From Candidatus Harrysmithiimonas galli (lineage in GTDB: Bacteria; Bacillota; Bacilli; CAJFEE01), in assembly GCA_904373265.1 (NCBI GenBank), contig CAJFEE010000001.1, positions 1-64,000 on the forward strand: DNA of 64,000 nucleotides, given 5' to 3'. A program made the position numbers and the translations under genes. The notes beneath the pieces are model-generated. The model was given only the letters and a program-made list of their open reading frames with translations, was not told the DNA's origin and did not search any database. Positions 1 through 64,000 of the stretch are shown here, piece by piece (position 1 is the stretch's first letter; the number at the start of each line of letters is the position of its first letter).

Positions 1-144
1 AAAAAATTAGAAAACCAAATTGACTGGCGTAGCGATCAGGCAAAATACAGCGGCAATTACACTATGTACCGCAAATGGGAACAACTGGAAAACCGTTTGG
101 ACTATGTGGAAAACGTTTTAGAATACCGCTGGGGTGTAGATTGA
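1..144 (+). CDS. C-terminal end of an unidentified protein (5' truncated)
   Basis: An open frame runs from the window edge to a TGA at 142-144, giving 47 residues. The tail is polar and aromatic-rich, with WEQLENRLDYVENVLEYRWG near the end, which suggests an amphipathic helix. I do not recognise the family. That it is coding rests on the uninterrupted frame and on a strong rho-independent terminator about 40 bases after the stop. The start and function lie outside the window. Confidence 0.6.
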   Translation, partial: KKLENQIDWRSDQAKYSGNYTMYRKWEQLENRLDYVENVLEYRWGVD

Positions 145-185
145 TTCAAGTCAAACAGAAAGTAAAACAAGTCATGTAATAAAAG

Positions 186-226
186 ACGAGTAGAAACGCA
201 AATTATGCGTTTCTACTCGTTTTTTA
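186..226 (+). terminator. Rho-independent terminator of the truncated first gene
   Basis: A perfect 15-bp stem (186-200 pairing with 206-220) with a 5-base AATTA loop is followed directly by a run of T. It lies 41 bases after the stop codon of the truncated plus-strand gene and fits its transcription end. Confidence 0.9.
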
Positions 227-1005
227 TTACATCCTGAAAAAGTTAAAACAACATTTTAAAACTCTAGTAATTATATTCCCTGGCAATTATTGCATCCTAA
301 AAGTGATATAAATTCAACTTTTTTCACGTCTATACTTGGATAGAATAACTCTTATAATTTATTATACCTTACATCGTATAGATATAATGACCAAAACAAA
401 GAGACAACATGATTATAATGGTATATGTTCTATTTATCTTTTACAACCGAAAATATTTATTACCTTTTTAACATATACTAAGAAATTCTCATCTCCCTCA
501 TACACATCTTTTTTAGAATAATCGTCCCAACCCAAAGGCATAAGAAGTCTTTGTACAAAATTTGTCAATAAATTCCTATAAAACTTGGATAAAAATAATG
601 CAAAATTTAATGCCTATTCATTTTTTTAATTGTATAAATTTTATTATTTCAAAATATTCATCTATAAAAACAAGAATTCTTCTTTGAGGTCAGATTCTAA
701 GATTCTTTTACCCATACTTAAATCTATGATCAATACATGACCCTTCAACCAGTGAATATTTACAATAGACAAATCATCTAAACAAAAATAAAAATGCGTA
801 TGTTTTTTATATCATCTCGCCTGTAATTTATCCACTCAACAAAGTATACTTAAAAAAGTTTATCTTCATAAAACTTAATAAGCTCCTCTACCTAAAAATT
901 TGCGCTCAAATAGGAATCTAAGCAAAAAACATCCTTTACCTTTTTGCACTTCACTTTTATCATGTAAAATAAAAATAACCAACATTTTAAAAGGAGATGG
1001 CTCAT
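227..1005. other. AT-rich spacer without a convincing gene
   Basis: About 780 bases of very AT-rich sequence. Short frames here (for example 336-521) have no ribosome binding site and no family signature. The last 15 bases hold the Shine-Dalgarno site of the cyclase-family gene. No structured RNA was recognised. Confidence 0.5.
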
Positions 1006-1746
1006 TTGAAAGATCATAAACTATGGCAAATATACAAAGATTGGAAAGAAAATTATCGTTGGGTAGATTTAACACATCCACTCAGCCCCAAAACACCACA
1101 TTGGGTTGGATGGGATATTCTGCAAATCCAAGAACAAATGAACTTAGACGAGTCCATTTTTGCCGCACATTTGTATACGGTTACTGGACAGTATGGCACA
1201 CATGTAGACGCACCAAATCATATGGTGAAGAATGCACGTGCCTTACACGAAATCACAGTCGAAGAAATGGTTTATCCACTTTGTGTCATTGACTGCTCTT
1301 TACAAGTTGCCGAAAATCCAGATTTTATTTTGACTGTTGCTGACATTCAAAAATGGGAAAACATGCATGGACCAATTCCAAAAGGCGCTTTTGTTGTTTT
1401 TCAAAGCAATTGGTCCAAGCGACCAGCAGAAGAAATGGATAATTTGGATGCTGATGGAAATCGCCACTTCCCCGGATGGCAACTGGAAGCTGTAAAATTT
1501 CTCGTAGAAGAACGAAATATTGGTGGCATTGGACATGAAACTTCTGATACCGATTCACCACTGACCTCCAAAGAAACCAATTATGCAGTTGAACATTATA
1601 TTCTATCACAAAATCGGATCCAAGTTGAATTGCTGACCAATATAGATGCCTGCCCGCCAACTGGAGCATTGATTTTCTGTACCTTCCCAAAGGTAAAAAA
1701 CGGAACCGGATTTCCTTGTCGTGCCTTTGCACTTTGTCCAAAATAA
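1006..1746 (+). CDS. Cyclase-family metal-dependent hydrolase (kynurenine formamidase-like fold)
   Basis: The protein belongs to the cyclase family (Pfam Cyclase, PF04199), metal hydrolases that include bacterial kynurenine formamidase KynB. The family metal-binding signature is visible as QYGTHVDAPNH at about residues 60-70, preceded by an N-terminal DLTHPLSP segment typical of the family. The C-terminal half carries GHETSDTD, matching the conserved Asp/Glu region. An ATG at 997 lies inside the Shine-Dalgarno AAGGAGA (991-997), so the likely start is TTG at 1006, nine bases further on. No tryptophan-degradation genes are nearby, so the substrate is unknown and formamidase activity is only one possibility. 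The gene appears monocistronic. Confidence 0.85.
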   Translation: MKDHKLWQIYKDWKENYRWVDLTHPLSPKTPHWVGWDILQIQEQMNLDESIFAAHLYTVTGQYGTHVDAPNHMVKNARALHEITVEEMVYPLCVIDCSLQVAENPDFILTVADIQKWENMHGPIPKGAFVVFQSNWSKRPAEEMDNLDADGNRHFPGWQLEAVKFLVEERNIGGIGHETSDTDSPLTSKETNYAVEHYILSQNRIQVELLTNIDACPPTGALIFCTFPKVKNGTGFPCRAFALCPK

Positions 1747-2011
1747 ATCAGAAAATAGACAAATTCGTTGTGTTCAAAAATTATTCTTTATTATATTAAT
1801 TAAATAAGATATTTTCTATAATCAAAAATGTGTTCTTATTATTATAAAATATTTAAATAATTTAATAAAATATAGAGATGCTTTTGGTTTTCTCCAACCA
1901 AATAAAACTTTCCTTACCAATTACTCGTTTTAAGACCAAATTAGGGTGCTTCACAAACACAAAATTGACAAGAAACTTTTTTCGCATAGCAAAACCAAAA
2001 CAATAGAAAAA

Positions 2012-2060
2012 TAAAAAGGCAATATCTTTATATACAGTTATACATAAAGATGTTGCCCTT
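2012..2060 (-). terminator. Terminator of argGH
   Basis: Read on the minus strand, GGCAACATCTTTAT and ATAAAGATATTGCC form a 14-bp stem with one mismatch, followed by TTTTTA. It begins about 40 bases after the argH stop and ends the arginine operon. The rest of 1747-2098 is AT-rich with nothing else recognisable. Confidence 0.8.
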
Positions 2061-2098
2061 TCTTGTATTTCATATGATTATTGTAGGATCAAAAAAAT

Positions 2099-3493
2099 CT
2101 ATGAATGCTGCAACGTCGCCTCAGCTTTTTTCAATGCAGCTTGAACCGCATCAAAACCAGTACCTCCGTAAGAATTGCGACGGTTAACAGCCGCATATGG
2201 TGTAATGATTTCATACAAATCCGTATCAAAGCTTGGATGCATTTCTTGATACTTCTCTAACGGAATATCTCTAAGCAACATTTTATTTTGAATCGCATAT
2301 AATACAATTTTTCCGACCACTTCATGCGCCTCACGAAAAGGTAAACCCTTCACCGCCAAATAATCGGCAAGCTCAGTAGCCGTAGAGAAATCATTTTCCA
2401 CCTTTTCCTTTAAAACAGCTTCATGAATCGTCATTGTTTTTAACATACCTGCCATAATTGATAAACAGCCTTTCATCGTTTCAACTGTATCAAACAAGCC
2501 TTCCTTATCTTCCTGCAAATCCTTGTTGTAAGCAAGCGGTAAGCCCTTCATAACCGTTAACATTGCCATTAAATTTCCATATACACGTCCAGTTTTGCCA
2601 CGTACAAGCTCTGCCATATCTGGATTTTTCTTTTGCGGCATAATGCTTGAACCTGTTGAATACGTATCATCAAATTCAATAAACTGAAATTCTTCAGAGC
2701 ACCACATAATTAACTCTTCACTCAATCGCGATAAATGCATCATAATAATGGAAGCATGACTGTGAAATTCCAGCATAAAATCACGATCGCTAACCGCATC
2801 CAAACTGTTTTCATAAACCGAAGTAAATCCAAGTTGTTCCATCACAAAATGCCGATCAATTGGAAAAGTTGTACCCGCCAATGCGCCTGCACCAAGCGGT
2901 GACATACAAACCCGTTTCATTGCATCAGATAAGCGCTCTTTATCTCTTTCCAACATCCAAAAATAAGCCAGAAAATGATGCGCCAATGAAACCGGCTGCG
3001 CTCTCTGTAAATGGGTATAGCCCGGAATAATCGTGTATACATGTTTTTTTGCCAAATCCAGCAATACCGACTGCAATGTTTGAATCAGTTCCAAAATTTC
3101 TTCACTTTGATTTTTTAAATACAAATGAGCATCGGTGGCCACTTGATCATTCCGACTGCGTGCAGTATGCAGCTTTCCGGCGGTTTCACCAATTTCATCA
3201 TGCAAAAACTTCTCCATATTTAAATGAATGTCTTCATTCTGAACAGTATAGACAAGCTCACCTTTTTTTGCTTTTTCTTGTAAAATTCGCAAGCCAGCAA
3301 TAATTTTATCTGCTTCCTCTAAAGAAATAATCCCACATTTGCCCAGCATAGTTGCATGGGCAATGCTCCCAGTTACATCCTCATCAGCCAGCTTTTGATC
3401 AAATGGAATGGAAGCAGAAAATTCATCCACCCATTCTTCTGGTTGCTTTGTAAACCGTCCACCCCATAATTTCATTTCTTTGTCTTGTGTCAT
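2099..3493 (-). CDS. argH: Argininosuccinate lyase
   Basis: Cleaves argininosuccinate to arginine and fumarate, the last step of arginine synthesis in the cytoplasm. The 464-residue length is normal. The N terminus has [11 protein letters not shown], the [10 protein letters not shown] block is present, and the fumarase/aspartase-superfamily signature reads [12 protein letters not shown] (catalytic Ser on the flexible loop). The ATG overlaps the argG stop as ATGA, with GGCGGAG as ribosome site inside argG, so the two are translationally coupled. The start could also be Met7 (MKLWGG), but spacing favours the first ATG. Confidence 0.97.
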
Positions 3494-4704
3494 CCTTTTT
3501 TCTCCGCCTTTTTCACTGGACTTCCGTTTACTTGAGAGAACACTTTTGTCGGAAGTCCATATAAAGTAATAAAACCAACAGCACTATCATGATCAAACGC
3601 ATCATCTACAGTATAAGTTGCTAGTTTTTCATGATATAAGGAATTTGGTGATTTCCGTCCGTCTACAATAGCATGTCCTTTAAACATTTTTACACGCACT
3701 ATACCGTTTACATATTGTTGTGTTTCAGCTAGAAAAGCTTGCAAGCTTTTCATCAATGGATTGAACCATAGACCGTTATAAATTACCTCTGTCATTTGCT
3801 TTTCAATGACCGGTTTGAAATGCGCCACTTCTTTGACCAATGTCAAATCTTCCAGCTCTTTATGTGCAGTCATCAATACCGTTGCTGCTGGGCATTCATA
3901 AACTTCACGTGACTTAATACCAATTAAACGATTCTCTACATGATCAATACGACCAATACCATGATTACCAGCCAGCATATTTAAAGTTAAAATCAATTCA
4001 TCCAAGTCATATTCTTTTCCATTCATTGCAACTGGCTTTCCATTTACAAATTCAATTTCTACATATTCCGGTTCATCCGGTGTATCTGCAATTTCTTTTG
4101 TTAAATCATACGCATCAAGTGGCGGTGCTGCCCACGGATCTTCTAAAATTCCACACTCATTACTGCGCCCCCATAAATTTTGGTCGATAGAAAATGGAGA
4201 ATCTAGGTTAATTGGTACTGGAATATCATGCTGGAGCGCATATTCAATTTCTTCCTCACGAGACCACTTCCATTCACGAACCGGTGCCAACACCTCAAGC
4301 TCTGGTGCCAATGCGTGAATCCCAACTTCAAAACGAACCTGGTCATTTCCCTTTCCAGTACAGCCATGTGCAACAGCCACTGCCTCTTCTTCTAAAGCAA
4401 CTTCAACCAATTTTTTGCAAATCAATGGACGAGAAAGCGCCGATACAAGCGGATATTTTCCTTCATAATAAGTATGCGCCTGCAATGCCATTAATGCATA
4501 TTCTTCCGCAAATTCTTTGGTTACATCTAAAACGATAGACTTCATTGCACCAACCTTCAAAGCCTTTTCCTTGACAAAATCTAAATCCTTACCTTCACCT
4601 AAATCTAAACAGAGTGCAATGACCTCATATCCTTGTTCATTTAACCACTTAATTGCAACCGATGTATCCAATCCGCCGGAATAAGCCAACACTACTTTTT
4701 TCAT
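3490..4704 (-). CDS. argG: Argininosuccinate synthase
   Basis: Joins citrulline and aspartate with ATP to form argininosuccinate. The N-terminal PP-loop AYSGGLDTS, the [14 protein letters not shown] block and the GRSNECG motif are canonical, and the 404-residue length is typical. The chosen start is the ATG at 4704, eight bases after GGGAGG (4713-4718). An upstream in-frame TTG at 4725 would add seven residues but has no ribosome site. First gene of the argG-argH operon. A candidate ArgR box lies about 75 bases upstream, so repression by arginine is likely. Confidence 0.97.
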
Positions 4705-4778
4705 CTTATTTTCCTCCCATTTCAATCCATGTCCATATCATGCAAAATTATGCAGAATACAAAATATTTATTCTTACA

Positions 4779-4796
4779 TCTGTATAAAAATTCATT
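4779..4796 (-). promoter_or_regulatory. Candidate ARG box (ArgR/AhrC operator) of argGH
   Basis: The sequence TCTGTATAAAAATTCATT resembles the Bacillus ARG box (core TGAATAAAAATTCA), with about 13 of 18 positions agreeing. It lies 75-92 bases upstream of the argG start, just downstream of a possible promoter (TTGAAA, 17 bases, TAAATT on the minus strand). A weaker half-site, TGAATGAAATTTCA, is at about 4818-4831. The site is seen in the sequence; ArgR binding is inferred. Confidence 0.55.
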
Positions 4797-4954
4797 GAGT
4801 TTAATTTAACAAAGTTTGAATGAAATTTCAATGATTTTATGTAATTTTTTCTGATCGTCTCCCAAAATAAAAATTTTCTCATCAAAAAATTATTTTTCAT
4901 CATTTTCATCTAGTAATAATCTCATTTATTATATATAATTATTCCACTCATTTA

Positions 4955-5470
4955 AAGAAGTAAGTTGAAAGTGAAGAAAACAATAAAAACATTCATACTG
5001 ACATTCATAACGATCTTAAAAAGCAAAGGCATTTTCAGGACAATTCATTCGGATATATCTCATTTTCTGATAAAGACTGGAACAAAAATGTTGCAATAAT
5101 TAACCATTGTGAAGATCAAGTCCTATTCCTACAATAAAACATGATATGTGAAACTAGAAAATATAATTGAAGGAGTGAACGGAAAATACACATATAAAAA
5201 AGAACAAAAACTGCTGCGACTTTACATGAAAAGAAATTGTTGTCAAAAGAAATGCCACCAAAGCAACGATTGCTGGTAAAGCTATAAACATTGGAATTAA
5301 AGCGCTTTACCTAGATGATGGACAGTTGGACTATAACCAGATCTAGATCGCTTATATGTACCCATTACGTTTATCAAAAACCACTTAAAAGCAACAGTCA
5401 CTACAAAAAAAGAAAAAAAGTTCGGTCTCACACATACAGTAATCACAATTCAGAAAACGAATCACATATT
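4955..5470 (+). pseudogene. Decayed small secreted-protein gene, copy 1
   Basis: No long frame survives, but short coding-like stretches follow one another: a Lys-rich hydrophobic start resembling a signal peptide (about 4974-5020), then DKDWNKNVAIINH (about 5072-5110), then a block around 5160-5450. The same order of blocks recurs at 6057-6570, with nucleotide similarity such as TTGTTGTCAAAAGAAATGCC here against TTGTTATCAAAAAATGCC there. I read these as two diverged, inactivated paralogues of an unrecognised secreted protein. Boundaries are approximate. The stretch 5470-6056 is AT-rich with nothing else seen. Confidence 0.4.
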
Positions 5471-6056
5471 ATAATCTGCAAAAAGACATAAAAAATCAAA
5501 ATCCATACAAAATGAAAAGATGGATAGCAAATAAAAATCATTTATTATAAAAATATAAAAAGTTTAACCAAAAAATCATAATTTCCGAATGACCAAAACC
5601 AAATATTACATGATTTACCTATTTGAAATACATCGTTTATTCCAGTTTCTTTCTATTTTTCTTTAAATCAAAATCTCAATTGATTATCGTTCTTAATGAT
5701 TTAAAACACAATCTCATTCCAATCCGTTATTGAATTTTTCTATTTTGATTTTAAAATCCATAATGTTGACCTGTAAATATGATCTTCCTTCTGTTATTAA
5801 AATAATGGATCAATAAATTTTATAAAATCTTGCGAAGTCATAAAGCTTGATTTACGCTCATAACAAAGTATTCCTTATACTCATATTTATCAAAATCAAT
5901 ATATATGGATACGAGGCAACCCACACTTCAATGTATGGACTGATAATAATGAAAAATTTCTCATAAAAACCTCATAATTCTATTACAGAATGCAAAATAG
6001 AATTTCATTTTTTCTATTTATATTTAATAAATGAAAAGCAAGAGATATAGCTTAAA

Positions 6057-6570
6057 ATGAAAAAAGAAACATTCTTATGTTGACATTGGGAATGGAACTT
6101 ATAAATATTTTTGGTACAAAAAGTGTTGCTCCTAAAGCATCAGCAAATTTTGATGACTGGCATGGACATATCGCAATTACCCGCAATGGAAAAGACCATA
6201 AGGCATACTCTTATATAGAACATAGTGTGCCAAACAAAACAATGTCATTGAAGGTTTAGACAGATGATATTATAACGAAAAAACACAGATCAAAATATTA
6301 AATTGTTATCAAAAAATGCCTCTATAACAATTGTTGATAAATTGGGATGCAATCTCAGTGATAAAGCGCTTTGCTTTTCAATACTCAGACTATGATTTAT
6401 AATGCGGATATTTATTTCATTCCAATCTCTTTTATAAAAACCAACTAAAAACAATGGATTTGAATGAAACGATGTTTTAAACAATTAAGAATGACAGTCC
6501 ATTTTCATGATTATGACAAAAGAAATAAAAGAAATAAACTTCCGTTTCATACATACAATCATTAACAGTA
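6057..6570 (+). pseudogene. Decayed small secreted-protein gene, copy 2
   Basis: Begins with ATGAAAAAAGAAAC, soon interrupted. After a frame change, 6077-6259 reads as a signal-peptide-like N terminus ending in an Ala-Ser-Ala cleavage motif followed by NFDDWHGHIAITRNGKDHKA, which aligns with KDWNKNVAIINH of the copy at 4955-5470. Downstream, KLLSKNASITIVDKLG is in another frame. Several stops and frame changes mark it as inactive. Family unknown. Confidence 0.4.
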
Positions 6571-6686
6571 AAAAACAACCAAACTTTAACAAATTATATT
6601 CGATATGATTTGTGTATAAAAGGGAATGTGAAACCATTTCATATAATTTTTACTTTGTTTAATTTTTAAAATAGGAGGGTCTCAAT

Positions 6687-7553
6687 ATGACCAAGAAAAA
6701 ATCAAAAATGATTATTGCACTCATGTTGACGGGTGCTCTCATCCTTCCTTCACAGGCATCTGCTGATTGGGATGATGACTACTGGGATGATGACAATTTT
6801 TGGAATGACGATAGTCTATGGATTGATGACAGTTTTTGGAATGACGATAGCTTATGGACGGATGACAGTTTTTGGAATGATGATAATTTATGGACGGATG
6901 ATTACTGGGGAAATAATCCTTCGATAAACTCCAACAACAATACACAAAACAATACGACAACAGGCACAACAACAGATGATTACTGGAATGACGACAGTTT
7001 TTGGAACGATGATAGTTTATGGACGGATGACTACTGGAAAGATGATAATCATTTGGTAAATTCTAATGACAATAACACACAAACTGGGAATACAACTACG
7101 GATATTGTCACTGAAACACCAGTAGTAGGGGTAACCATTAGCGGGCAAAAAATTTACCAAGCACTTCGCAATCAAAATGGTTGGAGAAAACTATCCTATA
7201 AAGAAGGAGAGTATCAACCAAATCGGATTTCTAGCGAAATTATTTCCTATGATTTAAAAAATAAGCGCGGAAATACCTATTTAGAAATCGAAATCGATAA
7301 TCAGTATAACCGATATATAAATTACTATGGAAAATCAAGCTTATCAAAACTATTGACTGCCGCAACAGATTCTACAACAAGCAAACAAATTTTAACCATT
7401 GCAGATACAGCCATTCGAACCGGAACACACTCACAACTTCGCAAAAAATTATCGATTGGAAATTATACTGTATATGTGTATGTTGAACGTTCAGGTAAAG
7501 GAAATGAAGTGAAAATTTACCTTGGAAATCAAAACTTTTCACTGTATCGCTAA
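6687..7553 (+). CDS. Secreted protein with Trp-Asp-Asp hexapeptide repeats
   Basis: A 288-residue protein with a clear signal peptide (residues 1-26, cleavage after SQASA). Residues 27 to about 110 are tandem six-residue units of the form [F/L]W[N/T/I]DD[S/N], encoded by 18-base repeats and interrupted by an Asn/Thr-rich linker. A second such linker leads to a folded-looking C-terminal domain (about residues 145-288) with mixed hydrophobic strands and Lys/Arg-rich ends. The ribosome site AGGAGGG (6673-6679) sets the ATG. I know no family for the repeat or the C-terminal domain. The repeated Trp and acidic residues suggest a surface or envelope role, possibly cation or carbohydrate binding, which is inference. 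It stands alone with its own terminator. Confidence 0.8.
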   Translation: MTKKKSKMIIALMLTGALILPSQASADWDDDYWDDDNFWNDDSLWIDDSFWNDDSLWTDDSFWNDDNLWTDDYWGNNPSINSNNNTQNNTTTGTTTDDYWNDDSFWNDDSLWTDDYWKDDNHLVNSNDNNTQTGNTTTDIVTETPVVGVTISGQKIYQALRNQNGWRKLSYKEGEYQPNRISSEIISYDLKNKRGNTYLEIEIDNQYNRYINYYGKSSLSKLLTAATDSTTSKQILTIADTAIRTGTHSQLRKKLSIGNYTVYVYVERSGKGNEVKIYLGNQNFSLYR

Positions 7554-7587
7554 ATTTCAATAAAAAATTACTGCAAAAATCAAGACA

Positions 7588-7632
7588 ATCCGTTAGCAAA
7601 ACAAGAAAATGTTTTACTAACGGATTTTTTTA
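7588..7632 (+). terminator. Terminator of the Trp-Asp repeat gene
   Basis: A 15-bp stem with one mismatch (7588-7602 with 7611-7625) is followed by seven T. It lies 35 bases after the stop codon. The convergent SASP gene may use the same hairpin from the other side, but the T run is only on the plus-strand side. Confidence 0.85.
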
Positions 7633-7661
7633 CTGTTATTTTGCCTATTTACATCCTTATA

Positions 7662-7877
7662 TTAAGACTGCATAGTACTGTTACCACTAAATTGTTGCTC
7701 AGCCATTTTTACCAAACGCTTCGTAATCTCACCACCAACAGACCCATTGGCACGAGAAGTTGTATCTGCTCCAAGGTTAACACCAAACTCTGAGGCAATC
7801 TCATATTTCATTTGATCCAATGCCTTTTGTGCACCTGGTACAACGAGGTTATTTGAATTTGAACTGGAATTTGACAT
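7662..7877 (-). CDS. Alpha/beta-type small acid-soluble spore protein (SASP)
   Basis: A 71-residue DNA-binding protein that coats the spore chromosome, protects it from UV and heat, and is degraded at germination. The GPR protease site EIASEFGV and the DNA-binding segment [18 protein letters not shown] are intact. The start is the ATG at 7877 preceded by GGGAGGTG; a GTG three codons upstream is part of that ribosome site. It is nearly identical in its core to the SASP at 58058-58273. Expression in the forespore under sigma G is expected from the family; only a weak promoter candidate (GTATA, CAAAATA) was seen. Confidence 0.95.
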
Positions 7878-8033
7878 TTGTTTCACCTCCCTTTCTCGAA
7901 TGTAATGTTATTTTGTACAGGAGGTGTTAAAGCTATACTGACAGATTGGTGGTAAAATCAGGACATTGACAAATTCAAATCAAAGTGATTGATTATAAGG
8001 CAAATATCATCCAAATATACATGCTCCTCTATA

Positions 8034-8843
8034 TTATCCAATTACTTGATTCAAACCTTCACCGAAATATTTTTTATAAATTCGTTGATATACACCATTG
8101 GTCTGAATTTTTTTTAATGCGGCATTGATTTCCTTTAGCAACTGTTCTTCATCCTGTTTCACTCCAAAAACATGAAACATCGTATCCTTATTTAACTGAA
8201 TGACCTTAACATCTTGTTTCTTTTCAGCAGAAATATAAGAAAGCGTGGAATACTTATCATGAAAAAATCCATCGATCTTATTTTCATGAAGCAATGCCAT
8301 TCCCATTTCAATACTTGTAATCGGTACCTCAATGGCATGAATAACATTTTGAATAAAATGCTCATCATCTCGATCAACAAACTTCCCAATCCGCTTTCCT
8401 TTTAAATAAGAAAGTCCATGAATAGAATCATCTGATTTTCTAGCGACAAAAATACCGCAATTTTCTAAAAAAGGAGTGGAATAAGACATATGGCCTTCTG
8501 TTTTCTTTTTTTCCGTTGCGACCACACACCCATCAATAATGCCATCTTTTAATGCTTGATCAAATTCATCCTTTTGCAATGGTACCCACTCTACCCGCAA
8601 TCCCATATACATGGCAACCTTTTGAGCAACTTCGATATCAAAACCAGACGGACGATCATCGCTGTTGTAAAAACGAAATGGCGGATAAACTGCTTCTACC
8701 CCCAATCGTAAAATCTTCGTTTCCTGCACACGTTGCCATGTTTTCTCACTTGCACTTGCTTCCGGCTGCAAAAACATAATCAAAGTTAAAACAATTGCCA
8801 AAATAGGAAACCAAATGTATCTTCTATGCATATCATAATCCAT
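8034..8843 (-). CDS. Amino-acid-type extracellular solute-binding protein (SBP family 3)
   Basis: A 269-residue member of the bacterial solute-binding protein family 3, which binds polar amino acids outside the membrane for an ABC importer. A hydrophobic N-terminal signal segment (about residues 10-32) ends near ASASEK with no lipobox Cys, so it is likely secreted or signal-anchored. The family opening GVEAVYPPFRFYN followed by GFDIEVAQKVA is visible. No permease or ATPase gene is adjacent, so this is an orphan binding protein. It may serve a transporter elsewhere or act as a sensor. GGAGA upstream supports the ATG at 8843. Confidence 0.85.
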   Translation of the reverse strand: MDYDMHRRYIWFPILAIVLTLIMFLQPEASASEKTWQRVQETKILRLGVEAVYPPFRFYNSDDRPSGFDIEVAQKVAMYMGLRVEWVPLQKDEFDQALKDGIIDGCVVATEKKKTEGHMSYSTPFLENCGIFVARKSDDSIHGLSYLKGKRIGKFVDRDDEHFIQNVIHAIEVPITSIEMGMALLHENKIDGFFHDKYSTLSYISAEKKQDVKVIQLNKDTMFHVFGVKQDEEQLLKEINAALKKIQTNGVYQRIYKKYFGEGLNQVIG

Positions 8844-9146
8844 TTTCTAATTCTCCATTCTAAAAAATTGGTATATTATTTTTAGCATGGAACAAAATGA
8901 TTTTTTTATACCTAAAAATGGAAAAATACATAATTCATTCTTGAGCTTATGAATGGATTGACTGGGTTCATTCAAAAAACTACTTTCATAAATACAAGAA
9001 GCTCTCAAAAATAAAGCTTTGTCATCTGGACTTTCTACATCATACAAACCAAACCATATCATCACAAAACACAGCTACTAATCGCATAACAGAAAAAATG
9101 CTAAGAGAAAATCATCAATGAAAATAATCAATTTATAATAAAAAAT

Positions 9147-9290
9147 ACCAGCCAATGACACAAAATAAGCGCATAAAACGCCGCACTTTTCTAAGGCATG
9201 GCTGGTATCATCGCCCTATCGTTCATACGATTTCCCTTAGATATACCAACGTTCTTATGCGCAATTTTTCATTTGAATAACTTTTTGTCC
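9147..9290. repeat. Approximately 120-bp palindromic intergenic element, copy A
   Basis: The element is bounded by inverted repeats: ATAAGCGCATAAAACG (9165-9180) and CGTTCTTATGCGCAAT (9249-9264). A related copy is at 53967-54092. The outer flanks of the two copies align in the same direction (both end in CAATTTTTCATTT on the right), but the roughly 70-base core aligns only after reverse complementation. A second potential pairing exists here: ATACCAGCCA at 9146-9155 with TGGCTGGTAT at 9199-9208. The rest of 8844-9506 shows no gene. Confidence 0.6.
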
Positions 9291-9506
9291 TAGGTTCTTT
9301 TTGACATGTTATTTTTCTGTTCTACCAAATTCCACACTGATGAATAAATGGCTTTTCCTCTTCTATCAAGCTTTTTTTCTTCATTTCTAATTATGCTGTG
9401 CAGATAAGACTTCCTGATATGAACAAGATTTAGGAAATTGACCATGTTATTTTTACACTCAAAATTTATTCCATTTGATTGGTTTACTTTATTCTTTTAT
9501 GCAATC

Positions 9507-10973
9507 TTAATTTTTCCATTTGCTGACCTCTGGAGACTGTTCATCCGAACGAGGAACAATGGGTAGTAATTGCTCTGGTATATTCGGTATTTCTTGCAAT
9601 TCATTTTCTTCTCCAGAACCCCCATCCCCTGCTTGACTGGCTCCTCCACCCGAATGGTTTTCTTCAGCTACCTCGGTATTTTCCTCAGGCTGCTCTTTCT
9701 TTTGGGTGAGCATATTTTCTCCTGCCTCTTTCGTTTGTAAAATCATCGGTGCAGAAAGAATCATCGGTGTGGGTGTCAAAATTTTTACATCATTTTTCTC
9801 AGACTGAATGGATTTTAGTACAGGTTCTTCGGACACATAATCTACAATTTTAACTGGTGTACCAATGCTGGTATAAGCATACATTTCGATAATATCGGCA
9901 TTTTTCATACGAATGCAACCTTTGGAAATGTTTTTTCCAATATACTGTTCCTCTGGTGTACCATGGATGGCATAATCATCATTGGAAAGCTCAATCACTC
10001 GACTTCCATATGGATTTTGTGCTTGTTCCAAATCACTTCGTGGATATGCAATTTTTCTTTTTATCGTGAATGTACCTAACGGCGTTTCTGTCTCTGTTTT
10101 TCCAAGCGCAACCGGGTAAATCGCATAAATTTTACTTTTAGAATGAACCATCAATTCATGACGACTTCGAACAATTGTAATTTGCAATGGTGTAAAATCT
10201 GGTTTTCCACAATTCCCATTACAAATCAGTGATTTTTCAACCGCTTCTTGTAAAGAACGCTTTTCGTTCATTAGCTCTTTTGCCATTTCAAAATCATAAA
10301 CCCATCCTCCCGTTCCATCATAAGCAGATTTAATTTGATTGGTAAAAAAAAACGGGTCTTTCGGTGCTGCTGTTAAATAATTTTTCGGCAATTTTTGAAA
10401 CAGGACATTCAGATCCTCTGGAAATTCTCGATTATGATTTTTCACATATTGATACAATGCATTTCTTAACACAACAGATAAATCTGCATAAACGACTTGA
10501 TCTAGATTTGACAGCTCATAAGAATGGATATGATTTAAAATTTGCTCCGTTGGTGTAGAACTTTGACTTTCAGATTTTAACGGAAATGCATGATATCCCT
10601 TTGGCAAAGCTTCTTCTATCTCTGAAGTTGCTGGTGTCGTAATCGGAGTCGGCTGAATTTCCTGTATAAGATCTGGCACATCGTCTGTAACCTCTACATT
10701 CCCTCCACCAAAAAGTGATGTTAAAAATAAACCACATAGAACCAAAGGAACAAACATCCCCCTTTGCCATTTTCTTTGTTTAATCAATTGCAAACGATTT
10801 ACTTCTTGCTTCTCAAGCTGCTTAAGCTGTTCTTGATAAAATTTATATTTTTCCAGATAAATCGGATCTTTGGTTTCATCAAACTTATTTTTATAGTAAT
10901 TTGCTGCCAAAAAAGAGCCCATTGACGGATATGCATACGGGGATTCATCCGTTGAATTTTCCTTATTTTTCAT
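9507..10973 (-). CDS. Membrane-anchored L,D-transpeptidase (YkuD domain)
   Basis: YkuD-family enzymes form or modify peptidoglycan cross-links outside the membrane with a catalytic Cys. The motif AIHGTPEEQ (His near residue 335) is followed by SKGCIRMKNADI (Cys near residue 352). The N-terminal part is a charged cytoplasmic region of about 70 residues, then one membrane segment (about 71-89). An extracellular linker, the YkuD domain and a long Glu/Gly/Pro-rich tail follow. The start is the ATG at 10973 after AAAGGAGGAAGG; a longer frame beginning with TTG at 11084 has no ribosome site. 488 residues is long for the family, through the N-terminal region and disordered tail. Probably acts in the cell or spore wall. 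Confidence 0.88.
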   Translation of the reverse strand: MKNKENSTDESPYAYPSMGSFLAANYYKNKFDETKDPIYLEKYKFYQEQLKQLEKQEVNRLQLIKQRKWQRGMFVPLVLCGLFLTSLFGGGNVEVTDDVPDLIQEIQPTPITTPATSEIEEALPKGYHAFPLKSESQSSTPTEQILNHIHSYELSNLDQVVYADLSVVLRNALYQYVKNHNREFPEDLNVLFQKLPKNYLTAAPKDPFFFTNQIKSAYDGTGGWVYDFEMAKELMNEKRSLQEAVEKSLICNGNCGKPDFTPLQITIVRSRHELMVHSKSKIYAIYPVALGKTETETPLGTFTIKRKIAYPRSDLEQAQNPYGSRVIELSNDDYAIHGTPEEQYIGKNISKGCIRMKNADIIEMYAYTSIGTPVKIVDYVSEEPVLKSIQSEKNDVKILTPTPMILSAPMILQTKEAGENMLTQKKEQPEENTEVAEENHSGGGASQAGDGGSGEENELQEIPNIPEQLLPIVPRSDEQSPEVSKWKN

Positions 10974-11591
10974 ATCGTCCTTCCTCCTTTGCACAGTCTT
11001 TCTTACCTTATATTTCGGTAAAAAATTGTATGTGCTTAACAGGAAAAAGGTCACAAAACCACTGAAAATAAACCAATTAAACAAAATAAGTCATACCAAA
11101 ATGCATAATTTTACAACGTTTTCAAGTATTTTCTGTTCCAACTGACTACTTCAGTCCAACATAGGCAAGATTTCCCCAATTTTTTCTGAAAAGAACGACT
11201 TAATTTCTCCCACACGACCTCTGTTTCGTTTCTCTTTTCTCTTCTCTTATCATATACCATGATAACCAATATGCCTTGTTGGTATTGCACACAAAAACTG
11301 ATTTAAACAAAAAAACTTATAATTTATTTTTAAAAATATAATGAATAATTTACTTATCTTACCATTTCCCAATATCCAAACCAAAAATTTAAATCATAAT
11401 TTAATCAAAGGAATTCAATGCGTTCACTTGATTTATAAAATTATCCATATTTATCTGATAAAACCTACTTCATTTAAAATTTAAATTTCTTTTAAAATCA
11501 AGAAATCGGCGAAAAAATAATTCCGCCGATTTTGATGTCTTACACTTGAATGCCTGCCCATATAATTTGACAAGGAAGCAATGTTTTCACA
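10974..11591. other. AT-rich spacer
   Basis: About 600 bases between the L,D-transpeptidase gene and the end of the ricin-fold gene. Apart from a hairpin at 11503-11532 nothing is recognised. A short imperfect palindrome (ACCAATATGCCTTGTTGGT, about 11262-11280) may be incidental. Confidence 0.4.
11503..11532 (-). terminator. Hairpin downstream of the ricin-fold gene, possible terminator
   Basis: Perfect 9-bp stem AAATCGGCG / CGCCGATTT with a 12-base loop, 60 bases beyond the stop of the minus-strand gene. The T run after it is interrupted on both strands, so it is a weak terminator or only a hairpin. Confidence 0.5.
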
Positions 11592-12071
11592 TCATTCACT
11601 TACTGGTATAAGTATCCAATGGCTCTTTTCATCTGCAGCATTTACATTTCCTGCTCTCGCATAATTTTCTCCATTGTTTGCATAAAGATATGTGCCACTT
11701 GCAATATTTTTAAACCTCACATAACCATCATACTGTTCAATTGTCCATTCTAGCCGTCCAGCACCACCATATCCAGTTTGAACATTGCCATTGGTATCAA
11801 CAAATACTCGGAAGAAATTCCATCGATTTCTAATCCAACTTCCATTATCTCGTACATCAAATGCCCATCTTGCACTATGCCATTCACTTTGTATTTCCCC
11901 CATTTCAAGGGTAGCATTCAGATGTTCGATATGCATATATTGTCCAGTAGCCTTGTTTTTGATGTTATAGTATTGATTTGAATACTCATCTGCATGAACT
12001 GGATATGTTAAGCAAAAGATTGCTGCCAGCATGAGCACAAAAGTTAGTATCGTTTTTCCTTTTTTCTTCAT
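11592..12071 (-). CDS. Small secreted protein with ricin-type beta-trefoil (RICIN) features
   Basis: A 159-residue protein with a signal peptide (residues 1-27, cleavage after PVHA). The mature part begins YYNIKNKATGQYMHIE and later has YVRFKNIASGTYLYANN and SHWILIP. This spacing of [Y/F]xIxNxxTGxYL and Trp-ending units is typical of ricin B-like carbohydrate-binding trefoils. About one trefoil of 130 residues fits. There is no catalytic domain, so it is likely a free carbohydrate-binding or wall-binding protein. AAAGGAGGTGAT before the ATG is a strong ribosome site. Single gene. Confidence 0.75.
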   Translation of the reverse strand: MKKKGKTILTFVLMLAAIFCLTYPVHADEYSNQYYNIKNKATGQYMHIEHLNATLEMGEIQSEWHSARWAFDVRDNGSWIRNRWNFFRVFVDTNGNVQTGYGGAGRLEWTIEQYDGYVRFKNIASGTYLYANNGENYARAGNVNAADEKSHWILIPVSE

Positions 12072-12300
12072 GGAATATCACCTCCTTTCTTTATATAAAT
12101 ACCAAATATTAATAAATTATAATAATAAAATATAAAATCAATATATTTCATATAATAATTTTATATAGTTTATTAATTATTTTATAAAAAGGAATATATA
12201 GCTCTCTGTTGTGATAACTGAAAAATAAATTTTTAAGGTGAAAGAGCAGATTTCTATACTACTAGAGAAAATAAAATCTCTACAATAATCTTAGTATTTG

Positions 12301-12629
12301 AGGTTACCATCATTCTGGGAGAAATCGGAGATATTTGCTGCTTTAATCATGTTGCTAAACGGGTTGACTGTGCAGGCTTAGATACTACCGCTTCACAATC
12401 CAGTATGTATCAAACCACAAATCATAAAATAAATAAATGTAGTTCACCGTGTATGAAAAAAGCATTTTTTAGGAAATTTTTATTGCCATCTACAGTGGAT
12501 TCTGTATTTCCACTGACGACCAACAAAAGCACACCAAAAGAGAACATTATAAAATGGCTATTGGTATATTATAATAAGGAAAGTGCACCATACTATAAAA
12601 AACAACAATTTTCCAAAATTAAACAATAA
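12301..12629 (+). pseudogene. IS110-family transposase remnant (C-terminal part)
   Basis: From about 12301 the plus strand reads EVTIILGEIGDICCFNHVAK then RVDCAGLDTTASQS, which matches the C-terminal Tnp_20 domain of IS110/IS116/IS902 transposases (pattern EIGDI.RF...K.L..Y.GL....QSG). The following frame to 12629 continues with KINKCSSPCMKKAFF, corresponding to the KISKRG..YLR.AL segment. The N-terminal RuvC-like half is absent and no element ends were found. Confidence 0.7.
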
Positions 12630-12969
12630 ACATATGTTTTAATATTTTTTGACTGATGTCAAACAAATCTTTTTATGATGTATAAACTTACACAACAATA
12701 TTTAAAAGTGGAGTTTTATTTCCTTATTGACGTTTAGTTATTTATCTCTTTATAAAGATACAAAAAAACCAATAAAAAAATAAGGATTTTCGCAACTTTA
12801 CTTAAAAGTGTCGTCTTCTTTTTCATGGTGTAGCCTTTACACTGTTAAATACCATTCGGGCATCAAAAAAACACCATGGGAGTAAAGAAGAGAACTATGC
12901 AAAAAGCCCTTACTGATAAAGAATATTGTACACCGAGCTGAAAAAATTTACAAGAATAAATTCAAATCT

Positions 12970-13330
12970 GCTTATTGGGCACCTACACATCGCTTGATCT
13001 GAATGATCATGACTAAAAAGATGAAAATGGTTAGCCAACTTAAACGTGCTATACCATAATATCCAAAAAGCTAAAATGCTAAGGATACTGCGATTGCATT
13101 GAATTTGTCATTTCTCTAGAATATAGAACCATTGGCAAAAGACTAAAAGATACTTCTTTTTCATTCCTATCAAATTTTGGCAATGTAATCCAAGACTTTA
13201 CAACGGAACTTACCAGCGAATGAAACCAATTTTTCATCGATGGAAGAACTCTACTCAATTTTAAAAACAAGAAATGCGTTATCACTTTCACTCCCTTATA
13301 CCCTGCCAATTATGAAATCCATGTAAAACA
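12970..13330 (-). pseudogene. Probable serpin remnant
   Basis: A minus-strand frame (13309-13079) reads VKSWITLPKFDRNEKEVSF preceded by NWFHSLVSSVV, resembling the serpin pattern in which a helix is followed by V.(V/I).LPKF(K/D). Upstream residues LAGYKGVKVITHFLFL resemble the ELPYKG..(S/M)...LP block. In another frame at about 12975-13030, IFIFLVMIIQIKRCVGAQ resembles the serpin C terminus PF.F.I.D..T..ILF.G. Several frame changes and stops are present, and the reactive-centre loop is not recognisable. This is an identification from remote pattern only. Nothing else was recognised in 12630-13712 apart from an inverted repeat around ACACCATG (12820-12895). Confidence 0.45.
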
Positions 13331-13712
13331 TCATTGTATCATCGTTCAGATATACTTTTTAAAAAAAAGAACACCAAGACCTAACGTTTATTTTAGAACT
13401 TCTTCAATTTGCGATGCGTATTGGAGACAACTATGATTTATTTTAACGATAAGAAAAAATACTTTATGGAGATGGATACAAATAAAGAAATTCTTATATC
13501 AATCCTTTTATAAGCTTTATCTAAATTTTATAATAGAATATGAAAAGCCATAAAGGAATATACCCATTGTGTATCATTATAATATAAGGCAAACAAAAGC
13601 AATCCACTACTTTCACTCACTGAATGGTTCATAAAAGAAGTCTTGTGGGACTGTTAACAGCAGTGCTGTATATAACCGTTCCTCTATCATCCCTTCCAAT
13701 AAATCGAAATTT

Positions 13713-14444
13713 TTATGGTATCCACTTTCTAGTAATCTGTACAATTTTTCCATCTCTTACCATAATTATTGTATTATTGGGGCTGTAAAATATATTTTCA
13801 CTTTTTACAAAACATTCTGGAATATCTGCATACTTATAAATTATTCCTTCCTCAAATGGTTGTTCTTTTGCTGCATAATCTATAAAGGTACAATTTGTAT
13901 CCAGTTTCAACTTGGCAGTTCCTATAGAGTAATAAACCGGATAATCATTAAAAGTACAAGTACGGTAAAATGCTGCATCCTCCCGAACCAAATAAGCTCC
14001 TCCTTGCTCAATACCTCCATTAATATCTATTCCACTAATCGTATCATTATTTTTTATTTCCTCTATTTTTTCAACTTTTATTTCTTCTCCAGCTAGAACA
14101 AGAATATCTCCTTTGTGCATACGATTGATGTCTTCTGCCTTGTAAGTATCGTAATTGAAAAACTCAAGTGGAATTGTTATACCATCATCCAGAACCTCTA
14201 CCGCTTGGGGATCAAAAGAAACTGCATACTCTCCATCTGGCATCTCATCATCTGCCTCAGTCGCAAAAAGTGTATCCACAGTTGGCTGAATCCTTGTTGC
14301 GACCTGTTCCTCAGCCTTGTTCACTTCTGTTTTTTGTATGGACTGCTCATCTGTTTTATGAACTCCTGCATTTCCACAACCAGCTAACAATACGATTGCT
14401 GTTACTGTTCTACAAATCTTCAATAAAAAACGATTTTTTTGCAT
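13713..14444 (-). CDS. Putative lipoprotein of unknown function
   Basis: A 243-residue protein with a lipoprotein signal: basic N terminus, hydrophobic stretch, and lipobox LLAGC, the Cys near residue 23. The chosen start is the ATG at 14444 with AAAGGGAG upstream; an in-frame ATG seven codons earlier also has a weak site. After a polar linker the C-terminal part (about 70-243) looks folded, rich in Asp/Glu/Tyr with MHKGDILVLAGEEIKVEKI, a beta-strand-rich region. No family recognised. Not in an obvious operon. Expected to be anchored outside the membrane. Confidence 0.75.
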   Translation of the reverse strand: MQKNRFLLKICRTVTAIVLLAGCGNAGVHKTDEQSIQKTEVNKAEEQVATRIQPTVDTLFATEADDEMPDGEYAVSFDPQAVEVLDDGITIPLEFFNYDTYKAEDINRMHKGDILVLAGEEIKVEKIEEIKNNDTISGIDINGGIEQGGAYLVREDAAFYRTCTFNDYPVYYSIGTAKLKLDTNCTFIDYAAKEQPFEEGIIYKYADIPECFVKSENIFYSPNNTIIMVRDGKIVQITRKWIP

Positions 14445-14710
14445 TTTCCAAACTCCCTTTCGCATTTTTCCTTATATGCTTAGTAAATTATTTTTTGTAT
14501 GGAACAATATAGCTGTTATTCAACCAAAACAACTGAATATTCTTATTTATATTGATTTTTCTTTTTTCAGTATACTTCATTTGATGGATTTTGTCATTTT
14601 TTAAGCTTATATCAATTGCAAAAGAAGAACTTTTCTAAAGAAAGTTTACTTTGCAACAACAAAATCTTTATTTGACGCATAGCAACCAAATAATGACTTT
14701 ACAAATCTAG

Positions 14711-14800
14711 ACAAAAAGGATTGGATTCAAAGAAAAAACGAACGATGATACAAAATTTTACACCTGTTCGTCTTCTTTCATTGTATGAACTTTTCGTTTA
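14711..14800 (+). repeat. Intergenic repeat, second family, copy C
   Basis: ACAAAAAGGATTGGATTC followed by AAAGAAAAAACGAACGATGAT aligns closely with the minus strand at about 43447-43567. This copy lacks about 22 bases present in the centre of the other. A short hairpin ACGAAC/GTTCGT (14738-14743 and 14766-14771) survives. The stretch 14445-14956 otherwise holds no gene. Confidence 0.5.
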
Positions 14801-14956
14801 AAAATATTCGTTTATAAGGATATAAAGTCTTGTTTTGTTTCATTCCCTTTATAAAATAAATTTTCAATAATTTTTCTATTATTTTTTATAAAAATCCAAA
14901 AAATTATTTATAAATAGAGCATGAATCTTCCAATTCACAGATAATCAAGATGCACC

Positions 14957-15430
14957 TTATAAAAGCAATTGAAATACAACCTGAATTGAAACGGCCTGCT
15001 TCATTGTGTTATATAAAGGACATTTTTTTAGTGCCTGCCGACAAAAACGGATAACTGTATCCTCATCTTTATCAGCATACAAATAAATTTTGAACTTTAG
15101 TGCTGAAATTTCTGGTTCATCCGTATAACCGATAACATCTAACAATGTCAAGGGATTGGCCAAAAGGATCTCAAGTGTACCTTCTATTTCTTCAATACCA
15201 AAATCTTGTTTCTGGCTTTGCTCAACAATGGTTTTTAAAATGCTGCTTAGAATGGAAACTGCAAAATGATCCATACTACTCAAGTCTTTTTGTTTACGAT
15301 CAAATTGCATGGACTTCTTCACGTATAGATGGTTGTTTTGTGTTAATACTTTTATATTTTCTAAATTTATAGATACACCTCTGTAATTCAACTGAAAAAA
15401 TTTGGATTCAGATGGCATCATCCTATACAT
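14957..15430 (-). CDS. OsmC/Ohr-like protein, last gene of a four-gene operon
   Basis: A 157-residue protein with the order of an OsmC-family fold: N-terminal strands, a central helix region (about residues 52-75), then LLANPLTLLDVIGYTDEPEI and a C-terminal CPLYNTMKQAV. OsmC/Ohr proteins reduce organic hydroperoxides with two Cys residues. Here the second Cys (in CPLY) is present, but the central helix that normally carries the first Cys reads HFAVSILSSILKTIVEQ and has none. Peroxidase activity by the usual mechanism is therefore doubtful. Its ATG overlaps the stop of the MetE-like gene by eight bases, with GAGGAG upstream. Confidence 0.7.
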   Translation of the reverse strand: MYRMMPSESKFFQLNYRGVSINLENIKVLTQNNHLYVKKSMQFDRKQKDLSSMDHFAVSILSSILKTIVEQSQKQDFGIEEIEGTLEILLANPLTLLDVIGYTDEPEISALKFKIYLYADKDEDTVIRFCRQALKKCPLYNTMKQAVSIQVVFQLLL

Positions 15431-16610
15431 ATTTTCTCCTCAATTCTTTTGCTGCTTGTACCATATTGCTAACCTTTTGTATAATGGTGTCCATTTCGTT
15501 TACAGGGCGATTGGAAAAAGTTGCAAAACCGCAATCTGGATTTAACCAAAGCTGTTCTGTGCTTACATACTGCAATGCTTTTTTTGCACTTTGTATCATG
15601 CTTTCCTTTGTTTCTACCGTATCTGTCCTCGGATTCATGACGCCAAGTCCAAGTATACATTTTTTCCGAATTGTATCATTTTCTAACAAGGAAGAAAGCT
15701 CCCCTGCTCGTGGAGTGGAAAATTCCAAAAATAAAATATCTGGACATACTTGTTCCATCAGAGGAATCAATGGTGTATAGGGTCCTTTTAATAAAATACT
15801 TTCATCTTTGCTCCAATTTCCTCTACATATATGAAGTCCGATTTTAGATATATTTCGATCTACCTTCTGTACAACAGACTGCAACAAATGAGTAGCAAAA
15901 GCAAGCTCATCTGTTGGATCTTTTTTCTCAGAAAGTGCAGCACACATAAAGGATCTGGTTTTTCCTTCTGAAAACACAACCTCAGTTAAGACAGGCTCAT
16001 CCAATTGAATGATGTCTGCACCATGCTGCTGTAATAAAGCAATTTCCTTTGTAAGCATTTGAATTACAGCTTCACCCAATGCTTCTTTATCTGGATACGC
16101 TTTTTTTGACAGCTCTGGCAACCACATAGAACGTGTCATCAAATAAGGTCCCGGAAGTGTAATTTTTATAGGCTTTGGGGTAAACTTTTTCATCCATAAA
16201 AGTTCATCAACCACAATTCCATTCCGAAATCCCAGCTTACCTGTACAAATGGCATTTTTGATACGCATGGCAGGAACATCTAAAATATCCAAAATCTCAT
16301 GAAAGGCTTCCTTATCCTCAATATAATCCAATATTTCAATCATACTCATCATGCGAATACCATGCAGCTTTCTAGCAATAAATGAAACATAATTATCACG
16401 ACCCAACTCACCAGATGTGATAATATCCAAACCTAGATTTTCCTGAAATTTTATCGCTTGTTCTGTATATTCTATCACAAGCTGTGTAAAATCTTCCTCA
16501 AAAATTTCACCCTTTTGTAACTTCCTTTGTGCTTGCAAAATTTCTTTTGGTCTGGGTAAACTTCCCAACAATGAGGTTTGAAATTTTATAGGTTGGATTT
16601 GACTATTCAT
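15423..16610 (-). CDS. Short MetE-like (cobalamin-independent methionine synthase C-terminal domain) methyltransferase
   Basis: A 395-residue protein of the UROD/MetE-like superfamily corresponding to the catalytic C-terminal half of MetE, without the N-terminal half. Visible features are the TSLLGSLPRPKEIL opening, IITSGELGRDNY, DIIQLDEPVLTE, and zinc-site candidates LHICRGNW (His and Cys) and LNPDCGFATF (Cys). Such stand-alone cores transfer methyl groups to thiols from donors other than the usual triglutamyl folate, or are uncharacterised (like YxjG/YxjH of B. subtilis). It overlaps its neighbours by eight bases on each side (ATGAATAG with the gene upstream), so translation is strongly coupled. 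The context suggests methylthiol or organosulfur metabolism. Confidence 0.85.
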   Translation of the reverse strand: MNSQIQPIKFQTSLLGSLPRPKEILQAQRKLQKGEIFEEDFTQLVIEYTEQAIKFQENLGLDIITSGELGRDNYVSFIARKLHGIRMMSMIEILDYIEDKEAFHEILDILDVPAMRIKNAICTGKLGFRNGIVVDELLWMKKFTPKPIKITLPGPYLMTRSMWLPELSKKAYPDKEALGEAVIQMLTKEIALLQQHGADIIQLDEPVLTEVVFSEGKTRSFMCAALSEKKDPTDELAFATHLLQSVVQKVDRNISKIGLHICRGNWSKDESILLKGPYTPLIPLMEQVCPDILFLEFSTPRAGELSSLLENDTIRKKCILGLGVMNPRTDTVETKESMIQSAKKALQYVSTEQLWLNPDCGFATFSNRPVNEMDTIIQKVSNMVQAAKELRRKYV

Positions 16611-17430
16611 GATGAAATTCCATTAAGAAATTTAAATATGTATTGGCTTCTTGAATCTGCCCAAATCCAGTATATCTGCCAGGTACCCAGGCCTTTAGAC
16701 CTTCCATATCCATCATTTCTTTATGGTCAGGATTGCTATAGTCCATCTTATGGAGAATCTCTGTCCATTTTGCAAATTTTTCTTTTGACAAGTCTGGTCT
16801 GGCAACAAAAATACAGTGATCAAAAGGCTCCGTTTCAGCCAGACAAACCAATTGGTTGGCATCGATTGTACCAGCAGCTTTCCATGCTTTCCAATTTAAA
16901 TCCAAAGCAAAGGAAGCATCCACCTCTTGATTTTCTAATGCTTTCATGGCATTCAACTCTCCGCCTACATGATCCCCATGCAGTGAAACCGCAATATCAA
17001 ACCGTTTTTCTGTATAATCTTTTCCGTATGCCAATCCAGCTTTTCTTAAAAAGTTAATGGGAATTAATCTCGCCTGTGGAGAATCCACAGCACCCAATCC
17101 AATGGTTTTCCCTTTTAAATCCTGTAATTTTGTAATGCCAGAATCCTTTCTAATAATAAGATATGTTTTTCTATCTTGATCTGTATCCCTCATCGATCCC
17201 ATCAGACAAGTACCATCTGTTCTTAAGTAAGCGTCAAGCCAAGCCAATGGAGAATTCCATGCAATATCAATTTCCTTTGCCATTAGACCTTCTACCTGTT
17301 TTTTATAATCTTTGTAATAAACCGGTTCAATCGGGCATCCTTCTTTTGCAAAAAAATCCGCAATAATCCCCCAAATCACCGTTACTTTTGGATCGTATAT
17401 GACTGCACCAACTTTAATATTTTCACTCAT
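16603..17430 (-). CDS. PhnD/SsuA-type substrate-binding protein without a signal peptide
   Basis: A 275-residue protein of the PhnD-like periplasmic-binding fold. Visible features are GAVIYDPKVTVIWGI at the N terminus, then EIDIAWNSPLAWLDAY, DLKGKTIGLGAVDSPQA and NAMKALENQEVDASFALDL. Family members bind phosphonates, phosphite, sulfonates or related anions outside the membrane for an ABC importer. This one has no signal sequence or lipobox, and no permease or ATPase gene is nearby. It may act as an intracellular ligand-binding protein or as an enzyme in this operon. The ribosome site GAGGTGAT sits in the 15-base gap after the acyl-CoA dehydrogenase-like gene. Confidence 0.82.
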   Translation of the reverse strand: MSENIKVGAVIYDPKVTVIWGIIADFFAKEGCPIEPVYYKDYKKQVEGLMAKEIDIAWNSPLAWLDAYLRTDGTCLMGSMRDTDQDRKTYLIIRKDSGITKLQDLKGKTIGLGAVDSPQARLIPINFLRKAGLAYGKDYTEKRFDIAVSLHGDHVGGELNAMKALENQEVDASFALDLNWKAWKAAGTIDANQLVCLAETEPFDHCIFVARPDLSKEKFAKWTEILHKMDYSNPDHKEMMDMEGLKAWVPGRYTGFGQIQEANTYLNFLMEFHHE

Positions 17431-17445
17431 TTTGCTATCACCTCA

Positions 17446-18573
17446 TTATAAAATTGGAAGCCCTACAAGAGATTTTCCAAGCCAAGTAATCAGAACATCG
17501 ACACTGGGTGCCATAATTTGACTGGCATAAGAATCGCGTAAAATTCTTTCAAAGTTTCCCATTTTATTGTAGGCCTTCCCTCCACCAACTCTCATCGCAA
17601 GTCTACTACATTCAATAACTGATTCCGAAGCAAAAATGCGTGCAGAAAGAATTTTTAATAAAGCATCCGCTTCTTGGTTTGCCCCAGCCTTTGCGGCATC
17701 TCTTGCGGTTTGTTTGGCTGCATTTGCCATTGTGTAAATTTTGGATAGATGAATTTGTACGGTTTCGATATCGCTTAAAGCTTGTCCATCAGGATATACC
17801 CTTTCTTTTGCATATGTAACCGCTTCCTCGGAAAGCTGAATGCATAGACCCGTATATACAGAAGCCAAACCTGTCACAAAAAATGGTGTAATGACATGAA
17901 ACACTTGCTCTAAACCGCTTCCTTCTGCTCCAACTTGATACAAATGGTCAATGGCAGCATTTGTAAAAATCATTGGACAGGATACGTTACCACGCATTCC
18001 CATACCTTGCCATTCACTATCTTTAAATGTCACACCTTCTGTATCTAATGAAACAACCCAATTATTGCTTTCACCTTCTTTTTTTGCAGGTGCTCCAATC
18101 AAATAGTATGACGCATGTGTTGCAGAGGTTACCATACTTTTTGAACCGTTAAATATAGCACCATCTTTTGTATGATTGACTTCAAGCTGAGACTTGATAA
18201 AATGTGTACCTGTTTCAAACTCACTGTATGCCAGCGCAAAAAATTTATGATTTTCAACAACATCCTTGGCTATTTTTTCCTTTAATGTATCACTTCCGTA
18301 TGTCATAACACAATGCAGTCCGACATTATGCATCATATAGCACAGACTAGCTGTTGCACTCGCTTCAGCAAATGCCATACAAACCTGTGAATGCTCCTCT
18401 AGTCCTTTTCCCAGTCCGCCATATTGTTCTGGAATTAAAAGATTAAAGTATCCTTTTTCTCCCATTTTTTGAAATGATTCAACTGGAAATATAGCCTCCT
18501 CATCACATTTTTTTGCATATGGGGCAATAAATTCTTGGGCAAACTCCTTTGCCTCTTCATAAATTTTGTACAT
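17446..18573 (-). CDS. Acyl-CoA dehydrogenase-fold flavoprotein, possibly a monooxygenase
   Basis: About 375 residues with the acyl-CoA dehydrogenase order: helical N domain (IPEQYGGLGKG), beta domain (FALAYSEFETGTH, IFNGSKSMVTSA), helical C domain (MRVGGGKAYNKMGNFERILRD). In true dehydrogenases the C domain ends near the catalytic Glu motif YEGT; the matching place here reads SQIMAPSVDVL with no Glu. That is how flavin monooxygenases of the same fold differ (DszC/SfnC type). B. subtilis YdbM is a homologue tied to sulfur metabolism, as I recall. AGGAG lies four bases before one ATG and seven before the next; I chose the second. First gene of the operon that ends at 14957. Confidence 0.83.
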   Translation of the reverse strand: MYKIYEEAKEFAQEFIAPYAKKCDEEAIFPVESFQKMGEKGYFNLLIPEQYGGLGKGLEEHSQVCMAFAEASATASLCYMMHNVGLHCVMTYGSDTLKEKIAKDVVENHKFFALAYSEFETGTHFIKSQLEVNHTKDGAIFNGSKSMVTSATHASYYLIGAPAKKEGESNNWVVSLDTEGVTFKDSEWQGMGMRGNVSCPMIFTNAAIDHLYQVGAEGSGLEQVFHVITPFFVTGLASVYTGLCIQLSEEAVTYAKERVYPDGQALSDIETVQIHLSKIYTMANAAKQTARDAAKAGANQEADALLKILSARIFASESVIECSRLAMRVGGGKAYNKMGNFERILRDSYASQIMAPSVDVLITWLGKSLVGLPIL

Positions 18574-19638
18574 CATTCTTCTCCTATTCATAAGCATCTT
18601 TCATATTTTTTAGTACGTACATCGTTTATTATAACCACCTGATCCTTATTAAAATACAACTTATATTTATAATAAAAAACCTATATTTATTTATTTTTTC
18701 TATAAAAGAAAAAGATTGGAAGGAACGGATATCTATTTGTTTTCTGAAAGAAAATACAAGTCACATGTCTTACTTCTTCTTAGCAAAGCATTTTTATATA
18801 CTTATTTGTAAAAACATGTATTTAAATTTTTCATCCATTTTTTTCTAGCCAGCCTTTTGTAGCTTTATATATTCGAAAGGTTCATTCATTTCTTTATGTG
18901 TTTTTTATTTTTATGTCCCAATACAAATGGATTGATACCAAATTAGGATATCTGTAAACTTTGTCTGTTTTTTACATATCCTGCTCTTCTACACGATTAC
19001 CCGAACACAATTATATCAGGCAATATAAAATGCTCAGGATTTATTAGATCTTCCTCTAAGGGGAATCTATTTTATTCACAAAATTAATAATATATTTTTT
19101 ATAAATCTTATTTTTACTCTAACCGATTTGTCATTTATAAGCTATATTTCACAAATAAAATGCCAAACCAAATTCATAAGAATCAATCACATTCTTCTTT
19201 ATGTATAGGAACAACAATAAAATCACTTATTATTTTTAAATTATTTTAAATATATTAAATAAAATATAATATTTTTCACAATAGTTTGATCGGATATAGC
19301 AAAATCTTTCCAAGACTTTATACCTATCAAACTTGACAAAAATCAAACTGCCTCTATTAGCATTTTAATTTATCCAAATTTTCTTTGTAAAATTTATCTG
19401 TTTATATATGGGATACTCGTAATCACATACAATAATTTCTTCCTTTTTATTTGTTGTTCTATAAGCTTCTTTTGTACTTTATAATAATTTTACAATACAA
19501 TTTCAAATAAATATTCTAGTTAATTCAGTTAAAAATAAAAAATAGGTTACTGGAAATATTTAATTGAATATGTTATTTATTTAAAGTAAAATTATTTTTT
19601 ACTAGATTAAGAATAAAAATAAGGAGAGTATATGTAAA
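18574..19638. other. AT-rich spacer with the operon promoter region
   Basis: About 1 kb with no supported gene. On the minus strand, TATAAT (18628-18633) and just downstream the palindrome GTACGTAC (18613-18620) lie 40-60 bases before the acyl-CoA dehydrogenase-like gene and may be its promoter and operator. No SAM (S-box) or T-box leader was seen. The remainder is very AT-rich. Confidence 0.35.
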
Positions 19639-20501
19639 ATGAAATTATGCAAAATGAGATCTGTATTTTGTACAATACTATTGTTATTGGGGGGATTGTC
19701 CGCTTGTAGTAGTCATCCTAAAGAAGCAACAACCCCATCTGATGCACAAGCGTGGATTGATGCGAGTAAAGAGAAAATGAGTAAGATAAAAAGCTATGAT
19801 GCAGTAATAGACAATAACATAGATATAACTATAAGTAACCAAAGTGCAGCAGTGAAGATGCATATGGAATATTCCCATATCTTAGATCCATATGGGATAA
19901 AAGGAATGATAGCGTTGGATATGGATGCAGGTGCACTAGGTAATATGACACAAAACGTGGATATATATATATTGAAGAAAAAGATGAACAGTATCAAATG
20001 TATACAAAAGCGCAAGGAACCAGCGATTGGTTAATTGAATATCTGAACAATTCTGAAGTAACCAACTATGAGCCTATAGAGCTGATCCATATATTTTTAG
20101 AGGGAATTTCAGATGCGAAAATTATACGAACAGAAGAAATTGAAGGTATGAAAGCACAAGTTGTAAAAGGTATTATATTTGGAGAAAATCTTAAAGAATT
20201 GTTTAAAGCAACTAGCTCAGCAAGTAACTTTACTGATATGAATCTTGAAAAGATTTCAGATGTAGCTTTCACAAAAGTATTTTCAAATGTACCACCATTA
20301 TCTATACATATATGGATCGACACAAAAAGTCAATATGTTATAAAATATGAAATGAACATGAGTGAAGTGATGAATCAAATTATAGCAAATGTATTTGAAG
20401 AAAATGTGGCAAAAGAGTGGTCTTATGGTAATGCACAAATATCTACTACTTGTAAAAACTTTAACCAAGTAAAACCAATTACCATGCCAAAAGTAAAATA
20501 A
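19639..20501 (+). pseudogene. Lipoprotein gene frameshifted in an AT dinucleotide tract (DUF6612-like)
   Basis: The first part (19639-20034) has a lipoprotein signal with lipobox LSACS. It is followed by DAQAWIDASKEKMSKIKSYD, the layout of DUF6612-type lipoproteins with a LolA/LppX-like fold. The second part (19998-20501) continues the same protein in another frame (MYTKAQGTSDWLIEYLNN, ending near residue 287 of the reconstructed product). The frames meet at (AT)6, 19961-19972. Removing one AT unit gives a continuous reading NVDIYIEEKDEQYQMYTK. The rest of both halves is intact, so the lesion is recent, reversible, or a sequencing error. AAGGAGAG precedes the ATG at some distance. Confidence 0.8.
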
Positions 20502-21340
20502 AAAAACGTATAGATGTATTTTGTATACCAAAATTTTCCATTCAATATTTTACAGAACATATCACCATTTTAAATCATTATGGGTGTTGTACACGCTAAA
20601 ATCCTAGATTAAAAAATCGTTAGAAAAACAATTTCTCAATTTTTTGGTGAATATGCCAGTCAAAATTTGGTATATTGTACAAAATATTGACATATCTAGC
20701 AACATCACATGAAGTAAAAAACTATAGACTTTTCACTTATCTTAGAAAAATGATCCAAATATAAATAAAATCTTTTGACTTTTTATTTTCCAACCCCTGA
20801 TATAAATCCAACCCAAAAAGGTAAATCATTAAATGATTTAAACTATATTCTATTTTATTGTTGGTTGTCTCTTACTCTTATTCATAAAAAAATAAATAAA
20901 AAAACCATTCATTTATGACTTCGTTCTTTCCATACTGCTATAAATACGATTTTTTTATCTACCTACTTGGCGATATAAAAAAAGTCCTGCTAAACAAACC
21001 AAATATTTTTATACCAAAATTTTTCAATCGAAAAACCATGCAATTTTCATCGGATATAATGCCTTGCATGGTTTTTTGCTTTTTGTTTAAGATTAAAAAA
21101 ACTTGAGATAAAACCGTCATTATACTCGCATTATAAAGTGTAACGCTCAAATCATATGACTAGAGAAACAAAAAAGATAAAAAGTATATGGATGATAAAT
21201 TAAAGAAAAGATTGAACCATCTTCCTTTGTACTAATTATAAAAATATATGGTAAATTTTTTTATGCTACAAAATCAGTTATTTGTATCTCAACGTTATCC
21301 AGTTGTTTCTCATACAATCAAAACAATAGAGGATTGAGCA
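20502..21340. other. AT-rich spacer with one strong hairpin
   Basis: No gene is supported. At about 21032-21075 an 11-12-bp stem (AAAACCATGCAA / TTGCATGGTTTT) with a loop of about 20 bases is followed by TTTTTTGC. It is a terminator-like structure with no obvious gene to terminate; a short untranslated RNA ending here is possible. Confidence 0.4.
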
Positions 21341-21775
21341 TTACAAAAATTGCCGAAACTCAGTACACATTTTTTCTTCTAAATTGGCCAACTTCCGACT
21401 TTGTTCTTTTGCTTTTTCATTTGCAGTGGCATATTGATTTAAGTAACGATATACAGATTTAACACCCATATTACAGCCATCTGTCATTAAATCAGCAATG
21501 GTTTGATCTGAAGTGTCCATAGCCAACTTCATATTGGTTTTTAGCCAAGACATTCCTTTTGCCATCGCAGTAGGTTCTTTACCACTATCGTGGTGTTTTT
21601 CTAAAAGAACTTGTATCTCATCTTTCAATTTCTCATGTTCTGTCCGATAGCTCAGCAATTTTTGTTTAAAATCTTGATTTTTCACATATTCAACCACTTC
21701 ATCTATAGAAGCAACACCCATTTTAATTCCCGCATCACATTCACGTAAAAGCTGGATGGTATCTTGTTCACTCAT
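21341..21775 (-). CDS. Four-helix-bundle ferritin-like protein of unknown function (DUF2383-like)
   Basis: A 144-residue, nearly all-helical protein. It has conserved-looking blocks LLRECDAGIKMGVASIDEV, HDSGKEPTAMAKGMSWLKTN and DLMTDGCNMGVKSVYRYLN that recur in many Firmicutes proteins annotated as hypothetical. The regular Glu/His/Asp pattern in helices resembles ferritin-like DUF2383 bundles, but metal ligands cannot be assigned by eye. CAGGAGGTT is placed well before the ATG. It is transcribed alone; the terminator upstream (21859-21907) belongs to the symporter operon. Probable cytoplasmic protein, function unknown. Confidence 0.75.
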   Translation of the reverse strand: MSEQDTIQLLRECDAGIKMGVASIDEVVEYVKNQDFKQKLLSYRTEHEKLKDEIQVLLEKHHDSGKEPTAMAKGMSWLKTNMKLAMDTSDQTIADLMTDGCNMGVKSVYRYLNQYATANEKAKEQSRKLANLEEKMCTEFRQFL

Positions 21776-21858
21776 GACATAACCTCCTGTTTCTTTTGTA
21801 TCGTGGTTATAGTATGTCCTTTGTGATTATATTTATCCGCAAGCGATGAAATCCAATA

Positions 21859-21907
21859 AAAAAAGCAGGAAATGTTTGACAAAAACTTGTCATAAACCTT
21901 TCTGCTT
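21859..21907 (-). terminator. Terminator of the sodium symporter operon
   Basis: On the minus strand AAGCAGAAAGGTTTATGACAAG and CTTGTCAAACATTTCCTGCTT form a long imperfect stem, followed by TTTTTTTA. It starts about 30 bases after the small-subunit stop. Confidence 0.85.
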
Positions 21908-21939
21908 AATTTTAAATTATATATTTCATAATTCCTATT

Positions 21940-22068
21940 TCAATCTTTTTTTGAAATTTGTTCAAAGGTTTTTTTATGCCGTTTGATAGAAATATACAGA
22001 TTAATTGCTAAACCACCCCAAATGGCAACGATTCCAACACACATCATAACAATAGCTGAAGTTCCCAT
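21940..22068 (-). CDS. Small subunit of an NSS-family methionine/alanine importer (MetS-like)
   Basis: A 42-residue membrane peptide, too short for most gene finders: MGTSAIVMMCVGIVAIWGG then LAINLYISIKR and a polar tail. It has one transmembrane segment with the WGGL motif seen in the small partners of bacterial sodium-dependent methionine/alanine transporters (Corynebacterium MetPS type). Its ATG overlaps the stop of the transporter gene by one base (TAATG), a classic coupling arrangement. The pairing strongly supports a two-subunit importer. Confidence 0.88.
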   Translation of the reverse strand: MGTSAIVMMCVGIVAIWGGLAINLYISIKRHKKTFEQISKKD

Positions 22069-23594
22069 TATACAGCCTCCTCTGGATCTGTTTCAAAGTT
22101 ATAATCTTTTACTTTAATGCTCTTATGCCATGGCAGATTCGTTAAAATGATGGAGCCAATTACATAGAAAGCAACGGTACCCCAACCCAAAGTATAAATA
22201 AATAAATCCGCATAACCTCCATAGTTCTCCGCTAGATTATCTCCTATATTCAACACGAAAGTAAGGATTAGAATAAACGGTGTAATCACTTTAATACAAA
22301 TGCTCCACCATAATCCGAATGAAACATTGGAATATGTATTCAAGTGGGTTTGTGTATCTTTAAATGTTTTTGAAATATATCCGTTCACAAGTACAGTCAA
22401 AATTGCTGCAAATATCAATACAATATTGTTAACAAAATAGTCAACGATATCCAATATGTACAAACCACTTCCGGTTGCATATGGGATGGATAAAATGAGT
22501 GAGAAAGACATTACACACCAGGTTGCTGTTCTTCTTTTTAGCTTGAATTTATCACTGAAGGCCAAAACAGCAACTTCCATCAAGGAAATTAAAGATGTAA
22601 TCCCTGCCAGTACAATACATAAAAAGAACAAAACTCCAAAAAATTGTGCAAACGGCATTTGGCTAATAATTTCAGGGAATACCGCAAATATAAGTCCAGG
22701 TCCAGAAGTTGCAACATCTGCAATGGAAACCCCTTTCATAGTTGCCATAAACCCTAAAGCACCGAAAACACCAAAACCAGCAAGCAATTCAACTGAAGAA
22801 TTGGCAAATCCAGTAATCAACGCACTGCTACCGATTTCTGCATGCCTTGGCAAATAACTGGAATAAGTAATCATAATCCCCATACAAAGAGATAAACTGA
22901 AGAAAATTTGTCCGTATGCTGCAATCCATACCGAAGGTTTAAAAATTTCATCCCAACTTGGGGTAAAAAATGCGTTCAATCCAACAGAAGCACCTTCCAG
23001 TGTAACAGCACGAATAACGAAAATAATAAATAAGACAAGCAGCAAGGGAATCATAATTTTACTTGCCCGCTCAATTCCTTTTTTCACACCAGCTAGCAAA
23101 ACAATGCCAACAATAAGCCAAACAACAGCGAGTGCTGCAAGTACTTGCGGAATAAAGTCGCCAAGATTGAAAATATTTGCTGCATCTCCAAGATGTAAGA
23201 CATCTGTATAAAAGAAATCTCCTGCTTCGCTTCCCCAAGATAAATTGAGTGAGTACAGCATATAAAGAATAGCCCATGCAATAATAATCGGATAGTAAGT
23301 GGTAATACCCAATGTAAGCAAGACACTTAGCCAACCAATAAATTCAAATTTTTTTCCTTTTCCTATACGGGCATATGTCAGCGGAGCAGAACCACGATAC
23401 TTGGTTCCAATGGAAAATTCCAAAGCCAAAATGGCCAGTCCAGTTGTTAATAAAGCAATCAGATAAGGTAAAAAGAATGCACCACCTCCATTGTCATATG
23501 CTACATATGGAAAACGCCAAATATTTCCCAAACCGACGGCAGATCCGATGGCTGCTAAAATAAACCCAGTCCTTGAGAAGTTGTTAGAACTCAT
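22068..23594 (-). CDS. Sodium-dependent amino acid symporter (NSS/SNF family)
   Basis: A 508-residue polytopic membrane protein with the LeuT-type fold. The first helix reads FILAAIGSAVGLGNIWRFPY, the unwound sodium/substrate site of the family, followed by YDNGGGAFFLPYL. About 12 hydrophobic segments can be counted. Together with the adjacent small subunit it probably imports methionine or alanine/branched amino acids with sodium. The ATG at 23594 follows AAAGGAG; the longer frame from a TTG at 23615 would place that ribosome site inside the gene. No S-box was found upstream. Confidence 0.92.
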   Translation of the reverse strand: MSSNNFSRTGFILAAIGSAVGLGNIWRFPYVAYDNGGGAFFLPYLIALLTTGLAILALEFSIGTKYRGSAPLTYARIGKGKKFEFIGWLSVLLTLGITTYYPIIIAWAILYMLYSLNLSWGSEAGDFFYTDVLHLGDAANIFNLGDFIPQVLAALAVVWLIVGIVLLAGVKKGIERASKIMIPLLLVLFIIFVIRAVTLEGASVGLNAFFTPSWDEIFKPSVWIAAYGQIFFSLSLCMGIMITYSSYLPRHAEIGSSALITGFANSSVELLAGFGVFGALGFMATMKGVSIADVATSGPGLIFAVFPEIISQMPFAQFFGVLFFLCIVLAGITSLISLMEVAVLAFSDKFKLKRRTATWCVMSFSLILSIPYATGSGLYILDIVDYFVNNIVLIFAAILTVLVNGYISKTFKDTQTHLNTYSNVSFGLWWSICIKVITPFILILTFVLNIGDNLAENYGGYADLFIYTLGWGTVAFYVIGSIILTNLPWHKSIKVKDYNFETDPEEAV

Positions 23595-24475
23595 GTTTTT
23601 TCTCCTTTCAGTCAATTTTTATTATGTAGTTTTGCGGCAAGAACAAAAAGAATCAATTTCCAAAGTGCTTTCACGACATATTGAATCGTAGCTCGGGAAT
23701 TGGATAGTAGATGTTTTACAACTGAATAAGCAGAATGCATTGCTGAAATTTATCCTTTTGTCTCACCTTTACATACCAGGATAAAAAGTATATAACTTCG
23801 AAGATATTAAAAATCCTTGATCGTATGTCATATGTAATAAAAATATACGAATTTATCAGATAAATCAAGAGTTATTTTTATAAGCGAATTCATGGATCGA
23901 CTTTTTCGGCTTGATACTGGAAAAAATTATTGAATGACTAAATCAAAAAACTTGTTTTTTTATGCATAAATTAAAGATAAATATAAAAAAATAAATCCTG
24001 ATTTTACAGAAATTAAGCTCGACATCTTGATATAAAATATTAATTTTTTATACAAATTGTTACAAAATATAAATCTGGGAAATGAAATGGAAAATTTTTT
24101 ATGGATTTTGATCTAACAGGATAAAATGCTAAAATGCATTCAGAAGAGAAAACATTTATTTTTAGACTGGATAATTAAATTGCATCAATGAAAAAAGAAA
24201 GGAACAAAATACGGTTAAAAGGAACTTCTTTTTTGCATCTAAATCGTTTCCTTTGGGCGATCCAAGTAAGTATATCACAAAACACTGCGCTTGCTTGGAT
24301 CTTTTTTCCCACAGGAATTCTATCATTAGCAAAACCTTTAGAAAAAATGAGTTTAAATCATACTTTCAACCCATTTTCTTTATAATTTTATATGAAATGA
24401 AAAAATATTTGTTCAATTATTACGCATAATAAAATCGCTTGATAAAAAATATTTACTTTTTATGAGTTAGAAAAA
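23595..24475. other. AT-rich spacer with an orphan plus-strand terminator
   Basis: No gene is supported; a 65-codon frame at 24188-24385 has no ribosome site. At 24259-24307 a 12-bp stem GATCCAAGTAAG / CTTGCTTGGATC (one G-T pair) is followed by TTTTTT on the plus strand, with no gene to terminate. A short RNA ending at about 24307 is possible. Confidence 0.4.
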
Positions 24476-25027
24476 TTATTTCGAAATATAAGGTTTTAAA
24501 CGCTCAGCTATCCAAATGGAAAGAATCGCTTTTATACAATCAGGAATAATAAATGGTAAAATGACCGTTCCGATTGCATAGCTCCATGTTGTCGGTTGAG
24601 CCATCCAGAAATTGTAAATCAAATAAAAATAAACCAAACCAAATAGATAAATTACAGTCAGTCCACATAAATAAGCCTGCAAGTAAGATAGCTTTGTCCG
24701 TTTCTTTTTCTTTTCTAGAATATAACCAATGAGGTATGCAGCCAAGATATTTCCAAGTAAAAATCCGAAACTCGGTTGGAAAATATAGGAAAATCCTCCA
24801 CCATTTGCCAAAATTGGAAATCCAATTAACCCAATAACAACATAAAGAATTTGACTATACATCCCTTTTTTGGCACCCAGTAATGCGCCAGATAAAAAAA
24901 CAAAGAAAATTTGCAATGTAAAAGGAATCAATGGCATTGGGATTTTGATAAATGCACCTACAGCAGTCAATGCAGCAAATAATGTAATCAATACAATATC
25001 TTTTAGTTCCTTTTGATGACTTTGCAT
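24476..25027 (-). CDS. bioY: Biotin transporter substrate-binding subunit BioY
   Basis: A 183-residue S component of an ECF-type biotin importer, with about six membrane segments. Family features are LITLFAALTAVGAFIKIP, PFTLQIFFVFLSGALLG, GFSYIFQPSFGFLLGN and LPFIIPDCIKA. The start is the ATG at 25027 after AAGGAGGATTG; the frame can be extended to 25120 but that would run through the promoter. The promoter overlaps a palindromic BirA-type operator, so repression by biotin is expected. Energy-coupling genes (ecfA/T) are not nearby. Monocistronic. Confidence 0.93.
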   Translation of the reverse strand: MQSHQKELKDIVLITLFAALTAVGAFIKIPMPLIPFTLQIFFVFLSGALLGAKKGMYSQILYVVIGLIGFPILANGGGFSYIFQPSFGFLLGNILAAYLIGYILEKKKKRTKLSYLQAYLCGLTVIYLFGLVYFYLIYNFWMAQPTTWSYAIGTVILPFIIPDCIKAILSIWIAERLKPYISK

Positions 25028-25055
25028 ATTCAATCCTCCTTTATTTATTTTTTTT

Positions 25056-25107
25056 AGTATATCATGTCCTTTTATAATGTAAACTAAAATATAAAAAAAG
25101 TTTACAT
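25056..25107 (-). promoter_or_regulatory. bioY promoter with BirA-type operator
   Basis: A perfect inverted repeat ATGTAAAC (25077-25084), 15 bases, GTTTACAT (25100-25107) fits the arrangement of biotin-repressor (BirA) operators in Gram-positive bacteria. Its left arm supplies the -35 box TTTACA on the minus strand, 16 bases from TATACT (25056-25061). Repressor binding would block the promoter. Confidence 0.8.
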
Positions 25108-25173
25108 TAAAAGGATACAACTACATTTGATTCATATTGAAAAAATATGCTAAAGTAAGAGCAGTTTTTAGAA

Positions 25174-26457
25174 ATGACATATTATATTGGGAGTGTGGAG
25201 GTTTTGGACGATTTACCACTAACAATGATCGGCATATTATTTGTGTTTATTATTTTATCTGCCTTTTTTTCATCGGCAGAAACAGCTTTTTCTAGTGTCA
25301 ATCGAATACGTATAAAAAATTATGCAGATGAAAAACGTCGGGGAGCCCAAAAAGCATTATGGATTACCGAAAACTTTGATGGTGCACTATCTACCATTTT
25401 AATCGGAAATAATATCGTAAATATCGCATCTGCCTCAATCAGTACAAAAATTGCAACAGATTTATTCGGTGTACAAGGTGTTGTTTACAGTACATTTTTC
25501 ATGACTGTGCTGATCTTAATTTTCGGTGAAATCTTACCAAAATCGGTTGCAAAGGAGTTTGCAGAACAATATACACTGCTGATTGCACCAATTCTTGTTA
25601 TTTTAATTCGGTTGCTTACACCATTAAATTGGCTGTTTATTCGTTTGAAAAATTGGGTCAAGCCAAAAAAAAACAACAAGACATTGCCATTAATTACTGA
25701 AGATGAAATTAAAGTAATGGTTGAAATGTCTGAGGAAGAAGGCGTAATTGATAATCATGAAGCTGAGCTTGTACAACGCTCTTTAGAGTTTAATGATATC
25801 TATGTTAGAGAAATTCAAATGCCAAGAATGGATATGGTGACGATTGACATTGCGATGACATCTAAGGACATTTTACAATTGTTTATGGAAGAAAGGTATT
25901 CCAGAATACCAGTTTATGAAGGAAATATCGACAATATCATCGGCATTCTTTCAGAGCGAGATTTTTTATCCCAATATATTATCGACCAAGATGTAAAAGT
26001 GCGATCATTATTAAGGGAGCCATATTTTATCGTACCTTCCATGCATATTTCTGATCTTTTGCCAGAGTTACAAAGACAAAAAAATCATATGGCAATCGTT
26101 GTTGATGAATTTGGCGGAACAAGTGGTTTAATTACTTTAGAAGATATACTAGAAGAGCTTGTCGGTGAAATCTGGGATGAGCATGATGAAAAAACAAAAA
26201 TGTTTGTACAAATTACAGATAATAAGTATGAATTCCATGCTGAAATTGACTTGGACGAGTTTGCTAAGATTTTGCAAATTGCCGAACCTGAAAGTCAAAG
26301 TAATTCATTGGGTGGTTGGTTATATGAAAAATTCCAACATATTCCTAAAAAAGGGGAACAAATCCAATATAAAAATATTGTACTAACCATTTTGGAAGTA
26401 GAAGCAAGAAGAATCCGAAAAGTAGAAACGGATTTTGTATCCGAATCACAAACATAA
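25174..26457 (+). CDS. CNNM/CBS/CorC_HlyC membrane protein (hemolysin C / magnesium-efflux family)
   Basis: A 427-residue protein with the three-part CorC/HlyC layout. The CNNM (DUF21) membrane domain covers about residues 15-190, with FFSSAETAFSSVNRIRIK. The CBS pair covers about 205-335 (SRIPVYEGNIDNIIGIL, MAIVVDEFGGTSGLITLED). The C-terminal CorC_HlyC domain covers about 350-420. Homologues act in magnesium or cobalt export (MpfA/CorB type). The start is uncertain: GTGGAGG at about 25196 lies within the frame, so a start at the TTG near 25204 (LDDLPLTMIG) would match the usual N terminus. Divergent from bioY. Confidence 0.88.
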   Translation: MTYYIGSVEVLDDLPLTMIGILFVFIILSAFFSSAETAFSSVNRIRIKNYADEKRRGAQKALWITENFDGALSTILIGNNIVNIASASISTKIATDLFGVQGVVYSTFFMTVLILIFGEILPKSVAKEFAEQYTLLIAPILVILIRLLTPLNWLFIRLKNWVKPKKNNKTLPLITEDEIKVMVEMSEEEGVIDNHEAELVQRSLEFNDIYVREIQMPRMDMVTIDIAMTSKDILQLFMEERYSRIPVYEGNIDNIIGILSERDFLSQYIIDQDVKVRSLLREPYFIVPSMHISDLLPELQRQKNHMAIVVDEFGGTSGLITLEDILEELVGEIWDEHDEKTKMFVQITDNKYEFHAEIDLDEFAKILQIAEPESQSNSLGGWLYEKFQHIPKKGEQIQYKNIVLTILEVEARRIRKVETDFVSESQT

Positions 26458-26502
26458 AAAGAAAATAAAACATGATGGTCTTTTAAATAAAAATTTAGAT
26501 AA

Positions 26503-26748
26503 TTATCTCTATCAGTTAAATGGTTTATTTCAAATGAAACTACAATTTCAGAAAATACCTATGAAGCTAAAACAACAAAATTAAATATTTTTCAAAAAAG
26601 TAACTGTTATGATTACACTGAAATTGCTACTACAAAAATAAACATAACCGCTACATTACAAATCCAATGGTATGGCAATAAAATCTTTATCACCTCTAAA
26701 CAATTAGAAAAAGCTTCAATAAACTTTACCAGAAGATTTCTTCCATAA
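26503..26748 (+). pseudogene. Start-less open frame, probably the C-terminal remnant of a secreted protein
   Basis: Eighty-one codons stay open without any plausible start, reading SVKWFISNETTISENTYEAK and later NITATLQIQWYGNKIFITSK before TAA. Alternating polar and hydrophobic residues look like beta strands. Codon use is normal for coding sequence, but family and N-terminal part are missing. Upstream, 26458-26502 contains stops. I take it as a gene fragment; no function can be given. Confidence 0.4.
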
Positions 26749-27019
26749 AAAAACGAGGTATATACAGTCTCATTCAATCATCTTTAAACAATATTTTCAG
26801 ATTGTATCAAGATAACCCCTATTGAGATAAAATGAAATAAACTTATTATTTCTTAAATATTTTTAATTATATGATAATATATAAAAATGGTATCATTTTC
26901 TTGTCGGTTCATTTCAATATCATCTATCAGAAAATATAATGATTTGAAGGTATCATGGTACAGCTCTCTTTTCGTTTTTTATTTGGTTCCTTCATTTTAA
27001 ACAGAAGGGCTTTTTCTTT

Positions 27020-27610
27020 TAAAACCACCCGTAATCATAGGTGGTTTGTTTTATGATGATAAATCTTGTAACTGTACAGCCCTCAAAAAGGTTTATCATT
27101 TGCTCTACTTTTTCAAGCGGATCTTAAAAAGAACTGTTATTTCTTTCATTGATTTTTTCACAGCTTTCCTATAAATGGATCTAATATTTTAATAAAACTC
27201 AATGATTCTATCACTACAGCATCTTGAATTCGGTTACTATATATTCTTCTATTTCCTTTGGACTTCTTCTTACTGTACCTACAATCTGTATACCAAAATT
27301 TTCTCTTTCCTTATTTTAAATTTACAGATCAATCCAATCGCATCAAACAACTTTTCCTTTTATACATCCTATAAATGATAAAACATAGATTTTAAATGGG
27401 AATACTTACCAATAATCAATATGATTCGTACATGTCCTAGCTACACAATTTTCAATCCTTTTATGTATGCATGAAATCTTACCTGTATTTTTCCATAAAC
27501 CATTTGTCTTTGATATTTTGGTACAAATGAATAGGATACTTACCATTCGATATTACATATCATAAACTATGACCATCTTTTGATATTTAACATTCCTCCT
27601 GACATTTAAA
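27020..27610 (-). pseudogene. IS200/IS605 TnpA (Y1 transposase) remnant
   Basis: On the minus strand, fragments in changing frames match IS200-type TnpA: SFVPKYQRQMVYGKIQ (family F.PKYRR..(I/V)YG), then KEKLFDAIGLICKFKIRK (family KGKS...FDR..NLK.KYG). After these comes YTDCRYSKKKSKGNRRIYSN (family Y.DTVGRNK..I..YI.NQ). Many stops are present. At 27021-27051 a hairpin AAACCACC/GGTGGTTT may be the subterminal structure of one end. Inactive. Confidence 0.65.
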
Positions 27611-27654
27611 AACAGAACTAGCAAACTGATCAGATCTTCACATCTGGAAAGAAT

Positions 27655-27720
27655 GGTTTGATTTCATCACTACAAGCGTTTGGGTACTTTAAGTCTAACC
27701 TAAGGAGATTTTCTTCACCA
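27655..27720 (-). repeat. Insertion-sequence-associated repeat, copy 1
   Basis: Contains CTACAAGCGTTTGGGTACTT and GGAGATTTTCTTC, resembling segments at 52990-53075 and 53815-53895. It lies just upstream of the TnpA remnant, so it is probably an old left end of an IS200/IS605-type element. Similarity was judged by eye and is moderate. Confidence 0.35.
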
Positions 27721-27723
27721 AAA

Positions 27724-27766
27724 GAAAACGCTATGCAACTGAACAATCTGTTTTCATAGCGTTTCT
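27724..27766 (-). terminator. Terminator of the YerB-like gene
   Basis: Inverted repeat GAAAACGCTATG / CATAGCGTTTC (27724-27735 and 27755-27765). On the minus strand it is followed by a T-rich stretch, TTCTTTTGG. It starts about 35 bases after the stop. Confidence 0.7.
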
Positions 27767-27798
27767 TTATTTGATATTACAAAATAACTTTCTCATTT

Positions 27799-28827
27799 TT
27801 AATTTGGTGTAGTAAAGTTCACGGCACTTTCTTTATCTTCTACAACATTAATCCATGTTTTCCCTGGAATATAGGGGATGACCTCACCATTTTTTGTTGG
27901 AACTAAGCGACCGCTATCATTCATCCATGTAACTTCCAGCATTTTTCCATTTTGCAACAAATACCCTTGACCGCCACTTTGCAAATCAATGCTACGTCTG
28001 CCGTAATTATCAATAATATTATGCTCTGTTTTTACAATGAATACATTCTGTACTGTAATCATTTCATCATTTTCCCGATCGGTGGTTTGGACACCACCTT
28101 GTGAGCGAATATACCCTTTTTTCGTCTCATCATATGTGTAGACCACATTATAATCATCATTGCTGGAATATTTCAGCTTGACGTAAGTTGCATCTTTGGC
28201 TTCTGTATCTCCTGAAAATCCATTCTCTTCATATATATTGGCACGAACTTGGTCAATCATACGTATATCCAATGCTTCTGCAGCATCTGAAATATCGGAA
28301 GCCGAAGTATATGAATTATGCGGTGCTACTCTTGTTTGATCTCGATGGAAATATTTTCCATCATAGTTGATCCCATTTAACGCATCGATCGCACCCGATT
28401 GCATTAAATCCTCAGCAGCTGGGCTTTGACCATGACAAATATAAAAAGCGTTATAACCAGCAGCAATTTTAATATAATAGTCTCGAGCACTTCGAATGGG
28501 TCCGATTTTTTCCGGCAGCTCACTTTGAAAAATCGCAAGCCACCTTGTAATATCTGCTTCAGATAACAACTCATAAACCATATCTGCTTGACTAATACCA
28601 CTTTGTGGACGCGCCTTTTTTTGATTGTTAATCATAACAGCTACCGCACGTTGAGTGATTTCATGCTCTACTTCCTCTCCAGTCAAAGGTGCATAATAAA
28701 CAAGCGGCTGAATCGGTTCAGAAATAGATACACTTGTATTTTCAGAATCTGTACCTGATTTTTTATTGCAAGCAACCATTCCCAACACCATTATACCAAT
28801 TAAAAAAATAATTCCTATCTTTTTCAC
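27799..28827 (-). CDS. YerB-like lipoprotein (DUF3048)
   Basis: A 342-residue lipoprotein with lipobox GMVAC near residue 20. It has the two-part DUF3048 layout of B. subtilis YerB: PLTGEEVEHEITQRAVAVMI, RPQSGISQADMVYELL, ITRWLAIFQSELPEKIGPIR and SARDYYIKIA. The C-terminal portion has YLLQNGKMLEVTWMNDSGR and PGKTWINVVE. The start is GTG at 28827 following AAGGGGGA; the longer frame to 28899 has no support. YerB's role is not established; anchoring outside the membrane is predicted. Single gene, divergent from the GNAT gene. Confidence 0.88.
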   Translation of the reverse strand: MKKIGIIFLIGIMVLGMVACNKKSGTDSENTSVSISEPIQPLVYYAPLTGEEVEHEITQRAVAVMINNQKKARPQSGISQADMVYELLSEADITRWLAIFQSELPEKIGPIRSARDYYIKIAAGYNAFYICHGQSPAAEDLMQSGAIDALNGINYDGKYFHRDQTRVAPHNSYTSASDISDAAEALDIRMIDQVRANIYEENGFSGDTEAKDATYVKLKYSSNDDYNVVYTYDETKKGYIRSQGGVQTTDRENDEMITVQNVFIVKTEHNIIDNYGRRSIDLQSGGQGYLLQNGKMLEVTWMNDSGRLVPTKNGEVIPYIPGKTWINVVEDKESAVNFTTPN

Positions 28828-28942
28828 AGATTTCCCCCTTACTTTCTTTTTATATTCAATGTAGCATTTTTTATAAGGAAAAAACAAGTCCCGTTGCAAA
28901 ATCGGAAATTTTTACATCTTAATTTGAAAAGGAGGAGAGACT

Positions 28943-29416
28943 ATTTTTATTCATACCCCTCGTTTAACGCTCATGCCTTTGCATACCAATCACCAAGAAT
29001 GGATTGAATATCTATATGAAACAAAAGAATATTTTCTTGTCTATTTTCGGCAGCTTCAATTATACCCACAACTCTATGGATTCGGACCTTGGTTAATTAT
29101 TGAGAAAAATTCCAAAACCATTATTGGCGATACTGGATTTAAGGGCTATCCAAATCAATCAACCCTTGACATCGGTTATAACATTATTCCAAATCATCAA
29201 AATTTCGGCTATGCAACTGAATCCGTCAATGCACTGTCCGCTTGGGCTTTTCAAACCGGATTGGTTCATCGAATCACTGCAGCTTGCTATGACTGGAATT
29301 TTGCTTCCATCTCTGTATTACAAAAATGCCAATATCAAATTACAGAAAAGAAAAATCACATCATATATTGGCAACTTAGCTATGTACCTATGCCCAATCA
29401 TCGGACACAAATTTGA
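28943..29416 (+). CDS. GNAT-family N-acetyltransferase, apparently starting at ATT
   Basis: A 157-residue acetyltransferase of the RimJ/RimL-like GNAT group. The frame upstream of the first ATG (28973) encodes IFIHTPRLTLMPL, which is the conserved N-terminal strand TPRL.L of these enzymes. No ATG, GTG or TTG precedes it. The ribosome site GGAGG (28931-28935) is seven bases before ATT at 28943, so ATT is the likely initiator. The acetyl-CoA region is NHQNFGYATESVNALSAWAF (family R..G.A.EA). Substrate unknown. If ATG 28973 were used, the first strand would be lost and no ribosome site would fit. Confidence 0.8.
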   Translation: MFIHTPRLTLMPLHTNHQEWIEYLYETKEYFLVYFRQLQLYPQLYGFGPWLIIEKNSKTIIGDTGFKGYPNQSTLDIGYNIIPNHQNFGYATESVNALSAWAFQTGLVHRITAACYDWNFASISVLQKCQYQITEKKNHIIYWQLSYVPMPNHRTQI

Positions 29417-29445
29417 AAAATTTATCCCCTTTTTCCACTGAACCG

Positions 29446-29482
29446 TTGCAAAAAATAAAAATCTAGTTTATAATAATTATCA
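29446..29482 (+). promoter_or_regulatory. dps promoter with PerR box
   Basis: TTGCAA (29446-29451), 17 bases, TATAAT (29469-29474) is a near-consensus sigma-A promoter. Overlapping the -10 box, TTATAATAATTATCA (29468-29482) matches 13 of 15 positions of the PerR box TTATAATNATTATAA. Peroxide-induced expression through PerR is therefore expected, as for mrgA in Bacillus. Confidence 0.85.
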
Positions 29483-29580
29483 ATAAGTAATTATTACTTA
29501 ATAATACCCCTTGCTTTCTTTCTATCAATTGAAATAGAATGAAAGCGCAACATATATTTTATTTAGGAGGAATAATCAAT

Positions 29581-30018
29581 ATGGAACAATTACACAAAAG
29601 CTTAAACCAACAAATTGCAAACTGGAGCGTTCTTTACACAAAACTGCACAAATATCATTGGTATGTAAAAGGACCTGCATTCTTTAAGCTACATGAAAAA
29701 TTTGAAGAATTTTATAATGAAGCGACTTTAATGGTAGACGAAGTTGCAGAGCGCTTATTAACCATTGGCGGTCAACCATTGGCTACTTTAGGTGAATATG
29801 TTGCAAATGCAAGCATTAAAGAAGATACCAATATCAATTTAACCGCAGAACAAATGGTCACTGAACTGATTGCAGACTATGAAACATTGGTGAAAGAATC
29901 TCGTGCACTCATTGCGCTTGCAGAAGAAGCAGAAGATCAAGAAACAGCAGATATTTTTACAGAAAAAATTTCTGAAATTGAAAAAGATGTATGGATGCTA
30001 AAAGCATTTTTAGGATAA
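29581..30018 (+). CDS. dps: Dps-family miniferritin
   Basis: A 145-residue DNA-protection protein that oxidises and stores iron in a dodecamer. The intersubunit ferroxidase residues are visible: His26 in KYHWYVKGP, His38, and Asp53/Glu57 in VDEVAER. The chosen ATG (29581) follows AGGAGG; the longer frame starting at 29539 is not supported. The upstream promoter carries a PerR box. A terminator follows directly. Comparable to MrgA/Dps of Bacillus. Confidence 0.96.
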   Translation: MEQLHKSLNQQIANWSVLYTKLHKYHWYVKGPAFFKLHEKFEEFYNEATLMVDEVAERLLTIGGQPLATLGEYVANASIKEDTNINLTAEQMVTELIADYETLVKESRALIALAEEAEDQETADIFTEKISEIEKDVWMLKAFLG

Positions 30019-30066
30019 TAAAATGCCAAACGCTGTAAAGATCAATAGACCAAATTAAATTTTATA

Positions 30067-30125
30067 AAGAAGCAAGTGACTATAATAAGAAAAAATTCCA
30101 TAAAGTCGCTTGCTTCTTTTATTAT
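30067..30125 (+). terminator. dps terminator
   Basis: Fifteen-bp stem AAGAAGCAAGTGACT (30067-30081) with AGTCGCTTGCTTCTT (30104-30118), one G-T pair, followed by a T-rich stretch. It starts 48 bases after the dps stop. The remainder to 30427 is a spacer with a possible sigma-E-type promoter (TCATATA, 15 bases, ACATAGT at about 30388-30416), weak. Confidence 0.88.
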
Positions 30126-30427
30126 ATTTTATAAAAATCTGATTTTTCATTGTTTAACATGAAATTTAGTGATTGTTTCTGTCAAGCATATTAGAAGATA
30201 AACCTTCCTTTTTTCTATCCACCAAATTCATAAGCTAAGTATATCTAAAATTCACTTTGTTCCATTCGATCACAAATATTCTACTAAAAACGAGAAAGAT
30301 TCACATTATTTTATATATATATTGTACCTCTATTGCTTTTTTCACTTGCTACCAACAGTTTTTGTCAACTTTTCTTTTGTACTTTCATATATTGAAAAGT
30401 AAACACACATAGTGAGAGGTGACTTCC

Positions 30428-30574
30428 ATGAATGGTTATTGCAAGGATTGTCGATACTGTAAATTCGGATATTGTACACTGCTAAAAATAGCTATAGACC
30501 CTTTTGATACTTGTCGATGGTATGAAGATTTATTATTTCCTCCCTTATCCAAAGAGAATTCACAGCTTAATTAA
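30428..30574 (+). CDS. Cysteine-rich microprotein upstream of cotJABC
   Basis: A 48-residue frame with GAGAGGTG correctly placed before the ATG. It reads MNGYCKDCRYCKFGYCTLLK, then DPFDTCRWYEDLLFPP. Cysteines at 5, 8, 11, 16 and 29 form a CxxCxxC...C pattern that suggests a metal-binding knuckle or disulfide-linked peptide. It ends 47 bases before cotJA with no terminator between, so it is probably co-transcribed with the spore coat operon. Not recognised as a known family. Confidence 0.65.
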   Translation: MNGYCKDCRYCKFGYCTLLKIAIDPFDTCRWYEDLLFPPLSKENSQLN

Positions 30575-30621
30575 TTTTTGTCATCCCATTATGTTTTAAA
30601 TTTTTTGAGGAGGTTATCATT

Positions 30622-30861
30622 TTGAGTGATAAAAAAATTCCAAAATTCACTACACGAAAACCTTTTGAACAAGCATCTTTTGGAAATGATCCCTGTCCGC
30701 CATCTCCTGTTCCAAAAACCTATGTCACTCCCCCTATTTTATACATTGGATTCCAACCTCGAAATTTGGAACAATATGACGCCAAAGAAGCTTTAAAATA
30801 CGGGACACTTTGGCCTATTTTTAACGATCACTATAAAGATCCGTATCATATGAAAGGGTGA
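30622..30861 (+). CDS. cotJA: Spore coat-associated protein CotJA
   Basis: A 79-residue CotJA-family protein, Pro-rich, with PKTYVTPPILYIGFQPRNLE and a short acidic/aromatic tail. The start is TTG at 30622 following GAGGAGG. In B. subtilis CotJA, CotJB and CotJC are made in the mother cell under sigma E and enter the coat; CotJA is needed to assemble CotJC. The stop overlaps a possible GTG start of cotJB. Confidence 0.92.
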   Translation: MSDKKIPKFTTRKPFEQASFGNDPCPPSPVPKTYVTPPILYIGFQPRNLEQYDAKEALKYGTLWPIFNDHYKDPYHMKG

Positions 30862-30866
30862 GCCAA

Positions 30867-31130
30867 TTGAAAAATACAGCATTGATAGAATACGAACAGC
30901 TAATAGAAGATCTACAAGCTGCACTATTTGTTATGCATGATCTAGATTTATATTTGGATACACATCCAGATGATAGTGAAGCAATCACGCAATACAATGA
31001 ATATTATAAATATAAAAAAGAACTGGTTGCATATATTGAAGCCAGATTTGGTCCAATTGAACAATACGCGGAAAATCCGACATCGAATCAATGGGCATGG
31101 GCAAAAGCTCCTTGGCCATGGCAATTATAA
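30867..31130 (+). CDS. cotJB: Spore coat protein CotJB
   Basis: An 87-residue CotJB-family protein with the family core LYLDTHPDDSEAITQYNEYY and the Trp-rich end NQWAWAKAPWPWQL. Two starts are possible. TTG at 30867 is eight bases after AAAGGG. GTG at 30858 overlaps the cotJA stop as GTGA. I prefer the TTG. Middle gene of the cotJ operon; a small helical coat-assembly protein. Confidence 0.9.
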   Translation: MKNTALIEYEQLIEDLQAALFVMHDLDLYLDTHPDDSEAITQYNEYYKYKKELVAYIEARFGPIEQYAENPTSNQWAWAKAPWPWQL

Positions 31131-31142
31131 GGAGGCAACCAC

Positions 31143-31712
31143 ATGTGGAAATATGAAAAAGTATTGCAAAGACCAGTAAAGGTCGGAAAATGTGATGTGA
31201 AAATGGCAAAATTTTTAAATTCACTTTATGGTGGTCCAGACGGTGAATTAAGTGCTGCGCTACGTTATATGAACCACCGATATTCCATGCCAGATCGAAT
31301 TATCGGACTTTTGACAGATATTTCAACTGAGGAATTGGGACATCTGGAGATGATTGCAACAATGATCTATAAATTAACAAAAGATGCAACTCCAGAAGAA
31401 ATGGCTGCAAACGGACTTGGCGGACATTATATGGAACACGGAAATGGATTATACTACACAGATCCAAACGGTGTACCACATACGATTACTTACATCCAAA
31501 GCAAAGGAGATCCGATTACAGATCTTTATGAAGACATTGCAGCAGAAGAAAAAGCACGTTCAACATACCAACATTTAATTAACTTATCTGACGATCCGGA
31601 TCTAATTGATGGGCTTAAATTTTTACGTGAACGAGAAATTGTACATTCACAGCGTTTTCGAGAAGCTGTAGAAATTTTAAAAGAGGAAAAATCCAGTAAA
31701 AGGATCTTTTAG
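31143..31712 (+). CDS. cotJC: CotJC, manganese-catalase-family spore coat protein
   Basis: A 189-residue ferritin-like protein of the manganese catalase family. Candidate di-manganese ligands are in GPDGELSAALRYMNHR (Glu), STEELGHLEMIATMI (Glu, His), DIAAEEKARSTYQ (Glu) and REREIVHSQRFREA (Glu, His). This matches the ExxH-type four-helix arrangement. In Bacillus it is a coat protein that may remove hydrogen peroxide. GGAGG before the ATG; last gene of the operon, with a terminator close behind. Confidence 0.95.
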   Translation: MWKYEKVLQRPVKVGKCDVKMAKFLNSLYGGPDGELSAALRYMNHRYSMPDRIIGLLTDISTEELGHLEMIATMIYKLTKDATPEEMAANGLGGHYMEHGNGLYYTDPNGVPHTITYIQSKGDPITDLYEDIAAEEKARSTYQHLINLSDDPDLIDGLKFLREREIVHSQRFREAVEILKEEKSSKRIF

Positions 31713-31730
31713 TCCAACCTAAATATAAGA

Positions 31731-31768
31731 AGGCTCAACAAGTGATATATCTCTTGTTGAGCTTTTTA
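31731..31768 (+). terminator. cotJ operon terminator
   Basis: AGGCTCAACAAG / CTTGTTGAGCTT stem (31731-31742 with 31752-31763) followed by TTTTTATT, 18 bases after the cotJC stop. Confidence 0.9.
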
Positions 31769-32594
31769 TTGAAAAATGCATAATCCAACTATAAAATTTT
31801 TATTTTTTTAGATAATTTGTCTTTTTCAGATTCGATCACTGGTCTCTGTTTGTACAACAACAATACCGATACCTTCCTAACCAACTGACAAACAAACCGC
31901 TAATTTACTTTTGTAGTATATCTTACAATGGTATGTCATAGATTTTGATGGGGAAATTGCATAACATATTGATAAACCACCGATTTTTATAAGAATTGAC
32001 AATTGGAACCAATATAAAAACTCTTGCATCAACCTCTTCAAAAACAACAAACACCCATGCAGACTTTACCGATATTCCCTATTTGATACATCCACACATA
32101 ATCAGAAAATATTATAAAAAAATAGAACAAACAGGATCAAAATAAACTGTTATGAATCGGCAAACAAAAATGTTCATGATTACAAGAACTGCAATGTTAT
32201 CTATGTCATCTCAAACGGAATTTGTGTGCAAAAAGATGGTAAGTAAAAACTTTACGCATGGATAAAAAATAAAAGATGCTATGCTTAAATCTACAGAGCA
32301 AAAGAGAGATAAAAAACATTGCTGTAATAGAAAATCAAAATAAATCTGAAAAATACTGACAAAGGGGGACAAACTGGATTGAACTCCGCCATAAAAGTAC
32401 AAATCAGTATATTCAAAAATAACTTTCTTAAATATGATTCATTCATAAAATACTTGTAGAAAGAAACATAACAGACCCATTTTCACAGGAAGTTGACTCT
32501 CCCCACCAAAAAACAAATAGCAAAAAACTATATTTAATTTTTGTCTTTTCTTCATTTCATTTGATTGATATGGATACTCGCATATCAGAAACTT
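31769..32594. other. AT-rich spacer with possible decayed coding fragments
   Basis: No intact gene. Around 32020-32145 a plus-strand stretch reads ASTSSKTTNTHADFTDIPYL, open for about 40 codons, and another short frame follows at 32152-32260. Neither has a ribosome site or a recognised family. They may be remnants of a lost gene. Confidence 0.3.
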
Positions 32595-32819
32595 TTATAT
32601 AATAGGTTCGCCAGTTTCTTTATCAATAAATGATATTTTTAACTCAGCATTTAAAGCTTCGGCAATTTTTTCTAGTTCAGATACCTTAAGCGTGTTTCTT
32701 TTAAATTTATTATGCATATTTTGTGGCGTTTGGTTCATTCTTCTTGCCAGCTCTGATTCCGTTATGTTTCCTTTTTTCACTCTACATAAACTGATATATT
32801 CTCTTATGTCTGTATGCAC
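32595..32819 (-). CDS. XRE-type helix-turn-helix regulator
   Basis: A 74-residue single-domain DNA-binding protein: ESELARRMNQTPQNMHNKFK is the helix-turn-helix (about residues 20-40), followed by ELEKIAEALNAELKISFID. The start is GTG at 32819 with AAAGGAG seven bases upstream; the nearby ATG is out of frame. It follows the SNF2 helicase by 12 bases, so it is the last gene of the accessory module. Twin repeats in front of the module (36854-36889) are candidate operators for it. Confidence 0.88.
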   Translation of the reverse strand: MHTDIREYISLCRVKKGNITESELARRMNQTPQNMHNKFKRNTLKVSELEKIAEALNAELKISFIDKETGEPII

Positions 32820-32831
32820 ATTTGTTCTCCT

Positions 32832-34334
32832 TTACCATTCATTTAAAATTGTTTCTTTAAATTTTTTTATTTCTTCCTCATTATCCTTTATTTCGTTAAT
32901 TCGCTCACGTAAATCTCTGATTAAACTGGATTTTTTCCTGATAGAATAGTCAATCCGCTCATCTACAGACGAATGATAAAGAATGTCTATAATATGGACA
33001 TTTTTATCTTGACCAATTTTATATACTCTATCCTCTGATTGTGTTCGCTTTGTATAATCATATGTATTGTTATAATAAATCATATAATTCGACTTTTGGA
33101 GGTTGAGCCCTGTTCCACCAATATTGATATTGATAAGAGCAATATTGATATCCCCATTTATAAAATGATCTATGCTCTCTTCTCTTTTTTTCTGCTTTAT
33201 CTTTCCACTGAGTACAATATGATTCTCTTGTAGAACTTCCTGTAATAACTCCAAATCACTATTATACCTATACCATATAATTTTTTTGGCATCTGGTGGC
33301 ATATGATTCAGCTCTTGTACAACAGCCTTTGCTTTGTCATTTGTTTTAAATTGAAATCTTGTAATCATCTCTTGCTCTTTTAATGGATCGTAATCAATAA
33401 AGGTAGCATCGATATAGCCGCTGCATATTCTATGCAAATATCCAATCATATTAAAAATAATAAAACTATCAAATTCTTCCAGATTAATTTTATTTAAAAA
33501 GTATTCTTTCACAGAATTATAGATCTTCCTTTGCTCCTTGCTCATGTATAAATATCTATTTTGATAATTTTTCGGTGGAAGATCAAGACATTCCTTTTTT
33601 GTCACTTGATAAATATACGGGTTGATTTTTTGCGTGATGTACTCTATTTTACGACTCCCAATAATCATACCTGGATATTTTTTGGAGTACTCTAAATGCC
33701 TTTTGGCAAAATCATAAAATGATTTATAGCCTAAAATTCCAGGATGCAAGATATACATCTGGGTATATAGATCCCATACTCCATTCGTTATGGGTGTTCC
33801 AGTTAATATCAACTTATATTTTGCAAACTTGGATATATTGATTATTCTTTCAGTCCTTTTCGCTTTACGGTTTTTTATCATATGGCTCTCATCCACAACC
33901 AACATGAAATCATTTTTATATTTTTTTGCAAAGCAATAAACCATGTTATAAATACGATCTGATCTACTGATACTTTCTATTCCGACAACACAGATATCCT
34001 CATTTCCGTATTTCTCTATATCTGCTATGCAAAAAAATGAATGTTTCTTTATATCTTTCTCAAGATTTTTTTTTGTATTAATTGGACAAATCCATAGTAC
34101 ATTTTTTATTTTATTGCTCTTCTTTCTATACTGTACAAACTCTAATGTGGTTCTTGTTTTTCCTGTTCCCATATCCATAAATAATGCGCATGCTTGGATA
34201 TCCTTTAGCTTGATAAATGCATTTTTTTGATGCTCCATCAGCTCAGTCTTTAATCCTTTCAATCCTATCGCCTCTGCTTCGTTTTTAAATGAACGACTCT
34301 CATGACCTGTCCATAATCTAGTATTGCTTATCAT
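32832..34334 (-). CDS. SNF2-type DEAD/DEAH helicase or translocase
   Basis: A 500-residue superfamily 2 ATPase of the compact SNF2 type common in phages and mobile elements. Motif I is DMGTGKTRTTLEF (about residues 54-66), motif II VVDESHMIKN (DESH box), motif III KLILTGTPITNGVWDLY, motif V NIGGTGLNLQKS and motif VI TQSEDRVYKIGQ. No nuclease or target-recognition domain is fused. The ATG has no good ribosome site, so the true start may be internal (Met33, before EHQKNAFIKL). About 200 bases of spacer separate it from the ParB-like gene, so it may have its own promoter. Confidence 0.88.
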   Translation of the reverse strand: MISNTRLWTGHESRSFKNEAEAIGLKGLKTELMEHQKNAFIKLKDIQACALFMDMGTGKTRTTLEFVQYRKKSNKIKNVLWICPINTKKNLEKDIKKHSFFCIADIEKYGNEDICVVGIESISRSDRIYNMVYCFAKKYKNDFMLVVDESHMIKNRKAKRTERIINISKFAKYKLILTGTPITNGVWDLYTQMYILHPGILGYKSFYDFAKRHLEYSKKYPGMIIGSRKIEYITQKINPYIYQVTKKECLDLPPKNYQNRYLYMSKEQRKIYNSVKEYFLNKINLEEFDSFIIFNMIGYLHRICSGYIDATFIDYDPLKEQEMITRFQFKTNDKAKAVVQELNHMPPDAKKIIWYRYNSDLELLQEVLQENHIVLSGKIKQKKREESIDHFINGDINIALININIGGTGLNLQKSNYMIYYNNTYDYTKRTQSEDRVYKIGQDKNVHIIDILYHSSVDERIDYSIRKKSSLIRDLRERINEIKDNEEEIKKFKETILNEW

Positions 34335-34533
34335 AGTTTTCGTATGAAATTTGCTACATATCAGATATTTTGTTTTCCAAAAATCAATTTGTTTGATTTG
34401 ATGCTCTTTGTTTCACCGATCCACTTGGCAATTGTGTTTCTTGATGGAATTGTAATACAATCTTACTACAGATCATACTGGTTTTTTACTTCCTAATTTT
34501 TCCAATTTATATCAGACCCAAATATACTTATAT

Positions 34534-35187
34534 TCATTTTATTCCTTCATTGCTTTTTAATCGATCCTCAAACTCTTCCCATGATTTACTAAAAACATGA
34601 TTTTGAAAAGCATCTTTCAATCCAGTAATTTGTTTGAGTCGAATGACCTCATCCAACTCCATTCCAATTTTTTGGCATATTTCATCGTCTGTCCATCCAG
34701 AACGAGTTAAATCAAGAACAATATCACTCATACTTCGGATTCGATGGCTTCCTCTTGCTCGATTGTGCCGAACTGTGCTTCCCATTCGTTCATCCAACGC
34801 TTTATCAATCACAACAACTGGAAGATATCCATTCAATCTCTGATTGATATCTTTATATTCTTTCCCGATTCTATTTCTATGGAATCCGTCTACAACTTCG
34901 TATTCACCGTTTCCTAAATGATAGACTACAATCGGTTGCGTATATCCATCCAGCTTAATAGAGGTATACAATAGTTTCATCTCTGGTGGTGCTACCTCAT
35001 TGGGATTGTATTCGTTGGCTTTCACCTTATCTGCCTTTACCCATATGACAGCGTTAACGGGTTCTTTTTGTGGGGATATCTCATTTAATTTTATCGTAAT
35101 ATAATTCAGAATTTCTATTTTTTGTTCTAAATCCAATTCTTCTAACTCTATTTTGATTTGATTTAAAATTTCGTTAATTCTTTTCAT
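34534..35187 (-). CDS. ParB-like nuclease/NTP-binding domain protein (IbrB-like)
   Basis: A 217-residue protein with a ParB N-terminal fold: VKADKVKANEYNPNEVAPPE, YTQPIVVYHLGNGEYEVVDG then FHRNR. The motif GEYEVVDGFHRNR corresponds to the ParB/sulfiredoxin box II G..(Y/H).(I/V)(I/V)DG.HR. The C-terminal part (SMSDIVLDLTRSGWTDDEIC) is a helix-turn-helix-like segment. Adjacent ParB-like and PAPS-reductase-like proteins are known as IbrB and IbrA from E. coli prophage-like elements, where they affect gene expression. The ATG lies one base after the stop of the 35189-35434 frame, with GGAGG inside that frame. Confidence 0.85.
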   Translation of the reverse strand: MKRINEILNQIKIELEELDLEQKIEILNYITIKLNEISPQKEPVNAVIWVKADKVKANEYNPNEVAPPEMKLLYTSIKLDGYTQPIVVYHLGNGEYEVVDGFHRNRIGKEYKDINQRLNGYLPVVVIDKALDERMGSTVRHNRARGSHRIRSMSDIVLDLTRSGWTDDEICQKIGMELDEVIRLKQITGLKDAFQNHVFSKSWEEFEDRLKSNEGIK

Positions 35188-35188
35188 T

Positions 35189-35434
35189 TTATATTTTCCT
35201 CCATAATATATGGTTCTGAGTTTCTCTTTCCACATAAAAACTGAAACTGGTGAAAATTTCTACCGAACCTGTTTTAAGTAAACCGCTTTTATTCTTTGGT
35301 CTATGATTCTCACTGTTAAAATCATAGCCAAATACACATGCTTTATCATCTATAGGCGTCGTGTAAAATTGTTTATCCCTCTTTTTTGAATAACAATAAA
35401 ACCATACATTCCCTTCTACTTTTTCCACATCCAA
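35189..35434 (-). CDS. Small hypothetical protein between IbrA-like and IbrB-like genes
   Basis: An 81-residue frame starting at TTG (35434) and ending in LWRKI; its last codons contain the ribosome site of the ParB-like gene, and its stop is one base before that ATG. That tight spacing supports a real coupled gene. The start is weak (no clear Shine-Dalgarno). The sequence NVWFYCYSKKRDKQFYTTPI, CVFGYDFNSENHRP suggests a small beta-rich domain. Not recognised. Confidence 0.55.
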   Translation of the reverse strand: MDVEKVEGNVWFYCYSKKRDKQFYTTPIDDKACVFGYDFNSENHRPKNKSGLLKTGSVEIFTSFSFYVERETQNHILWRKI

Positions 35435-35534
35435 CCATCATTTACTAGATCGGACATAATTTTTGATATTTTCCATCTAAAAGTCTATAAAATTCTGATT
35501 GATCGGAGTGTTATCAAATATTGTTACGAGTATA

Positions 35535-36830
35535 TCAATCTACTCCTTTGTTTATCATAGCGGCTATATTTTTAAGCTGTTTATCCTCCACATCTTCCGA
35601 TAATAAGTTTGTATATTTTTTCTTTAATTCTATAATTCTCTGAACATCTGATTTGGTCTGACTGAAACTCAATCTTTTCATCCAAAAATCATTTTTTTCT
35701 ATTGCACGGGCAATTCTTCTCCATGAGGCTGCTTTTTTGGCAGACTCCAGTTTTTTATCTGCTTCTTCTGGAATATCTTTTATGGATAACCCTTCATGTT
35801 TCTCAAACCATCTAAAAAACTTTCTAATTTTTTTTACATAGTGATCCCTTAATTCTGGACAATATAACCCAAGACTTTCCAACAAAAAGACGGTATACTG
35901 TTCCCATGTCAAGTGTCTTGGCTTCTCTGATTTCATGTTTCCTAACAAACTTGTACGACAATATATATTTCCGAAATTCGCACCATGTACACGATTCAAT
36001 ACTTTTTCCCATGTTTCTGGCTCTATCATACGAAACTGATCCAACCCATTCCTTTGATCATCACCATAAGGTTGACATAGTCTTTGTTCATGGATACTTA
36101 CACCGTTTTTATACATCCATTCATATACATAGTTATATTTTAAATCCAATTTGGCAATGGTTCCCCAAATGTCCTCTGTAGAAAAATCATATATCGGATA
36201 AAAATTGTATACAGATAATTCCTTCGTCCCATTTTTAACTTTAGTTGTCCATGCATAATTTTTATATCGTATTTTTCTGTTATTTACGATGGTACGAAAA
36301 CGATTCATACTTTCATCCGAACGGATTCCAATTCCACAGCCAATAATTCCTTCGCTTTTTTTACTGATCCATTCTGCAAAATATACTGTAAATTCTTCAA
36401 ATTCCATCCCTTTTTTAAACCAAACCCAATCTTCAGGATAATTCTCTTCTGTAATTGCATTTTTGGGGATATTTCTTACCCATTTATTTTGATCTGCCTT
36501 ATCCCAACATATCCATTTTGGCTGAATCACTGAAACAGCGTTTCTTAATGAGATCGGCATAGCAACCCAATACCAGTCAGCTACATCATCTGTCTCTTTT
36601 CTAAGCTCTTCAATATGATTGATGGTTTCTTTATATTGTGCTTCCAAATCAATGAAAAGCACCCCAAAATGCTTGTTCATTTTTCGGGCAACCCTTGCAG
36701 CAAGCTGCAACATAACAGAACTATCCTTTCCCCCAGATACACATAAATATATATTATTAAACTCATAAAAAGCTTGCTCGATTCGATCTGCCGCTGCTTC
36801 CAATACATTTTTTTCATCATAGACTTTCAT
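35535..36830 (-). CDS. PAPS reductase-like PP-loop protein (IbrA-like, DUF3440)
   Basis: A 431-residue PP-loop ATP pyrophosphatase-fold protein. The PP motif is CVSGGKDSSVMLQLAAR (about residues 30-46), with GVLFIDLEAQYKET following. The DUF3440-type extension includes GIIGCGIGIRSDESMNRFR, QPYGDDQRNGLDQFRMIEP and NIYCRTSLLGN. Not a sulfate-assimilation enzyme: it lacks the CGIH-type C-terminal Cys motif of CysH. Homologues (IbrA; DndC more distantly) occur in mobile elements, some in DNA or RNA modification. The start is the ATG at 36830 after GAGGTG. First gene of the module, behind twin operators. Confidence 0.86.
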   Translation of the reverse strand: MKVYDEKNVLEAAADRIEQAFYEFNNIYLCVSGGKDSSVMLQLAARVARKMNKHFGVLFIDLEAQYKETINHIEELRKETDDVADWYWVAMPISLRNAVSVIQPKWICWDKADQNKWVRNIPKNAITEENYPEDWVWFKKGMEFEEFTVYFAEWISKKSEGIIGCGIGIRSDESMNRFRTIVNNRKIRYKNYAWTTKVKNGTKELSVYNFYPIYDFSTEDIWGTIAKLDLKYNYVYEWMYKNGVSIHEQRLCQPYGDDQRNGLDQFRMIEPETWEKVLNRVHGANFGNIYCRTSLLGNMKSEKPRHLTWEQYTVFLLESLGLYCPELRDHYVKKIRKFFRWFEKHEGLSIKDIPEEADKKLESAKKAASWRRIARAIEKNDFWMKRLSFSQTKSDVQRIIELKKKYTNLLSEDVEDKQLKNIAAMINKGVD

Positions 36831-36853
36831 ATTTTTCACCTCATCATTATCAT

Positions 36854-36889
36854 AAACATTAACGTTTAAAAATAAAACGATAACGTTTA
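36854..36889 (-). promoter_or_regulatory. Twin 15-bp operator-like repeats upstream of the IbrA-like gene
   Basis: AAACATTAACGTTTA (36854-36868) and AAACGATAACGTTTA (36875-36889) are direct repeats differing at two positions, each with a TAACGTT core. Their centres are 21 bp apart, two helical turns, which suits cooperative binding of a repressor dimer. The XRE protein at the end of the module is the natural candidate. The rest of 36831-37091 is AT-rich spacer. Confidence 0.65.
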
Positions 36890-37091
36890 TTTTTTAAAAA
36901 AATAACATGAAAACCTTTTACAATGATATTTTAACGACTATAGCATCAAATTATCTTTTAAAATAAAAAAATTCTAAAATATATATTTTTCAGTTTGAAT
37001 TTACTATAATTCACATAAAAAGACTTTCTACCATAAATAAACTTGATATGAGAAAGAAGCAAAGCAATATACATCCTATATTTTTGCATAC

Positions 37092-37134
37092 AAAAAAAAC
37101 AGTGAGATACAGAACAAATCTGTATTCACTGTTT
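37092..37134 (-). terminator. Distal terminator downstream of the 37256 gene
   Basis: Stem AAACAGTGA(G)ATACAG / CTGTATTCACTGTTT with a seven-base loop and one bulge. Read on the minus strand it is followed by TTTTTTTTG. It stops transcription coming from the coat-like membrane protein gene. Confidence 0.85.
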
Positions 37135-37162
37135 ATGTGTACATATTTTAATTTAGCAACTA

Positions 37163-37196
37163 TAAAAAGCTCGTTTTTTCTATACAATTAGAAAAT
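37163..37196 (-). terminator. Proximal terminator of the 37256 gene
   Basis: On the minus strand GCTCATTTTCTA / TAGAAAAAACGAGC forms an imperfect stem followed by TTTTTATAG, 60 bases after the stop. Together with the hairpin at 37092-37134 this makes a double terminator before the accessory module. Confidence 0.75.
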
Positions 37197-37255
37197 GAGC
37201 CTACACGACATGCCTAAGGAAACAACTTCAAATAGAATCCATTCTGACTAGATTT

Positions 37256-38248
37256 TTAAAATAAAGGATTAAAATCTTGATAGATCGTTCCAATTTCTTC
37301 ACCGTTTTGATCATATACTTTCAACGTATGACTTCCGACCCAAAAAGTCTTTGTAATGGAAGAATCTTCTTCCCATTTTACTGTAATTTTATAACAAAGC
37401 TCATTTTGAAAAACTTGATCCTCCATCTCAAGATTAGAAACTGTAACCCAATCATTTTTTAATGATCGAATAAAAGCAACCATATAATCTCTTGCATATA
37501 TAACATCTTGTATTTCTGAACGATCGTTAATAGAAGAATTGATATCAGTTTGATTGCTACTTGACCCAGATGAATTGATATGCTGCGGATAATTCGATGC
37601 ATTGTCTGAGTTTATTGTATTGTTTTGGCTATTGGTTGCATGATCTGTATTTGTTGCATTGCTTTGACTCTCGGATGTATGATCTGTACTTGTTGTATTG
37701 CTTTGACTCTCAGATGTATGATTTGTATTTATTGCATCACTTTTATGATTGGATGATCCGCTACTGGTCTGTGTTCTTGTAGCTGATGTAGAATTCTCTT
37801 GATGACTACCTGATTTTGCAGAGCTTTGTGGCTTAGAATCGGAAGCTATTTTTGATGATGCGGTTTGATCTGACTGCAATTGATTTAATGTACTCTGAAT
37901 TTGATCCAATCTTTCTTTTGGTACTTCTTGTGTGTAATTTTTTTCAGAATCTTGAGAAGAAGCACCATCTGATTTCAAAATATCGGCAACCGTTTCCCCT
38001 TCTTCTGCTTCATCTAAAGATTTTTTCTCGTTTGTGGTCAACTGTGACTCATTTTCCTCATTTGTTACCTGCTTTTTAGAATCATCTGTATTTCCCCCAG
38101 CCGATTGCTTTTGATCAGAATTTTGAATTTTCTTCTGCACTTCTTCTGCTTGGTTATTTTTTTTCAAATAAGAATAAGACAGATAACCGCTTAAACCCGT
38201 AAAAAGAAGCATAATCACAAGCATACCTACTGCAAATTTATTGTTCAT
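37256..38248 (-). CDS. Membrane-anchored protein with long Ser/Thr/Asn-rich repeat linker
   Basis: A 330-residue protein: one N-terminal membrane anchor (about residues 7-27), an extracellular low-complexity region of about 200 residues, and a small C-terminal domain (about 240-330) with YMVAFIRSLKNDWVTVSNLE, KITVKWEEDSSITKTFWVG and GSHTLKVYDQNGEEIGTI. The linker contains imperfect 14-residue repeats of the type TDHTSESQSNATN. The start is the ATG at 38248 after AGAGGTG. Family not recognised; probably a wall-spanning envelope protein. Confidence 0.78.
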   Translation of the reverse strand: MNNKFAVGMLVIMLLFTGLSGYLSYSYLKKNNQAEEVQKKIQNSDQKQSAGGNTDDSKKQVTNEENESQLTTNEKKSLDEAEEGETVADILKSDGASSQDSEKNYTQEVPKERLDQIQSTLNQLQSDQTASSKIASDSKPQSSAKSGSHQENSTSATRTQTSSGSSNHKSDAINTNHTSESQSNTTSTDHTSESQSNATNTDHATNSQNNTINSDNASNYPQHINSSGSSSNQTDINSSINDRSEIQDVIYARDYMVAFIRSLKNDWVTVSNLEMEDQVFQNELCYKITVKWEEDSSITKTFWVGSHTLKVYDQNGEEIGTIYQDFNPLF

Positions 38249-38338
38249 ACTTTCACCTCTTATATTCCTAATTAAATCGTACAAAACAATACCATAAAAA
38301 GCAATCTTTTATTTCGTTTATAATAAACATAATATAAA

Positions 38339-38372
38339 AAATGCCTGAGTACACATTTCCCAGACATTTTCT
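38339..38372 (-). terminator. pfkA-pyk terminator
   Basis: On the minus strand AAAATGTCTGGG / CTCAGGCATTTT forms a stem with a wobble pair and a mismatch, followed by TTATATTATG. It is the likely end of the glycolytic transcript about 80 bases after the pyk stop. Confidence 0.6.
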
Positions 38373-38451
38373 TGATTTTCTTAAAAAAATTGATTTCCAA
38401 TTCAACTTTACTTTGTTTTTGTCCGATAAAATTTTACTGGTTCACTCAGTC

Positions 38452-40206
38452 TTACAATACATTCGTATGCCCACTTAAAATATAGCCACGTGGTGAATCT
38501 ACAGTTACATCCATTCCTTCTTGTAAAATTGTAAGCGCATCCTTTACCCCAACAATCACAGGTTTTCCCAAACTGACACCAATAATGGCTGCATGTGAAG
38601 TCAAACCACCTTCTTCAGTAACAATGGCACAAGCTTTTTCAATGGCTGGCATCATTTCTTTATCTGTTCCTGGTGTGACCAATATGGAATCTGCTGTTAC
38701 ATTTTTATTTGCATCTTTGGCATCGTAGGCTATGACCACCTTTCCAAACGCACTCTGACGACCAATTCCTTGACCTTTTGCCAAAATATCCCCAACATAA
38801 TGGATTTTCATTAAATTTGTTGTTCCGCTCTCACCAATTGGCACACCGGCTGTAATCACAACCAAATCTCCTGGCCTGACCATCTTTGTGTCCAACCCTT
38901 TTTCAACTGCAAAATCTAGCATCTCATCTGTTGTTTTAATATCGGGGCCAAGCGCAGGTATAACACCCCAAACAAGCATTAAAGAACGCATAATATGCTC
39001 AGAGGAAGCAATTGCAAGAATGGAAGCCGCAGGACGATATTTTGCAATCATTTTTGCGGTATGTCCACCTTGAGTCGGTGTTAATATACATTGAATTGGC
39101 AAAGAGCGAACAGTCTGCGTAACAGAAATCCCAATAGCATCTGTAATATTCTCCGTTTTATATTTTAAGTTTCTTTCCATTTTCTCTTTAAATTCTGTGG
39201 ATTCTTCTGTTTTCATTGCTATTTGATGCATGGTTTCAACTGCCTGAACCGGATATTGTCCTGCAGCAGTCTCACCAGAAAGCATCACCGCATCTGTTCC
39301 ATCAAATATTGCATTGGCTACATCAGACGCCTCTGCTCGTGTTGGACGTGGATTTCTTTGCATGGAATCAAGCATTTGCGTTGCCGTAATTACTGGCTTA
39401 CCAACCCGATTACATTTACGAATCATTTCTTTCTGAACAATTGGAACCTCTTCTGCTGGAATTTCTACACCTAAATCACCACGTGCAACCATCAATCCAT
39501 CAGAAACCTCCAAAATCCCATCCAAATTTAATATCCCTTCTCGATTTTCAATTTTAGGGATAATTTGAATATATTCGCCACCATGATCTTCCAATAAATT
39601 CCGGATCTCCAGTACATCAGACGGTTTTCGAACAAAAGACGCAGCAATGAAATCAACACCTTGTTTGATTCCAAATAAAATATCCTCTTTATCCTTTTCT
39701 GTAATTCCTGGCAATCCGATTTTTACATTGGGAATATTCACACCTTTTTTATTTTTAATAACACCACTGTTTAAAACTCTTGCAACAATTTCATTTTCTC
39801 GTTTTTCAGTAACCTCTAGCTCAATCAAACCATCATCAAGCAAAATTCTTGATCCCGTTTGTACATCATGAATCAAATCAGGATATGTAACAGAAAACTT
39901 TTCTTTTGTACCCGAAACAGGCAGCATAGAAATGATAACCTTAGATCCTGCTTCCAATGTTTCTTCACCATGGATAAAATCATGTGTACGAATTTCTGGT
40001 CCTTTGGTATCCAATAAAATAGCCACAACCTGATTCATTTTTTTTGCAGCTGCACGAATATTTTGAATCCGAATGGCATGCTCCTCATGTGATCCATGGG
40101 AAAAATTCAATCGAGCTACATTCATTCCCTTTTGGATCAACTGACATAATATTTCAATATGCTCACTTGCTGGACCAATTGTGCATACAATTTTTGTTTT
40201 ACGCAT
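38452..40206 (-). CDS. pyk: Pyruvate kinase with C-terminal PEP-utiliser-like domain
   Basis: Converts phosphoenolpyruvate and ADP to pyruvate and ATP. N terminus [15 protein letters not shown], active-site block [15 protein letters not shown] with the catalytic Lys, and [11 protein letters not shown] are canonical. The 584-residue length includes the extra C-terminal domain typical of Bacillus and Geobacillus enzymes, with [20 protein letters not shown] and [19 protein letters not shown]. That domain resembles the phosphohistidine domain of PEP synthase and EI; the THAA-like segment here has GLTSHAA. Co-transcribed with pfkA (26-base gap). Confidence 0.97.
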
Positions 40207-40232
40207 CTTCTCTTCCTCCGCTTATCTCTATC

Positions 40233-41195
<963 letters not shown>

Positions 41196-41310
41196 TTACA
41201 CCTTCATTTCCTAAAACTTCGCATAACATCTTACTTTACTTCCCTTTTATTCTAATCAAATTTCAAAGAATTTAAAACAAAAAATGGCTCGAGTAAATCG
41301 ATAGAAAAAG

Positions 41311-41353
41311 AAAAAGACCACCTTGCCATAAAAATATATGGAAAGGCAGTCTT
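41311..41353 (-). terminator. accDA terminator
   Basis: On the minus strand AAAGACTGCCTTTCCATA and TATGGCAAGGTGGTCTTT pair with a few mismatches, followed by TTCTTTTTC. It begins three bases after the accA stop. pfkA therefore probably has its own promoter in 41193-41310. Confidence 0.75.
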
Positions 41354-41355
41354 TC

Positions 41356-42321
41356 TTATCCGAATGGTTGATCCCGAAACTGACCCATTCGTAAATATTT
41401 GTTCATTCTTTGAGACAAAATTTCCTGTGGAAGCATTGTAGAAAAATCATTTAATGCAATTTGAATACGATCTGCAATCAAATCAGCTTGCACCTTGACA
41501 TCCACATGGGCACCAGGCGGTATCTCTTTTATAATTTCATCACAAACCCCCAGCTCGTATAAATCCTTTGCAGTAATCTGCATAGCTTGTGCCGCCTTTT
41601 TTGCCTGTGTAGAATCTTTCCAAAGCAAGGCAGCTGCACCTTCTGGAGAAATAACGGAATATGTAGCATTTTCCAGCATTAAAATACGGTTTGCCACACC
41701 TAATGCCAAAGCACCACCACTGCCGCCCTCGCCAATTACAACAGCGATGACAGGAACAGTAAGCCCCGCCATTTCAAATAAATTTTTTGCAATGGCCTCA
41801 CTTTGTCCACGTTCCTCGGCCGCCTTACCCGGATATGCTCCTTTGGTATCAATAAAAGTAATAATTGGACGACAAAATTTTTCGGCCTGCTTCATTAAAC
41901 GCAGTGCCTTACGATACCCTTCTGGATGCGGCATACCGAAATTTCGTACAATATTTTCTTTTGTATCTCGTCCACGTTGTTGTCCGATAACCGTTACGGG
42001 TTTCCCTTGAAAAAAAGCAATGCCGCCAATCAATGCTGCATCATCTCCAAAATAACGATCCCCATGCAATTCAATAAAATCATCAAATAAATATCGAACA
42101 TAATCTAGTGTGGTTGGACGCTGGGGATGTCTAGCAATACAAACACGATCCCATGGCGTCAAATTGGAATAGACTTCCTTCTCCAAATGTGCCAGTCGAT
42201 TTTCCAATTGGCTAACTTCCTTTGAAAAATCAATATCCGCATCTTCCATGAGTTTTTTGAATTCGGAAATTTTATTTTTCAATTCAACAATCGGACGTTC
42301 AAATTCCATAAAATTAGGCAT
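41356..42321 (-). CDS. accA: Acetyl-CoA carboxylase carboxyltransferase, alpha subunit
   Basis: With AccD forms the carboxyltransferase that makes malonyl-CoA for fatty-acid synthesis. 321 residues. Seen are the N-terminal coiled segment, [20 protein letters not shown], the crotonase-fold oxyanion region [20 protein letters not shown], and [19 protein letters not shown]. The start overlaps the accD stop by eight bases with GGAGG upstream, so subunits are made in balance. Confidence 0.97.
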
Positions 42322-43183
42322 AGCTCACTTCCTCCGTTCGATGCATTTTTAAAAGCAAAGAAAGTGTTGCTCGCATCTCTTGGCGTGGAACAATTGCATC
42401 TAATTGACCACATTTCAATAAAAACTCAGCTGTTTGAAAATCTTCTGGTAATGCTTCACCAATGGTTTGCTCAATAATTCTTCTTCCAGCGAATCCAATT
42501 AAAGCACCAGGTTCCGCAAGTTGAATGTCTCCTAAAGAAGCGAAACTTGCGCTGACACCACCCGTTGTTGGATGTGTCATCACTACAATATACAGCACAC
42601 CCGCATCATTTAATTGTTTTACAGCGACAGAAGTTTTCGCCATCTGCATTAAACTTAAAATGCCTTCCTGCATTCTTGCTCCTCCAGAAGCTGTAAATAT
42701 TACAAATGGTATTTTCATTTCTTTACAACGGAAAATCGCACGTGTAATCTTTTCACCAACGACACTACCCATACTCCCCATACGAAAAGCAGAGTCCATT
42801 ATGGCAATCCCAAGTGGTAAACCATCAATGGTTCCTTTTCCCGTAATTACAGCTTCTGTTAAACCCGTTTTGATTTGGTCTGCTTCAATCTTCTCCATAT
42901 AATTGTCAAAATGTAATGGATTGATTGTTGATAACTCTGTATCCCAAGGCTCGTATGAATTTTCGTCCAACAAATGATGAATTCTTTCCTCTGCTGAAAT
43001 ATAATGATGTGTATTGCAATTCGGGCATACATTCAACGCTTCCTTAAATGCTTTGGTTACCCAAATTTTTTTACATTTATCACACTGTGTCATAATTCCA
43101 TCTGGAACAGCTTCAACCGATTTTTTATTTGATAAAACAACGGAAGCATACTTCTTTTTCTTTGAGAAAATATTTATGTTCAA
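42314..43183 (-). CDS. accD: Acetyl-CoA carboxylase carboxyltransferase, beta subunit
   Basis: A 289-residue beta subunit with the N-terminal zinc ribbon CDKCKKIW...CPNCN (about residues 34-56), then [19 protein letters not shown] and the crotonase-fold core [20 protein letters not shown]. The start is TTG at 43183, ten bases after GGAG. First gene of accDA. In B. subtilis the same order follows dnaE and the malic enzyme gene. Confidence 0.97.
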
Positions 43184-43446
43184 AGATGTTTCACTCCAAT
43201 TTCTGTTTCAGAATATATATTAAACCATGATACAATCTGACCAAATTTACCAGAATAGCAACCAAACTATATCTTTGTCTGATTTTCATAAAATAATGTT
43301 TTGCTTTTATATGCCAATGATTTCATATTCTAATAATAAAGACCAATGCTTTAACAAAATATAACGATCACTGAAAAGAAAAATTTCCAAAGAAACTTGG
43401 ACAAAACGAGAATCCCTATCTACATAAAATGAATATTTCTAAAATG

Positions 43447-43570
43447 ATCCAATTCATATAGTCAAAAGGATGAGTAGATGTAAAATTTCATAACTTCATA
43501 TGAAATTTTACATCACCGTTCATTTTCTCTTTGAATCAAATCCTTTTGTTCCAGCCTCATCCTTTTCATA
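43447..43570 (-). repeat. Intergenic repeat, second family, copy D, with nested inverted repeats
   Basis: Inner perfect 16-bp stem GATGTAAAATTTCATA / TATGAAATTTTACATC (43477-43492 with 43499-43514). Outer inverted repeat AAAAGGATGAG (43464-43474) / CTCATCCTTTT (about 43557-43567). Read on the minus strand, ACAAAAGGATTTGATTCAAA followed by GAGAAAATGAACGGTGATG aligns with 14711-14800. The remaining parts of 43184-43967 hold no gene. Confidence 0.55.
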
Positions 43571-43967
43571 TTTCTCAGTACAAAGTAATTTTTCCAATCT
43601 TGAAATGAAAAAACATTGTTGTACGTAAGCTACCTTTTTTAGGATCATTTGTCCAAGCAGGCGCTTTGCTTACACAATATTTCTTTCTGATTCATGACTG
43701 TCAAAACAAATCATCCGAACATTTTTCTCAACCAATTTTTTAGAAGACTCCATATAAAATATATCTTCTCTATACTTTATTTGAATTATTCTAGATGATT
43801 CCAACACTCTCAAAACTTCATAAACTATTGCAATCTAGCTTATGTGACATCATTCAACATACGTTTAGAAGGACATTAACTTGAAAGCAAGCGATAATCG
43901 GAATATATTGATAAATTCTAATATATTTTCCCCTCTTGTTTCCTTTTTCATTATCAAAATTTACAGC

Positions 43968-45203
43968 TTATTTCAAGCGAGATAATGCTCTTGTTTTTTC
44001 TTCTAACTGTTTTAAATCAATATGTTGTCTAGCAAGTCCTGTTTCTATTGCCGCCTCTGCAACAGCCACTGCTACACACGGTGCCACATTTACATCAAAT
44101 GCACTTGGAATAATTACACCTTTTGCCAATTCTTCTTCAGAAACCAAAGAAGCAATGGCATATACGGCTGCCATTTTCATTTTTGTATCAATGCGCTTAG
44201 CCTGTACATCCAACGCCCCACGGAAAATACCTGGGAAAGCCAAAACATTATTGACCTGATTCGGAAAATCTGAACGACCCGTCGCCACGACAGATGCACC
44301 GGCTTTCATTGCCACATCAGGCATAATTTCAGGAACCGGATTAGCCAAAGCAAAAATAATTGGATCCTTTGCCATAGACCGAACCATTTCTTCTGTTACA
44401 CATTTGGCAATAGAAACTCCGATGAACACATCTTTTCCTTTAATAACATCCTCCAGTGTACCCGACTCCAATTGCTCATTGCAAATTTTAGCAATTCTTT
44501 CCTTCATAGAGTTCATATTAAACGGTCGCCCTTGATAAAGTGCTCCTTTTGTATCACACATCACAATCTGTTTTACGCCAAACTTTTTCAATAATTTTAA
44601 AATCGCAATTCCTGCCGCCCCAGCACCATTAATAACGACTTTAATTTCTTCAATTTTTTTATTGGTTCGTTTTAACGCATTAATCAAACCGGCACATACA
44701 ACAATTGCCGTTCCATGCTGATCATCATGAAAAACTGGTATATTCATCAATTCACTTAATGTTTCTTCTATAATAAAACAATTTGGTGCTGAGATATCTT
44801 CCAAATTGATTCCGCCAAATGTTGGCTCCAAAGCTTTTACAATGGAAATTACCTCTTGAGGTTGCTTTGTTCCTAAACAAATTGGAAAAGCATCTACACC
44901 TGCAAAATCTTTAAATAAAATAGATTTCCCTTCCATCACAGGCATAGCCGCTTCAGGACCGATATCTCCTAGACCTAAAACAGCAGTTCCATCAGAAACA
45001 ACAGCAACCATATTTCCACGATTTGTATATTCATAGACCTTGCTTTTATCTTGAGCAATTTCTTTACATGGTTCTGCAACACCTGGAGAATATGCCAAGC
45101 TTAAATCATCTCCATTTTTTACTGTGACTTTACCACTTACTTGGATCTTTCCTTTGTTTTCTCGATGCATTTGTAGTGCAGCTTCTTTTAAATTTTTCAT
45201 CAT
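43968..45203 (-). CDS. ytsJ: NAD(P)-dependent malic enzyme
   Basis: Oxidative decarboxylation of malate to pyruvate. 411 residues, the short bacterial form like B. subtilis YtsJ. Seen are [39 protein letters not shown], metal-site [12 protein letters not shown], nucleotide-binding [16 protein letters not shown], and [12 protein letters not shown]. The cofactor preference cannot be read safely. Lies between dnaE and accDA as in Bacillus, linking malate to pyruvate and NADPH supply for fatty-acid synthesis. Confidence 0.95.
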
Positions 45204-45269
45204 ATTTACTCTCTTTCTAGTGTCATATCACTTTATTTATATTATAAGGGAATCGCACAAAATGTCTAA

Positions 45270-48200
45270 TTACTTTTTTATCGCCAGATTCTCTTCTCCA
45301 AATAACTGGATTAATCGTTGTATCGATTCATCATTCAAATCTATACGCTGACGAAAGCTTTGAGACATTTGGCGCTTCTCTTTTTCAAGTAGCACAATTT
45401 GTGTATTTCCTGGATCAGCCTTACAAATCGTAAGAAGCTGATCACACCATACATCTGGGGAATCCAACTGAATATAAAGTTGAAAATCTCCTCGCTGATA
45501 TGCAGCCTCAAACATTTCTAGCGGCCAACATTCATGAACCAAATATTGAATTTTTTCGTTTTTAAAATCTGTTGAGCACTGCAATATAACAAAATTCCCC
45601 TGTTGCAACTGTAAAGAAACAACAGCATATGTCTTGGGAAATACAACCGCTTCAAATACACCAGACGCATCCTCAACCGTCAAAAAAGCCATTGGTTCGC
45701 CATGTTTTGTTCTAATGTGACGAATTGCTTGTATCATAACAGCAGTAAGTTTTTTCAAATATTTTGATGTGTATTTTAACTCTTTTAACAAAATAAATCT
45801 ACTATCCAAGGCAAATTTTGTTAATTTTTTATAAGGATTCGCAGTTAAATAAAACCCAAGCAATGCTTTCTCATGCTTTCCTTTTTCCTCATCTGTCATC
45901 TTTGTTTCTTTTTTTAAACGTGGCTTTGGAACCAACTGCGAAAGCTGAAATAAATTCATCTGTTCCCCTTGAATAAACGGCTGAATCAATTCTGTATAAC
46001 GCAATGCCGCATCTAAATTTTCAAGCAAAACGGCACGATCCAATCCAAATTCATCCAAAGCACCACTTAAAATCAGAGTTTCAAACATTTTTTGATTATA
46101 CCCAGAAAGCGTCATACGTGATACAAAGTCAAAAAAATCAATAAAAGGTTGTTTTTTTCTTTCTTTAATAATCTGATGAGCCGATTGCTTACCGATTCCT
46201 TTAATATTACCTAATCCAAGTATAATCCCTTGCTTGCCAAAACTAAAACGATAACTTCCAGAAAGCACAGAAGGCGGATAAATTTCAATCCCATTGGCAC
46301 GAGCTTCTTTCAAATAGACTTGCGTTTTACTACTGGTTCCCATCACATTAGACAGCGCCGCAACAAAAAATTCCAAAGGATAATTTGCTTTTAAATAAGC
46401 CAATTGGTAAGCAATCATACTGTAAGCAACCGAGTGACTTTTATTAAATCCATAGTTAGCAAATTGCACAATTAAATCATAAACCTGATTTCCGATTTGT
46501 TCAGAGTATCCTTTTTTCCTCGCTCCTTCAATAAATCGTGTTCGTTCATAATCCAAAATTGATTTTTCTTTTTTTCCAATAGCACGGCGCAACAAATCTG
46601 CCTCCGCCAAAGAAAAACCAGCCATAATATGGGCAATCTGCATAATTTGCTCTTGATAAACAATAATTCCATAAGTAGAATCAAGCACATGATGAATGGC
46701 TTCAATATGTAGAACATCGCGAATCTGTTTTTGTTTATTTTCTATATATCTTGGAATCTGCTCCATTGGTCCTGGACGATATAAAGCATTTAATGCAACC
46801 AAGTCGTTAAACTCTGTTGGTTGAAGTTTACGCAAAGCGCGTCTCATTCCTTCTGATTCAAATTGAAAAATTCCATTGGTTTCACCTTGTCGAAAAATTT
46901 CATATGTCTTTTGATCATTCAATGGAATTTTCCGAATATCCAATGTAATTCCTTTATTTCTTTGAACATCATCCAGTATTTCTTGAATCAGCTTTAAGTT
47001 CCGTAAGCCTAAAAAATCCATTTTTAAAAATCCCAAACGTTCTAAAACATCTGCTGGATATTGTGTAACCAATGTTTGATTCGTGCCAGCTTGTACAGGA
47101 ACCATCTCACCAAAAGCAATTGGACTAATAATAACGCCTGCCGCATGAACCGATGTATGTCTGGGTAAGCCTTCAATTTTTTGTGCCATCGTAAACAGCT
47201 TTTGAGCCTTTGGAGTTTGATCAATAATTTTTCGAAAAGATATAGATTCTTGATAGGCTGCATCCAATGTGATCCCAAGTTTAGAAGGAATCCTGCGAGA
47301 AATTTCATCCAACTCCTTCGGTGTATACCCCATAACACGCCCGATATCTCGAATGGCTTGCTTTGCACCAAATGTCCCAAAAGTTACAATTTGTGCAATA
47401 TAACGATCGCCATATTTTTCTTTCACATACTGGATCACATCATCCCTTTTATTATCTGGAAAATCCAAATCAATATCAGGCATTGTTAACCGTTCCGGAT
47501 TTAAGAAACGTTCAAACAAAAGATGATAAGCAAGCGGATCAACATCTGTAATACCAAGTACATATGCAACAAGTGAGCCAGCAGCCGAACCCCTTCCCGG
47601 TCCTGTCAAAATACCATGTGTCCGGGCATATTTCATAAAATCCCATACAATCAGGAAATAATTTTCAAAACACATTTGATGAATCACGTTCAGCTCATAT
47701 TGCAATCGCATCATAATTTCTGGTGTTATTTCTTGATAACGTTTTTCTGCGCCTTTAAAACAAAGCTTTGATAAATATTCAAATGAAGTGATTCGTCCAA
47801 CCAATTTTTCAGGCAATGGGTATACAGGCAAAGAAACCAGCGGAAATTCAAACTGCAATTGACATAGTTTAGCAATTTCAACACTTTTTTGCACCCATTC
47901 TTCATTCTCTGAAAAAATCGCACGAATTTCTTCTTCAGATTTCAAGTACTTTTCCTTTAAAAACGGAGCAGAAACGATATCGGAAAATTTTTCCCCTTGG
48001 GCAATGGCTTGTAAATACGGAATCACTTCTGCTTCATGTTCCGTTAAAAAACATACATCATTTAATACAACATACTCAGGTTGGACATTCAGTAAACGAT
48101 ATATATGGACTTCAGAAGGTTTATGAAGCCCTATATACATATGAGAAAACTGCTTTTTCAACTGCTGGTAAACAGAATCGGCCTGCGCCTGAAACCCCTT

Positions 48201-48617
48201 TTGCAAAAGGGGATACAACACGGAATCCTGCCCTGGTAAAATAACAATTAAATCCTGATTGGGTTGTCCTTTAGATAAACAATCTAGCACATCCATTGTT
48301 AGAAAACCAGACTCGGTCACTTGTAGGTGACTACTTATTTTTACAAGCTGCTGATAGCCAATCATATTTTTCGCCAAAAAAATAAACTGTCCGTGCAGTT
48401 CTTCAAAACGATATGATACGGTCAGACCAATAATCGGATGAATTTTTTCTTTTATACAAGCTTCATAAAAATGAATAACTCCATACATTGCATGAAAATC
48501 TGTCAATGCAAGAGATTGAAAACCAAGCTGCTTCGCTTTTTGAACCAACGCATCAATTTCAATATTGCTTCTTAAAATACTATATGTACTTTTCACTTGT
48601 AAATGACAAAATCCCAT
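45270..48617 (-). CDS. dnaE: DNA polymerase III alpha subunit, DnaE
   Basis: The replicative DnaE of Gram-positive bacteria, which extends primers on the lagging strand beside PolC. 1115 residues. N-terminal PHP domain (HLQVKSTYSIL, LALTDFHAMYG; its usual HxH metal motif reads HLQV and is degenerate). Palm and catalytic region with GPGRGSAAGSLVAYVLGIT and the carboxylates in MPDIDLDFPDNKRDDV. Helix-hairpin-helix near GIGKQSAHQIIKER, and an OB domain (AVMIQAIRHIRTKHGEPMAF) near the C terminus. Starts at ATG 48617 after AAGGGA. Confidence 0.97.
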   Translation of the reverse strand: MGFCHLQVKSTYSILRSNIEIDALVQKAKQLGFQSLALTDFHAMYGVIHFYEACIKEKIHPIIGLTVSYRFEELHGQFIFLAKNMIGYQQLVKISSHLQVTESGFLTMDVLDCLSKGQPNQDLIVILPGQDSVLYPLLQKGFQAQADSVYQQLKKQFSHMYIGLHKPSEVHIYRLLNVQPEYVVLNDVCFLTEHEAEVIPYLQAIAQGEKFSDIVSAPFLKEKYLKSEEEIRAIFSENEEWVQKSVEIAKLCQLQFEFPLVSLPVYPLPEKLVGRITSFEYLSKLCFKGAEKRYQEITPEIMMRLQYELNVIHQMCFENYFLIVWDFMKYARTHGILTGPGRGSAAGSLVAYVLGITDVDPLAYHLLFERFLNPERLTMPDIDLDFPDNKRDDVIQYVKEKYGDRYIAQIVTFGTFGAKQAIRDIGRVMGYTPKELDEISRRIPSKLGITLDAAYQESISFRKIIDQTPKAQKLFTMAQKIEGLPRHTSVHAAGVIISPIAFGEMVPVQAGTNQTLVTQYPADVLERLGFLKMDFLGLRNLKLIQEILDDVQRNKGITLDIRKIPLNDQKTYEIFRQGETNGIFQFESEGMRRALRKLQPTEFNDLVALNALYRPGPMEQIPRYIENKQKQIRDVLHIEAIHHVLDSTYGIIVYQEQIMQIAHIMAGFSLAEADLLRRAIGKKEKSILDYERTRFIEGARKKGYSEQIGNQVYDLIVQFANYGFNKSHSVAYSMIAYQLAYLKANYPLEFFVAALSNVMGTSSKTQVYLKEARANGIEIYPPSVLSGSYRFSFGKQGIILGLGNIKGIGKQSAHQIIKERKKQPFIDFFDFVSRMTLSGYNQKMFETLILSGALDEFGLDRAVLLENLDAALRYTELIQPFIQGEQMNLFQLSQLVPKPRLKKETKMTDEEKGKHEKALLGFYLTANPYKKLTKFALDSRFILLKELKYTSKYLKKLTAVMIQAIRHIRTKHGEPMAFLTVEDASGVFEAVVFPKTYAVVSLQLQQGNFVILQCSTDFKNEKIQYLVHECWPLEMFEAAYQRGDFQLYIQLDSPDVWCDQLLTICKADPGNTQIVLLEKEKRQMSQSFRQRIDLNDESIQRLIQLFGEENLAIKK

Positions 48618-49070
48618 AGTGGTTTCATCCCTTCACGATTCTCAATAATGTTTACCATTATATGTTTACTATTTTTATATCTACATGTAATTTTCAATTG
48701 GTTCTGTTTTTGTTAATTTCAACTGTTCTTTTACTGACTCAAACCGTTTAGATACTGATCTTATTTCATATACAAAAACTGTTTGGTTATCAATGGGAGC
48801 CAAATCAATGATTCGCTAAAAAAAAACAAATCATTTTTTCCTTTTTATTAAATCCTAACATAAAAAGCTCTATAACTAAAAATGTCCTAAGAATATGATA
48901 TCCACTCGCATGATTTTTTTACACAATAATAAATTATGTAATTTTATACGATTCAGATTCAAATTCTTAGAACGCATAAGCAGCTTGTATCAACCAAAAA
49001 CGAAAGCTTTACCCAAACCTTTCATTTTTGAAACCTTCAAACAAAATTATAAACGTTGATACCACTTCAA
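48618..49070. other. Spacer between dnaE and nrnA; expected ytrH/ytrI not found
   Basis: About 450 AT-rich bases. In B. subtilis the spore genes ytrH and ytrI lie here; no frame with similarity was recognised, so they appear lost or moved. No RNA structure was recognised. Confidence 0.4.
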
Positions 49071-50021
49071 TCAATCGGTTTTACAATATGTATCACAAAT
49101 TCGAATAAGCTTAGCAACCAATTCCTTTGCAGTATCCCAAGAATCAATGGTCGCACCAGAAGCAAGTTTATGACCGCCTCCATGATACTCGGCTGCTAAA
49201 TCACTTACAATAGGACCTTTGGAACGCAAACGAACACGAATCCCTTTTGACTCTTCAATAAAAGTTACCCAAGCCTTTACACCATGAAGATTTCCAATTT
49301 CATTTGTTGTATTGGAAGCATCGATCGGCTCTAAACCAAATTTATCTAAAACTTCTTTTGTAATTCGGACAACCAAAACCTCTTTACTTACTCGTTCAAA
49401 ATTCTGCATAATATAACCGTTTAATCTTAGAATACTCATGTCTGTTTCATATAACCGATCGTAAATTGGTGTTGTCCTCATACCCGTTTGCAATAACCCC
49501 ATTGCCGTTTCAAAGGTGCGCTTCGTTGTACTTGGAAATAAAAACCTTCCTGTATCACCAATAATACCAGCAAAAATTTTTTCTGCACTGTTTTGACTCA
49601 AACGAAATCCATAGGGCTTAGCTTCAATATAAAGCTGATAAATCATTTCAGAGGTAGCCGCATAAGTCGCATCGACCCAAACCACTTCAGCATATGTATC
49701 ACGCGTCGGATGGTGATCAATTTTTACTCTCATTTTCCCCAATGTATATCTTTCATCACTGATACGCTCTCGATTTGCCGTGTCCAAAATCAATACCAAC
49801 GCATCTTGATAAACTTCATCTGGGATTTCATCAGATTTGCCAATAAACTGCAATCGCATATCTTCTTCTCCAACAGTATAAACCCTCTTTTCTGGAAAAG
49901 ATTCTTGGATTATCGTTGCCAAACCGTGCTGAGCTCCTAATGCGTCTGGATCAGGACGAACATGGCGATGTATAATAATGGTATGATTTTCTAAAATCAA
50001 ACGGATAATTTTCTGTAACAT
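49071..50021 (-). CDS. nrnA: DHH-family oligoribonuclease / pAp phosphatase NrnA
   Basis: Degrades nano-RNA 2-5 nucleotides long and dephosphorylates 3'-phosphoadenosine 5'-phosphate from sulfur metabolism. 316 residues. DHH metal sites are seen: IIIHRHVRPDPDALGAQHGL, ILDTANRERISDERY, KIDHHPTRD; the DHHA1 domain ends in EYHGGGHKLASGATI. The start is the ATG at 50021 after AAAGG; a TTG three codons earlier is not needed. Follows ytoI by 20 bases, as an operon. Confidence 0.95.
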   Translation of the reverse strand: MLQKIIRLILENHTIIIHRHVRPDPDALGAQHGLATIIQESFPEKRVYTVGEEDMRLQFIGKSDEIPDEVYQDALVLILDTANRERISDERYTLGKMRVKIDHHPTRDTYAEVVWVDATYAATSEMIYQLYIEAKPYGFRLSQNSAEKIFAGIIGDTGRFLFPSTTKRTFETAMGLLQTGMRTTPIYDRLYETDMSILRLNGYIMQNFERVSKEVLVVRITKEVLDKFGLEPIDASNTTNEIGNLHGVKAWVTFIEESKGIRVRLRSKGPIVSDLAAEYHGGGHKLASGATIDSWDTAKELVAKLIRICDTYCKTD

Positions 50022-50041
50022 GTTTACCAACCTTTCTTTGG

Positions 50042-51355
50042 TTATTTACTTAGAAATTGAATTGAAACCAAAGCTTTTCCTGCAATTTTTCTATCAAATA
50101 ATAAATTCACCTCTATTTTACCAGATTTTCTACCCAATGATAAAATATTCGGTTGAATTGTTAAAATCCCTTCAATTTCAATTGGTTTTAAATAGTAAAT
50201 TACCGTATTTTCAATTTTATATGTTCCCCTACGTTTCTGATGTATACAGCGGCTGACCGCCTCCATTATAATGGTTGTACAAACACCTATTGAAAGTGTT
50301 CCCAAAGCGCTAGACATTTGTGGGGATAAACCACACTCATAGACCAAAATTCCATTTTCATCTGTATGCTCTGAAAAATTGGCAAGAATTATATCTTCAA
50401 TTGTCTCGGAATTCTGTGGTTGCTTTTGATCTAAATGTAACGCCTTTAGCACATCTTGTCTGCTAACAACACCACGTAGTTCATAATCATCATTCACAAC
50501 TGGAAGAAAATCAATTCCTTCCCAAATTAAAATTCTTGCGGCAGCCGCAACAGTAACTTTTTCTCCAACGGTTATCGGATTTCTTGTCATAACATTAAAA
50601 ATGGGCTCAGTTGGCACTTGACCAATAATATCTTTTGATGTTATCACACCAGAAACCTTTCCTTGTGCATCTACGACAGGAAAATGCCCATGCCCAGATT
50701 CATCATTCAACCGAAGAAGATCAGCAATGGTATATGTTTCATTTAAATAATAAGTTTTTTCAATTGGAACCAAAATATCCTCTACAATTACAACTTCTTT
50801 TTTTACCATTCGATCGCGTATAGCCGCATTACAAATTGAAGCAACCGAAAAAGTATCATAGCTCGTAGAAATCAATGGAAGCCCGTAGCGATCTGCCAAA
50901 GCGATGATATCTGGGCTTGCCATAAAACCACCTGTAAGCAAAACAGCAGATTTTCTATGAAATGCAAGCTCCTGTGCTTCTTTGCGATTTCCTACAATTA
51001 AGAGATTACCTGGTTCCAAATATTTTGCCATGTCTTCTATTTTCATTGCACCAATTACAAAACGATTGAGAGTCAGATGCAAACCCTTTTCTCCACCGAT
51101 AACCGTGCCATCCACGATTTTCACAATCTCCCCAAAAGTAAGCTTTTCAATATTTTCTTCCTTTTTCTGCTCAATTCGAATGGTTCCTACACGTTCAATG
51201 GAGCTAACCAACCCTTGCACTTCTGCTTCTTTCATCGCACGATAGGCTGTCCCCTCACTGACTGATAAATCTTTAGCAATTTGCCTAACTGAAATTTTAT
51301 AACCTACTTCTAGATTTTCAATATAATTTAAAATTTGCTCGTGCTTTGTAACCAT
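50042..51355 (-). CDS. ytoI: YtoI-like protein: HTH, DRTGG, twin CBS and hotdog domains
   Basis: A 437-residue multi-domain cytoplasmic regulator. In order: winged-helix HTH (KHEQILNYIENLEVGYKISV, ISVRQIAKDLSVSEGTAYRA), a DRTGG domain (about 70-190), two CBS repeats (about 190-310, GHGHFPVVDAQGKVSGVITS and FLPVVNDDYELRGVVSRQDV) and a thioesterase-like hotdog C terminus (ETIEDIILANFSEHTDENGI). This matches B. subtilis YtoI, whose role is not well defined. CBS domains suggest adenylate-nucleotide sensing. The start is taken as ATG 51355; a GTG four codons upstream sits too close to the ribosome site. Confidence 0.9.
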   Translation of the reverse strand: MVTKHEQILNYIENLEVGYKISVRQIAKDLSVSEGTAYRAMKEAEVQGLVSSIERVGTIRIEQKKEENIEKLTFGEIVKIVDGTVIGGEKGLHLTLNRFVIGAMKIEDMAKYLEPGNLLIVGNRKEAQELAFHRKSAVLLTGGFMASPDIIALADRYGLPLISTSYDTFSVASICNAAIRDRMVKKEVVIVEDILVPIEKTYYLNETYTIADLLRLNDESGHGHFPVVDAQGKVSGVITSKDIIGQVPTEPIFNVMTRNPITVGEKVTVAAAARILIWEGIDFLPVVNDDYELRGVVSRQDVLKALHLDQKQPQNSETIEDIILANFSEHTDENGILVYECGLSPQMSSALGTLSIGVCTTIIMEAVSRCIHQKRRGTYKIENTVIYYLKPIEIEGILTIQPNILSLGRKSGKIEVNLLFDRKIAGKALVSIQFLSK

Positions 51356-51419
51356 AAAACCATCCACTCTCTTTATTTTTAGAAGTATATAGTGAACTAC
51401 TCACCACTTTGCTAAACTT

Positions 51420-52690
51420 TATGGTTTTTAAATTTGAAGTGGGAGCTTCTTGGGAATAGAGCATACTTGCAAGCGTATTTCTTTACGCACAAAGGTTTCT
51501 CTTATTGACCAAGCTATCCCCGTAGTTCCTACGGTTTGTGTTGATCTTACACGAGTGTTTGTATGCTAAGACCTTCAGCTAAGATATTCTTACTGGCATA
51601 GATGTCTCGGTCATAGATGATATGACAAATAAGGCAAGTCCATTTTCAAATGTTGGGAGGTTTCTTACCATCCTTATACCCACAATTTGAACAAATTTGA
51701 CTAAAAAGAAACCATAGAGCCACTTTGATGATTTCACGACCCTATCCGTAAACTTTGTATTATCATTTTGCAACCAAACTAGACCAAGATTACATCTGAA
51801 ATACTTCTAGCCAGTTTATGACTATACAACATGCCTTTTATTATGTAAGTCCTCCATACAGACCATATCATGGTTTTTGATCTATCTATACTGAACTTAA
51901 TTAGAAAGTCGATACATTGATTCATTATCTTTTCGTATAATCTAGCAACTTTGCGTTTTTATTTTTGACAATCTTTGACCTCAAAAAGATGCATTACATT
52001 CTTTTTCACAATCCACACACGACAAGACAACTTACATGGTTTGAGTTCTAATTTTTTCCATTTTGGAAGTGAATTTATGATTGTTTATCTTGCAGCCATC
52101 AGAAAAAATAGCAAAGTTGGCAATGTCCAAGTCAAGCCCAATAACAGAGTGCATTTTAGGAAGTTCGTTCATTTCTTCTCTGAAAAGAATAGATACAAAG
52201 AATTTCCCACTTACATAACAAGAAATGGTGGCAGATTTAATGACTCCTTTGAGCTATTTTGATGAAGTTTAATTTTCACAAATTCTTTTAGCTTAGGAAG
52301 TTTCAAAAGTTTATTATCAAATAAAGCAATCACGCCATTCTAATTATTTATTGTATAGCTCTGAATAGGATTTTTCTTGCGCTTGAATTTAGGAAATCCA
52401 ACGGATCTATCACGAAAGAAATTTTTATATGTCTTGTTTAAATTGCGTTGAGCATTGGCTAATGCTAGAGCATCAACTTTTTTCAAAAAAGGATATGCTT
52501 TTTTGTATTGTATGGATGTAGGAAATTTCATTGACTTTGAAGAATCTTGTTTCATTTCTTGATAAGATTTGATTCAATCATTTAGCATGAGAGTATGAGC
52601 CTTACGTACACATCCAAACAACTTAGAGAAGAGTAATGCTTATTCTTTACTTGGATAGATTCTGAATTTATATGCCTTTAGCCGTTCTAT
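51420..52690 (-). pseudogene. IS605-type TnpB remnant with probable 3' RNA end
   Basis: Read on the minus strand in shifting frames, the order of a TnpB nuclease is visible. It begins RLKAYKFRIYPSKE and KLFGCVRKAHTLMLND (about 52690-52560), then ANAQRNLNKTYKNFFRD and VGFPKFKRKKNPIQSYTINN. It continues with the RuvC Glu block MVCMEDLHNKRHVV, and ends with the zinc finger CSNCGYKDGKK and DRDIYASKNILAEG (about 51570-51680). Numerous stops and frameshifts make it inactive. Beyond the stop, 51420-51560 holds short hairpins and GAAGTGGGAGCTTC, the place where such elements encode the guide RNA and right end. The rest of 51356-53283 is spacer. Confidence 0.8.
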
Positions 52691-52989
52691 AAAGTCACCT
52701 GCTCTCTATTTCTGGTTATTTCCTTGATTTTCTATATACTTTTTCACCACTTCAATCGGTAAACTACCAATGGTCAAGAAACAAAAACTTCTTGAATCAA
52801 ACAGCTCTTTTTAAAGTTTCTTTTTCAATTTGTAGAAAGTCTCTCTTAAATACGTCATTATGTAAGCATTCAGGTGATCATATAATAGTATACTGAATGA
52901 TTATACGATCTAATTTCATTGATATACTTTTTTGCATTTATAAAACTGATTGCATCACAAGCAAAATAAAAAAGGAAAAGCCTTTTGGC

Positions 52990-53075
52990 TATGCCCAACC
53001 AAAATTCATCTCCCATCTACTGCTTGGCTATCACTTTGTACACGCTTCAAGGAAGGAGAATTCTTTCGGATAGAT
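52990..53075 (-). repeat. Insertion-sequence-associated repeat, copy 2
   Basis: Plus-strand landmarks are CATCTACTGCTTGGCTATCA and GGAGAATTCTTTCGGATAGA. It shares blocks with 53815-53895 (CTACCGTTGGACTACTTG, GGAATTCCTTCAGATAAAT) in the same direction, and more weakly with 27655-27720. It lies upstream of the TnpB remnant and may be its former left end. Confidence 0.45.
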
Positions 53076-53283
53076 AAATGTTAAAAATGATATCAAAGCA
53101 ACTCATAAAAACTTACCCGTTTCAAACCTATTCATTCTCATTTTACTTTTTTTTTTTTAAAATAGCTATTGAAATCACATCTATATATTAAAATAAAGTA
53201 TAAAAATTCAAGAATTATACACCTGAATTGTTCGACTTTATGGTAAAATATACTTGTAAAATATGTTTACAGGAGGAATAATT

Positions 53284-53718
53284 ATGTTAGACCAATACAA
53301 AAGAATTCTTGTTGCTGTAGATGGCTCAAAAGAGGCTGAACGTGCTTTTTTCAAAGCGGTTAATGTTGCAAAACGCAATGAAGCAACACTGATTATTACT
53401 CATATCTTAGACATCGGTGCATATACAACTTTTGAAGGTTTTGACAAATCTTTAACCGACCGGGTTTACAACTATGCGGAGGAACTTTTAAATGATTACG
53501 CAGAGAAGGCAAAAGAAGCTGGACTTGAAAAAGTTGAAAAAGTTTTAGAATATGGTTCTCCAAAAGTGAAAATTGCTAAAGAAATTGCTAAAGAGCAAAA
53601 CATCGACCTCATCTTATGTGGTGCTACCGGACTCAATGCTGTAGAACGGTTTATTATTGGCAGTGTATCTGAATACATCATTCGCTATGCACCATGTGAT
53701 GTACTTGTGGTTCGATAA
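53284..53718 (+). CDS. Universal stress protein (UspA family)
   Basis: A 144-residue single Usp domain. N terminus YKRILVAVDGSKEAERAF, and C-terminal ATP-binding motif GATGLNAVERFIIGSVSEYI followed by PCDVLVVR (pattern G-2x-G-9x-G-S). The ATP-binding class of Usp proteins acts as a stress-related nucleotide sensor. The start is the ATG at 53284 after AGGAGG. It sits alone on the plus strand between IS-derived repeats and opposite ackA, in the place where Bacillus species also have a Usp gene near ackA. Confidence 0.93.
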   Translation: MLDQYKRILVAVDGSKEAERAFFKAVNVAKRNEATLIITHILDIGAYTTFEGFDKSLTDRVYNYAEELLNDYAEKAKEAGLEKVEKVLEYGSPKVKIAKEIAKEQNIDLILCGATGLNAVERFIIGSVSEYIIRYAPCDVLVVR

Positions 53719-53729
53719 AAAATTCTAAC

Positions 53730-53780
53730 AAAAAACCGAAGAAGTTTGTCTTTTTATGATATTTCTTTGGTTTTTTATTT
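53730..53780 (+). terminator. Terminator of the universal stress protein gene
   Basis: AAAAAACCGAAGAA pairs with TTCTTTGGTTTTTT (one G-T pair), followed by a long T-rich tract ATTTTTTT. It begins 12 bases after the stop. Confidence 0.88.
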
Positions 53781-53814
53781 TTTTAGATGAATTTTTACCA
53801 TTTCAAATAAATGA

Positions 53815-53895
53815 GCATTTCATCCCTACCGTTGGACTACTTGCCCGATATACACTTGAGAAATAGGAATTCCTTCAGATAAATATTAAAAATTG
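53815..53895 (-). repeat. Insertion-sequence-associated repeat, copy 3
   Basis: Shares CTACCGTTGG, ATACACTTGA, GGAATTCCTTCAGATA and AATATTAAAAAT with 52990-53075 in direct orientation, so the two copies flank the universal stress gene at a distance of about 800 bases. No transposase remnant is attached to this copy. Confidence 0.45.
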
Positions 53896-53966
53896 AGGCA
53901 CTCTTAGCGGAAAGGAGCACCCTCCTAAAACTCTATCATTTACTTACAAAGAAATATTAAATAGCA

Positions 53967-54092
53967 TAAAATAAGCGCGTAAAAACGTTGGTACACCTAA
54001 AAGAATTGCATGAACATGAAAATAGTAGACGCTCACGCCATTCCTTAAGGAAAAGAAGACGTTTTTACGCACAATTTTTCATTTAAGTCATC
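53967..54092. repeat. Approximately 120-bp palindromic intergenic element, copy B
   Basis: Perfect 12-bp terminal inverted repeat GCGTAAAAACGT / ACGTTTTTACGC (53977-53988 and 54059-54070). Flanks match copy A at 9160-9290 directly (AAAATAAGCGC on the left, CAATTTTTCATTT on the right). The core (AACGTTGGTACACCTAA ... GCCATTCCTTAAGG) matches copy A only in reverse complement (AACGTTGGTATATCTAA ... GCCATGCCTTAG). It lies between usp and ackA ends. Confidence 0.6.
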
Positions 54093-54186
54093 TTTTATTC
54101 CACTATTCCATCCTATAAAACATTCACTCGAATATGGATAAAATTTATTTTACATGCAGAAGACCTAACAACCATATCGCCTTTCA

Positions 54187-55386
54187 TTAAGCTTGATTCA
54201 TCAAGCGAATAACATCCTTAGCAATCATGCCTTCCTCATTTGTAGGAATAATCAATATTTCTATTTTAGAATCTGGTGCCGAAATGTTTACTTCCTTACC
54301 ACGACAATTGTTCTTCTCTTTATCATAAGAGATGCCAAAAAATTCCAAACCGTTTAAAATTCTCTCACGTACGTCCACACTATTTTCACCAATTCCAGCT
54401 GTAAATATCAGGACATCCACACCACTCATTGTTGCCACATATGCACCAATAAATTGCTTAATTCTCATAATGAATACGTTTAATGCGGTTTCTGCGCATT
54501 CTGATTTATCACCATGCGCTTCAATTGCTTCTTCAATATCGCGGAAATCACTAGAAAATCCAGTTAACCCTAGTACACCAGATTCTTTATTGAGCACATC
54601 CATTATTTCATTAATATCTTTTCCAGTCTTTTCCATTAAATATGGAATAATTGCTGGATCAATATTTCCGCAGCGTGTACCCATTGTTAATCCAGCAAGT
54701 GGTGTAAATCCCATCGTTGTATCGAATGATTTTCCATCTTTTATCGCTGTAATGGATGCACCGTTTCCTAAGTGACAAGAAATAATTTTTAAATCCTCTA
54801 TAGGTTTCCCAAGTATTTCTGCTGCACGATGCGAAACATAATTATGAGATGTGCCATGAAAACCATACTTGCGCACACTGTATTTCTCATAATATTCCTT
54901 AGGTACACCATACATATAGTTTTCTTTTGGCATACTTGCATGAAAAGCTGTATCAAATACCGCAACTTGTGGAACATTTGGTAAAATCTCTTGAAATGCA
55001 CGAATTCCAATTAAATTTGCTGGATTATGTAAAGGAGCTAAATCATTTAAAGATTCAATCTGTTCCAATACCTGATCTGTAATTAACACAGAATCAGAAA
55101 AAATTTCTCCACCATGTACGACCCGATGACCAACACCATCAATTTCATTAAAGCTTGCAATGATTTTATGTTCAACCAATGCATTCAATAAATCCTTAAC
55201 AGCAATACTATGATTCGGAATATCTTTTACAGTTTTTACTTCCTCACCATTTACCGAAATTTTAAAAATACTATCATTTAATCCAATTCTTTCAACTAAT
55301 CCCTTTGTAATTACTTTTTCTGCTGGCATTTCAAGCAACTGAAATTTCAATGAAGATGAACCTGCATTGATCGCCATAATTTTCAT
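54187..55386 (-). CDS. ackA: Acetate kinase
   Basis: Interconverts acetyl phosphate and acetate with ATP production, overflow metabolism. 399 residues. Seen are [83 protein letters not shown], and [16 protein letters not shown]. The start is the ATG at 55386, one base after the ytxK stop, with GGGGGAATG upstream; an earlier in-frame ATG lies in the ribosome site. Operon ytxK-ackA as in B. subtilis. Confidence 0.97.
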
Positions 55387-55387
55387 T

Positions 55388-56380
55388 TTACATTCCCCCA
55401 TCTGTGTTTAAAATTAATTGTTCTTTAAACCATTGATTCATCTGAATCAAAATATTTTGAAAACCTTCTTCATTTTGAAAAGAAGGTATTTGAACCATCA
55501 TAATTTGTTCAACTGGATAAATTCCTTCACCTTTTTTTCGCAAGATAAAAATGCTTTTTCTTTCCTGTGTTTTTTGAAATAATTCATTTGGAAGCTCCAA
55601 CAAACCATAAATATAGGCTTGGGATAAAATTAATTGATGTACAGCTTTTGTCTTGTCTCTTTCAAATAAATGATTCGGAATTAACAAAAACAAGTAACCA
55701 CCCTCTTGTACATGGGACAACATCTTTTCAAGATATAATTCGTGACTGTAAGCCAATGTCTTTGTTCGGTTTAGCTGGTAAGCTTTACTGATTTCCTTAT
55801 TCGGATAATATCCGACTGGCAAATCACAAACCATTATATGAACAACTGGGAGCTGTATCGCCAAATAGTCTCCGAAAATAAATTCAATGGACCTTTTTTG
55901 CAGCTCCGAATTGACAGCAGCATAAGATAAAATGCTTTTTTGTGCATCTATTCCGTAAATATCTATGTATTCCGATTCATTTAGCTCATTTAAAACAGCT
56001 GTCAGTAGATTGGCTGTTCCTACAGCTGGATCCATGATCGAAACAATTTTACCACCTGTAAATCGCTTCATGAGATACGCAATAAAAACACATATAACAT
56101 CTGGCGTAAGCTCTAAATCTCTACCAGATGCTTCCTGCACTCGAAGCAATATATATTGCCAAATCCGACGTTTATCTTCATTGGACAAAGCATTCTGAGA
56201 AAAAAAACGGTCTACAGCATTGTAAAAAGAAATACTGTTTTCATCTGCTACCTCATTTACTTGAAATGAATGCACCCACAAATCAACTAAATTCAAAAAA
56301 GAGGTTTGTGTTACTTTTTCATATTCTGAAAAAATTGCGAATAATTCCTCTAACTTTTCCAGCAACTGTTCTTGCTGCAC
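55388..56380 (-). CDS. ytxK: YtxK-like class I SAM-dependent methyltransferase
   Basis: A 330-residue protein of the N6-adenine DNA methyltransferase-like family. SAM motif I reads [20 protein letters not shown] (about residues 116-135), with [20 protein letters not shown] following. The catalytic motif IV slot reads [13 protein letters not shown], where NPPY/NPPF is expected, so Asn and one Pro are replaced (DLPVGYY). YtxK proteins next to ackA share this and have no proven DNA substrate. The start is GTG at 56380 after GAGGTG. Coupled to ackA. Confidence 0.92.
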
Positions 56381-56421
56381 AATCTTTCACCTCATAAAAT
56401 TAACTAAAAACAATTGTAACA

Positions 56422-56450
56422 CAAAACAGCCCAAGATAAACCCTGGGCTG
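56422..56450 (-). terminator. ytfJ terminator
   Basis: CAGCCCA / TGGGCTG stem (56427-56433 with 56444-56450) with a ten-base loop, followed on the minus strand by TTTTGTGTT. Ends the DUF2953-ytfJ transcript before ytxK. Confidence 0.75.
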
Positions 56451-56497
56451 CATAAATTTTCTTATATTTTTTGTACAATAATCACATAACATATTTT

Positions 56498-56920
56498 TTA
56501 TAGCGACTTGCCATGCGTAAATTCAAAGGTTTCGCCTTTTTTCTTTTGAAATAAACTTTGAATTTTTTCAACAGCTTGTGGCGCAAGCTCCAATAACCGT
56601 TCATAAATATGTGTTTCTTTGTCCATATGCAAAAGCTTTACACCAGACTGATTGACAACTAAAAAGGCAATGGGCTGGATTGAAACACCTCCACCGCTGC
56701 CTCCGCCAAAACTTTTGGGTTGAATACTTTCAGAAGCTGGAGATGACTTTAAACTCAGATCACTTCCTCCAGCCGCAAAACCAAATCCAACTTTAGAAAC
56801 CGTTAAAATTACACCTCCATCTGGTGTATGAATTGGGTCACCAATAATTGTATTGACATCAATCATCTCTCCAAGATTCTCTAAAGCGGTCTTCATTAAT
56901 CCTTGTATCGGATGCTCCAT
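56498..56920 (-). CDS. ytfJ: Spore protein YtfJ/GerW
   Basis: A 140-residue protein of the sporulation YtfJ family (GerW), required in Bacillus for normal L-alanine germination. N terminus MEHPIQGLMKTALENLGEMI, then DPIHTPDGGVILTVSKVGFG and a Gly-rich FGGGSGGGVSIQPIAFLVV core. The start is the ATG at 56920 after CAGGAGG; the frame can be extended upstream to 57007 only inside the previous gene. It lies inside the last 62 bases of the DUF2953 frame. Confidence 0.93.
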   Translation of the reverse strand: MEHPIQGLMKTALENLGEMIDVNTIIGDPIHTPDGGVILTVSKVGFGFAAGGSDLSLKSSPASESIQPKSFGGGSGGGVSIQPIAFLVVNQSGVKLLHMDKETHIYERLLELAPQAVEKIQSLFQKKKGETFEFTHGKSL

Positions 56921-57509
56921 TTTGATAACCTCCTGTTTTTGACATAATGACTTGCCTATATAACATTTTAAAAAAGAAGAAGGCACTACGAATAGCATAA
57001 CCGACACGAATTTGAAGCATACAGGAAAATGTCATATGGAAATGTTTTTGTGTAAAAAAAGGGACTGTGACAATTTCTGGATCAGTCGCCATTTTTACAT
57101 ACTCGGTTAAAACTGCTGTAAAAAAGTATTGAATCGCTGAAAATAATCCATAAAGCTTTGCTGTTTCATCCGCCGCACCACTGCCGATTTGTGTATGCCA
57201 ATAAAACTTTGTACATGTAATACCAGATAAGAAATAAGGCAAAAAATGTCGAAATACAACAGAAAAATCTTCCTTTGTTTGTTTGATTTCTTTTACTTTT
57301 TGTGAAACCATTGATGCATGAATTTTTTGTTTGATCATTTTTCTTGGAAAAATTTTGATCCGAATACCAAATGGAAAAAGACAATAAATGTTACAGCTGA
57401 TTTTCTCAGCATAAATATTGATATAAATTTTGATTCGAATTCTCATCCATAAAAAAAGAAGGAATAGCATCGCACAAAATAAAATGATAAACACCATTAT
57501 TACTGCCAT
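56859..57509 (-). CDS. ytfI: DUF2953 membrane protein (YtfI-like)
   Basis: A 216-residue protein with one N-terminal membrane segment (about residues 3-22) and a basic, aromatic middle. YFWHTQIGSGAADETAKLYG is represented here by TCTKFYWHTQIGSGAADETA followed by KLYGLFSAIQYFF, the DUF2953 hallmark. It lies directly upstream of ytfJ, as in other spore formers, and probably acts in sporulation. Unusual: the last 20 residues overlap the start of ytfJ by 62 bases, so the original stop may have been lost. No clear alternative start. Confidence 0.87.
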   Translation of the reverse strand: MAVIMVFIILFCAMLFLLFLWMRIRIKIYINIYAEKISCNIYCLFPFGIRIKIFPRKMIKQKIHASMVSQKVKEIKQTKEDFSVVFRHFLPYFLSGITCTKFYWHTQIGSGAADETAKLYGLFSAIQYFFTAVLTEYVKMATDPEIVTVPFFTQKHFHMTFSCMLQIRVGYAIRSAFFFFKMLYRQVIMSKTGGYQNGASDTRINEDRFRESWRDD

Positions 57510-58057
57510 CCCTTCTTTTTATCCTTAATGTACACTACTCTATTGTTTTTATACCCCCTTTTTTTAGAATAAAATATTGTAATTTTATAAATAAAATTAA
57601 TAAAACATATTAGAAAAAATAATTTCAAAAATAAAGAAGTTTTTGTGATGTGATTTTCGTAAATCTCAAATGATATAAAAAATCGATGGGATTTATATAA
57701 GAGCGCCAAACAGCTTCGTAAAGATTTTTATTTTTCATCTCAGACCAACTCATATTTAAAAAAACAAGATAAGCACGATAGATCAAAATAATCTAAATGA
57801 AGCCTCCGATTCAATACTATATAACACAAAATTCAAACCAAAAAATCCAAACGAATTCATAGTTACTAAATTTTATAAAACCAAAAAATGCCACAAGCGT
57901 GCATTTCAAACAAGAATTATGATATGCTAATATCAATCCTCTTAACACATATAAAGAAAGACAATCGCATTCGATTGCCTTTCTTATAAAATACTATACA
58001 TCCACCATTCCATAAAGAAATGACGGTATCTGATTGCAACTTGCTAAAAAATATCAA
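57510..58057. other. AT-rich spacer with the SASP terminator
   Basis: No gene is supported; the frame at 57500-57709 has no ribosome site and no family. At about 57957-57982 AAAGACAATCG / CGATTGCCTTT forms an 11-bp stem, read on the minus strand as the terminator of the SASP gene (followed by CTTTATAT). Confidence 0.5.
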
Positions 58058-58273
58058 TTATTGTTGAGAACCACTTGTTCCGCTCAATTGCTGTTGCGCC
58101 ATTTTTACTAAACGTTTTGTAATTTCCCCACCGACAGAACCGTTGGCACGAGAAGTTGTATCCGCTCCAAGATTCACACCGAACTCAGAAGCGATCTCAT
58201 ATTTCATTTGATCTAGAGCAGCCTGTGCACCAGGTACAACTAAGTTGTTGCTATTACTACTGTTTTGTGACAT
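58058..58273 (-). CDS. sspA: Alpha/beta-type small acid-soluble spore protein (SASP), second copy
   Basis: A 71-residue spore DNA-coating protein. The GPR site EIASEFGV and the [18 protein letters not shown] segment are intact. From [10 protein letters not shown] to VKMA it differs from the SASP at 7662-7877 at only one residue. The start is the ATG at 58273 after AGGAGGTG. Position next to thiI is that of sspA in B. subtilis. Forespore expression is expected from the family. Confidence 0.96.
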
Positions 58274-58353
58274 GTCTTTCACCTCCTGACACCATTAAAT
58301 TGTGCCTTTCTTACATACTTTAATCATGGTAGTTTTTAGAAGGTGAAGGAAAT

Positions 58354-59568
58354 TTATAACAGATTATCTAGTCCGTTTACATTTGTTGATTCATTTTGCT
58401 TAAAAGTCAAAGTTTCAATGCCCTGCACAGCTTGGTGTAACAAAGGTTTAAAATCAAATTTGCTTTCAAACCAGGCACATTTCTCTCGTTTCGGTCGTGT
58501 TGTTGGATGATCAGGCAAAAAAATGGTACAGCAATCTTCATAGGGTCGAATCGATGTTTCATATGTTCCAATTTTTATGGAAAGATCAATAATTTCAAGC
58601 TTATCCATCGCAATGACCGGACGCAGCACTGGAAGATCAGTTACTTCGTTAATAACATACATAGAGTCAACCGTTTGTGACGCAACCTGTCCTAGACTCT
58701 CACCTGTTGACAGTACAAGTGCTTTTCTCTTTCGTGCAAATTCCGTTGCAATCCGCAGCATCATTCGACGCATAATGGTCATTGTATAGTTGGCAGGAAT
58801 TTCCTTGTGAATTGCTTTTTGTATTTCTGTAAATGGAACCAAATGCAGTTTCATTTGCCGATTATACTTGGTTAAAATTTTAACCAAATCAATCACCTTC
58901 TCTTTTGCTCGTTCGGATGTAAACGGCGGACTATGAAAATGAATACACTCTACATTTACACCTCGCTTCATCATCAAATAAGCAGCGACAGGACTATCGA
59001 TTCCACCTGATAAAAGCAGCAAAGACTTACCTCCAACACCGACTGGATATCCTCCCAATCCATTTCGTTGTTGACACATCACATAGGTAAAATCTGGACG
59101 AACCTCAACTTTAATATTTACATTTGGATTTTTTACATCAACCTGTAGCGCACCGTCCAATTGAATGAGAACATGTGCACCAAGTTGTTGCTGCAGTGCA
59201 AATGTATCCAACGGGAATTCTTTATAAGCACGATGAACTGAGATTTTGAATGTTTTTTTTCCGTTTTTCAGCGCTTCCTTGGCAGCCTCTAGTACATGCT
59301 CCTTCATGGATTGTAGATCAGTCACAGTACGCACTGCCAAATCAAATTTATGAATACCAAATACCTCTTCCAATGCATTCATCACATCTGTCTGATTTTC
59401 TCCGTTTAAAAAAATATACATACGATCACGTGTTGATTCATATTTTAAATGAGAAAATTTTTTCAACTTAACAGAGATATTTTCTCGCAAAAATGTAATA
59501 AATTTTTTTCTGTTTTTTCCTTTTGTTGTCAATTCACCATAACGAATTAAAATCAAATCATATTTCAT
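58354..59568 (-). CDS. thiI: tRNA 4-thiouridine synthase ThiI
   Basis: Adenylates tRNA uridine 8 and transfers sulfur supplied by a cysteine desulfurase; also linked to thiazole synthesis. 404 residues. N-terminal ferredoxin-like/THUMP region (RYGELTTKGKNRKKF, then to about residue 165), PP-loop LLLLSGGIDSPVAAYLMMKR, and YEDCCTIFLPDHPTTRP. As usual in Bacillus, there is no C-terminal rhodanese domain; the sulfur donor is the adjacent desulfurase. Five-base gap after that gene. Confidence 0.96.
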   Translation of the reverse strand: MKYDLILIRYGELTTKGKNRKKFITFLRENISVKLKKFSHLKYESTRDRMYIFLNGENQTDVMNALEEVFGIHKFDLAVRTVTDLQSMKEHVLEAAKEALKNGKKTFKISVHRAYKEFPLDTFALQQQLGAHVLIQLDGALQVDVKNPNVNIKVEVRPDFTYVMCQQRNGLGGYPVGVGGKSLLLLSGGIDSPVAAYLMMKRGVNVECIHFHSPPFTSERAKEKVIDLVKILTKYNRQMKLHLVPFTEIQKAIHKEIPANYTMTIMRRMMLRIATEFARKRKALVLSTGESLGQVASQTVDSMYVINEVTDLPVLRPVIAMDKLEIIDLSIKIGTYETSIRPYEDCCTIFLPDHPTTRPKREKCAWFESKFDFKPLLHQAVQGIETLTFKQNESTNVNGLDNLL

Positions 59569-59573
59569 TTTTG

Positions 59574-60716
59574 TTACCTCATCATATCTTGAATTTGTTG
59601 AACAATATTTGGAAATACCTGCATCACTTGCTGAGCTTGTACTTCTGTATTTTCCGAAGAAAAACTAAACCGTAAACTAGTACGCGCTTCATTCTCTGAT
59701 CTACCCATCGCCAATAAAACATGAGATGCATGATTTTCTTTAGTAGAACAGGCGGAACGGGAAGAAATATAAATTTCATGTTTACTTAATTCCTGAATCA
59801 GCACCTCTGGCTTAATATCAGAAATCGAAAGATTTAAAATATGCGGCGCAGCATATTGAAGCGGCGTGTGGATTGTTACATCTTTTATTTGCAACATTTC
59901 TTTTCTAAGATAATCCTGAATTCCCTTTATCTGTACTCTTTTATTTTCCACATCTTCCAATGCCAAACGAAGTGCCTTAGCAAATGCCGCAATTCCTGGT
60001 AAATTTTCCGTACCTGCACGCAATCGCATTTGCTGTCCTCCGCCTATTATTAATGGAGACAAACGAATCCCATTTCGTACATAGAGCAAACCAACCCCCT
60101 TTACACAATGAAATTTATGTCCAGATAAAGCATATAAATCAATTCCGCAATCATGTAAATTCAAAGGAACTTTTCCGATTCCCTGCACACCATCCACATG
60201 AAAAATAACAGTCGGATAAGCTTGCAAAAATGCACCAATTTCATGTATTGGCTGAATGGTTCCAACTTCATTATTTACATGCTGGATGGAAACCAGGATG
60301 GTTTGATCTGTCAGAGCAGCCTTTAAATCATCTAAACAAATACGCCCCTGATGATCTACAGGCAAATAAGTAATATGAAATCCTTGTGTTTCCAATTGCT
60401 TACACACTTGTAAAACGGAAGAATGTTCTGTGCAAGTGGTGATGATATGATTCCCTCTATTTTGATATTGATAAGCCACACCTTTAATGGCCATATTATT
60501 ACTTTCAGTTGCACCCGAGGTAAAAACAATTTCTTTTGGCTGGATTTGTAAAAGCTGTGCCACTTGCTGTGTCGATTTGCGTAAAAGCGCTTCAGCCTGT
60601 TGTCCCAATGTATGAAGAGAAGAAGGATTACCAAAAAAACGCTGAGAAACCGTTACATAGGTATTTAGAACCGATTCATTTGGAGCAGTTGTCGCACTTT
60701 GATCAAAATATATCAC
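59574..60716 (-). CDS. Cysteine desulfurase (NifS/IscS family, NifZ-like) dedicated to ThiI
   Basis: PLP enzyme that removes sulfur from cysteine. 380 residues. Seen are YFDQSATTAPNESVL, VFTSGATESNNMAIKG, FHVDGVQGIGKVPLNLHDCG, PLP-Lys motif ALSGHKFHCVKGVGLL, and the catalytic Cys in SRSACSTKENHAS. In B. subtilis the desulfurase encoded before thiI (NifZ) supplies persulfide directly to ThiI. Start GTG at 60716 after AAGGAGG. Operon nifZ-like-thiI. Confidence 0.95.
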   Translation of the reverse strand: MIYFDQSATTAPNESVLNTYVTVSQRFFGNPSSLHTLGQQAEALLRKSTQQVAQLLQIQPKEIVFTSGATESNNMAIKGVAYQYQNRGNHIITTCTEHSSVLQVCKQLETQGFHITYLPVDHQGRICLDDLKAALTDQTILVSIQHVNNEVGTIQPIHEIGAFLQAYPTVIFHVDGVQGIGKVPLNLHDCGIDLYALSGHKFHCVKGVGLLYVRNGIRLSPLIIGGGQQMRLRAGTENLPGIAAFAKALRLALEDVENKRVQIKGIQDYLRKEMLQIKDVTIHTPLQYAAPHILNLSISDIKPEVLIQELSKHEIYISSRSACSTKENHASHVLLAMGRSENEARTSLRFSFSSENTEVQAQQVMQVFPNIVQQIQDMMR

Positions 60717-61197
60717 GAAATTTCCTCCTTAAACAAATAAAATCAAGTTGTGCTAGATGATCATGATACAATAAATCCTTTATGATAAAACCAAGCATAA
60801 AATACAATTGACTTGTTCAAAAAATCTTCTATACATTTCTATATATTTATACAAAAAGCTTATATATTCAATTTGCTATTTTATTTTTCACTTAACTGCC
60901 ACTAAAAATAACCATCTAAAATTTCGTTTATACATATTTAGCGCTCAAAATAAAGCAACTAAACAATCAACAAGAAAATCATCTATCACTTTTTATCTCA
61001 AATTTCTGATCATATTACATAGATATAAACCCATACATCCTATAAAAAAATATTCATGCATTTTCTCCCAATCCTGTGCATATATCTTTACATGTAGAAA
61101 TATCTTGTTTACAAAACAAACTCCATCTACATAAGCATGGTCATAAGCTTTTCTTATGCACACAACAAACTTATGCGACGGAGCAGTAAAAAATATT
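60717..61197. other. AT-rich spacer between desulfurase and ezrA
   Basis: About 480 bases. A minus-strand frame at 60993-61241 overlaps the end of ezrA and has no ribosome site. An inverted repeat CATAAGC / GCTTATG (about 61130-61150) was noted. No gene is supported; braB, present at this place in B. subtilis, is absent. Confidence 0.4.
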
Positions 61198-62961
61198 TTA
61201 TTCTGAAATGGGAGTCTCCACTTTATGAATGTCTGAATCAAGATTGGCTGTTTTTACAACATCCTCAACAACGATGCTTTGCTTAATTTTTCCAATTGCT
61301 TCTGGCTCTAATCGTCTTAACAAATTTTCAACCAATTCACGAGCTTTGACATAATGATAAGCACGAAATGCAACTTCTGCTTGAAATAAAACTTCATGAA
61401 TATCTGGCTGTTGCGAGCGATACCGATTACAATACTGCAACATTTTTTCCGCAAACATTCCTTCATAAATCAGATTTACAGCATAATCATTCAAATTTAA
61501 GACTGCAGTTTTTGCATTATACAAACAACCCGTTACCTCTCCAAGATTGAGAGGATTTCTCCCCAAAGCCTCATGCATCGCCTGAATTTGTATTTTAGAA
61601 TTTCGAAGTAACTGAACAAATTCTTCAGGAAATCCTGGTAAATTGGAACACTCCACAAGCCGCTTCGTTTCAAACATGACTTTTTCAATCTTTTGAATCT
61701 CATTTCTGGCATGTATCTCTTCTTTACGAATGTCTTGAATATTTTTTAAATAAAGCTCATATTGTTCTTTCGTTTCCTCATACTGCGTCTTTAGCAAATT
61801 CAAATCATTTTGCAATACAGTATATGCTACATTTTTCTCACCAAATCGATCGACCAAAACATCCAATCGTTTTTTAAATAAACGTGCCTGCTTTTCAATT
61901 TGTTTTAGCATATCAACATCTGTTGACTGCAAATGATAACTTTGAAGTGCAATGGCAACTTCTTCATTTGCCTTTTCTGTCTCATTTACAAAACGCTGAA
62001 GCTCTGTAAAAAATTCTGCACTTTCCTTTCTTAAGTAAACACGTGCTTCCTTCTCTTTTTCAAATGCAGTAAAGATTTGTTCAATTTTCTTACGAATATC
62101 TTGAATCAGGTTCTCTGCCTTTTCATGTTCAGCTTGATTTAAATATTCACCAAGTGTTTCAATCTTTTTCTCCAATTTTAAATATTCTTTTTCAAATTCA
62201 ATATGCTCAATCGAATATTCTTCTGTTAATAAGTGATGATAGGTCCGATGCAATTCCTGCATCAAAGTTGGCAAATTGGTATATGTTTCTGTCATTTGCA
62301 CAGGTAAAATTTGAATCGCCAATTCCACATCTTTAAAAATCTTCTCAACCTTTAATACCACTTCTCGTGCTGTTAAATAATTTCCTTGCGCCGTTACCTC
62401 ATAAAATTCTGTAATTAGCTGCTGCCCTTCTTTTAATTTTCTTTGTAAAACTTTTTCCGCCTCACCATATGTAAAAGAATTAGAAATAATTTGTCGATAC
62501 AAATTTTGATGCTTTTGCTCCAGTTTTACAATCTCTTCTTGATTTTTTTCCTCTGATCCAATTAATTCATTTACTTCAGAAACAATTTTGGCAATCTCAC
62601 TTTCAACAACTTGTCTTCTTTCATCAATTATCGTTAGCAATTTTTTCGCCTTAAAAAAACGAAAGGTAGAAGCAAATTCCTCAGCATCAAATGAAAGATG
62701 CAGAATCTTCTCAACCTCTTCAGTTGTAATCTTTTCCCAACTGTTACGCCACTCTTCAAATAAAACTTCAGTTTCTCCATTCATATTTAAAGATTTTACT
62801 TTTGAAATTTCATTTTGGATGTTGCGATTTTCAAGTTCATTCTTCCACAATTCAATTTGATCAACCTTTTTATAAAAACGGCTGCGAAAAAATAAAGATA
62901 AACCTACCGCAACAAATACAAGAATACAAATCGCAAAAAATATATACATAAAACTGCCCAA
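61198..62961 (-). CDS. ezrA: Septation ring formation regulator EzrA
   Basis: Membrane-anchored, spectrin-like regulator of FtsZ ring assembly at the division site. About 587 residues: one N-terminal membrane helix (about residues 5-25, FMYIFFAICILVFVAVGLSL), then almost entirely coiled coil. Features such as YTNLPTLMQELHRTYHHLLT, and in the C-terminal half NLNDYAVNLIYEGMFAEKML, fit the family. The start is TTG at 62961 with GAGGTGG upstream; a GTG three codons earlier sits inside that site. Expected neighbour order ezrA-refZ is kept. Confidence 0.94.
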   Translation of the reverse strand: MGSFMYIFFAICILVFVAVGLSLFFRSRFYKKVDQIELWKNELENRNIQNEISKVKSLNMNGETEVLFEEWRNSWEKITTEEVEKILHLSFDAEEFASTFRFFKAKKLLTIIDERRQVVESEIAKIVSEVNELIGSEEKNQEEIVKLEQKHQNLYRQIISNSFTYGEAEKVLQRKLKEGQQLITEFYEVTAQGNYLTAREVVLKVEKIFKDVELAIQILPVQMTETYTNLPTLMQELHRTYHHLLTEEYSIEHIEFEKEYLKLEKKIETLGEYLNQAEHEKAENLIQDIRKKIEQIFTAFEKEKEARVYLRKESAEFFTELQRFVNETEKANEEVAIALQSYHLQSTDVDMLKQIEKQARLFKKRLDVLVDRFGEKNVAYTVLQNDLNLLKTQYEETKEQYELYLKNIQDIRKEEIHARNEIQKIEKVMFETKRLVECSNLPGFPEEFVQLLRNSKIQIQAMHEALGRNPLNLGEVTGCLYNAKTAVLNLNDYAVNLIYEGMFAEKMLQYCNRYRSQQPDIHEVLFQAEVAFRAYHYVKARELVENLLRRLEPEAIGKIKQSIVVEDVVKTANLDSDIHKVETPISE

Positions 62962-63390
62962 ATGATCCACCTCAAAATACTTTTTTGTCTATTCATTTTT
63001 TAGTATAAGCATTGTATATTTATCTAGCTGCTCATTGCCACCTAGCAACTAGGAGGTCTGCTTTAAATATTTTACCTAGAAACTCACAGCTATTTTTCAT
63101 TCACGAAAAAACAGTAAGGCAAGCCACCTTATCATTTAACCAAGTTTATGTTTTACAAAATTTAAAAACAGAAGGCAAGAAAGATTCAACAAATTTCGCA
63201 TAAAACTGCTGTTTCTCTCATTGCCACAGCATAAAAACTCATACATTTTTACAGCATAATATAAATAACAAATATAATATAATAATATAACACGAAATGA
63301 TAAAACATGGGCAAATTTTTATACAAAAAAATATAAACTTATCCTAATTCTATACACGATAGAATACATTCATTAAAAATCCATTTGATT
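62962..63390. other. Spacer upstream of ezrA with two small hairpins
   Basis: On the minus strand two hairpins carry the same loop-side sequence GGCAATGAG: one with stem GCTGT/ACAGC (about 63210-63232) and one bounded by GCTAG/CTAGC (about 63022-63050). Their meaning is unknown. No gene seen; hisJ, between ezrA and refZ in B. subtilis, is not present. Confidence 0.4.
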
Positions 63391-64000
63391 TCATACTGAA
63401 AAATTTTCTTTGCATACAGCAACTTGATTTAATAAATTCCGATGAAACCATTGATGAAAATTTTGAATATATTTCGATGCATAATTTTTTTCCCAAACCG
63501 AGCAGTGCAAAACTTCGTTCATATAATGTTCATAAATAAACGGTGCACTTAAATAACTCCGAACATACAAAAGAACTTCCTCATCCTTTACTTTCTGAAA
63601 TTCTTTGGTTCGTTTTCCTTCATGAATAATGCTGGAAAATATGTATTTCTCACGCATAAAATATGTGGTCATAATCTCACGTGCCAATGTTGTGTCCAAT
63701 AAAATTTCCCGCTGAACAAAGCGTGTCAACTGACGGTTTTCAAATTGGTAATGCAAAATCGTATCCACAAGTTGTAAAAATAAATCCGTCATTGTCTGAT
63801 TATTTTCATCTTGTAACACTACATGAATATATGAAAAATATGTCTCAAAATATTGCTTCATCAAATATTCCAGCAATCCTTTTTTACTGTCAAAATAATA
63901 GGAAATATTGGCAACATTACATTTAGCGGCTGTAGCAATTTCTCGAATACTTGTACCATCAAAACCTTGATGTGTAAATAATTGTAAAGCTGCTTTTTCA
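63391..64000 (-). CDS. refZ: TetR-family regulator RefZ (5' end outside the window)
   Basis: The frame continues beyond the window edge; 202 residues are visible. The N-terminal TetR helix-turn-helix is seen as FDGTSIREIATAAKCNVANI then SYYFDSKKGLLEYLMKQYFE. The C-terminal part (FVQREILLDTTLAREIMTTY, YVRSYLSAPFIYEH) is the ligand/FtsZ-interaction half. In Bacillus, RefZ (YttP) is induced at sporulation, binds sites near the origin and inhibits FtsZ assembly; its gene lies near ezrA. Assignment rests on family plus this neighbourhood. An internal Met in HTH context is not the true start. Confidence 0.85.
   Translation of the reverse strand, partial: EKAALQLFTHQGFDGTSIREIATAAKCNVANISYYFDSKKGLLEYLMKQYFETYFSYIHVVLQDENNQTMTDLFLQLVDTILHYQFENRQLTRFVQREILLDTTLAREIMTTYFMREKYIFSSIIHEGKRTKEFQKVKDEEVLLYVRSYLSAPFIYEHYMNEVLHCSVWEKNYASKYIQNFHQWFHRNLLNQVAVCKENFSV

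Follow-up and report, generated by a model that had tools for sequence, protein, structure and literature searches.

A four-gene cassette linked to selenium use, with a possible role in selenium supply

A cassette of four adjoining genes, encoding an ACAD-fold flavoprotein, a cytosolic PhnD-fold protein, a short MetE-like protein and an OsmC-fold protein, is strongly linked to selenium use in the genomes that carry it, one copy being located in the 64,000-nt stretch of DNA analysed here (hereafter, the window). Our tentative reading, held with a little less than even confidence, is that these genes form a cytoplasmic selenium-supply, or salvage, cassette that frees selenium from an organic, probably methylated compound for SelD. 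According to a 2026 review, prokaryotes have no known transport system that is both specific for selenium and of high affinity (PMC13188914), and a cassette almost confined to selenium users provides concrete genes bearing on how prokaryotes obtain selenium. Organic selenium is a plausible source in the habitats of the carriers, which include genera found in people (Gemella, Anaerococcus, Peptoniphilus) and in soil (Bacillus, Paenibacillus). No description of the cassette was found in the open-licence literature. The selenium accessory candidates reported in PMC5322559 do not include it; YedE, YedF, DUF3343 and LysR_Se, which are also associated with SelD by comparative genomics (PMC5322559), belong to families unrelated to those of the cassette.

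The four-gene unit and its spread

The preliminary description of this DNA had placed four minus-strand genes between positions 14957 and 18573, and all four open reading frames were found, with exactly the 15-base gap and the two 8-base overlaps reported between them. The ACAD-fold flavoprotein, which is FadE16/Rv1679-like and matches Pfam Acyl-CoA_dh_N/M/1, is encoded at 17446..18573 (minus strand); the first ATG would give a gene at 17446-18597, and the internal ATG at 18573 is preceded by a GGAGAAG-like ribosome site and agrees with the N-termini of the homologues. On the same strand lie the genes for the Rv1680-like protein of PhnD/PtxB fold at 16603..17430 (Pfam Phosphonate-bd, 5.9e-35), for the short MetE-like protein, limited to the catalytic (Zn/homocysteine) domain, at 15423..16610 (Pfam Meth_synt_2, 1.4e-32), and for the OsmC-fold protein without peroxidase cysteines at 14957..15430 (Pfam OsmC, 1.3e-08). 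A promoter and terminator scan at the cassette gave no signal above shuffled sequences, and a search of the window for selenium genes matched nothing but an IscS-like gene, located about 41 kb from the cassette.

A search for this co-occurrence in other genomes, as had been proposed along with the view of the four genes as one unit, showed a wide distribution: at least 32 other loci have the complete set side by side, a neighbourhood conserved far beyond chance. They belong to Bacillota, Synergistota, Coriobacteriia, Alphaproteobacteria, Campylobacterota, Chloroflexota, Latescibacterota and one archaeal MAG. This distribution was taken from a profile search of genome contigs, because NF049985 at E <= 1e-30 over 399 genomes of the phylum matched the window's own genome only. 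No additional conserved neighbour family was found around the cassette loci. A sister cassette was found with the order ACAD-PhnD-TusA/R2-like, from which MetE and OsmC are absent; its third protein joins a Cys-less TusA domain to an R2-like metal-oxidase domain. The hosts of this apparently oxidase-based form include Actinobacteria, Acidobacteria and Planctomycetes, and among the loci considered here it occurs mostly in aerobic lineages.

Association with selenium genes

The selD gene is the gatekeeper of selenium use. It was detected above cut-off in 27 of 28 cassette genomes, the window's own included, against a class background of 66/201 genomes and 50/94 genera, an excess with p = 5e-7 even versus the genus rate, as computed with relatedness ignored and from counts that are not independent, the species being related. 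It is also present in 31/34 genomes with the sister cassette. All five PhnD-positive genomes of the class sample carry selD (p = 0.003 with genomes as the unit, 0.04 with genera). In Paenibacillaceae the gene is common (72/105), so that a count of 5/5 within this family is not significant. SelA is encoded by 23/28 cassette genomes and by 30/34 sister-cassette genomes; SelU takes its place in three Paenibacillaceae without SelA, and YqeB occurs in a Synergistaceae MAG carrying the cassette. Since these downstream traits (SelA, SelU, YqeB) vary across the cassette genomes, a role in selenium supply is favoured over one in selenium use. The exceptions are two Saccharothrix genomes (loci L090 and L097), in which the PhnD gene is present and selD and selA are both absent, L090 having the TusA/R2 gene as well, together with genome G611 and the archaeal MAG G471, both without selD and possibly incomplete.

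Physical linkage was computed too. Sister cassettes adjoin selD, selA/B or a Sec-formate dehydrogenase gene in Streptomyces, Amycolatopsis and Eremiobacterota: in a Streptomyces locus (L103) the PhnD gene is next to selD-selB-selA, another locus (L106) has the order ACAD-PhnD-TusA/R2-Sec-FDH-selD, and in genome G638 the cassette (L101) is next to selD. Selenium genes lie within about 17 kb at three more loci (L070, L072 and L084). Direct adjacency to selD or selA was observed with the sister cassette alone; among window-type cassettes, only L027 has a selenium gene within 6 kb, its next gene encoding the selenium-associated LysR regulator NF040786 (above cut-off). The selenoneine genes that come after the deep relative L054, described below, are a further link of this kind.

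These results bear on the element involved. The four genes had initially been read as a pathway for organosulfur or methylated sulfur compounds that might lead to methionine; the link with selenium would then be indirect. Such a pathway is in keeping with the intact homocysteine and zinc sites of the MetE-like protein, with the presence of SfnB, DszC and 3-sulfinopropionyl-CoA desulfinase among the relatives of the ACAD-fold protein, and with the overlap between selenium and sulfur chemistry. However, sulfur is not supported, and selenium is preferred to it, because of the presence of selD, selA and selU, the adjacency of Sec genes and of the LysR regulator, and the lack of any S-box, T-box or other riboswitch upstream of 13 window-type loci and of the cassette in the window, which makes the organosulfur reading an improbable one. 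The glmS and c-di-GMP riboswitch matches returned by the upstream scan are elements of other genes.

Residues lost and retained in the four proteins

The ACAD-fold protein has all three of the N-terminal, middle and C-terminal ACAD domains (Pfam), and its best NCBIfam match is Rv1679_FadE16 (NF049984; 8.6e-61), at 206.2 bits below the curated cut-off of 600. In the column of the catalytic glutamate (MCAD Glu376), set by alignment to solved ACADs (7w0j and others), Ala is found in 77/79 sequences and Gly in 2/79; Met89-His90 is kept in 79/79, and the position of MCAD Thr255 is taken, in a hand alignment, by an invariant Phe240. Similarity to acyl-CoA dehydrogenases in Pfam and the PDB would suggest a standard operon for a fatty-acid or branched-chain acyl-CoA dehydrogenase, its neighbours being unrelated to it; this is hardly credible in view of these replacements and of a four-gene unit kept across phyla. 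As judged from the alignment, the ACAD protein would thus lack normal dehydrogenase activity, as initially suspected, and the Glu-to-Ala change appears to rule out an ordinary acyl-CoA dehydrogenase.

The PhnD-fold protein is predicted to adopt a substrate-binding-protein fold (AF2 model, pLDDT 94; Foldseek to PhnD/PtxB, TM ~0.7) and matches the NCBIfam family SBP_like_Rv1680 (NF049985; 5.8e-60) with a score of 203, below the cut-off of 400. It also matches TIGR04553, a putative selenate ABC transporter substrate-binding protein (5e-19 for the window, 1e-35 for L022). It shares its fold with TIGR04553 and PhnD/PtxB and differs from them in four respects: it has no signal peptide, starting with MSENIKVGAVIYD and running straight into the first strand; it has no ABC partner; the phosphonate-binding S-T-S oxyanion motif is replaced by D116-S117-P118-Q119; and its His205-Cys206 pair is invariant. 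The lack of a signal had been noticed before, as had that of an importer gene beside it, and inspection of its sequence and of the neighbouring open reading frames in the window agrees on both points. The accompanying idea of a sulfonate or phosphonate binder is not supported, given the lost motif, and an importer protein was rejected for want of signal, ABC genes and motif alike.

The same protein is central to an unlikely alternative, in which the cassette acts downstream of SelD, turning selenophosphate into a new selenium metabolite. The cytosolic PhnD-fold protein would then carry selenophosphate, an analogue of P-oxyanions, or act on it as an enzyme. Its relatives bind phosphonate, phosphite and phosphate; a three-gene deep relative (OsmC-PhnD-MetE; L054) is followed by SenA-SenB-EgtD, makers of selenoneine; and G638, with selD beside its cassette, lacks both selA and selU. 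Yet G638, being a MAG, could be missing genes, the S-T-S motif is lost, and almost every cassette genome shows a SelD-dependent trait besides the cassette, something that a trait standing on its own would not require. Also improbable is a more specific form, a new SelD-dependent trait in which the PhnD-fold, ACAD-fold and MetE-like proteins would move selenium from selenophosphate into a new, for example selenohomocysteine-derived, metabolite, with O2 (TusA/R2) or without it (MetE/OsmC). Ergothioneine or selenoneine as the main role, weighed on the L054 neighbours only, was set aside.

In the MetE-like protein (395 aa), Meth_synt_2 is the only domain above cut-off and the full N-terminal (folate) domain is absent. 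Aligned to solved MetE, residues G16, S17, E68, D204, H260, C262 and C360 are present in 35/35 sequences, and we take them, from MetE structures, to include the His-x-Cys...Cys zinc ligands and the homocysteine-binding Ser, Glu and Asp. Since the residues that serve a methyl-accepting thiol are kept, the methyl transfer proposed at the outset still seems likely, with homocysteine as acceptor. The protein is like the core methionine synthases MesA-MesD (PMC7857596) in that it consists of the catalytic MetE domain and lacks the folate half at the N-terminus. It could represent a fifth such family of methionine synthases working without folate, the ACAD and PhnD proteins supplying the methyl group as MesX does for MesD, and methionine supply being the role; the flavin-type partner in the cassette is comparable to MesX, a predicted flavin user. 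This is quite improbable, because MesA-C are believed to rely on corrinoid donors and MesD depends on MesX, whereas the cassette has neither MesX/DUF1852 nor a corrinoid partner and is tied to selenium genomes; selD co-occurrence and the MetE-less sister cassette would be left unexplained.

The OsmC-fold protein resembles OsmC/Ohr structures in its AF2 model (pLDDT 83). At positions 53-65 Cys is absent from 35/35 sequences, and the second Cys occurs in only 3/35. OsmC/Ohr hydroperoxidases and the OsmC-related selenoproteins of NF041052 (a weak match, 0.002) have the fold in common with it, but it lacks their peroxidatic cysteine or selenocysteine; an OsmC peroxidase was ruled out on the missing active-site Cys.

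Candidate route of selenium release and known systems

In the preferred supply reading, we infer the substrate, the direction of flow (to SelD versus from its product) and each catalytic step, and the chemistry of selenium release is hypothetical. The ACAD-fold and PhnD-fold proteins would share a step in which the selenium compound is bound and activated or reduced. The MetE-like protein, with its His-Cys-Cys zinc site and homocysteine pocket, would take the methyl group in a corrinoid-free reaction, giving methionine and selenide, and the OsmC-fold protein, having lost the peroxidase cysteines, may be a binding or docking subunit. The selenide, or an equivalent, would pass to SelD and, as selenophosphate, to selenocysteine, selenouridine or a selenium cofactor. 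The TusA/R2 protein of the sister cassette would probably make an O2-dependent cut of the same bond.

The closest parallel is with type I mlp clusters, for which a corrinoid-based demethylation of methyl-selenium has been proposed and 87% of whose hosts make Sec (PMC10418091); Methanococcus voltae SdmC and Clostridium ljungdahlii Mlp2 are examples. Both systems combine a His-Cys-Cys zinc methyltransferase, selenium-using hosts and a proposed release of selenide from methyl-selenium. The mlp clusters use UroD-superfamily Mlps, a corrinoid protein and a reductive activator, whereas the cassette has a MetE-family protein and no corrinoid, plus the ACAD and PhnD folds, and neither a UroD-type Mlp nor a corrinoid protein is among its four genes (Pfam).

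Another parallel is with Rv1679 (FadE16) and Rv1680 (NF049984, NF049985), adjacent ACAD and SBP-like genes that are the best matches of both window proteins. To our knowledge, Mycobacterium tuberculosis, the source of the NCBI naming of this pair, lacks selD, which counts against a selenium role. If the supply reading is true, the FadE16/Rv1680-type gene pair would gain a testable role. The window proteins differ from these families in scoring under their cut-offs, and plasmid relatives of the ACAD/PhnD pair in Mycolicibacterium and Rhodococcus, which are without MetE and OsmC, have radical SAM or DoxX neighbours.

Composition and conservation of the cassette

The four minus-strand reading frames described preliminarily at 14957-18573 are borne out at their positions, with the 15-base gap and the two 8-base overlaps exact. 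Their products carry the Pfam domains Acyl-CoA_dh_N/M/1 (ACAD), Phosphonate-bd (PhnD), Meth_synt_2 (MetE) and OsmC, but all four fall short of the curated NCBIfam cut-offs; the closest names are Rv1679_FadE16 for the ACAD and SBP_like_Rv1680 for the PhnD-fold protein, and the NCBI model names for the Rv1679/Rv1680 families state no function.

In the window ACAD, Ala363 aligns with the catalytic-base Glu of acyl-CoA dehydrogenases, a column that holds Ala or Gly in 79/79 sequences, in which Met89-His90, Ser125-Glu126 and Asn204 are invariant. The AF2 model of the PhnD-fold protein (pLDDT 94) matches PhnD/PtxB with a TM of ~0.7; D-S-P-Q stands in place of the phosphonate-holding S-T-S motif, and an invariant His205-Cys206 pair is absent from the aligned solved relatives. 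The MetE equivalents of the zinc ligands (His260, Cys262, Cys360) and of the homocysteine contacts (Ser17, Glu68, Asp204) are all kept in 35/35 proteins, roles which we take to be those of established MetE structures. The OsmC fold of the fourth protein is confirmed at the level of a predicted structure, and both peroxidase cysteines are gone in nearly all members.

Scanning one genome per species of GTDB r220 with the PhnD alignment gave 80 loci, whose re-annotation yielded two cassette types. Type A, that of the window (ACAD-PhnD-MetE-OsmC), has its genes adjacent in Bacillus, Neobacillus, Paenibacillus, Cohnella, Gemella, Falseniella, Anaerococcus, Ezakiella, Peptoniphilus/Aedoeadaptatus and Berryella, as well as in one Synergistaceae, two Neomegalonema and one Campylobacterales MAG. 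A deeper branch, in Latescibacterota, Chloroflexota and the archaeal MAG Gagatemarchaeum, has the order OsmC-ACAD-PhnD-MetE, and an Acidobacteria MAG (L054) has OsmC-PhnD-MetE, with no ACAD detected at the locus. Across both four-gene orders, the full set is found together at no fewer than 32 loci. Five loci (L037, L056, L057, L045, L047) carry two ACAD genes, in tandem or on either side of PhnD, both resembling the window ACAD and perhaps forming a heteromer.

In type B, ACAD-PhnD is followed, or in some Bacilli preceded, by one ~430-aa protein (L078:2052-3335, L022:9905-11191 and relatives), in which an N-terminal TusA-like domain without the usual Cys is fused to a C-terminal part resembling R2-like ribonucleotide reductase small subunits and ligand-binding oxidases, with conserved metal-ligand-like E/EARH/E/DEGRH motifs; this fusion appears to be undescribed. 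On actinobacterial plasmids the ACAD-PhnD pair occurs with DoxX or radical SAM genes.

Association with selenium genes

The selenoneine genes SenA (over its cut-off), SenB and EgtD directly follow the L054 cassette (L054:5026-8330), and for this reason selenium genes were surveyed in the cassette genomes. The selD gene is over cut-off in 27/28 type A genomes, including the window's own, where it has an in-frame TGA, and in 31/34 type B genomes, against a background in the class Bacilli of 66/201 genomes and 50/94 genera. All five genomes with the PhnD gene in the class sample have selD (p = 0.003 by genome, 0.04 by genus, values that ignore relatedness and are descriptive only). Paenibacillaceae (5/5 PhnD positives vs 72/105 genomes overall) adds little, since selD is already common there. 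selA is present in 23/28 type A and 30/34 type B genomes, and selenouridine synthase takes its place in three of the five selA-less type A genomes (L108 confirmed); in the Synergistaceae MAG, yqeB and yedF lie next to selD. Two Saccharothrix loci (L090, L097) lie in genomes without selD or selA, the L090 ACAD gene being displaced and inverted; these cassette genes may be relics or serve sulfur use.

Physical linkage is found at 6/34 type B loci, far above the expected 0.2, four of the six being Streptomyces. In the Streptomyces locus L103, selD, selB and selA come after the PhnD gene, and L106 reads ACAD-PhnD-TusA/R2-formate dehydrogenase-selD, with an in-frame TGA at residue 189 of the formate dehydrogenase. 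The L101 cassette (Eremiobacterota) abuts selD, and at L070, L072 and L084 the cassette's contig also holds selA and selD, within ~17 kb. The single direct type A link is in Paenibacillus silviterrae (L027), where the gene 16 bases past OsmC, on the opposite strand, encodes a LysR regulator that scores over the curated cut-off of the selenium metabolism-associated model NF040786. No selenium genes were found in the 64-kb window; the host sel locus lies on a different contig and holds selA, LysR_Se, a selenocysteine-lyase-like gene, yedE and selD. In Paenibacillus, PhnC/D/E-type ABC genes of a candidate selenium importer precede selD-selU operons (L108:6986-11590, L109:6134-10742), and the importer's binding protein gives matches at 1e-59 to PhnD and at 1e-45 to TIGR04553, a putative selenate-binding family.

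Proposed role in selenium supply

Taken together, the cassette is very probably linked to selenium, a link for which no paper was found in a search of the open-licence literature. Because the cassette tracks selD whatever the use of selenium, supply is favoured over one particular product, and we consider supply rather than use its somewhat likelier role; methyl-selenium is a tentative suggestion for the substrate class. The step shared by both types would be carried out by ACAD and PhnD; in type A the His-Cys-Cys MetE-type protein would accept a methyl group, and in the mostly aerobic type B an oxidase would take the place of this acceptor.

Type I mlp clusters encode corrinoid methyltransferases whose zinc sites are of the His-Cys-Cys kind; selenocysteine is made by 87% of the hosts, and the clusters have been proposed to demethylate methyl-selenium, returning selenide (Kountz and Balskus, PMC10418091). 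The present cassette appears to serve this need by unrelated, corrinoid-free means, type A having its His-Cys-Cys site in the MetE-type protein.

Other features of the window

Two overlapping plus-strand ORFs (19639-20501) look like a single lipoprotein gene interrupted by a frameshift, and a secreted-looking protein has many Trp-Asp-rich repeats (WxDDSxW; 6687-7553). A ThiI-like gene adjoins an IscS-like cysteine desulfurase gene at 58354-60716, a pair that probably serves tRNA thiolation.
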